This document shows positions 1 to 64,000 of a DNA stretch of 64,000 nt, in pieces. Made by a program: the position numbers and the translations under genes. The notes below the pieces were generated by a model. The model was not told where the DNA came from and did not search any database. It saw nothing but the letters and a program-made list of their open reading frames with translations. The stretch comes from Clostridia bacterium (GTDB lineage: Bacteria > Bacillota > Clostridia > UMGS1883): positions 1 through 64,000 of the forward strand of contig JAFVPB010000021.1 of NCBI GenBank assembly GCA_017505525.1. The letters are read 5' to 3'. Within the stretch, counting starts at the first letter, position 1. Each line of letters opens with the position of its first letter.

Positions 1-102
1 AAAAAATAACCCATTTATGGGTAGCAAGTAAAAAATGCATGGCTGGCAGGCCAACCCCAAAACGCACTTGTGCGTTGCCAGTAGCATTAGGGCTATGCCC
101 GA
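1..102. repeat. Cluster of short palindromes downstream of tatD
   Basis: This non-coding stretch is packed with small hairpins: CCCATTTATGGG near 11-22, AACGCACTTGTGCGTT at 60-75 and GGGCTATGCCC at 90-100. The tatD terminator stem that follows (CCCGCTATGCGGG) shares the GCTATGC loop sequence with the last of these. Such palindrome clusters are typical of REP-like repeats or of the end of an insertion element, but no transposase is visible and the window begins here. The identity is uncertain. Confidence 0.4.
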
Positions 103-131
103 AAAGGAAAAACCACCCGCTATGCGGGTGG
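103..131 (-). terminator. Intrinsic terminator of the tatD end of the long operon
   Basis: Read on the minus strand, an 8-bp stem CCACCCGC/GCGGGTGG with a three-base loop is followed by TTTTTCC. It starts about 8 bases after the tatD stop codon and would end the 14-gene minus-strand run. Confidence 0.8.
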
Positions 132-138
132 ATAATTA

Positions 139-3731
<3,593 letters not shown>

Positions 3732-3745
<14 letters not shown>

Positions 3746-4190
3746 TTATCTTTTCCTCGCAAAGAACAAAGATTATATAAAGTGCCGCACCAATGCAAAC
3801 GAAACAATCTGCAACATTGAAAACGGGGAAATTCATAAACGCGGTTTCGATAAAATCGCGCACGTAACCAAGGTAAACTCTATCGATAAAATTTCCGATA
3901 GCACCGCCCGCTATAAAAGCAAGCGCCGTTTTTTCTAAAGCACTTTGCGGCTTTTTCTTAATAAAATAAAGAATCACAAGAAAAAGAATCACAACAGTGA
4001 TTACAATAAAGAAAACACGTGCCCCCTGTAAAAGGCCAAATGCGGCGCCGCGGTTTTCCACATATGTAAAATTAAAAAGCTTTGGAATTGCTATTATCGA
4101 TTCTCCCAGAGAAAGAGTGTTTGTGATAAGAACTTTTGTTATCTGGTCGAATACGATAATTGAAAATGTGATTATAAGAAATAAAAGCAT
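3732..4190 (-). CDS. lspA: Lipoprotein signal peptidase (signal peptidase II)
   Basis: This 152-residue polytopic membrane protein cleaves prolipoprotein signal peptides. Four hydrophobic segments are evident. Conserved family blocks are visible: DQITKVLI near the N terminus, VENRGAAFGLL (about 47-57), GNFIDRVYLGYVRDFI with the first catalytic Asp (about 98-113), and FNVADC with the second catalytic Asp. The AGGTG ribosome site sits 5 bases before the ATG. It lies between ylmH and the pseudouridine synthase gene in the same operon. Confidence 0.96.
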
Positions 4191-4201
4191 AAAATCACCT
4201 G

Positions 4202-4966
4202 TTAGTGGGCTATTGTAACAAATATGCGCCCCTTTTTTGATTGCCCGCCAAATTCAACAATACCGCGCCCTTTTCCGCGCACGGAAATTCTTTCTCCGCC
4301 CGAAAGGTGCATATCGTTTTTCATAGCGCAGATTCCATCGACGAAAACACGCCCCGAGCTTATAAATTCGGCAGCCTGATTTCTTCCTGATTTGATAAAA
4401 AGCGCAACTATGGCATCAAGCCTTGGAGAAGAAACCGTTCCCGTAATATAAGAAAGCTCTTTTTGCGGAAGCACAAGTGAATCAAGCGTATCAATGCTTG
4501 CGCTTACTCCCTCGCGCCCTACACGAATCAGATTATCGCAGGCAAAGCGCGCAATATCGCTGTGAAGAATAACACTGCACAAATCCTCGCTTATTATAAT
4601 ATCTCCGCACTTTTCCCTTTTTATTCCAAGCCCTAAAAGGCTTCCAAGAAAATCGCGGTGAGTAAGCCTATTAAGATTAGGCGTTTTTATATTAAGCACA
4701 CTGATAGGGAAATCGGGCTCTGCGTAATCGGGCAGAAAAGCAACCATTTTACGCTCGGCATCATCATACCCGCCAAAAAGCGTGTAGGGGCAGGGAAGAT
4801 GTGATGCCTTTTTTATTAAATCACTCTGCTCGCTTTCGGAAAGAAACATTCCGTAGCATATCCTGCTGTGATTAAAGCAGCTTGACGCCATATCGAAAAT
4901 ATGGGCAAAAAGAGTGCTTCTTTCACTATCGGGAGAGGAAATAAACTTCTCGCGGCTTATTCCCAT
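4202..4966 (-). CDS. ylmH: YlmH-family S4-domain RNA-binding protein
   Basis: This 254-residue protein resembles YlmH, an S4-domain RNA-binding protein that in Firmicutes is encoded near sepF and has been linked to ribosome-associated quality control. The S4 domain occupies about residues 180-250 (RLDAIVALFIKSGRNQAAEFI, with VFVDG just after). The N-terminal part carries the YlmH-type fold with LGLGIKREKCGDI, matching the LGxGixRexxGDI block. The start overlaps the end of sepF by 10 bases. Function is by family; the RNA target is not visible. Confidence 0.9.
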   Translation of the reverse strand: MGISREKFISSPDSERSTLFAHIFDMASSCFNHSRICYGMFLSESEQSDLIKKASHLPCPYTLFGGYDDAERKMVAFLPDYAEPDFPISVLNIKTPNLNRLTHRDFLGSLLGLGIKREKCGDIIISEDLCSVILHSDIARFACDNLIRVGREGVSASIDTLDSLVLPQKELSYITGTVSSPRLDAIVALFIKSGRNQAAEFISSGRVFVDGICAMKNDMHLSGGERISVRGKGRGIVEFGGQSKKGRIFVTIAH

Positions 4967-5400
4967 GGAAAGATTCCTGTGTTTCTAAGCTCGTCGCGTA
5001 CGTCAGCCATAATGTTTACATTGTACGGAGCGATAAGGAAAATACCGTTTGCAACTTTCTGAATTGATGCGCCAAGTGCATAAACACCGCCGCTTATAAA
5101 ATCAACAACTCTGCGTGCAGTTTCCTTTTCAAGCTTTTCAAGATTGATAACAATAGCTTTCTTTGAACGGAGATGATCGGCAACGTCGCGCACCTCTTCA
5201 AAGCTTTCAATCTGAACAACAACAACCTTCATCTGTGTTGTTGCGGCAATGTTTACAACCTTTGATTTTTTTGGAGAGAACTTAGGTATAGCCTCTTCAA
5301 AATCCTCATTCTGGTCGTTTGCCGAGTTTAAGACCATTTCATCATCATCGTCTTCCTCAGGACCGAATACCAATTCTGTAAATTTGTTTAAAAATGACAT
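4957..5400 (-). CDS. sepF: SepF cell-division protein
   Basis: This 147-residue cytosolic protein of the SepF family tethers FtsZ filaments to the membrane and helps shape the division septum. The N terminus (MSFLNKFTELVFG) is a short amphipathic membrane-targeting helix, followed by an acidic linker (about residues 15-40). The C-terminal SepF core starts near residue 57 with VVVVQIESFEEVRDVADHLR and includes VDFISGGVYALGASIQKVANGIFLIAP. The AAGGAGGG ribosome site is strong. The ylmE-sepF-ylmH order is the usual Firmicute division cluster; ylmG and divIVA are absent here. Confidence 0.96.
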   Translation of the reverse strand: MSFLNKFTELVFGPEEDDDDEMVLNSANDQNEDFEEAIPKFSPKKSKVVNIAATTQMKVVVVQIESFEEVRDVADHLRSKKAIVINLEKLEKETARRVVDFISGGVYALGASIQKVANGIFLIAPYNVNIMADVRDELRNTGIFPWE

Positions 5401-5417
5401 ATAAAACCCTCCTTGAT

Positions 5418-6080
5418 TTATTTAAATATAGCACTGCCTACCCGAACATGGGTGGCACCCTCTTCTACAGCAATTTCAAAATCGCCCGACATTCCCATGG
5501 ATAAAACACTTGCGCCATCTTCTTTATGTTTTAAAAAAAGATTGTGCGCCTCTTTGAATATGCCCCTGATTTCTTCTTCGGCGGCATATTTAGGAGCCAT
5601 CGTCATAAATCCTTTAAAGGAAATGTTTTTAAGATTTTTCATATCTTTAATTATATTAGGAATTTCATCTAATGTCAAACCATATTTGCTTTCTTCGCCG
5701 GAAATATTAACCTCCAGTAAAACATCCTGAACAAGACCGATTTTTTCAGCATAGGAATTAATTTCCTCTGCAAGGCGGAAGCTATCAACAGAATGGATAA
5801 GCTCGGCTTTTCCAACGATGTATTTTATTTTGTTTGTTTGAAGATGTCCTATGATATGCCAGCGCATATCGGGAAATACAGGGTATTTATCCCTTAATTC
5901 CTGAGGCCTGTTTTCGCCAAGAATTGTGCTTCCCGCATCGATTGCCTCTTTTATAATTTCGGGCGGGATTGTTTTAGAAACTGTGATTAAAGAAACTTCT
6001 GATGGATTTCTTCCGCTTCTTTCACACGCATCTTCTATTCTTTTTAAAACGTTACTTAGATTCTTTTGTATTTTCGTCAA
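5418..6080 (-). CDS. ylmE: YggS/YlmE-family pyridoxal-phosphate homeostasis protein
   Basis: This 220-residue PLP-binding TIM-barrel protein of the YggS/PROSC/YlmE family binds PLP but has no known catalytic reaction; family members buffer PLP and affect amino-acid pools. The PLP lysine lies in VSLITVSKTIPPE (about residue 36). Other landmarks are ILGENRPQELRDKY, WHIIGHLQTNKIKYI, and SMGMSGDFEIAVEEGATHVRVGSAIF at the C terminus. The start is TTG at 6080 with GGTGAG upstream, inside the last 29 bases of the preceding gene. Position immediately before sepF is the standard context. Confidence 0.93.
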   Translation of the reverse strand: MTKIQKNLSNVLKRIEDACERSGRNPSEVSLITVSKTIPPEIIKEAIDAGSTILGENRPQELRDKYPVFPDMRWHIIGHLQTNKIKYIVGKAELIHSVDSFRLAEEINSYAEKIGLVQDVLLEVNISGEESKYGLTLDEIPNIIKDMKNLKNISFKGFMTMAPKYAAEEEIRGIFKEAHNLFLKHKEDGASVLSMGMSGDFEIAVEEGATHVRVGSAIFK

Positions 6081-7275
6081 GATTTCTCACCGCCTCGGGG
6101 TTTACTAAAATATCCTCGTGCACCTTAAGAGCCTTGTAATTACAGCCATCAGGCGGAGTATATTTGTTTCTTGCAATATAGTAGTCCTTTGATTCGTAAA
6201 TAATATCCACGCATCTGAAATATGTGGAATTATTGGCGTCCATAACGTAAACGCCTGTGATGTTATCAAGCACTCTCAAACTTGGGGCAGGTATGTAAAT
6301 TCCGCTACAACCTCCAAGCTCTATTTCAAAATCGGCGGTACGCTTTTCAGTTATACCCTCAACGTTTCTGTTGCATTTTATGATGATTGCGGCATCTTCT
6401 CCCTCGGCATTAACAGAGAAAACGGTTGCCTTAATAAACTGAGAGTCGTCAACAGAAATTGAAATGCTTTCGCCTGCTTCAATTTTTGAAGCATCGGTGG
6501 CGGGGATAACGGCTGCTATATACCAGGTGTAGTTATCAGAAATTTTTCCAACAACCAAATCATCTTCTTCGTATGCTTTAAGAGTTTTTGAAAAACTGTT
6601 TATATCTTCAACTGTGTAGCTTAAAAGCGTTTCTTCATCGCAAAGAGATTCAAGCCCGTCGAGCGTGGTGTAGAATATTCCTGCAGCAGGGGCGACAATC
6701 TCCGAACGTATGCCTCCAAGCTGCTGTTCAATAGAATATTTTTCTGCTTCAAGAGAAACAAGAAGGTCATCTCGCGAATCAAGACTTCCCTGAGAATACT
6801 TTTTCTCGATAAGTGCATTAAGCTGATTTTTATATTCCGCAGCACGTAGAAAATTTTCGTCGTACGAAAATTTTCTTACAGACGCGGAAATCTCTTTCAT
6901 AGCTGAATATATACGGGCATCATCGGAGGCATAGAGATTTGCAATAGAATCTGAATTTTTGATTTCCTCGATTCTTTCGGTAATCTCTGAAAGCTTTACT
7001 GCAAGCTTTTTATCAAGATTGCCACTGATAACCGTTCCCACGCCCGAGCCTTTTCCCACGCGCGTACCATCTTTAACAAGAGGCTCAAAAACGCCTGTGA
7101 TATTTTTTTCAACGAGTGTTTCGCGCCTTAGAATAAAACCGCTTCCCGTGATTGTGTCTTTAATTTCAACTATCTGTGCCGATTCAGTATCATAGGGGGA
7201 GGCGCAGTAGCTTACTGTGCTTAAAAGTGCCAGAAGAAGTACTACGAGAAGAATATTTCTTATAGACTTGCTCAT
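6052..7275 (-). CDS. HlyD-like membrane-anchored protein of the sepF cluster
   Basis: This 407-residue protein has one N-terminal hydrophobic segment (about residues 8-25, NILLVVLLLALLSTVSYC), which could be a membrane anchor or a signal peptide. A barrel-sandwich/HlyD-like region follows: TGVFEPLVKDGTRVGKGSGV early, SEIVAPAAGIFYTTLDGLESL after a helical section (about 100-190), then beta-rich C-terminal repeats. Clostridial relatives are annotated as HlyD-family efflux adaptors, but no ABC transporter is nearby. It lies between hfq and ylmE, so a role at the cell envelope or in division is an inference. The function is unknown. Confidence 0.75.
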   Translation of the reverse strand: MSKSIRNILLVVLLLALLSTVSYCASPYDTESAQIVEIKDTITGSGFILRRETLVEKNITGVFEPLVKDGTRVGKGSGVGTVISGNLDKKLAVKLSEITERIEEIKNSDSIANLYASDDARIYSAMKEISASVRKFSYDENFLRAAEYKNQLNALIEKKYSQGSLDSRDDLLVSLEAEKYSIEQQLGGIRSEIVAPAAGIFYTTLDGLESLCDEETLLSYTVEDINSFSKTLKAYEEDDLVVGKISDNYTWYIAAVIPATDASKIEAGESISISVDDSQFIKATVFSVNAEGEDAAIIIKCNRNVEGITEKRTADFEIELGGCSGIYIPAPSLRVLDNITGVYVMDANNSTYFRCVDIIYESKDYYIARNKYTPPDGCNYKALKVHEDILVNPEAVRNLDENTKESK

Positions 7276-7286
7276 AATTTATCTCC

Positions 7287-7532
7287 TTACTCTTCGCTTT
7301 GAGAATTTTCTGCAGCAATGAAATTAACAGGTCTGGCAGGGATAATTGTGGAAATGGCATGCTTATAGATAAGCTGTTGTTTTCCTTCGCTATCGATTAC
7401 AACTGTGAAATTGTCGAATCCTGTAACAATTCCTTTTATCTGAAAACCGCTTAACAAAAACACTGTGATGGCTGTTTTGTCTTTGCGAACCTGATTCAAA
7501 AAAACGTCTTGCAAATTAATCTGTGATTTCAT
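7287..7532 (-). CDS. hfq: RNA chaperone Hfq
   Basis: This 81-residue Sm-like protein forms a hexamer that binds small RNAs and mRNAs. The Sm1 motif is visible as [23 protein letters not shown] and the Sm2 motif as [12 protein letters not shown] (YKHA is the Hfq signature). A short acidic tail (NSQSEE) follows. The start overlaps the miaA stop by four bases (coupled translation), and miaA-hfq is a conserved gene pair. Confidence 0.97.
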
Positions 7533-8452
7533 AATAATTTCTCCTTTATAATTTTTGCGGCTTCATCTGTTGCATTTAAAGCATTGAGCCAGTGTATATC
7601 TTTGTTTCGCCGAAACCATGTCAGCTGGCGCTTAGCGTAGCGCCTTGAATTTCTTTTTATAAGCTCCGTTGCCTCAAAAAGAGTAGTAAGTCCTTTAAGA
7701 TAGGCTAAACTTTCGCGATAGCCTATTGCGCTGAGTGCAGTTTTAAGTGCTTTTCTTTGAGGGTATAAAGATTTAACCTCGTCGATTAACCCATCTTCAA
7801 TCATAATATCAACGCGCTTGTTTATTCTTTCGTAAAGAAGAGCGCGGTCCATATCTATTGCAAAGAAGATGGCATTGTACGGCGATTCGCCGCGGCTTAA
7901 TTCATCAAGCTCCCTGCGGCTTTTTCCCGTGGTGCGAACCGTTTCAATCGCGCGGATAATTCTTTTAACATCGTTTGGATGAAGCTTTGCACCTGCCTCC
8001 GGGTCTTCCTCCAGAAGAATTTTATATAGTGCATCATTTCCGTTTTCTTCGGCAAATCTCCTTAAAGAAAGCGAAAGTTCATCGTTCCTTTCAGGTGCCG
8101 TAAACGTTGTTGCAAGAATTACATTATCGATATAAAGCCCTGTGCCGCCCACTAAAACGGGAAGCTTTCCGCGGGAGTGTATATCCTTTATTTTTTCGTG
8201 TGCATACTCGCAAAACTTCTGCACGCTGAATTCCTCTGTAGGCTCGGCTATATCTATTCCGTGGTGCACAATGCCGTCCATTTCTTCAAGCGTGGGTTTT
8301 GCGGTGCCAATATTAAGTTTTTTATATATCTGCATGGAATCGCACGATATTACCTCGCCGTTAAATTGGCGGGCAATTTCAATTCCAAGCTTCGTTTTTC
8401 CCGAGGCAGTTGCACCTGCAACCACCACAACGGGGATTTTGTTATTGTTCAA
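7529..8452 (-). CDS. miaA: tRNA dimethylallyltransferase
   Basis: This 307-residue enzyme adds a dimethylallyl group to N6 of A37 in tRNAs that read UNN codons. The P-loop [14 protein letters not shown] is at about residues 10-22, followed by [19 protein letters not shown] and [11 protein letters not shown]. The DMAPP/tRNA-binding blocks [10 protein letters not shown] and SAIGYRE are present. The start is TTG at 8452, preceded by GGAAGGATAG, two bases after the mutL stop. miaB, which methylthiolates the same base, is encoded in the same operon. Confidence 0.96.
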
Positions 8453-8453
8453 G

Positions 8454-10358
8454 TCAGACTATCCTTCCAAACATTTTCTCTATCTGATATTTCGTAAGCT
8501 TAATGCTGATGGGCCTTCCGTGAGGGCAAGTGGATATCCCCTCAAGCTCGAAAACTCTTCTATAAAGCTCGTCCATTTCTTTAACAGATAAATTTTGATG
8601 TGCCTTTATTGAGCTTTTGCAGGCAACAGTGTAGATAGCTCTGTCGCGCATGGCACTTATTTCGCCTGCTTCGCCGCCTGCTATAATCTGGAGCAATTCA
8701 ATCAGTAAATCTCCACCGTTTTCATATGGGCAATCGGCAGGAAGCGACCGCAATACCACTGCATTTTTGCCGAAATCTTCAATTTCAAAGCCCATATCAA
8801 GAAGAAATTCGTTGTGCTCCTCGCAAAGAGCTTTTTCAGGTGGCGTGAGCGCAAGGCTTATTGGAACAAGAAGCATTTGATGCTGCGCTTTTCCGCTTTG
8901 CTTAAGTTTTTCGTAATTTATACGCTCGTGTGCGGCGTGCTGATCAACAAGTATGAACTCGCCATCCGATTCAGCCAGAATATATGTGGAAAAAAGCTGA
9001 CCGATAATTCTGAAATCTTTAATTTCTGCCGTTTCGGGCGTGGGTGCTTCTTTGATTTCTGCCTGTGGTGTTTCTGCTTTTGGCTCAGGCTTTGCAATCG
9101 GCTCTTCTTTTATTTTCTCTTTTAAAGGCGCTTCCTTAACGGGTTCAATTCTTTCTATATCGCGTACGGGAAGCTTGCCCTCATACGGTTTTACGGCTTC
9201 GCGTATTTCGTTAATTGTAATTTTAGGTTTTTCCACCGCTTTTTCGGTTTTAAGCGGAGTAAACTTTGCTTTCCCCGAGGTTGTAAATTGTGCTTGTATG
9301 GGAATATCTTTCTTTATTGGCATTTCAAACGCTCTGGAGGAATTTATAACATTAACCTCGCGTGGGCTTGCCTTTTGGGAAAGAGCATTTTTAACTGCCC
9401 AGTAAACCGCCTCGTAAATGGCTTGATCACTGGCAAATTTAACCTCTGTTTTTGTGGGGTGCACATTTACATCCACAAGCGATGGATCTATTTCAATATT
9501 TAGTACGGCAACAGGGAACTTACCTGTCATCAGCTCGTTTTTATAAGCCTCGGTAAGTGCTGCTGAAATAACTCTGTTTACAATATATCTTCCATTTATG
9601 AAAAATACCTGCATCAATCTGTTTGGACGCGAAAGGTTGTTTTTGCCGGTAAGCCCTGTAACCTTTATTCCGTCTTTAGCGTAGCTCACTTCTGCCATAT
9701 TGTTTGCAATATCTTTCCCGAAAACGGCGTGAACGGAATTTTTAAGCGTGTTGTCCCCCGGGGAGAATAAAACTTCTTTTCCGTCGCGTATCAGCTTGAT
9801 TGAAACATCAACGTGGCTTAGTGCCTGCTTGTTGCAAACATCGAGCACCGCCGAGGCCTCCACCGAATCCTTTTTCATAAATTTAAGGCGTGCGGGTGTG
9901 TTAAAGAATAAATCCTTAACTATAATCGTAGTACCGTCGGGGCAACCCGCGCTTTCTACAGTGGGAGCATCACCGCCTGAAATACTTACGTGAGTTCCTT
10001 CGCTGTCTTCGCGCTGCTTTGTGAAAAGCTCAACATGGCTTACGGCAGAAATGCTTGCAAGAGCTTCTCCGCGGAAACCGAGCGTGGAAACAGAGAAAAG
10101 GTCGTCGCTTGTTTTTATTTTGCTTGTGGCGTGGCGCAGAAAGGCAGTTTGTGCATCGTCGCGCGCCATACCATAGCCGTTATCACTAACGCGCATGTAA
10201 ACTCCGCCACCCTGCTTTATTTCAACAGTAACCGAAGTTGCGCCCGCGTCGATAGAGTTTTCCACAAGCTCTTTAATAACGCTTGCGGGGCGTTCCACAA
10301 CTTCGCCTGCAGCAATTTTTTCTGCCGTAAACTTATCAAGCACATTAATTCGTCCCAT
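8454..10358 (-). CDS. mutL: DNA mismatch repair protein MutL
   Basis: This 634-residue GHKL ATPase couples MutS mismatch recognition to strand removal. The N-terminal ATPase motifs are clear: VVERPASVIKELVENSIDAGA, DNGYGM, and LGFRGEALASISAVS. A Pro/Glu/Lys-rich linker (about 370-440) leads to the C-terminal dimerisation domain, which has the QHAAHERINYE motif (DQHAAHERI) of endonuclease-type MutL and a terminal CPHGRP block. This indicates a nicking MutL, as expected in a bacterium without MutH. It has a strong AAGGAGGTG ribosome site. The upstream gap to mutS holds an insertion between direct repeats. Confidence 0.97.
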   Translation of the reverse strand: MGRINVLDKFTAEKIAAGEVVERPASVIKELVENSIDAGATSVTVEIKQGGGVYMRVSDNGYGMARDDAQTAFLRHATSKIKTSDDLFSVSTLGFRGEALASISAVSHVELFTKQREDSEGTHVSISGGDAPTVESAGCPDGTTIIVKDLFFNTPARLKFMKKDSVEASAVLDVCNKQALSHVDVSIKLIRDGKEVLFSPGDNTLKNSVHAVFGKDIANNMAEVSYAKDGIKVTGLTGKNNLSRPNRLMQVFFINGRYIVNRVISAALTEAYKNELMTGKFPVAVLNIEIDPSLVDVNVHPTKTEVKFASDQAIYEAVYWAVKNALSQKASPREVNVINSSRAFEMPIKKDIPIQAQFTTSGKAKFTPLKTEKAVEKPKITINEIREAVKPYEGKLPVRDIERIEPVKEAPLKEKIKEEPIAKPEPKAETPQAEIKEAPTPETAEIKDFRIIGQLFSTYILAESDGEFILVDQHAAHERINYEKLKQSGKAQHQMLLVPISLALTPPEKALCEEHNEFLLDMGFEIEDFGKNAVVLRSLPADCPYENGGDLLIELLQIIAGGEAGEISAMRDRAIYTVACKSSIKAHQNLSVKEMDELYRRVFELEGISTCPHGRPISIKLTKYQIEKMFGRIV

Positions 10359-10375
10359 ACCACACCTCCTTTTTA

Positions 10376-10635
10376 TCTGGATAATTTAAACATCCCTTTT
10401 CAGGGGATAGGAGAAATTTTTCAGAACGAACAAACTGAGCCAAGCAAAGCTTGGGTTACCCGAAGCTGTATGTGTATACAGCGAGAGGCGAAGTTTGTTA
10501 GTAGCAAAAAGTTTTTCAATAGGAAAAATCGAACAGGATGAGATTTTTCAACCAAAATCACAAAGTTTAAAGTTTTCACCTGATTTGTCCCCTATAATAT
10601 TTGTCTTTTTGCGGTCTGGATAATTTAAACATCCC
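10376..10635. repeat. Structured insertion between mutS and mutL, flanked by 21-bp direct repeats
   Basis: Two identical 21-bp copies (10376-10396 and 10615-10635) beginning TCTGGATAATTT and ending ACATCCC flank 218 bases of non-coding DNA. The insert holds a closed three-way-like fold: AACAAACT at 10429-10436 pairs with AGTTTGTT at 10492-10499. Inside are hairpins CAAG/CTTG (10441-10453), GGGTTACCC (10454-10462) and GCTGTAT/ATACAGC (10465-10482). A further AAAAATC/GATTTTT hairpin follows at 10524-10548. The ends carry inverted AGGGGA motifs. Removing one repeat plus the insert would restore an ordinary short mutS-mutL spacer. The direct repeats therefore look like a target-site duplication. 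Confidence 0.7.
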
Positions 10636-13212
10636 CTATAATAATTTTTGAAGCTCGTAAAGCTTATTCATCGCCTCAATAGGCGTAAGTGTTGTAACAT
10701 CGATAGCCTTAAGCTCGTCGTAGAGCTTTGAATTTCCCATAGCCATAAAGTCAAGCTGCGGACTTTCGGTGTTTTCTGCTTTGGTTTCAGCTTTTTTCGA
10801 ATCTCCGCGCTCAACCATCGTTAAAACCTCTTTTGCTCTTTTTATAACAGGCTCGGGTACGCCCGCAAGCTTTGCAACCTCGATACCGAAGCTATCGTCA
10901 GTGCCGCCGCGCACAATTCTTCTTAAGAATGTGATATCATCTCCGCGCTTTTTACAGGAGGTGTTGTAGTTTATAACACCCTCAATTTCTCCCTCAAGGG
11001 CAGTAAGCTCGTGATAATGGGTGGCAAAAAGAGTTTTTGCTTTTATTTTCTTTGCAATATGCTCAACCACCGCCCATGCAATGCTAAGTCCGTCGAACGT
11101 GCTTGTGCCGCGCCCGATTTCATCGAGAATGCAAAGGCTTTTCTTTGTGGCATTTTTAAGTATGTAGCTTACCTCGTTCATTTCAAGCATAAATGTGCTC
11201 TGGCCCGAGGCAAGGTCGTCCGATGCGCCTATGCGCGTGAAAATTTTATCTATAATTCCGCATTCACAGCTTTTGGCAGGAACAAATGAACCAATCTGTG
11301 CCATAAGGGCAATAAGTGCCGTCTGGCGCATATATGTGGATTTACCTGCCATATTCGGCCCTGTGATAACCGCCATGCGGTTTGCTTCGCAGTCAAGAGT
11401 TGTATCGTTTGGAACGAACAAGCTTCCCGAAAGCATTTTTTCCACAACGGGGTGACGCCCGTCTTTAATAATAAGATTATCTGAAAGATTAACTTCGGGC
11501 TTTGTGTAGCCGTTTTTATAGGCAACCGTTGCAAGCGAGGTTAATGCATCAATCGTTGCCGCGGCGCGGGCAGTTTTTTCAATGCGCTCCATTTCTGCAC
11601 AGATTCTATCCCTTATTTCCACAAACTGCGAGTATTCAAGTGCCACAAGCTTTTCGCTTGCACCAAGCACAGTGCTTTCAATTTCCTTAAGCTCGGCAGT
11701 TATAAATCTTTCGCCCGTTGTAATAGTCTGCTTGCGGATATAATCATCGGGAACCTTTGAAAGATGGGAAGAGGAAACCTCGATATAATAGCCGAAAACT
11801 TTATTGAATTTAACTTTAAGGTTTTTAATCCCCGTTCTTTCCTTTTCGCGCTCTTCAAGGCTTGTTATATAACTGTGTCCGCTATTTGCCGCAAGGCGAA
11901 GATTATCAATTTCTTCGTTGAAGCCTTCACGGATAATCTTGCCATCGCGAAGCGAAATAGGTGCTTCGGGCGAAATCGCGCGTTCGAGTAAATCCGAAAT
12001 ATCTTCAAGCGTATCGAGATTTGCCGCCTGCACACTTAAAATTGTGCTTCGCGCTCTTGATAAAAGCTTGTGAAGAAGCGGAAGCTTCTGGAAAGATGTT
12101 TTAAGCGCCAGAAGGTCGCGCGCGTTTGCAGTGCCAAGCGAAACGCGGCTCATCAGCCTTTCAATATCGTAGATTCCGCTTAACGAATCAGCAATTTCTT
12201 CACGCCACGAAAGGTCGGAAAAAATTTCTTCAACGCCGCACAAGCGGTTGTTGATTTGTGCCGCATTCACAAGCGGACGGAGTATCCACTGCTTAAGGGT
12301 GCGCGCGCCCATAGCCGTTTTTGTTTTGTCGAGCACCCAGAAAAGGCTTCCGTATTTTGATTTGTCGCGCATTGTTTCAACAAGTTCAAGATTGCGCTGT
12401 GAAGATGCATCAATATCCACAAATTCCGAGGAAGTGTAGATGTTGATTTCCCTTATGTGGGAAAGGTGAACTTTCTGGGTTTCGTTTATATAATCGATTA
12501 TTGCCGCAGCGGCAATTTTTAAAAGCCCGTCCGTTATATCGCGGGAATTTGTAAGCTGGGAAGCAAGTGTTTCGTCAGCTGTTTTCTGCACTTCTTTATC
12601 TTCGTAAGAAAAAGTAAGGGTAGAGGTGCGCGAAGATAAAAATTCGGTTATTTTTTTATCTTCTCCGCCTGCGCCCCCAAGTGCTATTTCAACGGGGGAG
12701 AAGCGAGAAAGCTCGTTTATAAGCTTTGTACAACCGAAGTCATCATAAAGGGTGGTGCCAAGCATTTCGCCCGTTGAAACATCAACGAAAGCTACTGCGC
12801 TTGTGTTCCCCTCGCGGCATACTGCTGCCATATAGTTCGTTTTGCGGGAATCTAGAAGCCCGTCGTCAAGTATTGTGCCGGGGGTTATCACTCTGATGAT
12901 TTCGCGTTTAACTATATCGTTTTTAACGTTCTGCGGATTTTCCATCTGCTCGCACACGGCAACCTTATAGCCCTTTGCAACAAGACGGGCAATATAGCTG
13001 TCTGCCGCGTGGAAAGGCACACCGCACATCGGTGCGCGTTCCGCAAGTCCGCAGGCGCGGCCTGTAAGCGTTATTTCAAGCTCGCGTGAGGCAGTGATGG
13101 CATCATCGAAAAACATTTCGTAAAAGTCGCCGAGGCGAAACATTAAAATCGCATCGGGGCAGTCTTTCTTAACAGCCATATACTGCTTCATCATAGGAGT
13201 AAGTCCTTCCAC
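10636..13212 (-). CDS. mutS: DNA mismatch repair protein MutS
   Basis: This is a MutS1-type mismatch-recognition ATPase of about 858 residues. The N-terminal mismatch-binding domain carries DFYEMFFDDA (the Phe-x-Glu motif that contacts the mismatch, about residues 28-37). The C-terminal ATPase has Walker A GPNMAGKST (about 606-614), FMLEMNEVSYIL, and ILDEIGRGTSTFDG (Walker B). I place the start at GTG 13212 because AAGGAGG ends seven bases before it; the in-frame GTG at 13218 is only one base away. A short Lys/Glu linker precedes the C-terminal tetramer/clamp-binding tail. It is coupled with ylbF and miaB. Confidence 0.96.
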   Translation of the reverse strand: MEGLTPMMKQYMAVKKDCPDAILMFRLGDFYEMFFDDAITASRELEITLTGRACGLAERAPMCGVPFHAADSYIARLVAKGYKVAVCEQMENPQNVKNDIVKREIIRVITPGTILDDGLLDSRKTNYMAAVCREGNTSAVAFVDVSTGEMLGTTLYDDFGCTKLINELSRFSPVEIALGGAGGEDKKITEFLSSRTSTLTFSYEDKEVQKTADETLASQLTNSRDITDGLLKIAAAAIIDYINETQKVHLSHIREINIYTSSEFVDIDASSQRNLELVETMRDKSKYGSLFWVLDKTKTAMGARTLKQWILRPLVNAAQINNRLCGVEEIFSDLSWREEIADSLSGIYDIERLMSRVSLGTANARDLLALKTSFQKLPLLHKLLSRARSTILSVQAANLDTLEDISDLLERAISPEAPISLRDGKIIREGFNEEIDNLRLAANSGHSYITSLEEREKERTGIKNLKVKFNKVFGYYIEVSSSHLSKVPDDYIRKQTITTGERFITAELKEIESTVLGASEKLVALEYSQFVEIRDRICAEMERIEKTARAAATIDALTSLATVAYKNGYTKPEVNLSDNLIIKDGRHPVVEKMLSGSLFVPNDTTLDCEANRMAVITGPNMAGKSTYMRQTALIALMAQIGSFVPAKSCECGIIDKIFTRIGASDDLASGQSTFMLEMNEVSYILKNATKKSLCILDEIGRGTSTFDGLSIAWAVVEHIAKKIKAKTLFATHYHELTALEGEIEGVINYNTSCKKRGDDITFLRRIVRGGTDDSFGIEVAKLAGVPEPVIKRAKEVLTMVERGDSKKAETKAENTESPQLDFMAMGNSKLYDELKAIDVTTLTPIEAMNKLYELQKLL

Positions 13213-13239
13213 AACCACCCCTCCTTATCTTAAAAATTA

Positions 13240-13632
13240 TTAGTGGCAGTTGCCTCCGCAGCTTTCACAGCTTCCGCTGCATCCGCCGGGCATTTTGCCT
13301 GTGATATGGAACGAGATGATGTTGTTCATCTGGTCGATAATTGCCTGGAACATTCTCTGTGCATTTATATATGCCGTAATATGGTCGTTTTCTGTTACTT
13401 TTTCATAAGCTTCTTCAAGCTCTGTGCGAATAGCATTCATTCTTTCTTCGCCGGGATCACCTTTTTGAATTTCTTCTGCAAGTTTTGAACGAAGAATGCT
13501 GTAGTCCTGTAATAATTTCATAGCTTCAGCATCGTTTTCCTGCTCTGCCTCTGCTTTTTTAAGTTCCTGATACTCTTTAGATTCAATAATTGCCTCTCCG
13601 AGTTCACGTGCTTTTTCAAAAATTTCTGCCAT
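13240..13632 (-). CDS. ylbF: YlbF/YmcA-family protein with a cysteine-rich tail
   Basis: This is a 130-residue all-helical protein of the YlbF/YmcA (Com_YlbF) family. In Bacillus, YlbF, YmcA and YaaT form the Y-complex that controls RNase Y-dependent mRNA maturation and phosphorelay output. The helical core spans about residues 1-112 (ARELGEAIIESKEYQELKKA). The last ~15 residues contain four Cys and a terminal His (CSGSCESCGGNCH), a likely metal or Fe-S ligand patch. The position between miaB and mutS is conserved in Clostridia. The exact function here is inferred from the family. Confidence 0.88.
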   Translation of the reverse strand: MAEIFEKARELGEAIIESKEYQELKKAEAEQENDAEAMKLLQDYSILRSKLAEEIQKGDPGEERMNAIRTELEEAYEKVTENDHITAYINAQRMFQAIIDQMNNIISFHITGKMPGGCSGSCESCGGNCH

Positions 13633-13644
13633 TTTAATTTCTCC

Positions 13645-15078
13645 TTACTTATCTAAAATTTCTATAATTTCTCCATAAAGAATCCACGTTTGAGCCTTGG
13701 TTATTTTCACCTTTACAAACTTGTCCTTTAATGAATCGTCGCCTTTAAAGTTTACTATTTTGTTGGCGTAGTTACGCCCTGTCATCATATGCTCGTCTGT
13801 TTTGCTGCGGCCCTCAACAAGCACCTCTTCAATTTTACCCTCGTGCACGGCATTACATTCGTAGCTTAATGCGTTCTGAACATCAAGCATCCGCTGAAAA
13901 CGGTTGTTAATTTCTTCCTCTGTTGCCACGTTTTCCAGCTCTGCCGCTTTTGTGCCCTCGCGCCTTGAATATATGAACGAGAAAATACTGTCGTATTTAG
14001 CTTCGCGCAGTATATCAAGCGTTTTTGTGAAATCTTCTTCTGTTTCGGTGGGGAAGCCCACGATTATATCGGTTGTAAGCGCTATGTCGGGCATAAGAGT
14101 GCGCGCGAGCTTAACCGTTTCAAGATATTTTTCAGCGGTGTAGTTTCGGTTCATTTCACTAAGAACCCTGTTGCTTCCCGATTGAAGCGGAAGATGAAGC
14201 TGATTGCATATTTTTTCGTTTTGTGCCATTGTGTGAAGAAGAGTGGGGGAAATATCCTTTGGATGGCTCGACATAAACCTTATTCTTTCAATACCATCAA
14301 TTTCACACACTTTTTCCAAAAGACGGGAGAAGCCGTCTGTTTCGCCGCGGTCTTTTCCGTAGGAATTAACGTTTTGCCCCAGAAGCATAATTTCACGCAC
14401 GCCACTTTGAGAAAGAGTGCGGATTTCGTTTAATATATCCTCTTCGTCGCGGCTTCGTTCACGCCCACGCACGTATGGAACAATACAGTAGGTGCAAAAA
14501 TTATTGCAACCATACATTATCGACACAAATGCTTTTGCACCACCATCGTAGTGGACGGGGATTCCCTCGGCAATAACGCCCTCGCCCGAAATATTTATCA
14601 CTCTTTCCTTATGCTCTGTTACATCGAAAAGAAGAGATGGAAATTTCCAGAGCGTGTGAGGACCGAAAACTAAATCAACGTGGCGGTATTTTGCCTTGAT
14701 TCTGGCGGCAATATGCTCTTGCTGAACCATACATCCGCACACTGCAATAATAAGCGACGGATTTTTCTTTTTAAGATGCTTAAGTGCACCAAGATTTCCG
14801 TAAACGCGCATCTCGGCATTTTCGCGGACGGCACAGGTGTTGAAAATAATAACATCGGCTTCTTCGCGGTTATCTGTGAGGGTGTAGCCCATTTCGAGAA
14901 GCATTCCCTCTATACGCTGAGAATCGTTAACGTTTTGCTGACAACCATAGGTTTCAACGTGCGCAAAGGCTTTTTTTCCGCCCAGATTTTTCTTTATCAA
15001 AAGCATAAATTCTTTTTGCTTTTCTATATTCTGCTTGCTGATTTTCACATTTCTATCTGCCAAAAAAACATCGTCCAA
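13645..15078 (-). CDS. miaB: tRNA-2-methylthio-N6-dimethylallyladenosine synthase
   Basis: This 477-residue radical-SAM methylthiotransferase converts i6A37 to ms2i6A37 in tRNA, acting after MiaA. The N-terminal UPF0004 domain has the auxiliary-cluster cysteines (YGCQQN, NTCAVRE, CGCMVQ). The radical-SAM cluster motif is YGCNNFCTYCIVPYVRG (about residues 190-206). The C-terminal TRAM domain covers roughly the last 65 residues. The chosen start is TTG at 15078, 25 bases after the promoter -10; the ribosome site there is weak. It is the first gene of the long minus-strand operon. Confidence 0.95.
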   Translation of the reverse strand: MDDVFLADRNVKISKQNIEKQKEFMLLIKKNLGGKKAFAHVETYGCQQNVNDSQRIEGMLLEMGYTLTDNREEADVIIFNTCAVRENAEMRVYGNLGALKHLKKKNPSLIIAVCGCMVQQEHIAARIKAKYRHVDLVFGPHTLWKFPSLLFDVTEHKERVINISGEGVIAEGIPVHYDGGAKAFVSIMYGCNNFCTYCIVPYVRGRERSRDEEDILNEIRTLSQSGVREIMLLGQNVNSYGKDRGETDGFSRLLEKVCEIDGIERIRFMSSHPKDISPTLLHTMAQNEKICNQLHLPLQSGSNRVLSEMNRNYTAEKYLETVKLARTLMPDIALTTDIIVGFPTETEEDFTKTLDILREAKYDSIFSFIYSRREGTKAAELENVATEEEINNRFQRMLDVQNALSYECNAVHEGKIEEVLVEGRSKTDEHMMTGRNYANKIVNFKGDDSLKDKFVKVKITKAQTWILYGEIIEILDK

Positions 15079-15102
15079 TCTTTAGAATATAATACAGAGT
15101 AT

Positions 15103-15131
15103 ATTATATAATATAAAGCGCCAAAAGTCAA
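15103..15131 (-). promoter_or_regulatory. Promoter of the miaB-to-tatD operon
   Basis: On the minus strand TTGACT (15126-15131) and TATAAT (15103-15108) are separated by exactly 17 bases, a near-perfect housekeeping sigma-factor promoter. It sits about 25 bases upstream of the miaB start. Confidence 0.85.
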
Positions 15132-15180
15132 AGAAAATCCACCACTTTTTTATGAAAAAATGGTGGATTTTCTTTTTTTT
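15132..15180. terminator. Strong hairpin terminator between the flavodoxin and miaB genes
   Basis: A ~19-bp stem (AGAAAATCCACCA paired with TGGTGGATTTTCT) with a short loop is followed by a run of T on the plus strand. The A/T-rich arms let it also work on the minus strand, where it would end the flavodoxin transcript just before the miaB promoter. Confidence 0.8.
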
Positions 15181-15241
15181 GTTGGTAGGGCGCGTCGTTT
15201 TGATAAAGGGAAATTGAAAGTGTGAATTTTCGGAAGAAAAA

Positions 15242-15775
15242 TCATTTTAAATTCTTTACGTAATTGATAAGAACATTGGCAGATTCTCTGTCGCATTCAT
15301 CATCGTTATAATCGCAAAGATTAACCAAAAGCCTTTCAAGCTCTGTGGGGTTTTCCTTTGCCATCATAATCTTTTTAAGCGATTTTAACGCCGCTTTATG
15401 TACAAGTGAAAGCTCATCTGTAAGCATTTTTCCCATAAAATTAAAAATCTTTATATGCTCAAGCATCTCGGGCTTGAAATTCTTTTTGATAACATATGTG
15501 TCGTAGTATTCGCGGTAGGAAAGGGGCGTGATTGCCGTTGAAAAAACTATTAAATTCTTTTTCTTTAATTCCTCGAAATTTTTCGTGATAAGACTCACTC
15601 CGTTAATCACCTCGGCATAAAGTCCTCCGCCATAGATAATTGTATCGTATTTTAATAGATCTGATGCCTTAACGTTTTTGGCTTCAACCATCTCGCAACT
15701 AAGCGCCTCGGCTATCCATTCGGCATATTTTTTTGTTGCGCCGTATTTTGATTTGTAGATTACAATTGTGTTCAT
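15242..15775 (-). CDS. Flavodoxin-domain protein
   Basis: This 177-residue flavodoxin-fold protein starts with the FMN phosphate loop IYKSKYGATKKYAEWIAEAL (compare the usual TG/S-x-T-G-N-T or SKYGATKKYA loop). It continues with YDTIIYGGGLYAEVINGV, the second FMN-binding loop. It resembles HemG-like/menaquinone-dependent protoporphyrinogen oxidase and clostridial stand-alone flavodoxins. It is probably an electron carrier or a small oxidoreductase. The C-terminal ~60 residues contain a Cys/Asp-rich stretch (LCDYNDDECD). No partner gene is adjacent, so the redox partner is unknown. The ribosome site TTGGAGG is good. Confidence 0.85.
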   Translation of the reverse strand: MNTIVIYKSKYGATKKYAEWIAEALSCEMVEAKNVKASDLLKYDTIIYGGGLYAEVINGVSLITKNFEELKKKNLIVFSTAITPLSYREYYDTYVIKKNFKPEMLEHIKIFNFMGKMLTDELSLVHKAALKSLKKIMMAKENPTELERLLVNLCDYNDDECDRESANVLINYVKNLK

Positions 15776-15797
15776 TATTTCAGTCCTCCAAAAAAAA

Positions 15798-16277
15798 TTA
15801 AAGCTCTTTATAATATCTTATGCTTGATATAGATTTATTAAAACCTGCCTTTTCGTATGCTCTTCTTGCGGGGGCGTGGGCATCATCGAGCCCTGTTCCA
15901 ACCATCGAGTAAACCATTCCCTCGCTGCGCATTTTATCAAATACAAAGTCGTACATTTTCTGCGCTATTCCAAGCCCGCGGAATTCTGTGGAAACGGCGT
16001 TTTCTTCTACAATTCCTGTTTTTGTACCTTCGTCAACTATGTAGAATATAAAGCCTGCAACCTTATTTTCAATCAGCGCAACGTAGCCCCTTTCAGAGAG
16101 TAAGCCTTCATAAACGCGCTTGTATTTTGTTTCTTTCCAATCCGAATAATATTCGTTAAACATTTTTTCTCCAAGAGCTTTTTTGTAACCGTCGAAAATC
16201 GGTTGCCACGCGGCGTATGTAAGCTTAATAGCCTCGTCTATGTGCTTTTCTTCACAGGGTACTATTTTAATGTCCAT
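15798..16277 (-). CDS. GNAT-family N-acetyltransferase
   Basis: This 159-residue protein has the GNAT fold. The acetyl-CoA pyrophosphate loop is in TEFRGLGIAQKMYDFVF (R-x-x-G-x-A type, about residues 97-113). The beta-4 strand VALIENKVAGFIFYIVDEG precedes it and YEKAGFNKSISSIRYYK forms the C-terminal motif B. The substrate cannot be inferred; relatives acetylate small amines, peptides or protein termini. AAAGGAG precedes the ATG. It lies 22 bases upstream of the flavodoxin gene and is probably cotranscribed with it. Confidence 0.88.
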   Translation of the reverse strand: MDIKIVPCEEKHIDEAIKLTYAAWQPIFDGYKKALGEKMFNEYYSDWKETKYKRVYEGLLSERGYVALIENKVAGFIFYIVDEGTKTGIVEENAVSTEFRGLGIAQKMYDFVFDKMRSEGMVYSMVGTGLDDAHAPARRAYEKAGFNKSISSIRYYKEL

Positions 16278-16321
16278 ATTTTTCTCCTTTTATTATTAAA
16301 CAATTTTTTGTGATGTATAAC

Positions 16322-16360
16322 CTGCGGGACGTCGGGGACGCCGTCCCCTACAAAGTGCGC
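16322..16360. repeat. REP-like palindrome
   Basis: A GC-rich palindrome centred on GGGGACGCCGTCCCC (16334-16348), read on the minus strand as TGTAGGGGACGGCGTCCCC. It belongs to the GTAGGG-ended family also seen near 31727, 58231, 59176 and 59224. It sits in the 186-base gap between the acetyltransferase and ADP-ribosylglycohydrolase genes. That gap also holds a GAAAGC/GCTTTC hairpin near 16375-16402. Confidence 0.6.
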
Positions 16361-16463
16361 GGCAAACTTAGTTTGAAAGCGTAAGCAAAGCTATGCTTTC
16401 AAGCGTTGTTTAGTTAACCCAACTTTTTATAATTATTTAAACTGATTTGAATATATGGAATTA

Positions 16464-17378
16464 TTACATATTCATAATAGGAGTGCATCCGCCAACACGA
16501 TTAAAAGTTCCCGCTCTACGCCAACATGTTTCATGAAATGTATCTGAAATCTCGATGAACTCTTCGGGTATGTAACGTTTTGCCTGTTCTTTGATTTTAA
16601 GCATTGATTCGTCAAATTCATCATATACCCAACCCACATAACCACCTGTCTGAATAGCATAGTAAACCCACGCAATAGAACCTGTGATTGCTCCCGTTGT
16701 ATCGGTATCACCACCGATTGAAACTATATTTCGAATAGCATCTTCAAAATCCTCTGATTCGAGAAATGCAACAATCGCTTGTGGAACAGAACCCTGACAA
16801 GAGCCATCAAAAGAATAAGTTTCACGAATAGAATCCAGGGTAAAATCCAAAGAATAATAGTTTTCTTTGATAAATTGACAGATTTCTTCCTTGGTCTTCC
16901 CTGTTTTAGCCATAAAAATTGCTGATGCAACGGCCTCTGCACCTTTGATTCCCTCAGGGTGATTATGAGAAACGCATGCAGTTGTACGAGCCAACGCCAC
17001 TGCTTCTTCCAGTGTCACAGCGACTAAACCACAAGGTGAAACACGCATTGCCGAACCGTTTCCAAAACTGTTGTATGGTTTTGGATTATCCTGACGGAGC
17101 CACATCGAAAAGTTTGAACCATAGGCTCCTTTAGGATGCGGAAATCTCCTCCCGAAATCCTGCATTGTTTCAACAAGAAACTCACTAAAACTTTTCCCTT
17201 TACCGTTTGTTCTATATTGTTCCTCTCTGCTGAGCATAATTGCTTTCGCTACCGCTACTGTCATAATTGTATCATCCGTATAGTCACAATCATATGAAAA
17301 AAGTGAAAAATCTTTTGTTTTTATGTTGTCAAATTCATATTTTGAACCAACGATATCCCCTATAATTGCTCCGTACAT
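16464..17378 (-). CDS. ADP-ribosylglycohydrolase family protein
   Basis: This 304-residue protein of the ARH/DraG family removes ADP-ribose from proteins or metabolites using two Mg2+ ions. Metal-binding blocks are visible: DYTDDTIMTVAVAKAI (about residues 32-48), SHNHPEGIKGAEAVASAIF (about 137-155), and GGDTDTTGAITGSIAWVYYA (about 222-241). GNGSAMRVSP matches the conserved GNGAaMR block. It is a complete, single-domain enzyme. The neighbours (acetyltransferase, rRNA methyltransferase) give no clear substrate; no ADP-ribosyltransferase partner is in the window. Confidence 0.93.
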   Translation of the reverse strand: MYGAIIGDIVGSKYEFDNIKTKDFSLFSYDCDYTDDTIMTVAVAKAIMLSREEQYRTNGKGKSFSEFLVETMQDFGRRFPHPKGAYGSNFSMWLRQDNPKPYNSFGNGSAMRVSPCGLVAVTLEEAVALARTTACVSHNHPEGIKGAEAVASAIFMAKTGKTKEEICQFIKENYYSLDFTLDSIRETYSFDGSCQGSVPQAIVAFLESEDFEDAIRNIVSIGGDTDTTGAITGSIAWVYYAIQTGGYVGWVYDEFDESMLKIKEQAKRYIPEEFIEISDTFHETCWRRAGTFNRVGGCTPIMNM

Positions 17379-17405
17379 TGTAAATCTCCTTTAAATTATT
17401 TTTTC

Positions 17406-18803
17406 TTAAATCTTTCGTAAATCTTCTTCATTCAGTTCTATTATTACATAATCATCAGGTTTCATCTGTGTCAAAAGCACAACAGTCTCAACATGGCTTG
17501 TCTGCGGGAACTGGTCGGCGGCGGTTACGTATGTAGGCGCATAGCCATACTGAGAAAGGAATTTTGCATCGCGTGCCATAGTGGCGCAATCGCACGAAAC
17601 GTAAACAATTCGTTCGGGCTTCATTTCGCCCACAGCCTTTAAAAGCTTTTCGTCGCACCCTTTTCTTGGTGGGTCGAGCACCACAACATCGGCTTTTATG
17701 CCGTCTTTTATAAGCTTTGGGGCAACTTCTTCTGCTGCACCGCAGTAAAATTCTGCATTTTCTATGTTATTCAACCCGGCATTTTCGCGCGCATTGATAA
17801 TGGATTCTTCAACTATTTCTATGCCGATAACCGATTTTGCCTTTTGAGCAAGAAAAAGGCTTATTGTGCCTCCGCCACAGTAGAGGTCGAAAACGGTTTT
17901 TGTTTCGTCCACTCCGGAAAGCTCGAGCGCTTTTTCGTAAAGCGGAAGAGTGGTGTAGGGGTTAACCTGATAAAAGCTTTTATAGTGAATTTTATATTTA
18001 AGGTTACCGATAGTATCTATAATATAAGGCCTTCCGAAAATTATCCTGTCGTCAGTACCATAGATTACGTTTGTATCTTCGGGGTTGTAGTTTTCAACTA
18101 CTCCAACTATTTCACTGTATTTTTCAGCAAGGAAAGATGTAAGCTGCGATATATTTTTTATTGGCTTTGCAGTAACAAAAACAAGCATTGTTTCATTTTT
18201 TCCGCTTCGGATACATATGTGGCGCAGCGCCCCTTTTTTTGTGATTTCGTTATATGCTTCGGTATTGTTTTTATTAAACCATTCAACGCACGAATAAACA
18301 ATTTCGTTTGAACGTGCAGGCGAAAGCGCACAGAAATCTGTGGGCACAACGCGGTGCGAGTGGGGCGCATAAAAGCCTGCTTTAATCTCGCCGTTGAATT
18401 CGCTTAAAGGGAATTGCGCCTTGTTTCTGTAGCCGTAGCAAGGATTGCTCGGGATTATATCAACATTTTCTATATCTGTGAAACCACCGATTCTTGTAAT
18501 TGCATCGTAAACTTTTTTTCTTTTGAATTCAAGCTGAGCACCATAATTCATAGCAGAAAGTGTGCATCCACCGCATTTTGAAAATGTGGCACACTCGGGA
18601 GCTACTCGGTCGGGCGATGAGTTGATGATTTCAAGCAGCTTTCCAAAGCCATACTTCTTATTTTCTTTCACAACAAGAAAACGCACTGTATCTCCCGTGA
18701 TTGCCCCGGGGATAAAAACAGTGTAGCCATCAATGCGGGCAATACCGCTTCCCTCGCTCGTCATCGCGTCTATTATTTTTGTGTGCTCTGTATTTTTATA
18801 CAT
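17406..18803 (-). CDS. RlmD/RumA-type 23S rRNA (uracil-5-)-methyltransferase
   Basis: This 465-residue SAM-dependent enzyme makes m5U in rRNA or tRNA (RumA/TrmA superfamily). An N-terminal TRAM domain (about residues 1-60) precedes Fe-S cysteines CATFSKCGGC (about 71-80). The methyltransferase fold has VFDLYCGGGTISLFLA, VVLDPPRKGCD and IVYVSCDCATMARD, the last including the catalytic Cys. The target position (747 or 1939 in E. coli numbering) is not decidable from sequence. Its start overlaps the end of the GH13 gene by 31 bases. AAGGAA is the likely ribosome site. Confidence 0.92.
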   Translation of the reverse strand: MYKNTEHTKIIDAMTSEGSGIARIDGYTVFIPGAITGDTVRFLVVKENKKYGFGKLLEIINSSPDRVAPECATFSKCGGCTLSAMNYGAQLEFKRKKVYDAITRIGGFTDIENVDIIPSNPCYGYRNKAQFPLSEFNGEIKAGFYAPHSHRVVPTDFCALSPARSNEIVYSCVEWFNKNNTEAYNEITKKGALRHICIRSGKNETMLVFVTAKPIKNISQLTSFLAEKYSEIVGVVENYNPEDTNVIYGTDDRIIFGRPYIIDTIGNLKYKIHYKSFYQVNPYTTLPLYEKALELSGVDETKTVFDLYCGGGTISLFLAQKAKSVIGIEIVEESIINARENAGLNNIENAEFYCGAAEEVAPKLIKDGIKADVVVLDPPRKGCDEKLLKAVGEMKPERIVYVSCDCATMARDAKFLSQYGYAPTYVTAADQFPQTSHVETVVLLTQMKPDDYVIIELNEEDLRKI

Positions 18804-20716
18804 TCGTTCTCGTTCCTTTCAAGATGTAGCACCCTTTGGGAAAAGGGAGGCATATTAAAGGTTATTTTATCTTTGTATATAAAGGCTTCTTCCGTAAGCA
18901 TATCGTAAAGGGAATGCACGTGAAAACGCCCTAAATCAAGCTCGATAGTATCATCAAATGAAGAAGAATTAATAATTACCAAAACACTACCGTTAGTACA
19001 TTTATTTCCGAATATATCGGTACCCCCTGAAATGCTTCGCATAAAGCATATAATACTGTTTTTATAAAAAATGGGGTTAAAATCTCCCGTTTGCAAACAG
19101 GGCGTGCTATTCCTGATGGCTATCAGCTTTTTTAAATGGCTGAACAGAAAATCATCTTTTTTATCCTCGGGGAAAGGTGCTCTGTTGAATGGGTCAGCAT
19201 AGCCCGAAAGACCAACCTCGTCGCCATAGTAAACAGATGGCGCACCGGGAAGCGTCAGCTGAAGAGTGAACGCAAGGCGCATTCTTTTTCTTGCCAGATG
19301 GAGTGAATTTTCGTCTATAACATAATCGTGCTGAGCATTTCTGTCAATTGTGCGGAAATCGGGCGCGCCTGAAAGCGGTGTGAGTGCCCTGGGTACATCG
19401 TGTGAAGAAATTAAATTAAGCGCGCAGTACAGTGCCTCTTTCGGGTAGTTTTCGTAAAGTGAGGAAATACGCTTTAAAAAAAGCGAGGAATCTTCAAGGG
19501 TTAAATAATCTAATACTGCGCTCCGAAAAACATAGTTCATAACGCTATCGAGGCTTTTTCCCAAAAGGAAACGGCGCTTTTTTCCGTAGCTTTCCTTTTT
19601 GCTTGCATCCTCCCACACTTCGCCTAAAAGAAATGAATCTTTGTTTTCTTTTTTGATTGCGGTGCGCATTTTTTCGATAAATTCGTCGGGCAGCTCGTCT
19701 GCAACATCCAATCTCCAACCAATGGCACCAAGCCTGAGCCATTTTAGGGCAATCCCATTTTCGCCAAGAATAAAAGAAAGGTAACTCTCATCAAGCTCGC
19801 ACACATTGGGGAGTGTATCGAATCCCCACCAGGATTCGTATTTTTCGGGGAATTCGTAAAAATTGTACCAGCTGTAATATGGCGAATCTTTTGATTGATA
19901 TGCACCGAGTGAGTCAAACGTATCGTATTTATTGAAATATACACTGTCGGCGCCTGTGTGGCTGAAAACCCCGTCGAGGATAATTTTAATTCCAAGTGAG
20001 GAAGCCGTTTTGGTTAATTCCTTAAAATCATCGGTAGTGCCAAGCGTTTCATCGGGAATTTCATAATCCGATGTGTTGTATCGGTGGTTAGATGGCGATT
20101 TAAAAATCGGGTTAAGATAGATTGCATTTATCCCCAAATCTTTAAGATAGCCAAGCTTTTTTATAATGCCCTTAAAATTTCCGCCAAAAAAATCGTTTGA
20201 CAGATACTCTCCGCCAAATTGTTCTTTTTTATAAAAAGGCTCGCTGTTCCATTCGCGTTTTATTCCGTGGAAAGGAGTTTCCCCCTCGCGGCAGAACCTA
20301 TCGGGAAAAATCTGATAAAAAATTGCTCTTTTTGCCCAGTCGGGCGTTTTAAAATTTTTATCGTAAACGGTTATCTGATAAAGAAATTCGGGCGCGCATT
20401 CTTTTGCCTCGCCAATACCGCCAAGGCAAAGCGAATTGTTGCCATAATATAATTTATTTTCATCACATTCGCAATAAAAATAATAAAAAACAAGTCCCTC
20501 TTCATCGGGAGAATAAAATTCGCACTCGTAAATTCTTGTGGAATTAATGTGAAAAGCATAGTGCATAGAAATCGCTGTGTTATTTAAAATGCACTCAACT
20601 TTTTTGGGAATAGAAGCCGATTCTATGCTTAACCTTAAAGTTATTTTCGTGCCTGTTTTCACTGCCCCGTGGGGCGTGCGGTATAATAAATCGTGTGAAT
20701 TGTGTTCTAAAAACAA
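18773..20716 (-). CDS. Glycoside hydrolase family 13 alpha-glucosidase/neopullulanase-like enzyme
   Basis: This 647-residue cytosolic GH13 enzyme has an N-terminal beta-sandwich (about residues 1-130) like that of neopullulanases and cyclomaltodextrinases, the (beta/alpha)8 barrel, and a C-terminal beta domain. Conserved regions are ILDGVFSHTG (region I), IGWRLDVADELP with the nucleophile Asp (region II), LLGEVWEDA with the acid/base Glu (region III), and ISSHDVPRAL (region IV). No signal peptide is seen, so it acts on imported maltodextrins. The start is TTG at 20716 with GAAGGTG upstream, at the edge of repeat element 1. Confidence 0.9.
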   Translation of the reverse strand: MFLEHNSHDLLYRTPHGAVKTGTKITLRLSIESASIPKKVECILNNTAISMHYAFHINSTRIYECEFYSPDEEGLVFYYFYCECDENKLYYGNNSLCLGGIGEAKECAPEFLYQITVYDKNFKTPDWAKRAIFYQIFPDRFCREGETPFHGIKREWNSEPFYKKEQFGGEYLSNDFFGGNFKGIIKKLGYLKDLGINAIYLNPIFKSPSNHRYNTSDYEIPDETLGTTDDFKELTKTASSLGIKIILDGVFSHTGADSVYFNKYDTFDSLGAYQSKDSPYYSWYNFYEFPEKYESWWGFDTLPNVCELDESYLSFILGENGIALKWLRLGAIGWRLDVADELPDEFIEKMRTAIKKENKDSFLLGEVWEDASKKESYGKKRRFLLGKSLDSVMNYVFRSAVLDYLTLEDSSLFLKRISSLYENYPKEALYCALNLISSHDVPRALTPLSGAPDFRTIDRNAQHDYVIDENSLHLARKRMRLAFTLQLTLPGAPSVYYGDEVGLSGYADPFNRAPFPEDKKDDFLFSHLKKLIAIRNSTPCLQTGDFNPIFYKNSIICFMRSISGGTDIFGNKCTNGSVLVIINSSSFDDTIELDLGRFHVHSLYDMLTEEAFIYKDKITFNMPPFSQRVLHLERNENECIKIQSTQK

Positions 20717-20729
20717 AAAGACACCTTCT

Positions 20730-21006
20730 TAAGCATACGGGAGTCGAACTCAATATGGTTTAAAAATGGAAATTTCGCATAATATTGCAGAAAATTCTGC
20801 GAATATACGTCAGTATTATTCTTGAATTTTCTTTATCTTATATCAAAATTTTCTATTTTTAAACTCTTCGACCTTAAACGCAGAGAAATTTAGCGGAATT
20901 TCAATGCGGAGAACGAAGATAGGCTGACGCCTTTCGAGGACGACAAATTGAAAGTATGCAAATTTAATGAGTTTAAGGCATATCGGGTTCAATTCCCGTA
21001 TGCTTA
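20730..21006. repeat. Fold-back structured element, copy 1
   Basis: This 277-bp element is closed by a 20-bp inverted repeat: TAAGCATACGGGAGTCGAAC at 20730-20749 against 20987-21006 (18 Watson-Crick pairs, one G-T). Inside is hairpin 1, GTTTAAAAAT (20758-20767) with ATTTTTAAAC (20855-20864). It is followed by a conserved core at 20905-20946, with GATAGGCTGACGCC and GAGGACGACAA. The internal sequence is largely shared with copy 2, but the closing stem is unrelated. It sits between divergent genes and makes up most of the 400-base gap; its left edge touches the ribosome site of the GH13 gene. Confidence 0.8.
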
Positions 21007-21054
21007 TATTATAATCTAAAATTATGAAAAAACAATAAATTTTTTCCTTATTGC

Positions 21055-21083
21055 TTGTAAAAAAATAAATATCAGTGTATAAT
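21055..21083 (+). promoter_or_regulatory. Promoter of the RlmL-like methyltransferase gene
   Basis: TTGTAA (21055-21060) and TATAAT (21078-21083) with a 17-base spacer lie about 40 bases before the start codon, just downstream of repeat copy 1. Confidence 0.6.
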
Positions 21084-21122
21084 CGATTTAATAGTGCGTT
21101 GTAAAAAAGAAAGGATATGCCT

Positions 21123-22241
21123 ATGACAAGACTTTTACTCACGGTCCCCACGTTTTTCGGTACTGAAGCAACCCTTGCGCATGAAATCAGAAGCCTTGGC
21201 TATGAAACGAGCGAGGTAACCGACGGAAGAGTAACTTTTGAGGGCGATATGGAAGCAATAGCCCTTGCAAATGTGAATCTTCGATGCGGTGAACGCGTGC
21301 TTATAAAAATGGCAGAGTTCAAAGCAAAAACCTTTGAAGAATTGTTTGAGGGAGTAAGAAAAGCTCCGTGGGAAAATTTTATAGGAAAAAACTGCGCTTT
21401 CCCCGTTAAAGGAAGCAGTGTTTCAAGCACCCTTTCAAGTGTGCCTGCGTGCCAGAGCATTGTGAAAAAAGCAGTTGTTAAGCGCCTTGGCGAAAAATAC
21501 GGCATAGAGTTTTTTGAAGAAACGGGCCCTATGATGCGCGTACAGTTTTCGCTTTTTAAGGATAATGCCGTAATTTATATCGACACAACGGGCGAGCCTC
21601 TTTATAAGCGCGGCTATAGGGCAAAGGGCGTTGCAGCACCGCTGAGGGAAACACTTGCCTATTCAATGATAGATATAACAAGGTGGCGAGGCGACCGTCC
21701 GTTTGCCGATGTTTTTTGCGGAAGCGGAACAATACCGATTGAGGCGGCGCTTTATGCAAAGAATATTGCACCTGGCAAAAAACGCACATTTGTAAGCGAA
21801 AAATGGACCGAAGAGCTTAAGGGTTTATACAAGGATGCGCGTGAAGAAGCGCTTGAAAATGAAACGCCCGATGCTCCCGTAAGAATATACGCTTCCGATA
21901 TCGACCCTGCGGCAGTTAAGCTTGCGATAGAAAATGCAAAAAGGGCCGGAGTGGAAAAGTTTATCAATTTTAAAGTGTGCGATATGAAAGATGCTCCGCT
22001 CTTTACCGATAAAGGCGTGATATGTTCTAATCCACCGTATGGCGAAAGATTGATGGATAAAAAATCCTCTGCAATTCTCTACCGCAAAATGGGTGAAAAG
22101 TTCCAAAAATTTGAGAATATTGGAAAATATATTCTTACAAGCCACGAGGAATTTGAAAAATTTTACGGAAAAAATGCTGATAAGAAAAGAAAACTTTACA
22201 ATGGAATGCTGAAATGCTATTTATATCAGTATTTTAAATAA
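21123..22241 (+). CDS. RlmL/RlmK-like THUMP-domain RNA methyltransferase
   Basis: This 372-residue SAM-dependent N2-guanine RNA methyltransferase of the RlmL/TrmG10 class has an N-terminal ferredoxin-like/THUMP region (about residues 1-150). The Rossmann fold follows: FADVFCGSGTIPIEAALYAKN (SAM motif I) and ICSNPPYGERL, where NPPY is the catalytic motif of amino-methyltransferases. I place the start at ATG 21123 because AAGGA ends seven bases before it, whereas the upstream ATG at 21117 is only one base away. It probably modifies 23S rRNA. Element copies 1 and 2 bracket the gene in the same orientation. Confidence 0.92.
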   Translation: MTRLLLTVPTFFGTEATLAHEIRSLGYETSEVTDGRVTFEGDMEAIALANVNLRCGERVLIKMAEFKAKTFEELFEGVRKAPWENFIGKNCAFPVKGSSVSSTLSSVPACQSIVKKAVVKRLGEKYGIEFFEETGPMMRVQFSLFKDNAVIYIDTTGEPLYKRGYRAKGVAAPLRETLAYSMIDITRWRGDRPFADVFCGSGTIPIEAALYAKNIAPGKKRTFVSEKWTEELKGLYKDAREEALENETPDAPVRIYASDIDPAAVKLAIENAKRAGVEKFINFKVCDMKDAPLFTDKGVICSNPPYGERLMDKKSSAILYRKMGEKFQKFENIGKYILTSHEEFEKFYGKNADKKRKLYNGMLKCYLYQYFK

Positions 22242-22248
22242 AATGCGC

Positions 22249-22529
22249 GCTAGTCATCGGATAGTCGAGCTACATATGGTTTAAAAAGGGAAATTTCGTA
22301 TAATACTGCAGAAAATTCTGCAAATATACGCTAGTATTATTCTTGAATTTTCTTTGTCTTATATCAAAATTTTCTCTTTTTAAACTCTCCGACATTATGT
22401 TTATAAAAATTTCATATAATTTTAATGCGGAGGACGAAGATAGGCTGACGCCTTTCGAGGACGACAAGTTGAAAGAATAGAAATTTTTCAAGCATAATGC
22501 ATATGCAGTTAGTCTCTCCGATGACTAGC
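22249..22529. repeat. Fold-back structured element, copy 2
   Basis: This 281-bp element starts eight bases after the methyltransferase stop codon. The closing inverted repeat is GCTAGTCATCGGA (22249-22261) with its exact complement at 22517-22529. Imperfect pairing continues inwards through CATATG. Hairpin 1 is GTTTAAAAAG (22279-22288) with CTTTTTAAAC (22376-22385). The terminal G-C pair replaces the T-A pair of copy 1. The core at 22426-22467 is nearly identical to copy 1. The last three bases are shared with copy 3. Confidence 0.8.
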
Positions 22530-22800
22530 CGAAAGAGAGTAATCCGAACCCGCCTGAAGCGGCGAAGTTTCGGCATTTTTCGGCTTGTCGTCTTTGCAAG
22601 GCACAAAGCCTTGCTGCATCCTTCGCACCAAAACCTGCTCAAAATTTCATCCGTTTCAGGTCATTGAATTTTTAGAGAGCAGATTTTTGGTTGTGCAAGG
22701 CAAAAACGCAGGAAATACTTTGTGTATTTCCGAGTATTTTAACATAGCAAAAGCGAAAATCCGCCTCTAAAAATCGAGTTCGGATTATTCTCTTTCGGCT
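22527..22800. repeat. Fold-back structured element, copy 3 (diverged, opposite orientation)
   Basis: This 274-bp element is closed by a 23-bp inverted repeat (22527-22549 and 22778-22800, beginning AGCCGAAAGAGA) with one mismatch that would be a G-U pair in RNA. Read on the minus strand it has the same architecture as copies 1 and 2. Hairpin 1 is closed by TTTTTAGAG (22669-22677) and CTCTAAAAA (22765-22773). The core at 22584-22627 has matching TGCG, AGGA, GGCT/GCCT and GACGACAAG blocks. Most of the primary sequence otherwise differs. It ends eight bases before the ribosome site of the next gene. Confidence 0.75.
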
Positions 22801-22820
22801 AAATAAAGAGGTGAGCGCAG

Positions 22821-23027
22821 GTGAAAGAAAAATTTAAAAAAAAGGCTGTTAGTTTATTATACAGAAGTATTATATGTTTGTGCCTGTTTGGGTTAGTATT
22901 TGCCATAAGTAGATTTTTCCCCGAAACAAGGGAAAAAATTAAAAGTATTTTCACAGAATCCATTGATTTAACTGTGGCGGGAAAAAGCCTTATGAGGTTT
23001 TTTGGAGAAATACTGCCTTTTGGCTGA
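22821..23027 (+). CDS. Small single-pass membrane protein, unknown function
   Basis: This 68-residue protein has a basic N terminus (MKEKFKKKAVSLLYRS), one hydrophobic segment (about residues 17-30, IICLCLFGLVFAIS) and a short polar tail ending in FFGEILPFG. The start is GTG at 22821 with AGAGGTG upstream. It lies 12 bases before a TIGR03960 radical-SAM gene. In related clostridia the gene at this position often encodes a SpoIVFA/M23-type peptidase with a similar N-terminal anchor. This could be a shortened remnant lacking the peptidase domain, but that is an inference. Confidence 0.6.
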   Translation: MKEKFKKKAVSLLYRSIICLCLFGLVFAISRFFPETREKIKSIFTESIDLTVAGKSLMRFFGEILPFG

Positions 23028-23039
23028 GGAGTTGTTTAC

Positions 23040-24887
23040 GTGAATAAGAATTTAGATAAAATTTTAAAAAGAGTGCAAAAAGCATCGCGCTACACAGGGG
23101 GCGAGCTGAACAGCGTTGTTAAAAATCCCGAAGATGTAAGCATTCGCTATGCGTTTGCTTTCCCCGATACTTACGAGGTAGGGATGAGCCATCTGGGAAT
23201 TAAAATTCTTTACCATATTTTAAATCAGCGCGAAGATACTTATTGCGAGCGCGTTTTTGCACCGTGGATAGATATGGAAGAGGAAATGAGAAAAGAAAAC
23301 ATTCCTCTTTTCACAAATGAAACACAAACAAGCGTTAAAGAATTTGATTTTCTTGGTGTTACGCTTCAGTATGAAATGTGCTATTCAAACGTTTTGAATA
23401 TGCTCGACCTTGCGGGCATTCCCTTAAAAAGTGCCGACAGGGGAGAGGATGACCCGTTTGTTAACGCGGGTGGTCCGTGCGCTTATAACCCCGAGCCTAC
23501 CGCCGAAATATTCGACTTTTTCACTATGGGCGAGGGCGAAGAGGTTATAGGCGAGCTTATGGATGCCTATATCGAATGGAAAAAGAGTGGCGGAAAAAGA
23601 ATTGATTACCTTAAAAGGATTGCACAGATCGAGGGCATATATGTTCCTTGCCTTTATGATGTGGAGTACAATGACGACGGTACAATTAAAAGTATGACGC
23701 CCAACTGCCCCGAGGCGAAGAAAACCATAAGAAAACGTATAGTGAGCGACCTCGACAAGGTTACCTATCCCGATAAGTTTATAGTTCCGTTTTCCGATAT
23801 TGTTCACGACAGAGCAAACATAGAGGTTTTCCGCGGATGTATACGCGGATGCAGATTCTGCCAGGCGGGAATGATTTATCGCCCCGTAAGGGAAAAATCC
23901 CCCGGCACACTTGTTTGCGATGCAAAAAACCTTATAGAATCAACAGGATACGAGGAAATGGGGCTTTCAAGCCTTTCCACAAGCGACTATACAAAGCTTC
24001 CCGAACTTACGGACAAGCTTCTGGAATTAACAGAGGAAAAAAGAGTGAGTCTTTCACTTCCTTCTTTAAGAGTGGATAATTTCAGCCTTGATTTGATGCA
24101 GCGCGTTCAGAAGGTGAGAAAAAGCGGCCTTACGTTTGCGCCCGAGGCAGGAAGCCAGAGAATGCGCGACGTTATAAATAAAAACGTTAAGGAAGAAGAC
24201 CTTATAAATTCTGCCACACTTGCATTTAACGGCGGATGGAGTAATGTTAAGCTTTACTTTATGATTGGTCTTCCTTATGAAAACGAAGAAGATATCAAAG
24301 GAATTGCCGATTTAAGCCACAAGGTGGTAGAGTGCTACTACGAAAGCGACCAGACGAATAAAAAACGTGCACCATCTGTAAGCTTAAGCGTTGCAAGCTT
24401 TGTTCCCAAGCCTTTCACTCCGTTTCAGTGGGCGGCACAGAATACTATGGACGAGCTTAGCGAAAAACAGCTCTTCTTAAAAAATCAGATACGTAACCGC
24501 CACGTTAAATACAGTTATCATCAAAGCGATGTTAGTGTGCTCGAGGGCGTTTTTGCCCGCGGCGACAGAAAGCTTAACCGCGTTTTAATCCGCGCGCACG
24601 AGCTTGGGTGTAAGCTCGACGGCTGGAACGAATGCTTTAAGCTTGATGCGTGGAAGCAGGCTTTTTCCGACTGTGGAATAGATATGGAGTTCTACACAAG
24701 AAGCCGTGAATACGATGAAAATCTTCCGTGGGATTTTGTTGATATTGGCGTTACAAAGGAATTTATGAAAAATGAAAATGAAAAGGCGAAAAAAGCCGTA
24801 ACCACTTCAAACTGCCGCGAAAAGTGCTCGGGTTGCGGAGCAGCAAGCCTTTGTGATAAAAAGGAAGGATGTGTGTGTTATGAATGA
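23040..24887 (+). CDS. TIGR03960-family B12-binding-type radical SAM protein
   Basis: This 615-residue radical-SAM protein belongs to the uncharacterised TIGR03960 family, which is found with the DUF2344/TIGR03936 protein encoded next. An N-terminal cobalamin-binding-like domain (about residues 1-230) precedes the cluster motif FRGCIRGCRFCQAGMIYRP (about 262-280). The C terminus (last ~25 residues) is rich in Cys (NCREKCSGCGAASLC and CVC), suggesting an additional metal or Fe-S site. The start is GTG at 23040. The substrate is unknown; a role in RNA or ribosome modification has been suggested for the pair only by context. Confidence 0.9.
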   Translation: MNKNLDKILKRVQKASRYTGGELNSVVKNPEDVSIRYAFAFPDTYEVGMSHLGIKILYHILNQREDTYCERVFAPWIDMEEEMRKENIPLFTNETQTSVKEFDFLGVTLQYEMCYSNVLNMLDLAGIPLKSADRGEDDPFVNAGGPCAYNPEPTAEIFDFFTMGEGEEVIGELMDAYIEWKKSGGKRIDYLKRIAQIEGIYVPCLYDVEYNDDGTIKSMTPNCPEAKKTIRKRIVSDLDKVTYPDKFIVPFSDIVHDRANIEVFRGCIRGCRFCQAGMIYRPVREKSPGTLVCDAKNLIESTGYEEMGLSSLSTSDYTKLPELTDKLLELTEEKRVSLSLPSLRVDNFSLDLMQRVQKVRKSGLTFAPEAGSQRMRDVINKNVKEEDLINSATLAFNGGWSNVKLYFMIGLPYENEEDIKGIADLSHKVVECYYESDQTNKKRAPSVSLSVASFVPKPFTPFQWAAQNTMDELSEKQLFLKNQIRNRHVKYSYHQSDVSVLEGVFARGDRKLNRVLIRAHELGCKLDGWNECFKLDAWKQAFSDCGIDMEFYTRSREYDENLPWDFVDIGVTKEFMKNENEKAKKAVTTSNCREKCSGCGAASLCDKKEGCVCYE

Positions 24888-25506
24888 TTACTACCTTACC
24901 TATAAAAGAGGGGATAGCATAAAATATGTATCTCACCTTGATTTTGTAAGAGTTTTCGGCAGAGCTTTCCGCAGAGCCGAGCTTCCCATAGCATACTCCG
25001 AGGGGTTTAACCCACATCCTCTTTTAACGTTTGCACTTCCTCTTTCGGTTGGATACACAAGCGAATGCGAATTGATGGAGTTTGTGATGGAAAAGGAACT
25101 GGAAACGGAAGAAATAAAAGAAAAGCTTCAAAAGGCTATGCCCATCGGCATAGAAATTACGGAAGTTTGTAAGGGTAAAACAAGAATGAAAAAACTTGAT
25201 AACGCCCTTTATATTGTAAAAGCGGAAAGTATCCCCGATGATTTAAGTGAATTTCTTTCGCTTGATAGTATTTTGATTGAAAAGAAAACGAAAAGCGGAA
25301 TAAAGGAAACGGATATCAGGGCAGATATAAAAAATATCGCACTTAAAGACGGATGTATGGAAATGCTTCTTTCAGCGGGAAGCCGCGCGAATCTTAAGCC
25401 AGAGGTTGTAATAAATGCTATGAATAAATATATTGATGGCTACAACAGCGGCGAGTGCGAGTACCACAGAAAACAAATTTTAGACGGGGAATTCAACCCT
25501 CTTTAA
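24880..25506 (+). CDS. TIGR03936/DUF2344 radical-SAM-associated protein
   Basis: This is a 208-residue protein of the DUF2344 family that always accompanies TIGR03960 radical-SAM enzymes, in some genomes as a fusion. The family N-terminal block is clear: YLTYKRGDSIKYVSHLDFVR, then RAFRRAELPIAYSEGFNPHP. The start at 24880 overlaps the previous gene by eight bases and has GGAAGGATG upstream, so the two are coupled. An in-frame codon at 24853 lies further inside the preceding gene and has no ribosome site. The biochemical role is not known. Confidence 0.88.
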   Translation: MNDYYLTYKRGDSIKYVSHLDFVRVFGRAFRRAELPIAYSEGFNPHPLLTFALPLSVGYTSECELMEFVMEKELETEEIKEKLQKAMPIGIEITEVCKGKTRMKKLDNALYIVKAESIPDDLSEFLSLDSILIEKKTKSGIKETDIRADIKNIALKDGCMEMLLSAGSRANLKPEVVINAMNKYIDGYNSGECEYHRKQILDGEFNPL

Positions 25507-25522
25507 TGAAAGGATGATATAA

Positions 25523-26413
25523 ATGGGATTTTTAGGATTTGGAAATTATGCTAAGCCGGGCCCGGGTGTGAGTAAGGACGAGCCGAAGAAAACGGGAATA
25601 GCGCTTTATTTTGAAATTTTTATAAAGCGTTTCTGGAAATTTATCACACTGAATCTTGTGCATATTATATGCTCGATTATATCAATAGCAGTAGTATGGG
25701 CATTTGCAAGCTATGCAATTACATGGCTTTTATCAATTCTTAAGATAGATGCTACTTCGCTTTCCAAGGATGAGGGCACAGTGATTTATATTCTTGCTGT
25801 GTGCTTTGCTTTCGCTCTTATTGCTTTGTTTGGCACAGGTGCGCCAACGGCGGCATCCTCCTACGTTGTGCGAAATTACGTAAACGATTTGCATTCGTGG
25901 GTGATATCTGATTATTTCGAGCATCTTAAAAAGAACTTCGTTCAGGGCACAATTGTTTTTGTGATAGATATAATTGTATTCTTTTTAACGCTTGTGGGAT
26001 TAATTTTCTACACCTTTGAAATGCCCGGCATGCTGGGACTGTTTTTACGCACCGTTTTATGCGTGGCATTTGTTATATATGCCATGATGCATATGTATAT
26101 CTATCAGATTATGGCGAAGTTCAGCCTTAAGCTCAAGGATATCTACAGAAACTCGCTTCTTCTTGTTTTGATCAAGTTTCCGTGGAATTTTTTCAGCTTT
26201 GCTGTAAGTATTCTTATAACATATGTTGTGCTTTATTTATTTGTTGGAAATCCAATGCTTGGAATTATTATTGCAGGATTGATTTATTTCTCGCTTAATA
26301 TCTACACCCAGATATTTATGACGAATAACGTGGTTAAAAAATATATGCTCGAGCCTTCTCTTGAAAAAGAAAAGGAAAATAAAGAGGAAGCTTCTTCTGA
26401 GGAGGAAAACTGA
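25523..26413 (+). CDS. YesL/DUF624-like integral membrane protein
   Basis: This 296-residue protein has about six hydrophobic segments. A Gly/Pro-rich N terminus (MGFLGFGNYAKPGPGV) leads into FFEIFIKRFWKF-type sequence (FEIFIKRFWKFITLNL), the characteristic opening of YesL/DUF624 proteins. The C terminus is a Glu/Lys tail. DUF624 members often accompany carbohydrate transport genes, but here the neighbours are radical-SAM and flippase genes. The function is unknown. The ribosome site GAAAGGATG is good, and the gene directly abuts the flippase. Confidence 0.75.
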   Translation: MGFLGFGNYAKPGPGVSKDEPKKTGIALYFEIFIKRFWKFITLNLVHIICSIISIAVVWAFASYAITWLLSILKIDATSLSKDEGTVIYILAVCFAFALIALFGTGAPTAASSYVVRNYVNDLHSWVISDYFEHLKKNFVQGTIVFVIDIIVFFLTLVGLIFYTFEMPGMLGLFLRTVLCVAFVIYAMMHMYIYQIMAKFSLKLKDIYRNSLLLVLIKFPWNFFSFAVSILITYVVLYLFVGNPMLGIIIAGLIYFSLNIYTQIFMTNNVVKKYMLEPSLEKEKENKEEASSEEEN

Positions 26414-27886
26414 TTGAAAAAGCAAAGCTTTGTTAAAGGCGCGGCTATAATGGCGGCGGCATCTATGCTTTGTAAGGTTCTTAGTGCCGTTTTTAAAATT
26501 CCGCTCGACAGATTTTTTCTGCATGAAGACGGAATAGCCGTTTTCCAAAGCGCCTCGGCCATATACAATGTTTTTCTTGCTATATGCGTTACAGGTATCC
26601 CTATAGCCCTTTCAAGCCTTATAGCACGTGCAGATGAAAAAGAGGCAAGTGATTTTTATAAGTCGACGCTTTATGTGGTAACGGCATTTTGTACTGTGGG
26701 TGCAGCGGTTATATTTATCTTTTCGGAAAAGATTGCTGTGCTTCTTTCGGGCGGCGGCGATGCACTGGCTTCTCCCGCACTTAAAATATCGGCGTTAGCG
26801 CTTCCGTTTCTGGGAGTGATAAGTGCATCGAGAGGTTTTTTTCAGGGAAAGAGCAATATGATGCCATCTGCCCTCAGCCAGATATCGGAAAGCTTTATAA
26901 AAGCCGTGCTTGGCACAGTGATTTGCGCTTTGGCTGTTGCGGGCGGTATATCACGCGGTGCAGCAGGGGCGATGATGGGCGTCAGCCTTGGTGCAGTGTC
27001 GGCGGCAGTTATTCTTTATATTTTCTATAGAAAGAATAATAAAGAAAAGGGAGTATTTAAAAAGGAAGCGGCATTAAAAGTGCTGAAGCTTTCGTTGCCG
27101 GTAACGTTGGGTGCTTTCGGCTACACTGCGGCAGTGCTCGTCGATACGCTGAGCGTAACATCACTTTTAGCTTCAATTGGAGTAGGCACTACAGAAAGAC
27201 TATCGCTTTTTGGTTATTTATCAAGGTCAAACACTGTTTACAATCTCCCCGCAACTATAATTACTGCCGTAACGATGAGTGCCGTTCCGCTTGTTTCGCT
27301 GGCGGTTAAAAACGGAACAGGACTTAAAGAAAGCGTGCAAAAATCAGTGAAAATGATTTTTCTTGTGGCGTCGCCGTGCGCTTTCGGACTTATGTTTTTT
27401 GCAAAGTGGATATTACTTTTTTTGTATTCATCGTCGGCACAGTACAGCCTTTTGGCAATAACGGGCGTTATGGTGCTTATAATTCCTTGCGTTCAGTCGA
27501 TGTCGGCTATGCTTCAGGCAACAAACAAGGTGTGGAGTCCGATTGCTTCAACAGGAATTGCAGTTGTTTTAAAAACATTAATTAATTTTATATTAATCCC
27601 CAAAATGGGAATAATAGGAGCACCAATCTCTACTGTAGCGGCATTTTTTGTTGCACTTGTTATCAATACATTTCTTTTCAGAAAAGAACTGGTAAGGAAA
27701 GAATTTATTTTCACTGTTGTAAAAATTCTTCTTTGTGCTTTTATCTCGTGCGGCGCGGCAAAACTTGTTTTTTCTATCAGAGAAAGCTACCTGATGCTTG
27801 TGGCGTCGATTGGTATTGCAGCGGTAGTTTATGCGCTTCTTAGTTTGGCGCTTGGCTTAATTACAAAAGAAGATATTAAAAGGTAA
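26414..27886 (+). CDS. SpoVB/MurJ-like polysaccharide flippase (MOP superfamily)
   Basis: This 490-residue membrane protein has about 14 predicted helices and the MOP/oligosaccharide-flippase opening KGAAIMAAASMLCKVLSAVFKIPL. Family members flip lipid-linked wall precursors (SpoVB in spore cortex formation, MurJ/YtgP in vegetative cells). The start is TTG at 26414, immediately after the preceding TGA, with GAGGAGG eight bases upstream. The gene order flippase-mazG-hup matches the spoVB-mazG-hup neighbourhood of clostridia, which supports a SpoVB-type role. Whether it is sporulation-specific cannot be seen. Confidence 0.88.
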   Translation: MKKQSFVKGAAIMAAASMLCKVLSAVFKIPLDRFFLHEDGIAVFQSASAIYNVFLAICVTGIPIALSSLIARADEKEASDFYKSTLYVVTAFCTVGAAVIFIFSEKIAVLLSGGGDALASPALKISALALPFLGVISASRGFFQGKSNMMPSALSQISESFIKAVLGTVICALAVAGGISRGAAGAMMGVSLGAVSAAVILYIFYRKNNKEKGVFKKEAALKVLKLSLPVTLGAFGYTAAVLVDTLSVTSLLASIGVGTTERLSLFGYLSRSNTVYNLPATIITAVTMSAVPLVSLAVKNGTGLKESVQKSVKMIFLVASPCAFGLMFFAKWILLFLYSSSAQYSLLAITGVMVLIIPCVQSMSAMLQATNKVWSPIASTGIAVVLKTLINFILIPKMGIIGAPISTVAAFFVALVINTFLFRKELVRKEFIFTVVKILLCAFISCGAAKLVFSIRESYLMLVASIGIAAVVYALLSLALGLITKEDIKR

Positions 27887-27893
27887 GGTATAT

Positions 27894-28550
27894 ATGAAAA
27901 AAGATTTTTACGAATTTTGCGAAATAATAGAAAAGCTCCGTGCTCCCGATGGTTGCCCGTGGGACAGAGAGCAAACACACAAATCCCTTTCAAAGCATCT
28001 TTTAGAGGAAGCATACGAGGCGTATGATGCAATAATCGACGAAGATTCGCACCACACTATGGATGAATTGGGCGATGTGCTTTTGCAGATTGTTATGCAC
28101 GCCCAGATTGCAAAGGAAGAGGGAGAATATACGATTGATGATATTACCGACAATGTGGCGCAAAAAATGATTGACCGCCACCCGCATATTTTTTCCGATA
28201 CAGTTGTATCAAGCTCGGAAGAAGTGCTTGATAACTGGGAGGAAATAAAGCGCAAAGAAAGAGGACAGAAAAAAACGTGGGAATCACTTTCTGATATCAC
28301 ACAATCTCTTCCTGCACTTATGAAAAGCATTAAGGTTATAAGCAAAGCCCAAAAGGGAGGAGTGCTCCCTGAAATTGGGAAAAATAGCTTTTTAAAGGAT
28401 GATTTAGACATCACGAAAGACAACCTTGGAGAGTGTTTATTCGAAATTTGCCGCGTTGCACAGGCAAAAAATCTTGATCCGGAGGCTGAATTGGGGCTTT
28501 TTTTGAAAAATTTTACAAAAAAAGTACAGAAACTTGAAGAAAACACTTGA
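27894..28550 (+). CDS. mazG: MazG nucleoside triphosphate pyrophosphohydrolase
   Basis: This 218-residue MazG-family enzyme hydrolyses (d)NTPs to NMP and pyrophosphate. Conserved stretches are RAPDGCPWDREQTHKSL (about residues 16-32), LLEEAYEAYDAI with the ExxE metal ligands, and MDELGDVLLQIVMHAQIA (about 60-77). It is shorter than E. coli MazG (263 residues) because the C-terminal repeat is reduced. It lies seven bases after the flippase gene. Confidence 0.93.
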   Translation: MKKDFYEFCEIIEKLRAPDGCPWDREQTHKSLSKHLLEEAYEAYDAIIDEDSHHTMDELGDVLLQIVMHAQIAKEEGEYTIDDITDNVAQKMIDRHPHIFSDTVVSSSEEVLDNWEEIKRKERGQKKTWESLSDITQSLPALMKSIKVISKAQKGGVLPEIGKNSFLKDDLDITKDNLGECLFEICRVAQAKNLDPEAELGLFLKNFTKKVQKLEENT

Positions 28551-28575
28551 ATATGGTAATTTCTTGTGATATTAT
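28547..28575 (+). promoter_or_regulatory. Promoter of hup
   Basis: TTGAAT (28547-28552, overlapping the mazG stop) and TATTAT (28570-28575) are 17 bases apart, and the hup start follows about 60 bases later. Confidence 0.7.
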
Positions 28576-28637
28576 AAGTAAGAACAGAAGTGCGAAAAAA
28601 TATTGCACATAATTATTTATAAAAGGAGGAAAATATA

Positions 28638-28910
28638 ATGAACAAAACAGAACTTGTAGCAGCTATCGCTGCAAAGGCAGAACTTTCAAAGAAAGATGCA
28701 GAAAAAGCTCTTAACGCTTTCATCGGCACAGTAGAAGAATCTCTTAAGAAGGGTGAAAAGATTCAGCTCGTTGGCTTCGGTACATTCGAAGTTAGAGAAA
28801 GAGCAGCTCGTACATGCATCAATCCTCAGACAAAAGCTCAGGTTAAAGTTCCTGCTTCTAAGGTTCCAGCATTCAAAGTTGGTGCAGCTCTTAAGAACAT
28901 CGTTAAATAA
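28638..28910 (+). CDS. hup: HU family DNA-binding protein
   Basis: This 90-residue HU/IHF-fold nucleoid protein bends and compacts DNA. The family signature GFGTFEVRERAARTCINPQT is at about residues 46-65. The N-terminal helices MNKTELVAAIAAKAELSKKD are typical. AAAGGAGG lies nine bases before the ATG. The gene has its own promoter and a strong terminator, and its codon use is more biased than that of its neighbours, consistent with high expression. Confidence 0.96.
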   Translation: MNKTELVAAIAAKAELSKKDAEKALNAFIGTVEESLKKGEKIQLVGFGTFEVRERAARTCINPQTKAQVKVPASKVPAFKVGAALKNIVK

Positions 28911-28927
28911 TTGTTTTTAGCAAAATA

Positions 28928-28963
28928 AATGCAGAGTACTTATTAAGTACCCTGCATTTTTTT
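28928..28963 (+). terminator. Terminator of hup
   Basis: The stem AATGCAG...CTGCATT, with an inner GTACTTATTAAGTAC hairpin, is followed by seven T residues. Confidence 0.85.
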
Positions 28964-28989
28964 GTGCGTGAGAGGCTGTGATAAAAAGC

Positions 28990-29015
28990 TTTATGCTACG
29001 AACGAACTTCGCCTC
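28990..29015. repeat. Partial copy of the mutS-mutL insertion sequence
   Basis: The stretch reading TATGCTACGAACGAACTTCG and ending CCTC matches, with three to four differences, the minus-strand sequence at 10485-10510 in the mutS-mutL insert (TTGCTACTAACAAACTTCGC). It sits between the hup terminator and the next hairpin. Confidence 0.5.
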
Positions 29016-29058
29016 AAAAAGAGGTGTGGCAAAATATTTTTTGCCACACCTCTTTTTT
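29016..29058. terminator. Bidirectional terminator between hup and the acyl-CoA synthetase gene
   Basis: A long stem, AAAAAGAGGTGTGGCAAAA with its complement, is flanked by A and T runs. It lies between two converging genes and ends 20 bases after the stop codon of the minus-strand gene. Confidence 0.85.
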
Positions 29059-29077
29059 GATTTATTAAAACCGTCTG

Positions 29078-31366
29078 TTAAAGTTTGTTTCTCTGTATTT
29101 TACCGCTTGTGGTTTTGGGAAGCGAATCGCGGAATTCAACTATTCTGGGGTATTTATAAGGAGCAGTTTTCTCCTTAACATACTTTTGAATTTCCTTTTT
29201 AAGCTCGTCGGAACCAACTGTGCCCTCTACAAGAACGATGCTTGCTTTTACAATCTGTCCTCTTACCTCGTCGGGTACGGCGGATACGCCGCATTCAAGC
29301 ACATAAGGAAGCTCCATAATAACGCTTTCAATTTCAAACGGTCCTATGCGGTAACCCGATGATTTAATAACATCGTCAGCTCGTCCCACATACCAGTAGA
29401 AGCCGTCTTCGTCGCGCCATGCAACGTCGCCTGTGTGATAATAACCATCGTATATAGCTTCGTCTGTTTTTTCCTTGTCGTTGTAATACTCTGTAAAGAG
29501 TCCGCAGGGATGCCCGTTTTTAAGATTGATAACAATTTCGCCGCTCTTACTCGATGTAACAATGTTTCCATCAGAATCCATAAGCTCAACATCGTATATT
29601 GGGGAGGGCCTTCCCATAGAACCGATTTTGTGCGGAGCACCCGTTAAGTTGCCGATAATCATTGTGCTTTCACTTTGGCCAAAGCCCTCAACTATCTGAA
29701 GACCTGTTGACTTTTCAAACTGACGGTAAACCTCGGGGTTTAATGCTTCGCCCGCAGTTGTCATATGTTCAATGGAAGATAAATCGTATTTTGAAATATC
29801 CTGCTTTATAAGCATTCTTAGCATCGTTGGAGGTGCGCAGAACGTTGTGATATGGTATTTTTCAAACATCGGAAGAATTTCGGCTGCATCGAATCTGTCG
29901 ATATCGTAAACAAATGTAGCCGCTTCGCAAAGCCACTGACCGTAGAGCTTGCCCCACATAGATTTTGCCCAGCCAGTATCGGAAATTGTGAAGTGAAGTC
30001 CATCGGGGTTAACATTGTGCCAGTATTTTGCTGTGTGGAAATGACCAAGAGCATATTTATAGTTGTGTGCGGCAATCTTGGGATAGCCGGATGTTCCCGA
30101 AGTGAAGAACATAAGCATTAAATCGTCGCCACCAGGAGCATCAGATGGTCTCTCGTAATGAGTGCTGTAGCGCTGATATTCTTCGTTGAAATCGCGCCAG
30201 TCATCTCTTTTTCCGCCAACCATAAGCTTGATTTCAAGCTCGGGGCATTTTATAGCGGCAATATCTGCCTGATGTGCTGTATCTCCGTCTGCAGTACAGA
30301 TTATTGCTTTTATGCCTGCAGATTTAAAGCGGTATTCAAAATCGTGCTCCTGAAGCTGATTTGTTGCAGGAATTGCAATAGCGCCAATCTTGTTTAAGCC
30401 GAGTATTGCAAACCAGAACTGATAGTGGCGCTTAAGAACCAAAAGAACTTTATCGCCCTTTTTAATTCCAAGCGTTTTAAAGTAGTTTGCACACTGGTTA
30501 GATGCTTTTTTCATATCCTTAAAGGTGAAGCGGCGCTCCGTTTTATCGTTTGCGATATGAAGCATTGCAAGCTTCTCGGGATCTTTTTCAGCAAGAGCAT
30601 CAACAAGGTCGAATGCAAAGTTGAAGTTCTCGGTGTTTTTGAATTTGATAGATGTGGGTGTGCCGTTTTCATCTTCTGTAACATCGATGTATTTATGATA
30701 AATTCTTTCTTTATCATCTCTTTTCTTGATGCCAATGTATGATAAATCTTTTTTCTCTGTTTTAGTTTCTATTGCTTTTTGTGAAGCCTCAAGCACGATA
30801 GCATAGAAAGAGCAGTCTTTGCCGTTCACTGCAATCATACCGTGAGGAGTATTACTATCGTAATAAATGCTGTCGCCAGGTCCGAGCACCTCGCGGTGCT
30901 CGCCTACCTGCACCATCAGATGACCGTCGATTACAATATCAATTTCCTGGCCGGCATGGGTTGTAAGCTCAATCTCTTTATGCTGAGCGGCTTCGTCGTA
31001 TATGCTTTTTACAAAAAGCGGCTCTGCAGTACGGCGGCTGAAATTATAGGCAAGGTTGAAATACGTCATACCGTGTGCCTGTGCAACGCGCTCTCCCTGA
31101 CCGCTTCTTGTTACAGTGTAGGACCTCAGCTTGGGGCTGTCGCCCTCAATAATATCGGTTACGTTAACGTGAAGCGCAAGGGCACAACGATAGATAAACG
31201 CAAAGTTTAAATCCCTTTCTCCGTTTTCGCAGGCAATATACTCATCGATGCTAACGCCTGTGAATTCTGCCATTTTCGCTTCTGAAATTTCTTCGATTTC
31301 GCGCAGCGTGCGAATACGCTTTGCCATTTCTTTGATTTTAAAATCAAGAGCTGTAATTTCCTTCAT
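29078..31366 (-). CDS. HTH-cupin-acyl-CoA synthetase (AMP-binding) fusion
   Basis: This 762-residue protein joins three domains. Residues ~10-70 form an XRE-type helix-turn-helix (RIRTLREIEEISEAKMAEF). Residues ~110-190 form a cupin (GQEIDIVIDGHLMVQVGEH, then GDSIYYDSNTPHG). The rest is an ANL adenylating enzyme with FFTSGTSGYPKIA, YHTGDVAWRDEDGFYW, and the C-terminal catalytic Lys in PKTTSGKIQRNKL. It should activate a carboxylic acid to acyl-CoA. I place the start at ATG 31366 (GAAAGGGA upstream) because the region before it is the T-box terminator. The valine-type T-box leader suggests a branched-chain acid substrate; this is an inference. Confidence 0.9.
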   Translation of the reverse strand: MKEITALDFKIKEMAKRIRTLREIEEISEAKMAEFTGVSIDEYIACENGERDLNFAFIYRCALALHVNVTDIIEGDSPKLRSYTVTRSGQGERVAQAHGMTYFNLAYNFSRRTAEPLFVKSIYDEAAQHKEIELTTHAGQEIDIVIDGHLMVQVGEHREVLGPGDSIYYDSNTPHGMIAVNGKDCSFYAIVLEASQKAIETKTEKKDLSYIGIKKRDDKERIYHKYIDVTEDENGTPTSIKFKNTENFNFAFDLVDALAEKDPEKLAMLHIANDKTERRFTFKDMKKASNQCANYFKTLGIKKGDKVLLVLKRHYQFWFAILGLNKIGAIAIPATNQLQEHDFEYRFKSAGIKAIICTADGDTAHQADIAAIKCPELEIKLMVGGKRDDWRDFNEEYQRYSTHYERPSDAPGGDDLMLMFFTSGTSGYPKIAAHNYKYALGHFHTAKYWHNVNPDGLHFTISDTGWAKSMWGKLYGQWLCEAATFVYDIDRFDAAEILPMFEKYHITTFCAPPTMLRMLIKQDISKYDLSSIEHMTTAGEALNPEVYRQFEKSTGLQIVEGFGQSESTMIIGNLTGAPHKIGSMGRPSPIYDVELMDSDGNIVTSSKSGEIVINLKNGHPCGLFTEYYNDKEKTDEAIYDGYYHTGDVAWRDEDGFYWYVGRADDVIKSSGYRIGPFEIESVIMELPYVLECGVSAVPDEVRGQIVKASIVLVEGTVGSDELKKEIQKYVKEKTAPYKYPRIVEFRDSLPKTTSGKIQRNKL

Positions 31367-31399
31367 AAGTTTTCCCTTTCTTTCTTTTGTGGGATAGCC

Positions 31400-31676
31400 A
31401 ATAAAAAAGCCCGTCCCAAAGAATAAAGCTTTGAGACGAGCACTATAAACTAATACCCGCGGTACCACTCAAATTGCGAAAACTCGCCACTCTCAGAGCC
31501 TATCAACTCCTATGCATTAACGCAGCAATCACGGAGGGGTTCTACTGAGAAAAATCCGTTCTTCCCCCCGACTCGGAAGCTACAAACATAAAAACTGCTC
31601 CGATAGCTTACACCAACCGCTACTTCTCTGTGCGGGCACATTTTTATGCACTCTTCTTCAACGTCTTTGTAAATTT
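31400..31676 (-). ncRNA. T-box riboswitch leader, probable valine specifier
   Basis: On the minus strand the leader has the T-box sequence TGGTACCGCGGGTA (31454-31467) and a terminator hairpin CTCGTCTCAAAG/CTTTGGGACGGG (31410-31440) with a T run. Stem I folds: GAC/GTC at the base, GAAG (31656-31659) with CTTC (31576-31579), then CATAAAAA (31641-31648) with TTTTTATG (31587-31594). The AGAGA and GGTTGGTGTAAGC elements of the distal arm are present. The specifier-loop strand reads UUUGUAG, placing GUA (Val) at 31581-31583, followed by a purine. The UGGU bulge base fits a tRNA with A73, as in tRNA-Val. The codon assignment is less certain than the T-box call. Confidence 0.9.
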
Positions 31677-31682
31677 GGTATT

Positions 31683-31711
31683 ACTATAACATTATTTTTC
31701 CGCTTTGTCAA
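31683..31711 (-). promoter_or_regulatory. Promoter of the T-box leader
   Basis: On the minus strand TTGACA (31706-31711) and TATAGT (31683-31688) are separated by 17 bases. The -35 box lies inside the 3' end of the broken transposase gene. Confidence 0.85.
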
Positions 31712-31877
31712 GATATTTATTTTTTTGGGGCGGCGTGCCGTGGTCGTCACGCCCTACGGGTATAATATCGCACAAAATTCTTTGTCTTTCTCTGGTGCAT
31801 ATTGTTATAAAATATGCACCGGGCATTGAATAATCGAAATTATTTAATCTTGGATGCTTTCTTGTTGGGTGTTGCAT
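31692..31877 (-). pseudogene. Truncated REP-associated tyrosine transposase (RAYT), N-terminal fragment
   Basis: About 61 codons encode the N-terminal signature of Y1/IS200-like REP-associated transposases: RLNNFDYSMPGAYFITICTR (about residues 10-29), then RERQRIL. Full-length relatives have roughly 150-200 or more residues with an HxH and a catalytic Tyr that are missing here. The reading frame then runs into a GC-rich REP-like palindrome (31727-31760) and stops. The ATG at 31877 has GAAAGG seven bases upstream, so the 5' end is intact. It is a remnant of a REP/RAYT system. Confidence 0.75.
31727..31760. repeat. REP-like palindrome inside the RAYT fragment
   Basis: A GC-rich palindrome containing GGCGTGCCGTGGTCGTCACG then CCCTAC. 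On the minus strand it starts CCCGTAGGGCGTGACG, sharing the GTAGGGCGTG end with the palindrome at 59176-59201. Confidence 0.6.
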
Positions 31878-31896
31878 AAATTTGCCTTTCATTTTG

Positions 31897-31916
31897 TGAT
31901 ATAAAATATTATATCA
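31897..31916. promoter_or_regulatory. Perfect palindrome upstream of feoAB, possible operator
   Basis: TGATATAA and TTATATCA (8-bp arms, four-base spacer) lie about 60 bases upstream of a TATAAT at 31976-31981 that could be the feoAB -10 element. The half sites resemble Fur-type TGATAAT boxes. It could equally serve the broken transposase gene. Confidence 0.35.
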
Positions 31917-32037
31917 GAAGATTTTATCCAATACAAGGCGTCTTTTATATTTGTAACAAGGCAAAAATTAAAGAATATAATGTAACAGGGCCATAACGTG
32001 CAGGCGTGCGGCACCAAAAATAAGAGGAATGAATTGT

Positions 32038-32268
32038 ATGAAAGATGTTTTCCCTCTTAGCGAGCTTAAGAAAGGAAGCTTTGCAAGAGTTTATAAAATT
32101 AATACTTGTGGCGCAATGCGTCGCCGTTTGATTGATATAGGGTTAATTAAAGATACAAAGGTGGAATGCATAGGAAAAAGTGCCGCGGGCGACCCGCGTG
32201 CGTATCTTATCCGCGGTGCGGTGATTGCACTAAGAGATGAAGACAGTAAAAATATTTTAGTGTATTGA
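32038..32268 (+). CDS. feoA: Ferrous iron transport protein A
   Basis: This 76-residue SH3-like FeoA protein is thought to modulate the FeoB Fe2+ transporter. The FeoA fold is visible in PLSELKKGSFARVYKINTCG, then RRRLIDIGLIKDTKVEC and ALRDEDSKNILV. I place the start at ATG 32038, nine bases after AAGAGGA; the ATG at 32029 directly abuts that site. It lies ten bases upstream of feoB. Confidence 0.92.
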   Translation: MKDVFPLSELKKGSFARVYKINTCGAMRRRLIDIGLIKDTKVECIGKSAAGDPRAYLIRGAVIALRDEDSKNILVY

Positions 32269-32278
32269 GAGGGATTTT

Positions 32279-34405
32279 ATGGGGTTAACTAACAGCTCAA
32301 TAGGGTTGAACGCACTCGATTCGGAACTTGTAATAAAGAAAAAAAGCGAAAGCGATAAAATTGTTGCACTTGCAGGAAATCCAAACGTGGGAAAAAGCAC
32401 AGTTTTTAATTCTCTTACGGGAATGCATCAGCATACGGGCAACTGGCCGGGAAAAACTGTGGCAAACGCGCAGGGGTATTACGAAACCAAGAAAGAGAGC
32501 TATGTGCTTGTGGATATTCCCGGCACATACTCGCTTTCTCCCAATTCGCCCGAGGAAGAAGTGGCAAGAAATTTCATCTGCTTTTCAAAACCCGATGCCG
32601 TGGTGGTTGTGTGCGATGCAACAAGCCTTGAAAGAAATTTGAACCTCGTTTTGCAAACACTTGAAATTTCGGAAAAAGTGGTGGTTTGCGTTAATCTTAT
32701 TGACGAGGCAAAAAGAAAAGGAATACATATAGATGCAAAGCTTCTTTCGGAAAGGCTTGGAGTAAGAGTGGTTAAAACTGTTGCCCAAAAGAAAAAAAGC
32801 CTTAAGGAATTAACAGATGCAATAGATGAAACAGTGAATAGTGGGGGAGAAAAATTTGTGCTTCATTGCGAAAAGGAACTTGATGAGGCTATAGAAGAAA
32901 TTGAAAAGAAGATAAAACCATATTTAAAAGGAAAAATTGATGCAAGGTGGCTTGCACTAAGGCTTTTAACAGAGGATATATCAATTAAAGAAGAAACAGA
33001 TAAACTTTTAGGAAAAGAATTTCTGGGAAATGAGGAGATTAATAATTTTGTTCGGAAAAAAATAAAGGAGCTTAAAGAAAAAGGCTTTGATAAAGAAAAA
33101 ATAAACGACACTGTTTCAAACGCACGCATTAAAAAGGCAGAGGAAATCTGCCAAGGCGTTATCAGATATGAAAAAAAGCATTACAACAGTTTCGACAGAA
33201 AAATGGATAGAATTTTAACAAGCAAATGGACGGGATACCCACTTATGCTTTTAATGCTTGCTTTTATTTTTTATCTTACAATAGTGGGGGCAAACTACCC
33301 ATCCGAATGGCTTTTTGGGGCACTTTTTTCTTTCGAAGATGTGCTTTTAAAGGTCTTTAATTATTTTAATGCTCCGCCATGGATAACGTCGCTTTTTGTA
33401 TCGGGAATGTATCGCGTAACGGCGTGGGTGGTTTCTGTAATGCTTCCGCCTATGGCAATATTTTTCCCTCTTTTCACTCTTTTGGAGGATTCGGGAATTC
33501 TTCCCAGAATTGCATATAATCTCGACCGCCCTTTTAAATGTTGTAAGTCGTGCGGAAAACAGGCGCTTACAATGTGTATGGGATTTGGATGTAATGCCGC
33601 GGGCGTAATCGGTGCAAGAATTATCGATTCCCCGCGCGAGAGAATGCTTGCAATTCTAACCAATAATTTTGTTCCGTGCAACGGAAGATTTCCAACCATT
33701 ATATCGCTTATAACTATGTTTTTTGTGGCAAAAGGAGGGGGAATTCTCTCGGCTCTTTTATTAACTTTTGTAGTGCTCATGGGCATAGGAATGACCTTTC
33801 TTTCAACAAAGCTTCTTTCCTCCACCGTTTTAAAAGGATATCCCTCGTCGTTTGCGCTCGAGCTTCCGTCGTACAGAAAACCGCAGATAGGCTCGGTTAT
33901 TGTGCGCTCGATTTTCGACAGAACCCTTTTTGTTCTTGGCAGGGCAATATCTGTGGCGGCACCTGCGGGAATTATTATATGGATAATGGCAAATGCGCAC
34001 ATAGGTGGAGAAACGCTTTTAAATATTGTAAGTGCTTTTCTTGAACCGTTTGCTTCCCTTATCGGGCTCGACGGAGTAATTTTAATGGCATTTATATTGG
34101 GGTTTCCTGCAAACGAAATTGTTGTTCCCATAATAATGATGGCATATATGCAAACAGGCACTCTTTCGGATTCTCAAAGCATATGGGAAATGAAAAATAT
34201 ATTTATTCAAAACGGCTGGACTATATGTACTGCCGTATGTACAATACTGTTTTCCTTGATGCATTGGCCGTGCTCAACAACTCTTCTTACAATTAAAAAA
34301 GAAACGGGAAGCCTTGGATGGACGGCACTCGGCTTTTTAGTGCCCACGGTTTTTGGCGTGGTGTGCTGCGCTTTGGTGAATCTCGTATATCATATAATAA
34401 TATAA
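32279..34405 (+). CDS. feoB: Ferrous iron transport protein B
   Basis: This 708-residue Fe2+ transporter has an N-terminal GTPase. G1 is LAGNPNVGKSTVFNSLTG (about residues 31-48), the switch is HTGNWPGKTV, G3 is DIPGTYSL and G4 is NLIDEAKRKG. A helical GDI-like domain follows, then a membrane domain with two Gate motifs; the conserved Cys-containing segment MGFGCNAAGVIGARI is present. It imports ferrous iron, as expected for an anaerobe. No feoC is seen downstream. Confidence 0.96.
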   Translation: MGLTNSSIGLNALDSELVIKKKSESDKIVALAGNPNVGKSTVFNSLTGMHQHTGNWPGKTVANAQGYYETKKESYVLVDIPGTYSLSPNSPEEEVARNFICFSKPDAVVVVCDATSLERNLNLVLQTLEISEKVVVCVNLIDEAKRKGIHIDAKLLSERLGVRVVKTVAQKKKSLKELTDAIDETVNSGGEKFVLHCEKELDEAIEEIEKKIKPYLKGKIDARWLALRLLTEDISIKEETDKLLGKEFLGNEEINNFVRKKIKELKEKGFDKEKINDTVSNARIKKAEEICQGVIRYEKKHYNSFDRKMDRILTSKWTGYPLMLLMLAFIFYLTIVGANYPSEWLFGALFSFEDVLLKVFNYFNAPPWITSLFVSGMYRVTAWVVSVMLPPMAIFFPLFTLLEDSGILPRIAYNLDRPFKCCKSCGKQALTMCMGFGCNAAGVIGARIIDSPRERMLAILTNNFVPCNGRFPTIISLITMFFVAKGGGILSALLLTFVVLMGIGMTFLSTKLLSSTVLKGYPSSFALELPSYRKPQIGSVIVRSIFDRTLFVLGRAISVAAPAGIIIWIMANAHIGGETLLNIVSAFLEPFASLIGLDGVILMAFILGFPANEIVVPIIMMAYMQTGTLSDSQSIWEMKNIFIQNGWTICTAVCTILFSLMHWPCSTTLLTIKKETGSLGWTALGFLVPTVFGVVCCALVNLVYHIII

Positions 34406-34460
34406 GACAATAATTGACACAATCCGACAAAGATGTTATAATTGCCGTGAGGTGATTATA

Positions 34461-34886
34461 ATGTTTAAGGAATTTAAAAAATTTGCATTTAAAGGTAATG
34501 TTGTAGACATGGCAGTCGGCGTTGTAGTGGGCGGTGCGTTCAGCACAATCGTAACATCTCTTGTTAATGATATTATAATGCCGATATTTGGTTGCATTAC
34601 TGCAGGAATGGACTTTAAGAATTTAAAGTTTGTTATGAGTAAGGCAGTTGTGGAAAACGGCGAGGTTGTAAAGCCAGAGGCAGCTATTGCATATGGTAGC
34701 TTTATTCAGAACATCGTTAATTTCTTTATTATTGCTATTTCAATTTTTGCAATAATCACTCTTATCAACAAGGCAATTAAAAAGCCCGAGGTTGTTGAGG
34801 AAGCTCCCGCACCAAAGGCTCCCACTCAGGAAGAGCTGCTTGCAGAGATAAGAGATTTACTTAAAGAACAAAAAGAAGAGGCTTGA
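34461..34886 (+). CDS. mscL: Large-conductance mechanosensitive channel
   Basis: This 141-residue pentameric channel relieves turgor during osmotic downshift. The N-terminal helix and first membrane segment are FKKFAFKGNVVDMAVGVVVG, GAFSTIVTSLVNDIIMP. A periplasmic loop and second segment (IVNFFIIAISIFAIITLINK) follow, then a C-terminal helix bundle. I place the start at ATG 34461, preceded by GAGGTG; an in-frame GTG at 34452 is part of that ribosome site. Confidence 0.95.
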   Translation: MFKEFKKFAFKGNVVDMAVGVVVGGAFSTIVTSLVNDIIMPIFGCITAGMDFKNLKFVMSKAVVENGEVVKPEAAIAYGSFIQNIVNFFIIAISIFAIITLINKAIKKPEVVEEAPAPKAPTQEELLAEIRDLLKEQKEEA

Positions 34887-34934
34887 TAAAAATGCACAGG
34901 GTTATTTTCTCTGTGCGCTATATGAAGAAGCAAG

Positions 34935-34970
34935 GAACTGCGGGAAAACCATATAATTTTCTCGCAGTTC
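34935..34970 (+). terminator. Terminator of mscL
   Basis: The stem GAACTGCG-GAAAA paired with TTTTC-CGCAGTTC is followed by TCTGATTTTT. A smaller GCACAG/CTGTGC hairpin precedes it at 34894-34916. Confidence 0.7.
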
Positions 34971-34994
34971 TCTGATTTTTATGGGGAAAAACTA

Positions 34995-35031
34995 TTGACA
35001 AGCGTACTATATCGTGGTATTATAGTACCAC
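34995..35031 (+). promoter_or_regulatory. Promoter of the his operon with an overlapping palindrome
   Basis: TTGACA (34995-35000) and TATTAT (35018-35023) have a 17-base spacer. A perfect 6-bp inverted repeat GTGGTA-TTATAG-TACCAC (35014-35031) covers the -10 box, and a further CCACG half site follows at 35036-35040. This looks like a repressor site, but the regulator is not identifiable here. Confidence 0.75.
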
Positions 35032-35071
35032 TCTACCACGTTACTACAGTAAAGCGAAAGAAGTGAAGCAT

Positions 35072-36163
35072 ATGAACATAACAACAAAAAGCATTATCTG
35101 GAAGATAACCGACCTTTATAAAAAATACGGCTACAACCAGTTTAAAATGAACAAATTTGAAGAGTACGATATTTATGTGAATAATAAGGACTTTTTAAAA
35201 AGCGACAAGATGATTACCTTCACCGATACAAACGGTAAGCTTCTTGCGATGAAGCCCGACGTTACAATTTCCATTATAAAAAATTCCGAAGCAAAAAATT
35301 ATGTGGAAAAGGTTTATTATAATGAAAACGTATACCGCGTATCGGAAGGCTCGTATTCTTTTAAGGAAATAATGCAGTCGGGCCTTGAATGTATTGGCGA
35401 TATAGATATGTATAATATTTGTGAAACAGTGCTTCTTGCTGCAAAAACGCTTGAATGTGTTTGTGAGAACTTTGTGCTTGATGTAAGCCATCTTGGTATT
35501 GTTTCTGCAATTCTTAAGGCGGCGAATCTTGAAAATAGCGATATGAAGGCTGCGCTTGAAGCTATAAGCAGTAAAAATCTTCCCTCGCTTAAGGAAATCT
35601 GCGAAAGAAAAGGATTGAGCCGTGTTTGGAGCGAAAAGATATATGCTCTTGTAAACCTGTGCGGACCGATAGGCGAAATCGCAGAAAAAATGGATGTTTT
35701 CTGCATAGACGAAAAAACCACTCAGGCAGTGGAAGAACTTAAGGAAATCTGTGCGGTGCTTTCCGACAATGGAATTGAAGATAAGGTAAGAATAGATTTT
35801 TCTGTTGTGAACGATATGAGTTATTACAACGGAATTGTGCTTAAAGGCTATGTTGAGGGCGTGCCGATGGGCGTTTTAAGCGGAGGAGAGTATGACGGGC
35901 TTGTTAAAAAGATGGGAAAAGATGCAAAAGGCCTTGGCTTTGCGCTCTACCTTGATATGCTTGAAAGGCTTTTTGTGCAGACGAAAGAGTACGATGCCGA
36001 TGTTTTAATAACATATGAAAAAGGCACAGCGTGCTCTGAGATTTCAAAAGTAATGCGTTCGTATATAGAAAGCGGAAAAACCGTAACGGTTCAGGGAAAT
36101 GAAAATGCAAATCTTAAATGCCGCGAAAAGGTGTTTATAACTAAGGCGGGTGAAATAAAATGA
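35072..36163 (+). CDS. hisZ: ATP phosphoribosyltransferase regulatory subunit HisZ
   Basis: This 363-residue protein is related to histidyl-tRNA synthetase (class II catalytic fold) but serves as the regulatory partner of short-form HisG. Class II landmarks are MITFTDTNGKLLAMKPDVTI (motif 2-like) and RVSEGSYSFKEIMQSGLECIG. YYNGIVLKGYVEGVPMGVLSGGEYD is the HisA-type motif. The C-terminal anticodon-binding domain of HisRS is reduced. I prefer ATG 35072 over the in-frame GTG at 35063, which overlaps the likely ribosome site. It is the first gene of the histidine operon. Confidence 0.92.
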   Translation: MNITTKSIIWKITDLYKKYGYNQFKMNKFEEYDIYVNNKDFLKSDKMITFTDTNGKLLAMKPDVTISIIKNSEAKNYVEKVYYNENVYRVSEGSYSFKEIMQSGLECIGDIDMYNICETVLLAAKTLECVCENFVLDVSHLGIVSAILKAANLENSDMKAALEAISSKNLPSLKEICERKGLSRVWSEKIYALVNLCGPIGEIAEKMDVFCIDEKTTQAVEELKEICAVLSDNGIEDKVRIDFSVVNDMSYYNGIVLKGYVEGVPMGVLSGGEYDGLVKKMGKDAKGLGFALYLDMLERLFVQTKEYDADVLITYEKGTACSEISKVMRSYIESGKTVTVQGNENANLKCREKVFITKAGEIK

Positions 36164-36792
36164 AAGCAGTAAATATAGCGCTTCCCAAAGGCCGACTTGG
36201 GGAAAAGGTTTATGAAATGCTGAGAAATGCAGGGTTTAAGTGCCCCGAAATAAATAAAAGCGACAGAAGACTTATTTTTGAAAGCGACGACGGACTTTTA
36301 AGATATTTCTGGGTTAAACCATCGGACGTGCCGATATATGTTGAACGCGGTGCGGCGGATATTGGTATTGCAGGAAAAGATATTCTGCTTGAATATAATC
36401 CCGATGTGTATGAGCTTCTCGACCTTGGAATAGGAAAGTGTCGTATGGCAGTTGCGGCAAAGTGCGATTTCCGCGATTCATCCGAAAGAACGCTGAGAGT
36501 GGCAACAAAATTTACAAATATTGCCCGTAACTACTACGAGAGTAAGGGCCGCGACATTGATATTATAAAGCTTAACGGCTCTATCGAGCTCGCACCGATT
36601 TTAGGGCTTTCCGATGTGATTGTGGATATTGTTGAAACGGGGACAACCCTTAAGGAAAACAATCTTGAGCCTATCGAAACGGTGGTGCCGATTTCAGCGC
36701 GCCTTATAGCAAACAAGGCAAGCTGTAAGTTCTTTCAGGAGGAAATACAAAACATTCACGAGGCATTAAGAACTCAATGCGAGGAGAAATAA
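36160..36792 (+). CDS. hisG: ATP phosphoribosyltransferase, short form
   Basis: This 210-residue enzyme catalyses the first step of histidine synthesis, ATP plus PRPP to phosphoribosyl-ATP. It lacks the C-terminal ACT-like regulatory domain of long HisG and so needs HisZ, encoded just upstream with an ATGA overlap. Family motifs are ALPKGRLGEKVYEML, VERGAADIGIAGKDIL, and IVDIVETGTTLKENNL (PRPP-binding E-T-G-x-T). Confidence 0.96.
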   Translation: MKAVNIALPKGRLGEKVYEMLRNAGFKCPEINKSDRRLIFESDDGLLRYFWVKPSDVPIYVERGAADIGIAGKDILLEYNPDVYELLDLGIGKCRMAVAAKCDFRDSSERTLRVATKFTNIARNYYESKGRDIDIIKLNGSIELAPILGLSDVIVDIVETGTTLKENNLEPIETVVPISARLIANKASCKFFQEEIQNIHEALRTQCEEK

Positions 36793-36794
36793 AA

Positions 36795-38069
36795 ATGATT
36801 AAGATATTCGAATATAATTCCATCACGAAAGACGAAATTTTTTCGCGTGAGGAAGAAAAGGTAAACGTAGAGAAAATAGTTGAAGATATTATAGATGATG
36901 TAAAGAAAAACGGGGATGAAGCGCTTTTTCGTTACTGCGAAAAGTTTGACGGGGCAAAGCTTTCAAGCCTTGAGGTTACAAAGGAAGAAATCGAGGACGC
37001 TCTCACAAAGGTCGACCCGAAACTTCTTGATATTTTAAAGGAAGCAAAGGAAAATATCGAGCATTTTCACAAATGCCAGAAACGTAACAGCTTTATTATA
37101 AATGATAAAGACGGCGTTGTGATGGGGCAGAAAATTCTTCCCATTGAAAAGGCGGGGTTATATGTGCCGGGCGGTACGGCGGCGTATCCCTCTTCTGTGC
37201 TTATGAATGCGGTTCCCGCTAAAATTGCAGGGGTTAGTGAAATAGTTATGGTTTCGCCCCCAACGGGAGGAAGCATCAACCCCAATATTTTAGCAGCGGC
37301 ATACGTTGCAGGAGTAGACAGAATATTTAAGCTTGGCGGAGCACAGGCGATAGCAGCTCTTGCCTTGGGAACAGAATCTGTTCCCAAGGTGGATAAAATT
37401 GTTGGCCCGGGAAATGCTTTTGTTGCTGAGGCGAAAAAACAGGTTTTCGGAAAAGTTTCGATAGATATGATAGCAGGCCCCAGCGAAATTTTAGTGGTGG
37501 CAGACGGAACAAACGATCCCTCGCATATTGCCGCAGATTTACTTTCACAGGCAGAACACGATAAGAATGCTTCAGCCGTACTTGTTACAGATTCGCTTGC
37601 GTTTGCAAAAGAGGTGCAAAAGGAAGTGGAAAGGCAAGTTAAGCTTCTGCCCCGATTTGAAATTGCAAGCACATCGATTGATAATAACGGAAAAATTATT
37701 GTTACAGAATCAATTGACGAAGCAATTGAAATTTCAAATGCGCTTGCGCCCGAGCACCTTGAAATATGCGTGGATAATCCTTTCGATTATCTTGATAAGG
37801 TTAAGCACGCGGGTTCGATTTTCCTTGGAAAAAATTGCCCCGAAGCGCTTGGCGACTATATGGCGGGAGCAAATCACACACTTCCCACAAGCGGAACGGC
37901 AAGATTTTCAAGCCCGCTTTCGGTAGACGATTTCATCAAGAAAACACAGTACACATATTTCACAAAGGATGCATTTACGCGCATAGCAGATAAGGTTGCA
38001 TTTTTTGCTGAAAGCGAGGGACTTTCTGCTCATGCAAGAAGTGCCACTGTAAGAAAGGAAAATAAATAA
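36795..38069 (+). CDS. hisD: Histidinol dehydrogenase
   Basis: This 424-residue Zn2+- and NAD-dependent enzyme oxidises L-histidinol to L-histidine in two steps. Conserved parts are GLYVPGGTAAYPSSVLMNAV, IVGPGNAFVAEAKKQVFG, DMIAGPSEILVVAD, and the C-terminal GANHTLPTSGTARFSSPL. The chosen start ATG 36795 follows GAGGAG by eight bases; the in-frame ATG at 36777 lies inside hisG without a good ribosome site. Confidence 0.96.
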   Translation: MIKIFEYNSITKDEIFSREEEKVNVEKIVEDIIDDVKKNGDEALFRYCEKFDGAKLSSLEVTKEEIEDALTKVDPKLLDILKEAKENIEHFHKCQKRNSFIINDKDGVVMGQKILPIEKAGLYVPGGTAAYPSSVLMNAVPAKIAGVSEIVMVSPPTGGSINPNILAAAYVAGVDRIFKLGGAQAIAALALGTESVPKVDKIVGPGNAFVAEAKKQVFGKVSIDMIAGPSEILVVADGTNDPSHIAADLLSQAEHDKNASAVLVTDSLAFAKEVQKEVERQVKLLPRFEIASTSIDNNGKIIVTESIDEAIEISNALAPEHLEICVDNPFDYLDKVKHAGSIFLGKNCPEALGDYMAGANHTLPTSGTARFSSPLSVDDFIKKTQYTYFTKDAFTRIADKVAFFAESEGLSAHARSATVRKENK

Positions 38070-39133
38070 TGAGCAAATTTTTTGCAAGTAAATATAAAGA
38101 GCTTGAGGCATACACCCCGGGTGAACAACCACGCGATATGAAATATATAAAGCTCAACACAAATGAATCACCGTATCCGCCATCAAAGGAAACGATTGAT
38201 GCCGTGAAAAGCGAAAATGCGCTTATGCTAAATTTATATCCCGACCCAACGTGTGCCGAGCTTAAAAAAGTGCTTGGAGAAAGATTTTCAGTTAACGCCG
38301 AAAATGTTTTTGTTTCAAACGGGTCCGACGATATTTTAAATTTTGCATTTATGGCATTTGGCGAAAACGGAGTGGTATTTCCTGATATAAGCTATGGCTT
38401 TTACGAGGTTTTCTCTGAGCTCCATAATCTGCCATATAAAAAAATACCGCTTGGGGATAACCTTGAAATTCGTGCAGAAGATTATAAAAACGCGGGTGCT
38501 ATGATTGCAATTGCAAACCCCAATGCACCTACGGGACTTCTTTTAACGCTTGACGAAATAAGGGAAATATTAACAACAAACCCCGATAATATTGTGCTTA
38601 TAGACGAGGCGTATATTGACTTTGGCGGAAAGAGCAGTGCAAGTCTTTTAAGTGAGTTTGAAAATCTTTTAGTTGTGCAGACTTTTTCAAAATCGCGCTC
38701 GCTTGCAGGAGCAAGGCTTGGCTTTGCGCTCGCAGGCAGCGAAATTATAGCCGACCTTGAAAAGATAAAGTATTCAACCAATCCCTATAGCATCAACCGC
38801 CTCACTTTGGCGGCAGGTATTGCGGCAGTTGAATCGGATAAATATTATATGGATAATGCCGGGGAAATTATAAAAACAAGGGAATACACAAAGAATGAAC
38901 TTTTAAAGCTTGGCTTTAGCGTTACCGATTCCTATGCAAACTTCTTATTTGCAAAAAAAGAGGGAATAGACGGAAAAATCTTTTACGAAGAGCTTAGAAA
39001 AAGGGGCGTTCTTGTGCGCCACTTTGACAAAGAGCGCATAAAGGATTATAATAGAATAACTATTGGAAATCCAAAGGAAATGGGAACCTTTATTGAAGTA
39101 ACAAAGACTATACTACAGGAGGCTTCGAAATGA
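38069..39133 (+). CDS. hisC: Histidinol-phosphate aminotransferase
   Basis: This 354-residue class II PLP aminotransferase converts imidazole acetol phosphate to histidinol phosphate. The PLP lysine is in TFSKSRSLAGARLGFALA (about residue 210). Upstream are NTNESPYPPSKE and ANPNAPTGLLL, and DEAYIDFGG binds the cofactor. The ATG overlaps the hisD stop codon by one base, indicating coupling. Confidence 0.95.
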   Translation: MSKFFASKYKELEAYTPGEQPRDMKYIKLNTNESPYPPSKETIDAVKSENALMLNLYPDPTCAELKKVLGERFSVNAENVFVSNGSDDILNFAFMAFGENGVVFPDISYGFYEVFSELHNLPYKKIPLGDNLEIRAEDYKNAGAMIAIANPNAPTGLLLTLDEIREILTTNPDNIVLIDEAYIDFGGKSSASLLSEFENLLVVQTFSKSRSLAGARLGFALAGSEIIADLEKIKYSTNPYSINRLTLAAGIAAVESDKYYMDNAGEIIKTREYTKNELLKLGFSVTDSYANFLFAKKEGIDGKIFYEELRKRGVLVRHFDKERIKDYNRITIGNPKEMGTFIEVTKTILQEASK

Positions 39134-39720
39134 GAATTGCCGAAATAAAAAGAACAACTGCTGAAACCGATATTTTGCTTTCGCTTAATTTAGATGGAAA
39201 CGGAAAATCAGATATCAATACAGGCTGTGGCTTTTTAGACCACTGCCTCACACTTTTTGCGCATCACAGCGGATTTGACCTCAGCGTTAGCTGCAAAGGA
39301 GATACATATATAGACGACCACCATACTGTTGAGGATATTGCAATCTGCCTTGGTGAAGCATTTAAAAAGGCAATAGGCGATAAGCGCGGGATTGTGCGCT
39401 ATGGAAATATGCTTCTTCCTATGGACGAGGCGCTTATTCTTTGCGCAATCGATATTTCGGGAAGAGGCCATCTTAATTATGATTTAGATATTCCCTCGCA
39501 AAAAGTGGGAACATTTGATACAGAGCTTACGGAGGAATTTTACCTTGGCTTTATAAGAAAAGCAGATATAACTCTTCACATAAAGCAGCTCGACGGTAAA
39601 AATTCGCACCATATTATTGAGGGAAGCTTTAAAGCCTTTGCCCGTGCACTTAAACAGGCGGCTTCTATCGACGAAAAAAATAAAGACGAAATCCCGTCAT
39701 CAAAAGGAGTTCTGGAATGA
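39130..39720 (+). CDS. hisB: Imidazoleglycerol-phosphate dehydratase
   Basis: This 196-residue Mn2+-dependent enzyme dehydrates imidazole glycerol phosphate to imidazole acetol phosphate. Metal-binding repeats are TGCGFLDHCLTLFAHHSGF and DDHHTVEDIAICLGEAF in the first half, and KNSHHIIEGSFKAFARAL in the second. It is the monofunctional form without a fused phosphatase. It overlaps hisC by four bases (ATGA). Confidence 0.97.
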   Translation: MRIAEIKRTTAETDILLSLNLDGNGKSDINTGCGFLDHCLTLFAHHSGFDLSVSCKGDTYIDDHHTVEDIAICLGEAFKKAIGDKRGIVRYGNMLLPMDEALILCAIDISGRGHLNYDLDIPSQKVGTFDTELTEEFYLGFIRKADITLHIKQLDGKNSHHIIEGSFKAFARALKQAASIDEKNKDEIPSSKGVLE

Positions 39721-40352
39721 TAGCAATTATAGATTACGGCGTGGGGAATATGTATTCACTTAAATGTTCCCTTGAAAGCCAGGGCATTGAAAGCGTGATG
39801 ACGCGAGACCGCGAAACAATTCTTAATGCCGATAAAATTATTCTTCCCGGCGTGGGAGCCTTTAAGGATGCGGCAAAGAATCTTCGTGAAAGCGGCCTTG
39901 ACAAAGTGGTGATAGAGGCGGCAAAAAGCGGAAAGCCGCTTATGGGAATATGCCTTGGAATGCAGCTTTTATTTGAAAAAAGCTATGAATATGGCGAGTG
40001 CGAGGGGCTTGGCTTAATAAAGGGAAGCATTGTTCCCTTAGAGGGGAAAATCCCCCCAAGCTATAAAATCCCCCATATAGGATGGAATGCACTTTCATTC
40101 AAGGGCGAAAAAAGCCCCATATTCAAATACTTAAATGAAAACGACTGCGTTTATTTTGTGCATTCGTACTACGGAGTGGATTGCGCTGAAAGCACGATTG
40201 CAACGTGTGAGTATGCCATAGAGGTAACTGCCGCAGTGCAGAAGGGTAACGTTTTCGGTTGCCAGTTTCACCCCGAAAAAAGCGGAAAGGTTGGGCTTTC
40301 CATATTAAAAGCATTTGATGAATATATACCAGAGGGTGGTGAAACGCTTTGA
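39717..40352 (+). CDS. hisH: Imidazole glycerol phosphate synthase glutaminase subunit
   Basis: This 211-residue class I glutamine amidotransferase supplies ammonia to HisF. The oxyanion/P-loop and nucleophile region reads GKPLMGICLGMQLLFE with Cys near residue 81. The catalytic His/Glu are in GCQFHPEKSGKVG near 184-196. It overlaps hisB by four bases. Confidence 0.96.
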   Translation: MIAIIDYGVGNMYSLKCSLESQGIESVMTRDRETILNADKIILPGVGAFKDAAKNLRESGLDKVVIEAAKSGKPLMGICLGMQLLFEKSYEYGECEGLGLIKGSIVPLEGKIPPSYKIPHIGWNALSFKGEKSPIFKYLNENDCVYFVHSYYGVDCAESTIATCEYAIEVTAAVQKGNVFGCQFHPEKSGKVGLSILKAFDEYIPEGGETL

Positions 40353-41074
40353 ATATTTTTCCGGCTATAGATTTATACGGTGGTAAATGTGTGCGTCTTT
40401 TTAAAGGGGACTACAATGAAATGACGGTTTATTCCGATCACCCCGAGGAAATTGCGCAAAAATTCCTCGAAAGCGGCGCCGAGCATATTCATATTGTTGA
40501 TTTAGAGGGCGCAAAAACAGGCGAAACCCCAAATATAGAAACAGTTAAAAAAATTATTGCTTCCACTTCTCTTAAGGCTGAAATTGGTGGAGGAGTACGC
40601 TCGGAAAAAGTGATAGAAACATACCTTAATGCAGGCGCGGAAAGGGTAATCTTAGGCACTGCTGCAGTGAGCGACAGAGCTTTTTTGGAAAGTGCCGTTA
40701 AAAATTTCGGAAAAGCCGTAGCCGTTGGCGTGGATATTAAAGATGGCTTCGTTGCCGTAAAAGGCTGGACGGAAAAATCAGAGTATAAGTATGAAGATTT
40801 CTGCCGCGAAATGGAAGCACTTGGCGTTAGCACCCTTATCTGCACCGATATTTCAAAAGACGGTGCTATGAAAGGCACAAACCTCGGGCTTTATAAAAAG
40901 CTTTCTGAAAGCGTTAAGATGAACATCATTGCCTCAGGCGGTGTTTCAAGCCTCGAGGATGTGAAAAATCTTTTGAAATACAATTTATACGGCGCAATTA
41001 TAGGAAAAGCATACTACACAGGCGCAATATCGATAAGTGATGCTGTGGCTTTATGCAAGGAGAAAAATTTATGA
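40349..41074 (+). CDS. hisA: ProFAR isomerase (HisA)
   Basis: This 241-residue TIM-barrel enzyme isomerises ProFAR to PRFAR. The N-terminal FPAIDLYGGKCVRLFKGDY carries the catalytic Asp (about residue 8), and ICTDISKDGAMKGTNL carries the second catalytic Asp (about 170). Phosphate loops are GGGVRSEKVIE and ASGGVSSLEDV. The start is TTG at 40349, overlapping the hisH stop. Confidence 0.96.
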   Translation: MNIFPAIDLYGGKCVRLFKGDYNEMTVYSDHPEEIAQKFLESGAEHIHIVDLEGAKTGETPNIETVKKIIASTSLKAEIGGGVRSEKVIETYLNAGAERVILGTAAVSDRAFLESAVKNFGKAVAVGVDIKDGFVAVKGWTEKSEYKYEDFCREMEALGVSTLICTDISKDGAMKGTNLGLYKKLSESVKMNIIASGGVSSLEDVKNLLKYNLYGAIIGKAYYTGAISISDAVALCKEKNL

Positions 41075-41829
41075 TAACGAAAAGAATAATTCCCTGCCTT
41101 GATGTTAAAGATGGCAGGGTTGTTAAAGGCGTAAATTTCAAAGGACTTTCAGATGTTTCCTCGCCTGTGGAGCTGGGGCAGTACTACAGCGAAATGGGAG
41201 CAGACGAGCTTGTTTTTTACGATATAACCGCCTCGTACGAGGGGAGAAAGCTTTTTACCGATATTTTAACCGAGGTTGCTTCAAAGGTTTTTATTCCGCT
41301 TACAGTTGGCGGTGGCATCAACACCATAGAAGATTTCGACAGGGTGCTTAAATGCGGTGCCGATAAGGTAAGCGTTAATTCGGGTGCAATCAAAAACCCA
41401 AAGCTTATTGAGGAAGCGGCAAAAAAATATGGAAATCAGTGTGTTGTAATCAGTGCCGATGTGAAAAGGGTGGACGGAGTTTTCCGCGTCTTTTCAAAGG
41501 GCGGGCGCGAAAATACGGGTATGGAAGCAATCAGCTGGATAAAAAGGTGCGTTGAAATGGGCGCTGGCGAGGTTGTGGTTAACTCTATCGATACCGACGG
41601 AGTTAAGGGCGGCTTTGATATCCCGATGCTGAGCGCCGTTTTAGATGCAGTAAATGTGCCTGTTATCGCTTCGGGCGGAGCAGGTTCAATGGAAGATTTT
41701 GTAACGCTCTTTAATCTTTTGCCAACAATTGATGCTGGCCTTGCGGCATCTATCTTCCATTTTAAAGAGGTGGAAATTTCAGAGCTTAAAAAGCTTCTTA
41801 GTAAAAACGATATAAAAGTAAGACTGTGA
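41071..41829 (+). CDS. hisF: Imidazole glycerol phosphate synthase cyclase subunit
   Basis: This 252-residue TIM-barrel cyclase makes imidazole glycerol phosphate and AICAR from PRFAR and HisH-derived ammonia. The catalytic Asp residues are in [15 protein letters not shown] (about residue 11) and [13 protein letters not shown] (about 130). Phosphate loops are [12 protein letters not shown] and [12 protein letters not shown] place the start at ATG 41071 (AAGGAG upstream, ATGA overlap with hisA) rather than the in-frame ATG at 41053. Confidence 0.97.
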
Positions 41830-41839
41830 GGAGATTATT

Positions 41840-42490
41840 ATGTTAGCAATAAACGAACTTAAATTTGATGAAAAGGGCCTTATTCCCGCAATTGTTGTGG
41901 ATGCCGATACCAAAAAGGTGCTCACACTTGCATATATGAATAAGGAAAGCCTCGAAATCTCGCTTGAAAAAGAACTCACATGCTTTTTCAGCCGTTCAAG
42001 AAACGAATTGTGGCTTAAGGGCGAAACCTCGGGCAACTTCCAGCACATAGTAAATATCACTGCAGATTGTGATAAAGATGCTTTGGTAATAGAGGTTAAA
42101 AAAGACGGACCCGCCTGCCACACAGGAAGTGATTCGTGCTTTTTCGAGCGCGTTTTTGAAAGCGACAGCTTAAATCCTTTCTCGCTCGATTCTCTTATGG
42201 AAATGCTTAAGGGCAGAAAAATAAATAAGAAGGAAGGCTCCTACACAACTTATCTTTTTGAAAAGGGCCTTGATAAAATCCTTAAAAAGGTGGGCGAGGA
42301 ATCAACTGAGGTTATAATAGCCGCTAAAGACGACGATAAAAAGGAAACCATTTACGAAATTGCCGACCTTATGTATCACGTGATGGTGCTTATGGTTGAA
42401 ATGGGAATTTCGGTTGACGATGTTAAGCGCGAGCTTGCATCAAGAAACGTTATTGAAAAAAAGGTTAAGCAGGAGAAGATGACGAAATGA
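41840..42490 (+). CDS. hisI: Bifunctional phosphoribosyl-AMP cyclohydrolase / phosphoribosyl-ATP pyrophosphatase
   Basis: This is a 216-residue HisIE fusion catalysing steps 2 and 3 of histidine synthesis. The N-terminal HisI half has [37 protein letters not shown], and the Zn ligands in [10 protein letters not shown] and HTGSDSCFF. The C-terminal HisE half (about residues 115-205) has [19 protein letters not shown] and [13 protein letters not shown]. It lies eleven bases after hisF. Confidence 0.96.
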
Positions 42491-43269
42491 TAAAGTCGAA
42501 CCTACACACGCACACCACCTTTTGCGACGGCAAGAACACCCCTGAAGATGTTGTGAAAGAAGCCATAGAAAGAGGCTTTGACATTATCGGATTTTCAGCA
42601 CATGCCTACACTCCCACAAACTCGCAGTGGTGCCTGAAAAAGGAAAGAGAAGAAGCTTACGCAAAAGAAATTATTCGCCTTAAAGAAGAATATAAAGATA
42701 AAATAAAAATTCTTTTAGGGCTTGAGCTTGATTATTATTCAGAGGTTGATACCTCGCAGTGCGACTACACAATCGGCTCGGTACACTATGTTTATAAAAA
42801 CGGAAAATACTACGGAATAGATTCAAGCCCCGAACTGTTTCAGAAAATAATAGACGAGGCTTTTGAGGGCGATGTGTATGCATTTATAGAGGAATATTAT
42901 CGCCTTGTGGGAGATGTGTATAACAAAACAAAGTGCGATATTATCGGCCATTTTGATTTGATTACAAAGTTTAACGAAAACGGAGAATTTTTCGATACAC
43001 AAAATCCGCGCTATAAAAAAGCGGCATATTCGGCACTCGAATCGCTTCTTCCCGAAAATGTTCCCTTTGAGGTAAACACAGGCGCAATATCGCGCGGATA
43101 CCGCACCGAGCCATACCCTGCAAAGGATATTCTGCAGATTATAGAAAAAGAAAAAGGGCGCGTTATTATAACTTCCGATTCGCACCAGAAAGAAACAATC
43201 GACTTTTATTTTGACGAGGCAAAACTCTATGCCGAAAGCACAAAAGTGCATATTATTGACGAAATTTAA
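42487..43269 (+). CDS. hisK: PHP-family histidinol-phosphatase
   Basis: This 260-residue polymerase/histidinol-phosphatase (PHP) enzyme of the HisJ/HisK type dephosphorylates L-histidinol phosphate. The metal-binding N terminus is [19 protein letters not shown], followed by IGFSAHAY. Further metal ligands are in [33 protein letters not shown] and [14 protein letters not shown]. Its inclusion completes all enzymatic steps of histidine synthesis in one operon. It overlaps hisI by four bases. Confidence 0.93.
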
Positions 43270-43273
43270 TGAA

Positions 43274-43319
43274 TAAAAATACAGAAAAGGCGTTTTAATA
43301 CGTCTTTTCTGTATTTTTA
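43274..43319 (+). terminator. Terminator of the his operon
   Basis: A long hairpin formed by AAAAATACAGAAAAGGCG and CGTCTTTTCTGTATTTTT starts a few bases after the last stop codon and ends in a T run. Confidence 0.85.
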
Positions 43320-43398
43320 TGCAAAAATGTATAAAGGGAAAAACGTGTCAAAATCAATAAAAAAGGTGCTTATATATAATGTAAAACTATACGATTTG

Positions 43399-43456
43399 TG
43401 CATAATTAAAAATTTTTCAAAAAAGTATTGCATAATTATGCATATGGTGTTATAAT
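43399..43456 (+). promoter_or_regulatory. arg operon promoter with two ARG boxes
   Basis: TTGCAT (43428-43433) and TATAAT (43451-43456) have a 17-base spacer. A perfect 14-bp palindrome TGCATAATTATGCA (43429-43442) overlaps the -35 box. A half-conserved copy TGCATAATTAAAAA starts at 43399, exactly 30 bp (about three helical turns) upstream. These match the ARG-box pattern bound by ArgR/AhrC hexamers, which repress arginine synthesis when arginine is plentiful. No argR gene is in the window. Confidence 0.8.
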
Positions 43457-43516
43457 AGACCAATGTTAGTAGAATGGAAAGAGTTTTCCAAAAATAATCA
43501 ACGGAGATTGATGTAA

Positions 43517-44443
43517 ATGAAAAAGATATTTATCGACGGTAAGGCTGGCACAACGGGATTAAGAATATACGAACGCCTTGAAAAAAGAGCGGATATCGAA
43601 ATTCTTACTCTTTCAGAAGAAAAAAGAAAAGATCCCGAAGCACGAAGAGAAATGCTCAACAGTGCCGATGTGGTGTTCCTTTGCCTTCCCGACAGTGCGG
43701 CTATAGAATCTGTGGGAATGATAGAAAACGAAAACACAGTTGTAATCGATACCTCAACCGCTCACAGAACAAATCCCGATTGGATGTATGGCTTTCCCGA
43801 GCTTTTTGCGGGAAACGAAGAAAAAATTAAAAATTCAAAACGACTTGCAGTGCCGGGCTGCCACGCAAGCGGATTTATAGCGCTTGTTACTCCGCTTATT
43901 GAAAAGGGAATTCTTTCGCGCGATGCACTTCTCACGTGCCACTCAATAACAGGCTACAGCGGTGGCGGAAAGAAAATGATAGCACAGTACGAAGAAGAAA
44001 AAACAGAGCTTCTTGAAGCTCCGCGCCAGTATGCTTTAGGGCAGATGCACAAGCATCTTAAAGAAATGAAAAGTATTACAGGCCTTGAAAACGAGCCGAT
44101 TTTCTGCCCCATTGTTTCTGATTTTTACAGCGGTATGGCAGTAACGGTGCCGATATTTAAAAGTATGCTCGAATTTGGCGGAATTGAAGAAATTAAAAAT
44201 ATTTATAAAGAAAAGTACAACACATCCATCGTCAGCTACATTGACGAGGCGGATGACGACGGAATGTACAGTGCGGCAAAGCTTTCAGGAAAAGACAATA
44301 TGGAAATTTCCGTATTCGGAAATGAAGAGAGAATTCTTTTAACGGCCCGCTACGATAACCTTGGAAAAGGCGCATCGGGTGCGGCAGTTGAAATTTTAAA
44401 TATAGTGCTTGGAACAAATAAAGAAACAGGCTTAGAATTGTGA
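43517..44443 (+). CDS. argC: N-acetyl-gamma-glutamyl-phosphate reductase, short type
   Basis: This 308-residue NADPH-dependent enzyme is the third step of arginine synthesis. The Rossmann loop is IFIDGKAGTTGLRIYERL and the catalytic Cys is in LAVPGCHASGFIALV (about residue 115). THSITGYSGGGKKM-type sequence (CHSITGYSGGGKKM) is conserved. At 308 residues it belongs to the shorter ArgC class (type 2) rather than the ~340-residue Bacillus form. It is the first gene of argCJBDF. Confidence 0.94.
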   Translation: MKKIFIDGKAGTTGLRIYERLEKRADIEILTLSEEKRKDPEARREMLNSADVVFLCLPDSAAIESVGMIENENTVVIDTSTAHRTNPDWMYGFPELFAGNEEKIKNSKRLAVPGCHASGFIALVTPLIEKGILSRDALLTCHSITGYSGGGKKMIAQYEEEKTELLEAPRQYALGQMHKHLKEMKSITGLENEPIFCPIVSDFYSGMAVTVPIFKSMLEFGGIEEIKNIYKEKYNTSIVSYIDEADDDGMYSAAKLSGKDNMEISVFGNEERILLTARYDNLGKGASGAAVEILNIVLGTNKETGLEL

Positions 44444-44453
44444 GGATAAAGAA

Positions 44454-45665
44454 ATGGATATTATAAAAGGCGGAGTTTGTGCTCCGAAAGGATTTACGGC
44501 AAATGGTGTTCACTGCGGAATACGCAAAAACAGAACAAAGAGGGATATCGCTCTTATCTACAGCGAAAAAAAGGCGAGCGCAGCGGCAGTATATACAACA
44601 AATCTTGTTAAGGGCGCGCCTCTTACGGTTACTAAAAACAATATAGCCGACGGAAAGGCACAGGCAATTGTATGCAACAGCGGAAATGCAAATACCTGTA
44701 ATGCAAACGGCATCGAAATAGCTGAAAAAATGTGTGCTGTAACGGCTAAGCATCTTAATATAAAAAGTGATGATATAGTAGTTGCATCAACAGGCGTTAT
44801 CGGGCAGGAGCTTAGTATTGAGCCTATTGAAAATTCTATGGCAGAGCTTTGTGCGGGCCTTGGAGACCACAGTGATTTTGCCGCAGAAGGTATTATGACA
44901 ACCGACGTGGCTAAAAAAGAGATTGCAGTGAGCTTCACAATTGGCGGCAAGGAATGCCGCATCGGCGGAATAGCAAAGGGTTCGGGTATGATTCATCCAA
45001 ATATGGCAACAATGCATGTGTTTATCACAACCGACTGTGCTATTTCAAGCGAAATGCTTCAGAAAGCTCTTAGTGAGGATATAACTAAAACTTTTAATAT
45101 GATAAGCATTGACGGAGATACCTCCACAAACGATATGGTAACAGTGCTTGCAAACGGTATGGCGGAAAACGAGGAAATCACCTCTGCGGGAGAAGATTTC
45201 AATGAATTTTGCAAAGCACTCAACACCGTAACAGTTTATCTTTGCAGATGTATTGCAGGCGATGGCGAGGGCGCAACAAAGCTGCTTGAATGCACTGTAA
45301 GCGGAGCAGATAAAGAAGAAACTGCAAAAACGGTTGCAAGGTCTGTTATATGCTCTTCTCTTACAAAAGCGGCAATGTTTGGCGCCGATGCAAACTGGGG
45401 CAGAGTGCTTTGTGCAATCGGCTACAGCGGAGCAGAGATTGATGTTAATAAAGTTGACGTGGCATTTTCTTCGCCTAAGGGCACAATCGATGTTTGTAAA
45501 AATGGCTCGGGCGTAGATTTTTCAGAAGAAAAGGCTAAGGAAATACTTCTTGAAAAAGAAATAAACATTATTGTTAATCTTAATTCGGGAAGCGAAAAGG
45601 CAGTTGCCTGGGGATGCGACCTTACCTATGATTACGTAAAAATCAACGGCGACTACCGTACTTGA
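44454..45665 (+). CDS. argJ: Bifunctional glutamate N-acetyltransferase / amino-acid acetyltransferase
   Basis: This 403-residue ArgJ transfers the acetyl group from N-acetylornithine to glutamate, recycling it; many forms also use acetyl-CoA. The self-cleavage site is in AEGIMTTDVAKKE, with Thr near residue 150 becoming the nucleophile of the beta subunit. Other blocks are CNSGNANTCNA, GGIAKGSGMIHPNMATMHVF and GADANWGRVLCAIGYSG. No argA or argE is present, in keeping with the cyclic pathway. Confidence 0.95.
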   Translation: MDIIKGGVCAPKGFTANGVHCGIRKNRTKRDIALIYSEKKASAAAVYTTNLVKGAPLTVTKNNIADGKAQAIVCNSGNANTCNANGIEIAEKMCAVTAKHLNIKSDDIVVASTGVIGQELSIEPIENSMAELCAGLGDHSDFAAEGIMTTDVAKKEIAVSFTIGGKECRIGGIAKGSGMIHPNMATMHVFITTDCAISSEMLQKALSEDITKTFNMISIDGDTSTNDMVTVLANGMAENEEITSAGEDFNEFCKALNTVTVYLCRCIAGDGEGATKLLECTVSGADKEETAKTVARSVICSSLTKAAMFGADANWGRVLCAIGYSGAEIDVNKVDVAFSSPKGTIDVCKNGSGVDFSEEKAKEILLEKEINIIVNLNSGSEKAVAWGCDLTYDYVKINGDYRT

Positions 45666-45679
45666 TGGAGGAAAGAGCT

Positions 45680-46534
45680 ATGAATATATCAAATGCAGAC
45701 AGGGCAGAAATACTTGTACATGCACTGCCGTACATACAGAAATACACAGGAAAAATACTTGTTGTTAAATATGGCGGAAACGCTATGATAAACGAAACTC
45801 TTAAGGATTCGGTTGTGCACGATATTGTGCTTCTGAATTTAATAGGAGTAAAAGTTGTGCTTGTTCATGGCGGTGGCCCCGAAATAACTGAAATGCTTAG
45901 TAAAATAGGCAAGAAAACACAGTTTGTAGATGGCCTTCGTGTAACCGACAGAGAAACCGTTGATGTGGCACAGATGGTGCTTGCGGGCAAAATCAATAAA
46001 ACGCTTGTTAATCTGATTGAGTGCTGCGGCGGTAAATCTATGGGTCTTTCGGGAATCGACGGACATATGATTAAATCAAGCGTGAAAGACGAGCGCCTTG
46101 GTTTTGTGGGAAATATTGAAGAGGTTAATCCACAGCCCGTTTTAGATGTGCTTGAAAAGGGATATATCCCCGTAGTTTCAACAATCGGCTGCGATGATGA
46201 GGGTAATGTTTACAACATTAACGCCGATACCGCAGCGGCAGAGCTTGCGGCGGCACTCGGTGCGGAAAGCCTTATTTCACTTACCGATATTTCAGGCCTT
46301 TTGATGGATAAAGATGATCCAAGCACCCTGATTTCGCAAGTTACGATTAAAGAAACGGAAGAACTTATAGAAAAAGGCATTATATCAGAGGGAATGATTC
46401 CCAAGGTTGAATGCTGCACAAATGCAATCAAAAAGGGCGTTAAGCGTGTGTTTATAATCGACGGACGCGTGCCCCATTCAATACTTATTGAAACACTTAC
46501 CAATGAGGGTATAGGAACAATGTTTGAGGAGTAA
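45680..46534 (+). CDS. argB: Acetylglutamate kinase
   Basis: This 284-residue amino-acid kinase phosphorylates N-acetylglutamate. Conserved features are ILVVKYGGNAM (about residues 25-35), VVLVHGGGPEITEML, and YNINADTAAAELAAALGAE for nucleotide binding. I place the start at ATG 45680, eight bases after GGAGG; the ORF extends upstream to 45662 inside argJ. An arginine-feedback region is not obvious from the sequence. Confidence 0.95.
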   Translation: MNISNADRAEILVHALPYIQKYTGKILVVKYGGNAMINETLKDSVVHDIVLLNLIGVKVVLVHGGGPEITEMLSKIGKKTQFVDGLRVTDRETVDVAQMVLAGKINKTLVNLIECCGGKSMGLSGIDGHMIKSSVKDERLGFVGNIEEVNPQPVLDVLEKGYIPVVSTIGCDDEGNVYNINADTAAAELAAALGAESLISLTDISGLLMDKDDPSTLISQVTIKETEELIEKGIISEGMIPKVECCTNAIKKGVKRVFIIDGRVPHSILIETLTNEGIGTMFEE

Positions 46535-46539
46535 GAATA

Positions 46540-47700
46540 ATGAACGTTTTTGAACTTGACAAAGAATATGTTGCCCCAACCTATGGGCGTTTCCCGCTTA
46601 ACATAGTTAAGGGAAAGGGAGCAATTGCGCTGGACTGTGATGGAAAAGAATATATCGACCTTGGAAGCGGTATAGCGGTAAACAGCTTTGGGTTTGCTGA
46701 CAGCGAATGGATTGATGCGGTAACAAAGCAGCTCCACCTTTTTCAGCACACATCAAACCTCTACTACACAGAGCCGTGCGCGCTTTTAGCAAAGATGCTT
46801 TGCGACCGCACAGGGATGAAAAAGGTGTTTTTCTCTAACTCAGGTGCAGAGGCAAACGAAACTGCAATCAAGGTTGCAAGAAAATACGGATGCGAAAATT
46901 TAGGCAAGGATTATTACAATATAATCACTCTTAAAAACAGCTTCCACGGAAGAACACACACCACTCTTGCGGCAACGGGGCAGGATGCTTTTCACGAGCA
47001 CTTTCTTCCTTTAACCGAGGGCTTTATATACTGCGAAGCAGATGAAAATGAAGTTGAAAAGGCGCTTAAGGAAAACAAGGTTTGCGCTATAATGTTTGAA
47101 ATTGTGCGCGGAGAGGGCGGCGTGCTTCCGCTTGAAAGCAGCTTTGTGAAAAAGCTTTCGGAATTTTCTGAAAAATACAACGTGCTTTTAGTTGTTGACG
47201 AGGTGCAAACAGGTAATGGCAGAACGGGAATGCTTTATAGCTATATGCACTATGGCATCACGCCCGATGTTGTTACAACTGCAAAAGGACTTGCGGGCGG
47301 ACTTCCTATCGGTGCTACAATGCTTGGAGAAAAGGTTGAAAATATTTTTGCTCCTGGTCTTAACGGCTCCACTTTCGGCGGTAACCCCGTAAGCTGCGCA
47401 GGTGCAGTGAACATTATCAATAGAATCGACGATGCTCTTTTAAAAGAAGTAAGAGAAAAGAGCGAATATATATTCAAAACTCTTGAAAATGCCGAGGGCG
47501 TTGAAAGCGTTACAGGGCTTGGACTTATGATTGGTATTAAAACAAAGAAAGAAGCTAAAGCCGTTGTAAATGAATGTATGGAAAGAGGGGTGCTTGTGCT
47601 TACCGCGAAAGACAAGGTAAGGCTTCTTCCTCCGCTTAATATTCCTTTTGATGTTCTGAAAAAGGCGATAGATGTAATTATAGATGTTTGTAAGGAGTAA
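46540..47700 (+). CDS. argD: Acetylornithine aminotransferase
   Basis: This 386-residue class III PLP aminotransferase makes N-acetylornithine from the semialdehyde and glutamate. Landmarks are YIDLGSGIAVNSFGF, FFSNSGAEANETAIKVAR, VDEVQTGNGRTGMLYSYMHY, and the PLP lysine in VVTTAKGLAGGLPIGATML (about residue 247). It follows argB by five bases. Confidence 0.94.
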   Translation: MNVFELDKEYVAPTYGRFPLNIVKGKGAIALDCDGKEYIDLGSGIAVNSFGFADSEWIDAVTKQLHLFQHTSNLYYTEPCALLAKMLCDRTGMKKVFFSNSGAEANETAIKVARKYGCENLGKDYYNIITLKNSFHGRTHTTLAATGQDAFHEHFLPLTEGFIYCEADENEVEKALKENKVCAIMFEIVRGEGGVLPLESSFVKKLSEFSEKYNVLLVVDEVQTGNGRTGMLYSYMHYGITPDVVTTAKGLAGGLPIGATMLGEKVENIFAPGLNGSTFGGNPVSCAGAVNIINRIDDALLKEVREKSEYIFKTLENAEGVESVTGLGLMIGIKTKKEAKAVVNECMERGVLVLTAKDKVRLLPPLNIPFDVLKKAIDVIIDVCKE

Positions 47701-47705
47701 AGAAA

Positions 47706-48695
47706 ATGGATTTTAAAGGCAGAGATTTTTTAAAGCTTCTTGATTTTACAAGCGAAGAAATTCTTGCGCTTATAGATTCAGCGGCAGATTTTAAGGATAA
47801 GAAAAAGAATGGCATTCCTCACAGACTTTGCGAGGGGAAAAATATGGCGCTTATTTTTGAGAAGACAAGTACAAGAACGCGCTGCAGCTTCGAGGTTGCC
47901 GCACGCGACCTGGGAATGGGCGTAACATATCTCGACCCGACGGGCTCGCAGATAGGCAAAAAAGAAAGCATTGCCGATACGGCACGCGTGCTCAGTTCTA
48001 TATATGATGCGATTGAATACCGCGGATACGGACAAACGATTGTGGAAGAGCTTGCAAAGTATTCTAAAGTTCCCGTTATGAATGGTTTAACAGATGAATT
48101 TCATCCCACGCAGATTCTTGCAGATATGCTTACAATCCGCGAAAAATTTGGCTATTTAAAGGGCATAAACTTTGTTTATATGGGAGATGCCCGTTTTAAT
48201 ATGGGCAATTCACTTATGGTGGGTTGTGCGAAAATGGGCGTTAATTTCACGGCTTGCTGCCCCGAAAAATATTTCCCTGATAAGAATCTTATTGCTGAAT
48301 GTGAAAAGATTGCAAAGGAAACGGGAAGCACTTTAAGATTTGAAACAAATCCGCTTGTTGCCGTTAAAGATGCCGATGTAATCTACACCGATGTGTGGGT
48401 TTCAATGGGCGAGCCTGTTGAGGTGTGGAAAGAAAGAATTGAAGAATTATCACCCTATCAGGTGAATTCTGATTTGATGAAAGCCACAGGCAAAAAAGAA
48501 ACAGTGTTTATGCACTGCCTGCCCGCCTACCACGATATGAACACACAGGTTGGGCGCGAAATGGGAGAAAAATTTGGCAGAGATTCTATGGAGGTTACAA
48601 ACGAGGTGTTTGAAAGCGAACAATCTATCGTCTTCCAGGAAGCAGAAAACAGAATGCATACCATAAAAGCAGTAATTGCCGCAACAGTAGGGTAA
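47706..48695 (+). CDS. argF: Ornithine carbamoyltransferase
   Basis: This 329-residue enzyme joins ornithine and carbamoyl phosphate to citrulline. The carbamoyl-phosphate motif is FEKTSTRTRCSFEVAARDLG (about residues 51-70). Ornithine-binding segments are FMHCLPAYHDMN and DVWVSMGEP. It is the last gene of the operon; argG and argH are not in the window. Its carbamoyl phosphate would come from CarAB, of which only carB is nearby. Confidence 0.95.
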   Translation: MDFKGRDFLKLLDFTSEEILALIDSAADFKDKKKNGIPHRLCEGKNMALIFEKTSTRTRCSFEVAARDLGMGVTYLDPTGSQIGKKESIADTARVLSSIYDAIEYRGYGQTIVEELAKYSKVPVMNGLTDEFHPTQILADMLTIREKFGYLKGINFVYMGDARFNMGNSLMVGCAKMGVNFTACCPEKYFPDKNLIAECEKIAKETGSTLRFETNPLVAVKDADVIYTDVWVSMGEPVEVWKERIEELSPYQVNSDLMKATGKKETVFMHCLPAYHDMNTQVGREMGEKFGRDSMEVTNEVFESEQSIVFQEAENRMHTIKAVIAATVG

Positions 48696-48703
48696 GGAAT
48701 GTT

Positions 48704-48739
48704 GAGTACCTTTCAATAATACAGGAAAGGTACTCTTTT
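48704..48739 (+). terminator. Terminator of the arg operon
   Basis: The perfect 11-bp stem GAGTACCTTTC (48704-48714) with GAAAGGTACTC (48725-48735) is followed by TTTTG. Confidence 0.85.
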
Positions 48740-48778
48740 GGCATAATAGCTCCTAAAGGGTAGTTTAAATGCTAAAAA

Positions 48779-48830
48779 GGCTCCCTTGTGTAAAGGGAGC
48801 TGGCAAACCGAAGGTTTGACTGAGGGATTG
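48779..48830 (+). repeat. Left inverted repeat of the DUF559 unit
   Basis: A ~52-bp repeat made of two hairpins, CTCCCTTGTGTAAAGGGAG and AAACCGAAGGTTT, ends in GAGGGATTG. Its inverse lies at 49203-49251. Confidence 0.75.
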
Positions 48831-48857
48831 ATTCTTGCCATAATGAGAGGGATTGTA

Positions 48858-49220
48858 ATGGACTATAAACATAACAAGGAAATTGTGCCACTTGCAAAAG
48901 CACTCCGAAAAAATATGACAAAAGAGGAAAAACACCTTTGGTATGATTTTTTAAAAGAATATCCTATCCGATTTATAAGGCAGAAAGTTATAGGAAAATA
49001 TATCGTTGATTTTTATTGCGCAAAAGCAAAGCTTGTTATAGAATTAGATGGATCACAGCATTATGAAAATAAAGAAATGGTAAAAGATTCTGCAAGAACA
49101 GAGTTTTTAAAGCAATATGGATTGAAAGTTATAAGAATATCAAATCTTGATATAAATAAAAACTTTGAGGGAGCATGCGTATTTATTGATAATGAAGTAA
49201 AGCAATCCCTCCACCGCTAA
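48858..49220 (+). CDS. DUF559 (Vsr-like) endonuclease-domain protein
   Basis: This 120-residue protein of the DUF559 family has a small PD-(D/E)XK/Vsr-like nuclease fold. Family landmarks are LRKNMTKEEKHLWYDFL, RFIRQKVIGKYIVDFYCAKA with the likely catalytic Asp, and VIELDGSQHY with the Glu-Asp pair. The start is ATG 48858 with GAGAGGG upstream. The upstream in-frame extension lies within the left inverted repeat and is unlikely to be translated. The stop codon falls within the right repeat. It lies alone between the arg and pyr operons. The function is unknown; the repeat-bounded layout suggests a mobile unit. Confidence 0.85.
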   Translation: MDYKHNKEIVPLAKALRKNMTKEEKHLWYDFLKEYPIRFIRQKVIGKYIVDFYCAKAKLVIELDGSQHYENKEMVKDSARTEFLKQYGLKVIRISNLDINKNFEGACVFIDNEVKQSLHR

Positions 49221-49251
49221 AGCGGTCCCCCTCCCTTTGCACAAGGGAGGC
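49203..49251 (-). repeat. Right inverted repeat of the DUF559 unit
   Basis: About 49 bp run from CAATCCCTC to GGGAGGC and are the inverse of the left repeat. Two hairpins are evident, ACCGCTAAAGCGGT and CTCCCTTTGCACAAGGGAG. The latter is followed by CTTTTTTATT and can double as a terminator. Confidence 0.75.
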
Positions 49252-49333
49252 TTTTTTATTAAATTCTCCTGATATTTGATGATTTCTGTGCTAATCTCAA
49301 CAAAAATAAAATTGCAAGTAAGTGTATAATCTC

Positions 49334-49362
49334 TTGACATATCACTCGTTTTATGGTATTAT
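49334..49362 (+). promoter_or_regulatory. Promoter of the pyr operon
   Basis: TTGACA (49334-49339) and TATTAT (49357-49362) have a 17-base spacer, placing transcription start near 49369 and giving a leader of about 150 bases. Confidence 0.85.
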
Positions 49363-49379
49363 AATCAAGATAAATCTTT

Positions 49380-49482
49380 AATTCGGTACAGAGATATCGA
49401 CAAGATGACAAATAGCTTTATGGAACGATGTTCCTGTGTTTTGCTATGCCATCAGTCTGCCGATATCGGCAGACTGTTTTTT
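49380..49482 (+). promoter_or_regulatory. PyrR-type transcription attenuator
   Basis: The leader contains a binding hairpin TCGGTA-CAGAGA-TATCGA (49383-49400), whose loop matches the conserved PyrR-bound loop. It is followed by a terminator CAGTCTGCCGAT/ATCGGCAGACTG (49453-49476) with six T. The alternative antiterminator pairs GATATCG (49393-49399) with CGATATC (49461-49467), plus GATG/CATC, ATAGC/GCTAT and GGAAC/GTTCC. The first pair cannot coexist with either the binding hairpin or the terminator. PyrR with UMP would stabilise the hairpin and stop transcription. The pyrR gene is not in the window. Confidence 0.85.
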
Positions 49483-49517
49483 GTTTAGTTTAAAGCATCT
49501 GATTATAGGAGGATATT

Positions 49518-50705
49518 ATGAATTACAAAATGAACGATACAGTTAAGACTATTATAAAAAATTCGGTATCTGAATCGGATGTATTTTGTCGTTTAGATAA
49601 TTATTTTGTTTTCCCGGCATTCGCTGATGTTCATGTGCATTTGCGAGAACCGGGCTTTTTTTATAAAGAAACGGTAAAAACAGGAACAAGGGCATCGGCA
49701 AAGGGTGGCTACGGCGCGGTATGTTCTATGCCAAACCTTAACCCTGTGCCTGATTCGGTGGAAAATATCAATTTGCAAATTGATGCCATAGAAAAAACGG
49801 CAGTGATAAATGTTTATCCGTATGCTTCAATCACAAAGAAGCAAATGGGAGAAGAGCTTTCCGATATGGAAGCTTTAGCGCCTTTGTGTATCGCCTTTTC
49901 GGATGATGGCAGGGGAGTGCAAAATGAAGATATGATGCGCGAGGCGATGCTTAAAGCAAAAAGCCTTGGGAAAATGATAGTGGCGCACTGCGAGGATAAC
50001 TCGCTTTTAAACGGCGGATATATTCACGACGGAGAATATGCAAGATTAAACAATCACAGAGGTATTTCAAGCGAAAGCGAATGGAAGCCGATAGAACGCG
50101 ATATCGCTCTTTTAAGGGAAACGGGAGCAAGCTACCATGTGTGCCACGTTTCAACAAAGGAAAGCGTGGAGCTTATACGAAAAGCCAAAAAAGAGGGGCT
50201 TGATATAACGTGTGAAACAGGGCCACACTACCTTATATTAAACGATATGGATCTTCGCGACGAGGGCAGATTTAAAATGAATCCGCCAATAAGAGCGGAA
50301 GAAGACCGCCTCGCACTTATCGAGGGAATAAAAGACGGCACAATCGATATGATAGCAACCGACCATGCACCTCACAGTGCTGAGGAAAAGGCGAAAGGAT
50401 TGAAAGACAGCCTTATGGGAATTGTGGGAATAGAAACGGCTTTCCCGCTTCTATACACACATCTTGTGAAAAAAGGCGTAATAACTCTTGAAAAGCTGAT
50501 AGAGTTGATGAGCATTAATCCAAGAAAACGCTTTAATCTTCCGCTGAACAACGATTACTGCGTGTGGGATTTGGATGAAAAGTATATAATAGACCCTGAA
50601 AAGTTCCTGTCGAAAGGAAGAAGCACTCCTTTCGAGGGCTGGGAGGTTTACGGAAAGCATATACTAACAATCATAAACGGACAAGTATTAGAATTGGAGG
50701 AATAA
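49518..50705 (+). CDS. pyrC: Dihydroorotase
   Basis: This 395-residue class I dihydroorotase cyclises carbamoyl aspartate to dihydroorotate. The metal-binding motif is FADVHVHLREPGF (about residues 35-47), with further ligands in HVCHVSTKES and IATDHAPHSAEEK. The N-terminal beta-sandwich part is shorter than in Bacillus PyrC (about 428 residues). It opens the pyr operon where carA would commonly precede carB. Confidence 0.94.
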   Translation: MNYKMNDTVKTIIKNSVSESDVFCRLDNYFVFPAFADVHVHLREPGFFYKETVKTGTRASAKGGYGAVCSMPNLNPVPDSVENINLQIDAIEKTAVINVYPYASITKKQMGEELSDMEALAPLCIAFSDDGRGVQNEDMMREAMLKAKSLGKMIVAHCEDNSLLNGGYIHDGEYARLNNHRGISSESEWKPIERDIALLRETGASYHVCHVSTKESVELIRKAKKEGLDITCETGPHYLILNDMDLRDEGRFKMNPPIRAEEDRLALIEGIKDGTIDMIATDHAPHSAEEKAKGLKDSLMGIVGIETAFPLLYTHLVKKGVITLEKLIELMSINPRKRFNLPLNNDYCVWDLDEKYIIDPEKFLSKGRSTPFEGWEVYGKHILTIINGQVLELEE

Positions 50706-50708
50706 AAA

Positions 50709-53700
50709 ATGGCTAAAAGAACAGATATTAAAAAGGTATTGATAATCGGCTCGGGCCCTATTATAATTGGCCAGGCAGCAGAATTCGACTATGCGGGAAC
50801 ACAGGCCTGCTTAGCACTTAAAGAAGAAGGGTACGAGGTTATTCTTGCCAATTCAAACCCCGCAACAATTATGACGGATACAACTATTGCAGATAAGGTT
50901 TATATGGAGCCTTTAACTCTTGAATACGTTGCAAAAATCATCCGTTACGAGCGCCCCGATGCAATCGTGCCGGGTATAGGCGGACAAACAGGCCTTAACC
51001 TTGCAATGCAGCTTCAGAAAAAAGGCGTTCTGGAAGAGTGCGGAGTAGAGCTTTTGGGAACAAGCAGCGAAAGTATCGAGCGCGCAGAAGACCGCGAGCT
51101 TTTTAAAGAGCTTTGCCAGTCGATTGGCGAGCCCGTAATTCCATCGGAAATCACATACTCGCTTGAGGAAGCAAGAGAAGCAGCTAAGAAAATCGGCTAT
51201 CCCGTTGTTTTAAGACCTGCCTTCACACTTGGCGGCACAGGCGGCGGCTTTGCCGATAACGAAGAAGAGCTTATCGAAATCGGTACAAATGCATTCAAGC
51301 TTTCTCCTGTTCATCAGGTGCTTATAGAAAAGAGCGTTAAAGGATATAAGGAAATCGAGTTTGAGGTTATGCGCGATTCCACAGGCAAGGCAATAACCAT
51401 CTGCGGTATGGAAAATATCGACCCTGTTGGCGTTCACACAGGCGACTCTATCGTTGTAGCACCTATTATGACGCTTAACGATCACGACCTTAAAATGCTT
51501 AACGACAGTGCAATAAAGCTTATTTCCGAGCTTAAGATTGCAGGCGGATGTAACGTGCAGTTTGCACTCAACCCATATTCTTCCGAGTATTATTTAATCG
51601 AGGTTAACCCCCGCGTTTCACGTTCTTCTGCACTTGCTTCAAAGGCAAGCGGCTATCCTATTGCAAAGGTAACTGCAAAAATCGCAGTAGGAATGAGCCT
51701 TGATGAAATCGAAATTGCAAACACAACTGCAGCATTCGAGCCAAGACTTGACTATGTAATCACAAAGTTCCCACGCTTCCCGTTTGATAAGTTCACAACT
51801 GCAACAAACAAGCTCGGCACACAGATGAAAGCAACGGGCGAGGTTATGGGAATAGGAACAAATCTTGCAGAATCAATGCTTAAAGCGGCACGCTCGCTTG
51901 AAGTTGGCGTTTCACATCTTTATGTTTCGAAGTTTGATAAAATGTCGGCAGAGGAAATGCTTGATTATATTAAGGAATTTAAATCGGATAACCTTTTTGC
52001 AATTGCAGAGCTTTTCTCACGCGGAGTAACAGTTGAAGAAATTCACAAGATAACGGCTATTACGCCTTACTTCCTTGAAACAATCAAAGAAATCGTTGAT
52101 TTTGAAGAGGTTGTTAAGAGTAAGCCTTTCGACCTTGAAATTCTTACAGAAGCTAAGAAAATGGGCTTCAGCGACCAGTATGTTGCTCGCCTCTGGAAAA
52201 CGGATGAAAATGCCGTATGGAATTTCAGAAAAGATAACAAGCTTTATCCCGTTTATAAAATGGTTGATACCTGCCACACAAATGCATACATCCCATATTT
52301 CTATTCAACATATCAGGGCGAAAACGAAAGCCGCGATTCAGAAAAGAAAAAGATTGTTGTGCTTGGTGCAGGTCCTATCCGTATCGGTCAGGGCGTAGAG
52401 TTCGACTATTCAACAGTTCACGCAGTACAGACAATTAAAAAATCGGGCTACGAAGCTATTATAGTAAACAACAACCCCGAAACAGTTTCAACAGACTACA
52501 CAACTGCAGATAAGCTCTATTTCGAGCCTCTTACCACAGAAGATGTTATGAACATTATCGAGCTTGAAAAGCCCGAGGGCATTGTGGCATCTCTTGGCGG
52601 ACAGACGGCAATTAACCTTGCAGAGCCGCTTATGAAGCGCGGAGTTAAGATTATCGGCACAGATTGCGAAGCTATTGAACGCGCAGAAAACAGAGATGCT
52701 TTTGAAAAAATTCTTAAAGAGCTTAATATCCCTCAGCCGCAGGGTAAGGCAGTTACAAATATAGAAGACGGTATAAAAGCGGCAGCTGAAATCGGATACC
52801 CCGTACTTGTGCGCCCAAGCTTCGTTCTTGGCGGACGTGCAATGCAGATTGTTGGTAACGAAGAAAGCCTTAAGCACTACTTAAAGAATGCCGTTGAAAT
52901 CGATGCAGACAAGCCAGTGCTTGTAGATAAATATATTGTGGGTAAAGAGGTAGAGGTTGATGCCATCTGCGACGGTGTGAACGTGTTCGTTCCCGGCATT
53001 ATGGAGCTTGTTGAAAGAACAGGTATCCACAGTGGCGACTCGATAAGCGTTTACCCTACATTCAGCATTTCCGACAAGGTTAAGGGAACGATCCTTGAAT
53101 ATGCGAAAAAGCTTGGTATAGGAATTGGTATTGTAGGCCTTTACAACATTCAGTTTATCGTTGATAAAGATGACAACGTGTATATTATCGAGGTTAACCC
53201 CCGTTCTTCAAGAACAGTGCCGTTCCTTTCAAAGGCAACGGGATATAGCCTTGCCGATATTGCAACAGAGGTTATCTTAGGTAAGAGCCTCAGAGAGCAG
53301 GGAATATTCAGCATCTATCCAGAAGAAAAGAAACGCTGGTATGTAAAGGTGCCCGTATTCTCATTCAATAAGCTTCGCGGACTTGATGCTTACCTTTCGC
53401 CCGAAATGAAATCAACGGGAGAGGCAATCGGCTATGATGATGAGCTTACAAGAGCACTCTATAAAGCACTTCAGGCTTCGGGAATGAAGCTGCAGAACTA
53501 CGGAACAGTGCTTGTTACAGTTGCAGACAAGGATAAGGAAGAGGCGCTCCCGCTTATAAGAAGATTCTATAACCTCGGCTTCAACATTCAGGCAACCGAG
53601 GGAACAGGTAAGTTCCTTATCGAAAACGGAATAAGAAGCCACATTCTTCAGAAAATCAGCAGCGAAAGCGATGAAATTCCGCGTGCTATCCGTCAGGGAC

Positions 53701-53888
53701 ATATTGCATATATCATAAACACAAGCGATGTTGGCGGCGGTGCAACAAGTATGACGCTTGACGGCCACCAGATTCGTCTTCTTGCAACGGAAAACAACGT
53801 AAATATTTTCACATCGCTTGATACTGTAAAAACACTTTTGAATGTGCTTGAAGAAACCACAATCGGAATATCAACTATTGATGCTTGA
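50709..53888 (+). CDS. carB: Carbamoyl-phosphate synthase large subunit
   Basis: This 1059-residue enzyme makes carbamoyl phosphate from bicarbonate, two ATP and glutamine-derived ammonia. Two homologous ATP-grasp halves are visible, each starting with a PxxIGQ motif: [19 protein letters not shown] (about residues 12-30) and [19 protein letters not shown] (about 548-566). The C-terminal MGS-like allosteric domain covers roughly the last 130 residues. The small subunit gene carA is not adjacent and is not in the window. Confidence 0.97.
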
Positions 53889-53899
53889 GGAAAATTAAA

Positions 53900-54631
53900 A
53901 TGAAACAGGAAATTTTTAAAATACAATCTCAGGAAAAAATCGCAAATGGCGTTTATCTTATGAAGCTTGAAGGCAACACAGATGCAATCACCGCTTCAGG
54001 TCAGTTTGTAAATATCAAGCTTAACGGCTTTTTCCTGCGCCGACCAATTTCGGTGTGCGACTACGATAAAAATTCTCTCACCCTTATTTATAAAACGGTG
54101 GGCGAGGGAACAAAGGAAATGAGTAAATACGAAAACGGCACCGAGCTCGACATCCTTGTTGGGCTTGGTAACGGATACGATACCTCCCGAAGCGGAGATA
54201 AGCCGCTTTTAATAGGCGGAGGTGTTGGCGTGCCCCCTCTTTATAATCTTTGCAAAAAGCTTATAGGCGAGGGGAAAACTCCCACAGTTATTCTTGGCTT
54301 TAATAAAAAAGAGGATGTGTTCTTTGAAGAAGAATTCAAAAAGCTTGGCGCAAAGGTTTACGTTACAACGGCAAGCGGTGAATACGGAATTAAAGGCTTT
54401 GTTACCGATGCGATGAATGATCTTAGCTACACATATTTCTATTCTTGCGGTCCCGAGCCTATGCTTAAAGCCATTTACGATAAAAGCACCACAGAGGGCG
54501 AACTCAGCTTTGAAGAAAGAATGGGTTGCGGCTTTGGTGCTTGTATGGGTTGTTCGTGCAAAACAAAATACGGAAACAAACGTATCTGTAAAGACGGCCC
54601 CGTACTCAGAAAGGAGGAGGTTATATGGTAG
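53900..54631 (+). CDS. pyrK: Dihydroorotate dehydrogenase electron-transfer subunit
   Basis: This 243-residue FAD- and [2Fe-2S]-containing subunit passes electrons from PyrDB to NAD+. The FAD-binding block is FFLRRPISVCDYD, the NAD fold has LLIGGGVGVPPLYNLCKKL, and the cluster cysteines lie in MGCGFGACMGCSCKT (about 205-219). I place the start at ATG 53900, about ten bases after GAGG. The reading frame extends up to 53885, overlapping the carB stop. Confidence 0.94.
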   Translation: MKQEIFKIQSQEKIANGVYLMKLEGNTDAITASGQFVNIKLNGFFLRRPISVCDYDKNSLTLIYKTVGEGTKEMSKYENGTELDILVGLGNGYDTSRSGDKPLLIGGGVGVPPLYNLCKKLIGEGKTPTVILGFNKKEDVFFEEEFKKLGAKVYVTTASGEYGIKGFVTDAMNDLSYTYFYSCGPEPMLKAIYDKSTTEGELSFEERMGCGFGACMGCSCKTKYGNKRICKDGPVLRKEEVIW

Positions 54632-55542
54632 ATACAAAAGTGAATTTATCAGGCTTAGTGCTTGATAACCCTATAATTCCCGCAAGCGGAACTTTTGGCT
54701 ATGGCTATGAATACGCAGAACTCTACGATATAAACTGCCTTGGAAGCTTCTCGTTCAAGGGAACAACAAAAGACCCCAGATTCGGTAACCCCACACCCCG
54801 TATCGCCGAATGTACTGACGGTATGATAAACAGCGTCGGTCTTCAGAACCCGGGAATTGATAAGGTTATAGAAGAAGAACTTCCGAAAATGAAGGAATGC
54901 TTCAATAAAAAGGTTGTTGCAAACATCGGCGGATTTTCTCTTGATGAGTATGCCTATGTAAGTGAAAGGCTTGATAAGGAAGACTGCGTTGGTATTTTAG
55001 AAGTTAATATAAGCTGTCCCAATGTTCACGGTGGCGGAATAAGCTTCGGAACCGACCCGGGTCTCGCTGCAGAGGTTACGCGCCGCGTGAAAGAGGTTAC
55101 AACAAAGCCTGTTTATATAAAGCTTACTCCCAACGTTACAAACATTGTGGAAATTGCAAAGGCGTGCGAAGACGCAGGTGCCGATGGTATAAGTATGATA
55201 AACACGCTTCTTGGTATGCGAATTGATGTTAAAACAAGAAAATGCGTTATAGCAAATAAAATGGGTGGCTTTTCGGGAAGCGCAATTTTCCCCGTTGCCC
55301 TCAGAATGGTATATCAGGTTTATGATGCCGTTAAAATTCCGATTATAGGAATGGGCGGAGTATCAAACGCAAAGGATGTTATCGAAATGATGCTTGCAGG
55401 CGCAACTGCAGTGCAGATAGGTGCGGCAAACCTTGTAGACCCCTTTATATGCAAACAAATCGTGGAAGACCTTCCGCGAGTTATGGAAGAATACAATATA
55501 AATTCGCTTTTAGAAATTATAGGAGGTGCTCATAATGGGTAA
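54625..55542 (+). CDS. pyrD: Dihydroorotate dehydrogenase, class 1B catalytic subunit
   Basis: This 305-residue FMN enzyme oxidises dihydroorotate to orotate and works with PyrK as a heterotetramer. Landmarks are [35 protein letters not shown], and [18 protein letters not shown], with the class 1 catalytic Cys in NISCPN (about residue 130). [19 protein letters not shown] is the FMN phosphate loop. AAAGGAGGAGG precedes the ATG, which overlaps the pyrK stop. Confidence 0.95.
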
Positions 55543-56233
55543 GGATGTTATTATAGCTTGTGATTTTCCGAATAAGGAAAAGGTAATGGAGTTTCTTGAC
55601 AAGTTCAAGGAAGAAAAGCCGTACGTAAAAATTGGTATGGAGCTTTTTTACGGCGCAGGCCCTGAAATTGTGCGTGAAATTAAAAAGAGAGGGCACAAAA
55701 TATTCCTCGATTTGAAGCTTCACGATATTCCAAATACAGTTAAAAGCGCTATGAAGGTGCTTTCAAATCTTGATGTTGATATGTGTAATCTTCACGCAGG
55801 CGGCGGAAGCAAAATGATGCAGGCTGCTATTGAAGGGCTTACACGTGAAGACGGCACAAGACCTATGCTTATCGCAGTTACACAGCTTACAAGCACAAGT
55901 CAGGAGCTTATGGAAAATGATTTGCTTATAAAAGAGCCTATCGATAAGGTTGTTATGCATTATGCAAAAACAGCGGCAGATTCAGGGCTCGATGGCGTTG
56001 TTTGCTCGCCTCTTGAAGCAGAAAAGGTACATTCTGTTTGCGGAAACGGTTTCGTTACGGTAACACCGGGTATAAGATTTGCCGATGGTGAAGTTGGCGA
56101 CCAGGTTCGTATTACAACCCCTGAAAAGGCAAAGGAAATAGGCTCGGACTATATTGTGGTTGGTAGACCCATCACTGCCGCTGAAGACCCTGTTGCGGCA
56201 TACAGAAGATGCGTTAAAGAATTTGTAGGATAA
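55535..56233 (+). CDS. pyrF: Orotidine 5'-phosphate decarboxylase
   Basis: This 232-residue TIM-barrel enzyme makes UMP from OMP. The catalytic Asp-Lys array is in [16 protein letters not shown] (about residues 57-72). [18 protein letters not shown] and [15 protein letters not shown] bind the phosphate. The chosen start ATG 55535 follows GGAGGTG by five bases; the in-frame ATG at 55526 falls within that ribosome site region. Confidence 0.95.
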
Positions 56234-56245
56234 GGAGAAATAATT

Positions 56246-56887
56246 ATGAAAGAAATTGAAAGACTTATTGCAAAAGACTTATTATCAATAAAGGCTGTAT
56301 TTTTCCGCCCCGACGAGCCTTTCACATGGGCAAGCGGAATTAAAAGCCCCGTATATTGCGACAACCGTTTAACTCTTACAAGCCCCAAGGTTCGTACAGA
56401 CGTTGAAACATCGCTCGCAGAAACAATCAAGGAAAACTATCCTGATGCAGAAGTTCTTATGGGAACATCAACTGCAGGTATAGCACACGCTGCAATCACA
56501 GCCCATATTATGGACCTTCCCATGGGATATGTTCGTTCAGGCAACAAAGACCATGGCAGAGGAAACAGAATCGAGGGTAAGCTTGAAAAAGGGCAGAAGG
56601 TTGTTGTTGTGGAAGATTTAATATCCACTGGCGGCAGTGTAATAGAGGTTGTTGAAGCTCTTCGTGAAGCAGGGGCAGAGGTGCTTGGTATTGTAAGCAT
56701 CTTTACCTATGGTATGCAAAAGGGTCTTGATCGTTTGAAGGAAGCAAACGTAAAAAATATCAGCCTTACTAATTTCGATGCAATAGCTGAAATCGCGGCT
56801 GAAGAAAACTATATAAAAACGGAGGATATCAAGCGTTTGATTGCGTTCCGTAACAATCCTTCTGATGAAAGTTGGATAACAAAATGA
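56246..56887 (+). CDS. pyrE: Orotate phosphoribosyltransferase
   Basis: This 213-residue type I phosphoribosyltransferase joins orotate and PRPP into OMP. The PRPP motif is [22 protein letters not shown] (about residues 113-134; the acidic pair is ED). [18 protein letters not shown] is the N-terminal orotate-binding block, and [14 protein letters not shown] is the flexible catalytic loop. It has a good AAGGAG site. Confidence 0.95.
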
Positions 56888-57798
56888 GAAGTTTGATTGA
56901 TATTTTGGATTTATCAGTACAGGAAATTGAAGAACTGATTTCGGTAAGTGAGGACATTATCGCAAACCCCGAAAAATACAGAGAAAAATGCCGCTATAAA
57001 AAGCTTGCAACTCTCTTTTTCGAGCCATCAACACGCACACGCCTTTCTTTCGAGGCGGCTATGATGGAGCTTGGCGGAAACGTGCTCGGTTTTTCCGATG
57101 CAAATTCAAGCTCTTCCTCTAAGGGGGAAAGCGTTTCCGATACTGTTACAGTGGTAAGCGGATATGCCGATATTATTGCGATGCGCCATCCCAAGGAGGG
57201 TGCTCCGCTTGTAGCATCGATGAAAAGCAGTGTTCCCATTATAAATGCTGGCGACGGCGGGCATAACCACCCCACACAGACACTTGCCGACTTACTCACA
57301 ATAAAAAGAGAAAAGGGAACTCTTGAAAATCTTACAATCGGCTTTTGCGGAGATTTGAAGTTCGGCAGAACTGTTCATTCCTTAATCGCCGCAATGTCGA
57401 GATACAAGGGCATAAAATTTGTGCTTATCTCACCCGAAGAATTAAAGCTTCCAAGCTATGTGAAAGAAACATATATTAAAAACAAAGGTATAGAATACGA
57501 GCAGACCACATCTCTTGACGATGCTATGGATAAGCTTGATGTTTTATATATGACGAGAGTGCAGAAGGAGCGCTTCTTTAACGAGGAAGATTATCTTCGC
57601 CTTAAGGACAGCTACATCCTCACACCTGAAAAGCTTGTGCCTGCAAAGGAAGACCTTATAATTCTTCACCCCCTTCCAAGAGTAAACGAAATTTCAACTG
57701 CTGTTGATAACGATAAGCGTGCCGCGTATTTCAGGCAGGCAAGAAATGCAAAATATATTCGTATGGCGCTTATTTTAAAGCTTCTGGAGGTGGACTAA
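56884..57798 (+). CDS. pyrB: Aspartate carbamoyltransferase catalytic subunit
   Basis: This 304-residue enzyme condenses aspartate with carbamoyl phosphate. The carbamoyl-phosphate motif is [21 protein letters not shown] (about residues 43-63), with [17 protein letters not shown] and [11 protein letters not shown] downstream. I place the start at ATG 56884, overlapping the pyrE stop (ATGA). It should form the E. coli-type holoenzyme with PyrI, encoded next. Confidence 0.95.
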
Positions 57799-58212
57799 AT
57801 GCGCGTTGATTCAATGAAAGACGGTATGGTTATCGACCATATCGCGTGTGGAAAAGCAATGGATATCTATAGTATGCTTTCGCTCGACAAGCTTGATTGT
57901 GCAATAGCACTTTTACAAAGCGTGCCAAGTAAGAAAATGGGCAAGAAAGATATTATTAAAATCGACCGTATTCTTGATATCAATTTTGATGCTCTTGGCT
58001 TTATAAGTCCCAATATTACTATTGATATTGTTCGCGGCGGCGAAGTGGTTGAGAAAAAACACATCGAGCTTCCCGAAAAGCTTACAGATATTCTTGTTTG
58101 TAAAAACCCAAGATGTATCACAAGTGTGGAGCAGGATATTCATCACGTATTCCGCCTTACCAATAAGGAAAAAGGCATATACAGATGTATATATTGCGAT
58201 ACAAAGGCATAA
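57799..58212 (+). CDS. pyrI: Aspartate carbamoyltransferase regulatory subunit
   Basis: This 137-residue PyrI binds nucleotide effectors and a structural zinc. The nucleotide domain comprises about residues 1-95. The zinc cysteines are in CKNPRCITSVEQDI (Cys-x4-Cys) and YRCIYCD (Cys-x2-Cys). Its presence means that pyrimidine flux is controlled both by attenuation at the leader and allosterically at this enzyme. It follows pyrB directly (stop TAA then ATG). Confidence 0.95.
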   Translation: MRVDSMKDGMVIDHIACGKAMDIYSMLSLDKLDCAIALLQSVPSKKMGKKDIIKIDRILDINFDALGFISPNITIDIVRGGEVVEKKHIELPEKLTDILVCKNPRCITSVEQDIHHVFRLTNKEKGIYRCIYCDTKA

Positions 58213-58228
58213 CATAAAAAATTGATTG

Positions 58229-58255
58229 CAGGGGAGGGTTTCTGTGCCCTCCCGT
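58229..58255. repeat. REP-like palindrome
   Basis: GCAGGGGAGGGTTTCTGTGC then CCTCCCG, an inverted GGGAGGG/CCCTCCC pair between pyrI and mrp. It is nearly the same as the copy at 59224-59250. Confidence 0.65.
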
Positions 58256-58298
58256 AATTTGTTTGTAAATTGAGGCTCTAAGAAAAGAGGTAATAATA

Positions 58299-59117
58299 AT
58301 GAGCGAATCATGTTCACATAACTGCGAAAGCTGCAGTGCAAACTGCGGCGAAAGAACGGCAGAAAGCCTGCTTGCTCCGCTTAATGTAAACAGCAGTGTT
58401 AAAAAGGTTATAGGCGTTGTAAGCGGAAAGGGCGGTGTTGGAAAAAGCCTTGTAACATCGCTTCTGGCAGTAAAAGCAAGCAGAGAAGGATATAAAACAG
58501 CAATTCTTGATGCTGATATAACAGGCCCTTCAATCCCAAAAGCATTTGGTGTGCACGGTCCTGCTACGGCAACAGAAGAAGCAATACTTCCCGTTGCATC
58601 GCAGACGGGAATAAAAATAATGTCCCTCAACCTTTTAACGGCAGACGAAACCGACCCTGTTATATGGCGCGGTCCCGTTATAGCAGGAACTGTTAAGCAG
58701 TTCTGGAGCGACGTTATATGGGAAAACGTAGACTATATGTTTATAGATATGCCTCCCGGAACGGGCGATGTGCCGCTTACTGTGTTCCAGTCGATTCCTG
58801 TTGACGGAATCGTTATTGTAACAACTCCGCAGGAGCTTGTTGGAATGATTGTTGAAAAGGCAGTAAAAATGGCAGGAATGATGAATATTCCCGTTTTAGC
58901 TCTTGTTGAAAATATGAGCTATATCACCTGCCCCGATTGCGGCAAAAAGCTTTCTGTTTTCGGTGAAAGCAGATTAGAGGAAGCGCAAAAAGCATACGGC
59001 ATCCCCGTTTCAGCACAGATTCCTATTGATTCACGCCTTGCAAAAGCGTGCGACAAGGGAATGATAGAACTGTTTGATGGTAACTGGCTTGATACAGTTT
59101 TTGATAAAATCAAATAA
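58299..59117 (+). CDS. mrp: Mrp/NBP35-family iron-sulfur cluster carrier ATPase
   Basis: This 272-residue P-loop ATPase of the Mrp/ApbC/NBP35 family delivers Fe-S clusters to target proteins. The deviant Walker A is VVSGKGGVGKSLVTSLLA (about residues 42-59). The cluster-bridging CxxC is in YITCPDCGKKL (about 208-218). A Cys-rich N terminus (CSHNCESCSANCGE) resembles the eukaryotic NBP35 N-terminal ferredoxin-like motif. It lacks the DUF59 domain of E. coli Mrp. It is well separated from pyrI and probably has its own promoter. Confidence 0.92.
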   Translation: MSESCSHNCESCSANCGERTAESLLAPLNVNSSVKKVIGVVSGKGGVGKSLVTSLLAVKASREGYKTAILDADITGPSIPKAFGVHGPATATEEAILPVASQTGIKIMSLNLLTADETDPVIWRGPVIAGTVKQFWSDVIWENVDYMFIDMPPGTGDVPLTVFQSIPVDGIVIVTTPQELVGMIVEKAVKMAGMMNIPVLALVENMSYITCPDCGKKLSVFGESRLEEAQKAYGIPVSAQIPIDSRLAKACDKGMIELFDGNWLDTVFDKIK

Positions 59118-59120
59118 CAA

Positions 59121-59157
59121 AACTCCGAAACACATCGGTGTTTCGGAGTTCTTTTTT
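59121..59157 (+). terminator. Terminator of mrp
   Basis: The stem AACTCCGAAACAC/GGTGTTTCGGAGTT with a three-base loop is followed by CTTTTTT. Confidence 0.9.
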
Positions 59158-59175
59158 AAATAAAAGATGAAAAAC

Positions 59176-59250
59176 GGCGTACCGACTCGGCACGCCCTAC
59201 GATAAATTGTAAATTACCATACTGTAGGGGAGGGTCTCCGTGCCCTCCCG
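59176..59250. repeat. Two tandem REP-like palindromes
   Basis: The first, GGCGTACCGACTCGGCACGC plus CCTAC (59176-59201), and the second, GTAGGGGAGGGTCTCCGTGC plus CCTCCCG (59224-59250), are arranged so that their GTAGGG ends face each other, as in a BIME. They lie between the converging mrp and cation-efflux genes. Confidence 0.65.
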
Positions 59251-59274
59251 TTTTAATTTAAAAACACTGTAAAT

Positions 59275-60174
59275 TTAATGATGATGGTGATGATGCGAAT
59301 GGCTGTGTGAATGATTATGCGGGTGGGTGTGGCAATCGATATCGGTGCAGGTTTCGTTTTCACTTTCAAATTCCACAGTTGAATGGGAAATGCCGTGCTC
59401 TTTAAGTTCCTCTTTAACCTTTTCTTTAATAGCGCAGTAATCGCCGTTTGTTACAACGTGGAGCGTTGCACCGTTTTTGTAACCGTCCATACTCCACACG
59501 TGTATGTGGTGAACATCGATTACCTCATCAATTGAAAGAAGATGATTTTTAATTTCTTCAACAGAAATTCCCGAGGGCGTTTTTTCAAGAAAAATATCTA
59601 AAACTGCTTTTAAATTTTTCAGTGCGTTATACCCTATAAAAGCGGCAAGCGCCATAGAAAGCACTGCATCAAGGAAAGCAAAATCAGTAAATTTCATAAC
59701 AATTGCACCGATAAGCACTATAGCCCAGCCTAAAACATCCTCAAGCATATGAAGATTTATCGCCTTCTGGTTAAGCGATTCTCCGCCCGAAGTGAAATAA
59801 GCGGCGGCAAAATTGATGGCAAAGCCGATTATTGCAATAACAATCATACCGTTGTAATTAATTTCTATGGGGTTTATAAGGCGCACTATGGCATTGTATA
59901 TAACAATTATCGAGCCGCCAAGCAAAACGGCAGATTGAAAAACGCTTCCCAGAACGCTGTAGCGCGAGTAGCCGAAGGTGTGCTTTTCATCGGGCTTTTT
60001 TGTGCTTATTTTTTCAAACACATATGATGCCCCAATGGAAAGACAGTCGCCAAAATCGTGAATCGCATCTGAAATAATCGAAATACTTCCCGTAATTGCT
60101 CCGCCAATAAACTCTATGATTGAAAAGAATAAATTAAGTAAAAATGCAAGTAGAATTTTTTTATCTGATTTCAT
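59275..60174 (-). CDS. Cation diffusion facilitator (zinc/cation efflux) transporter
   Basis: This 299-residue CDF-family antiporter exports divalent metals such as Zn2+. It has six membrane segments. The metal sites show as SIISDAIHDFGDCLSIG (His-x3-Asp, helix II) and HMLEDVLGWAIVL (helix V). A cytosolic domain and a His-rich tail, HTHPHNHSHSHSHHHHHH, end the protein. The His tail and the HxxxD motif favour zinc. It has its own promoter. Confidence 0.93.
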   Translation of the reverse strand: MKSDKKILLAFLLNLFFSIIEFIGGAITGSISIISDAIHDFGDCLSIGASYVFEKISTKKPDEKHTFGYSRYSVLGSVFQSAVLLGGSIIVIYNAIVRLINPIEINYNGMIVIAIIGFAINFAAAYFTSGGESLNQKAINLHMLEDVLGWAIVLIGAIVMKFTDFAFLDAVLSMALAAFIGYNALKNLKAVLDIFLEKTPSGISVEEIKNHLLSIDEVIDVHHIHVWSMDGYKNGATLHVVTNGDYCAIKEKVKEELKEHGISHSTVEFESENETCTDIDCHTHPHNHSHSHSHHHHHH

Positions 60175-60206
60175 AAAAACTCCTTTAAAACAATAATAAC
60201 AGCACG

Positions 60207-60236
60207 ATTATACTATATGTGTAATTGTGGTTTCAA
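60207..60236 (-). promoter_or_regulatory. Promoter of the cation efflux gene
   Basis: On the minus strand TTGAAA (60231-60236) and TATAAT (60207-60212) are separated by 18 bases. Confidence 0.7.
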
Positions 60237-60291
60237 TATACATCAATTTCCGGTTAATTTCAAGCAAAATTAGTTTTTTTTAAAATTTTTA

Positions 60292-60320
60292 TTGTTTTTG
60301 TGTCGGTTTTATGATACAAT
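60292..60320 (+). promoter_or_regulatory. Promoter of putP
   Basis: TTGTTT (60292-60297) and TACAAT (60315-60320) have a 17-base spacer, with the start codon about 35 bases downstream. Confidence 0.65.
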
Positions 60321-60355
60321 ATCTCTAACTATTTTTCAGAAAGAGGGATAAATGT

Positions 60356-61882
60356 ATGTCAAGTGCAAATATTCAGCACCTTCTCGCAATGGTAATATAT
60401 ATGCTTGCCGTTGTGGGTATTGGTATTTACTTTGCAAAAAAAGCAAATAAAAATGCAGAATCTTATTTCTTGGGTGGCAGAACTCTCGGCCCCTGGGTTG
60501 CAGCTTTCAGTGCCGAGGCTTCCGATATGTCGGGCTGGCTTCTTATGGGGCTTCCAGGTCTTGCTTACTGGTCAGGTCTTGCAAGTGCAGGATGGACGGC
60601 AATCGGTCTTTTTGTTGGTACATATTTCAACTGGCTTATCGTTTCAAAAAGGTTGCATAAATACAGCGTTAAGCTCGATGCTATCACAATCCCGGGATTT
60701 TTCTCGAAGAGATTCCACGAAAAGAATAAAATTATTCTTATTATTGCATCACTCTTTATCATCATTTTCTTCACTGTATATGCAGGTCAGTGCTTAGCAT
60801 CGTGCGGAAAGCTCTTTGTTAATTTGTTCGACCTTGGATATCACGAAATGATGATTGCAGCGGCAATTTTCGTGCTTCTCTACACATTCCTTGGTGGATT
60901 TTTAGCAGAAAGTGCATCTGATTTTATGCAGGCAGTTGTTATGATTATAGCTTTGGTTGTAATCTTTGTTCTTGCAGTTTTCAATGCAGGTGGCTGGGCA
61001 GAGGTTATTTCAAATGCTAAGAGCTATGATGGATTCTTCTCGCTTATAAAAACGGCAACTCCGTCAACCACAGAGGCAAATGCATTCGGCGCAGCAGAAC
61101 CATATACTTTCCTTTCAATATGCTCGTGCCTTGCTTGGGGACTTGGATACTTCGGTATGCCTCAGGTTCTTTTACGCTTTATGGGTATCCGCGATGGCAA
61201 AGAGCTTACTCGTTCTCGCCGTGTGGCTTGTATCTGGCTTTTCATTTCAATGACGGCAGCGGTGCTTATTGGTATTGTAGGAAGAAGCGTAGCAGGAATC
61301 AGCTATCTTTCAAACGCAGAGGCAGAAAATATCTTTATAGATACTGCAACGGCATTCCTTCCGCCAATTTTTGCAGGATTTGCCTGTGCAGGTATTCTTG
61401 CAGCATCAATCAGCTCATCCGATTCATACCTTCTTATTTCAACATCGGCTCTTGCAGAAAATATTTATCACGGCATTATAAAGAAAAATGCAAGCGACAA
61501 AGAAATTATGTGGGTATCACGTATCTCTATGGCTATAATAACTATAATTGCTATGATTATAGCGTGGGATTCAAACAGCACTATCTTTGGAATCACATCA
61601 TTTGCGTGGGCAGGCTTTGGCGCAACGTTTGGTCCGTTAATGCTCTTCTCACTCTTCTGGAAGAAAACATCGTATGCAGGTGCAATCGCAGGTATGCTTT
61701 CGGGTGGAATTATGGTGTTCGTATGGAAACTTGCAATAGCTAAATTAGGCGGCATCTTCGCAATTTATGAACTGCTTCCCGCATTTATCATATCGTCAAT
61801 CGTAATCTATGTGGTTTCACTTTTAAGCAAGAAACCATCAAGCGAAATTACAGATGAATTTGAAATTGTAATCAATAACTAA
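60356..61882 (+). CDS. putP: Sodium/proline symporter
   Basis: This 508-residue member of the sodium/solute symporter (SSS) family most resembles PutP. It has about 13 membrane helices. Diagnostic segments are SYFLGGRTLGPWVAAFSAEASDMSGWLLMGLPG in the first helices and AGFACAGILAASISSSDSYLLI in helix VIII, which carries the Na+-site Ser/Thr residues. It most likely imports proline with Na+, for use as an amino-acid source or osmolyte. It is monocistronic and lies next to the mobile-element boundary. Confidence 0.92.
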   Translation: MSSANIQHLLAMVIYMLAVVGIGIYFAKKANKNAESYFLGGRTLGPWVAAFSAEASDMSGWLLMGLPGLAYWSGLASAGWTAIGLFVGTYFNWLIVSKRLHKYSVKLDAITIPGFFSKRFHEKNKIILIIASLFIIIFFTVYAGQCLASCGKLFVNLFDLGYHEMMIAAAIFVLLYTFLGGFLAESASDFMQAVVMIIALVVIFVLAVFNAGGWAEVISNAKSYDGFFSLIKTATPSTTEANAFGAAEPYTFLSICSCLAWGLGYFGMPQVLLRFMGIRDGKELTRSRRVACIWLFISMTAAVLIGIVGRSVAGISYLSNAEAENIFIDTATAFLPPIFAGFACAGILAASISSSDSYLLISTSALAENIYHGIIKKNASDKEIMWVSRISMAIITIIAMIIAWDSNSTIFGITSFAWAGFGATFGPLMLFSLFWKKTSYAGAIAGMLSGGIMVFVWKLAIAKLGGIFAIYELLPAFIISSIVIYVVSLLSKKPSSEITDEFEIVINN

Positions 61883-61949
61883 AATAAAGAGAACAACAAA
61901 AAAACACCGCTAAGGGTGTCCTTAATAAAACAGTAATAATGTTTTCGTT

Positions 61950-63860
<1,911 letters not shown>

Positions 63861-63901
63861 TCCTATCCAATCCTTTCCGTTGATTTTTGATAAAACTTTT
63901 T

Positions 63902-63995
63902 AATAGCAAGCACAGCAAATGAGTACCCATTTGCGAAAAATAAAATTTTTATCCGCTTGCAACTTTGACAGAATAGCAAGCATAGCGAGTGTAGC
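63902..63995. repeat. Imperfect direct repeats in the mobile element
   Basis: Two related ~20-bp copies, AATAGCAAGCACAGCAAATG at 63902-63921 and AATAGCAAGCATAGCGAGTG at 63972-63991, lie 70 bp apart upstream of the small gene. The first is followed by CATTTGC, which can pair with GCAAATG. Their role (recombinase binding, regulation or ordinary spacer) is unknown. Confidence 0.45.
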
Positions 63996-64000
63996 CACAC

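Follow-up and report, generated by a model that had tools for sequence, protein, structure and literature searches.

Inverted hairpin dimers with matched terminal repeats in gut Clostridia, probable MITE-like elements

MITEs that insert at TA include RUP, the Correia/NEMIS elements of Neisseria and the Stowaway elements of eukaryotes, and the enzymes that usually duplicate TA in bacteria are those of the DDE_3 group (IS630/Tc1-mariner). A plain MITE has no need of a fixed length or of inner hairpins that covary. RUP, a MITE of Streptococcus pneumoniae, is 107 bp long and carries terminal inverted repeats (TIRs) like those of IS630-Spn1, while the BOX elements of the same species are modular and range in length from 67 to 637 bp (PMC3049150). 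REPINs are inverted doublets of REP units that are moved by RAYT, and their length and compensatory changes have been reported (PMC3116915); the REP units themselves measure 21–65 nt (PMC6006769). We found no earlier description of the repeat family reported here.

By the window we mean the whole stretch of DNA that was analyzed (64,000 nt). The original prediction had placed three elements of ~275 bp in it, and all of the sequence features it described are present, with the boundaries now corrected and the flanking TA included. The features are listed below together with matches to R1, a covariance model that we built from the aligned right-hand hairpins of 53 copies:

20730–21006, + strand: copy 1, family A, full element including both TAs, 277 nt; arms TAAGCATACGGGAGTCGAACTC / ...GTTCAATTCCCGTATGCTTA; empty sites in relatives L169, L171, L172 and L174
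20753–20871, − strand: left-hand unit (H1) of copy 1, inverted; R1 match on the opposite strand, E = 1.5e-4; outside the model
20865–20983, + strand: right-hand unit (H2) of copy 1; R1 match, 124.4 bits, E = 1.8e-30; sequence part of the model
22251–22527, + strand: copy 2, family A, full element including both TAs, 277 nt; 84% identity to copy 1 over 242 nt; same-arm relatives; empty sites
22274–22392, − strand: left-hand unit (H1) of copy 2, inverted; R1 match on the opposite strand, E = 1.8e-5; outside the model
22386–22504, + strand: right-hand unit (H2) of copy 2; R1 match, E = 9e-30; part of the model
22526–22527, no strand: TA common to copies 2 and 3, GATGAC-TA-GCCGAAAG ... CTTTCGGC-TA-AATAAAG; nested insertion, evidence for TA duplication
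22526–22801, − strand: copy 3, family B, full element including both TAs, 276 nt; nested in copy 2 at its right-hand TA; same-arm full-length copies elsewhere
22548–22667, − strand: H2 unit of copy 3; R1 match, E = 2.8e-27; part of the model
22661–22779, + strand: H1 unit of copy 3, inverted; R1 match on the opposite strand, E = 8.1e-7; outside the model

Copies 1 and 2, which make up family A, are alike inside, as had been proposed, and their 242-nt alignment (84% identity) is free of gaps. Copy 3, described from the outset as reversed and diverged with its core kept, belongs to a diverged sister family, B, that has the layout and core blocks of family A, and it is aligned over its full length by the right-hand unit model (E = 2.8e-27). 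The pairing of inner hairpin 1 is preserved by compensation (AAAAAT/ATTTTT in copy 1, AAAAAG/CTTTTT in copy 2 and TTTTTAGAG/CTCTAAAAA in copy 3), and the closing arms of 13–23 bp are as claimed, with imperfect pairing that extends further, to 27–35 bp or more.

Copy 1 is flanked by genes for an alpha-amylase-like protein and an rlmL-like methyltransferase, and copies 2 and 3 lie between the methyltransferase gene and the next small gene. The original prediction had proposed a search for empty sites in relatives, and these were found both for copy 1 and for copies 2/3. The gap that holds copy 1 is 401 nt here versus 117–125 nt in four of the six relatives with the same gene order, ~129 nt in a fifth, and 766 nt in the sixth, where other DNA is present; the gap that holds copies 2 and 3 is 583 nt here versus 36–53 nt in the four relatives in which the small gene could be aligned. 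The flanking bases align between the window and the relatives. Because these relatives are too diverged for the TA itself to be counted, and none offers a strain-level empty site, it is the nested copy 3 that shows the TA instead: copy 3 sits exactly inside the right-hand TA of copy 2, giving the order copy 2, TA, copy 3, TA, so that the TA is duplicated in this pair. Nesting with a shared TA also occurs in another genus (G025). Among 60 copies, whose boundaries were chosen with a preference for TA, a TA flanks both sides in 40 and one side in 18, and beyond the TA no flanking base is strongly conserved. The window repeats are insertions of a mobile element, as seen from their TA flanks, their empty sites and the nesting of copy 3 in the TA of copy 2. 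In one of the relatives, L173, the rlmL-side gap that corresponds to copies 2/3 holds a short derivative of family B (positions 5110–5200) that is independent of them.

The closing stems had been taken to be specific to each locus, which does not hold, as the same arms recur at many unrelated sites. The arms of copy 3 close full-length copies at several sites in the genus (G000:C55, G001, G002 and others), those of copy 2 close full-length relatives in two sister species (G003:C77 and G001:C119), nine copies in G309 that are 90–99% identical and lie at unrelated sites have identical arms, and six copies in G025 share theirs. Fixed differences between the two arms of an element also repeat copy after copy (ATTAACAATG versus ATTGACAATG in G309, and ACTTGAAC versus ACTCGAAC in G025), and since such differences are inherited between copies, the stem is not made anew with every insertion. 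Across the 60 copies, the two arms of the same element agree over their outer 13 nt at 11.7/13 positions (minimum 9), compared with 5.5/13 between different elements; the tips form ~19 clusters, and the arms change together between subfamilies. The closing stems are TIRs that are common to subfamilies and inherited with the element, and a subfamily, once it has arisen, spreads with fixed arms. The family-A TIR (window 20984–20998) resembles a tRNA T-arm (GGGTTCRANTCCC) and gives a weak tmRNA match (E = 0.011). We rejected a tRNA origin of the arms, as ARAGORN finds no tRNA in family-A loci and family B is without the GGGTTCRANTCCC motif.

Between its TAs, the element measures 272–274 nt in 50 of the 60 copies. 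R1, although trained on right-hand hairpins only, also picks up the left-hand hairpin of each window copy (E = 8.1e-7, 1.8e-5 and 1.5e-4), in every case on the opposite strand, and such matches are also present in a number of other genomes. It follows that two inverted copies of a single ~138-nt unit make up the element, which is laid out as TIR, unit, inverted unit, TIR. In the right-hand hairpin, 96.6% of cells are paired and 26 of the 32 pairs have changed on both sides, with 283 double-changed cells compared with 81 ± 10 in shuffled alignments (0/500 shuffles as high). Covariation is lost when partners are slid, a control that is partly favored because the structure was derived from the same alignment. 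The arms covary along with the inner helices. Conserved pairing with changed stem sequence, the central claim of the original prediction, is therefore borne out by covariation beyond 500 shuffles as well as by the matching of each element's own arms (11.7/13 versus 5.5/13). The covariation shows each unit as a hairpin of ~119 nt plus a TIR, and the TIR stem closes the three-way clover into which a single strand folds. The blocks TGCGGAG and GACGACAAG are conserved and unpaired.

Internal-deletion derivatives that keep both TIR tips were seen at L217, L201, L144, L207, L220 and L230 (about 160 and 73–87 nt). The deletions at L217 and L201 join hairpin tip to hairpin tip, and that at L144 nearly does so, which suggests that the hairpins form in DNA. 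A lone 36-nt piece of the right end of copy 1 (86% identity; L006 1501–1536, G000:C13:112909–112944), probably a remnant, has SRP-RNA-like sequence on one side and a dnaX-like gene on the other and is followed by a terminator-like stretch.

A covariance-model search of clostridial genomes, suggested with the original prediction, found the R1 unit in 55 of the 391 Clostridia genomes sampled, spread over many families, with 14–29 matches per genome in the four genomes searched closely. Copy 2 had no match in phage and plasmid collections, and three element patterns had no exact match in viral contigs. The copies are mostly intergenic, with 17 of 58 junctions inside an open frame of at least 120 aa versus 92% of random points. 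A ribosome-binding site and start codon lie 13–67 nt beyond an end in 32 copies, and either half can face the gene (17 versus 15). The spacing on the other side is short as well (median 68 nt, n = 23), so part of the closeness to ribosome-binding sites follows from the compactness of the genomes. As many copies stand just before ribosome-binding sites, they are probably transcribed; lying mostly between genes and often in such positions, the element probably shapes transcripts, and it also breaks assemblies.

No gene lies inside the elements. DDE_3 (IS630-type) was detected in 26/391 genomes overall but in 1 of the 55 unit-positive genomes, where ~3.7 would be expected by chance, and DDE_Tnp_1 is absent from the genus; both were rejected as the mobilizer. 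TIR patterns revealed no autonomous copy in G025, G027, G002, G309 or G055, and neither did the spacing of inverted units. The TIR searches returned pairs of ~275 nt, shorter derivatives with deletions, and lone ends, and in no case did two TIRs enclose a gene. One autonomous candidate, with 1.2 kb between units (G055:C1), proved to consist of an ordinary copy and an unrelated match next to it, and solo TIR ends were set aside as remnants or internal deletions. Among shared neighbor genes, none was transposase-like. Contigs in these draft assemblies often end within the element, and an autonomous copy that is itself repeated could therefore be missing from them. Many accepted MITEs are likewise without a known partner.

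Compared with described systems, the repeats have the features of MITEs in their size (~277 nt, under ~600 bp), their lack of coding capacity, their copy number (up to 29 matches per genome), their TIRs (11.7/13 versus 5.5/13) and their target-site duplication (TA on both sides in 40/60, and nested copies); a related autonomous element with the same TIRs is the one MITE feature that was not found. Like RUP and the Correia/NEMIS and Stowaway elements, they are short, intergenic, multi-copy and gene-free, with long self-pairing TIRs and a TA target. Of the marks of an IS630/Tc1-mariner MITE of the RUP type, they show TA duplication but no IS630-type partner in the same genomes, such a gene being missing from 54 of the 55 positive genomes. 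RUP is 107 bp long, has a single type of TIR and is accompanied by a resident IS630, whereas the repeats here are inverted hairpin dimers of ~277 nt with many TIR types. With REPINs they share the inverted doublet of a hairpin unit, the near-constant length, compensatory changes, a predicted hairpin/clover fold and a mobilizer outside the element; they differ in their units, ~138 nt rather than the 21–65 nt of REP units with a GT[AG]G foot, in their TA flanks and duplication, and in their long matched TIRs, and the copies listed do not end in a conserved GT[AG]G. BOX elements are similarly structured intergenic repeats with TIRs that are likely co-transcribed and moved in trans, but they are modular and variable (67–637 bp) where the present element is a fixed-length inverted dimer. 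Since the MITE features are present apart from a proven partner, and the comparisons with IS630 partners and REP size failed, we have filed the family with the MITE-like elements, as a new variant, rather than with the REPINs or the IS630 MITEs.

We consider it likely that the repeats represent a non-autonomous, TA-inserting, MITE-like DNA transposon, built as an inverted hairpin dimer and moved in trans. The element would insert into TA and duplicate it, as it has done in the nested pair. The moving enzyme may recognize the TIRs, together with the length and folding of the dimer, and would act in trans, a TA-specific cut-and-paste transposase being the most likely kind. Subfamilies with different TIRs could arise as both arms drift together with recognition. 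Several points count against this reading: neither a mobilizer nor an autonomous copy was found, the fixed length and covarying inner hairpins go beyond what a plain MITE needs, the boundaries behind the TA count were chosen with a preference for TA, and at the empty sites the divergence of the relatives keeps the TA from being counted. It is possible, though doubtful, that the family represents a Clostridia-wide two-hairpin class of mobile DNA that combines TA duplication like that of Tc1/mariner with shape recognition like that of REPINs, uses enzymes of a family that has yet to be described as transposases, and may change its arms freely as long as they stay paired. The mover of this element of fixed length, with mirror-image hairpins, matched but changing TIRs and no visible transposase, may be an unrecognized transposase.

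Three other readings were weighed. A REPIN-like element that travels as folded single-stranded DNA, with an HUH (Y1/RAYT-type) enzyme from elsewhere in the genome as its mover and the inverted hairpins as recognition sites, would account for the inverted doublet, constant length and compensatory changes, as reported for REPINs (PMC3116915), and also for the lack of a gene within the elements and the tip-to-tip deletions. We nevertheless regard it as unlikely, as IS200/IS605 and REP elements show neither the TA duplication of the nested pairs nor long TIRs, and the ~138-nt unit is far from the 21–65 nt of REPs (PMC6006769). We give hardly any credence to the notion that existing hairpins, such as terminators, are what the element inserts into or copies, so that each locus supplies the closing stem. 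The three window stems do differ among themselves, and copying or targeting of hairpins had been put forward on first reading; yet the same stems occur at many unrelated sites, arm-to-arm differences are inherited and recur, orthologous empty sites are without half-stems, and the target is TA only. None of the terminator-like sites found falls on a closing stem.

Quite improbable, too, is a structured non-coding RNA (or an RNA-guided or self-processing element) whose fold is selected in RNA and which spreads as a transposon passenger, even though the strong covariation, the conserved unpaired blocks (TGCGGAG and GACGACAAG) and the probable transcription of many copies just ahead of ribosome-binding sites speak for it. 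Decay of a DNA palindrome leaves G-U pairs at close to the frequency of A-C, while a maintained RNA should favor G-U. In helices picked neutrally, from Watson-Crick pairs only and with similar sequences down-weighted, broken pairs amounted to 18.5 G-U and 12.4 A-C in the right hairpin and to 30.6 G-U and 27.9 A-C in the left; tRNA acceptor stems at the same loci, which were chosen by ARAGORN and hence by a program that itself selects paired stems, gave 14 G-U and 0 A-C. This strand-neutral decay of pairs tends to argue against a conserved RNA gene, as does the fact that either half can face the gene. Early counts had favored folding of each half on its own strand, an idea we dropped when the strand-neutral weighted recount gave near equality. 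Rfam gave no match at the gathering score for any window copy, and at 20 other loci it matched only neighboring glmS, 5S rRNA and TPP sequences, in keeping with the original view that this is no known family. Of the initial alternatives, a structured RNA or a fold-back DNA element, the second stands as mobile fold-back DNA and the RNA gene is disfavored.

Two further repeats were noted in the window: a 29-nt GC-rich direct repeat at 58227–58255 and 59223–59251 (90% identical, 996 nt apart), and a spacer-free 27-bp inverted repeat at 43270–43323 (89% complementary).
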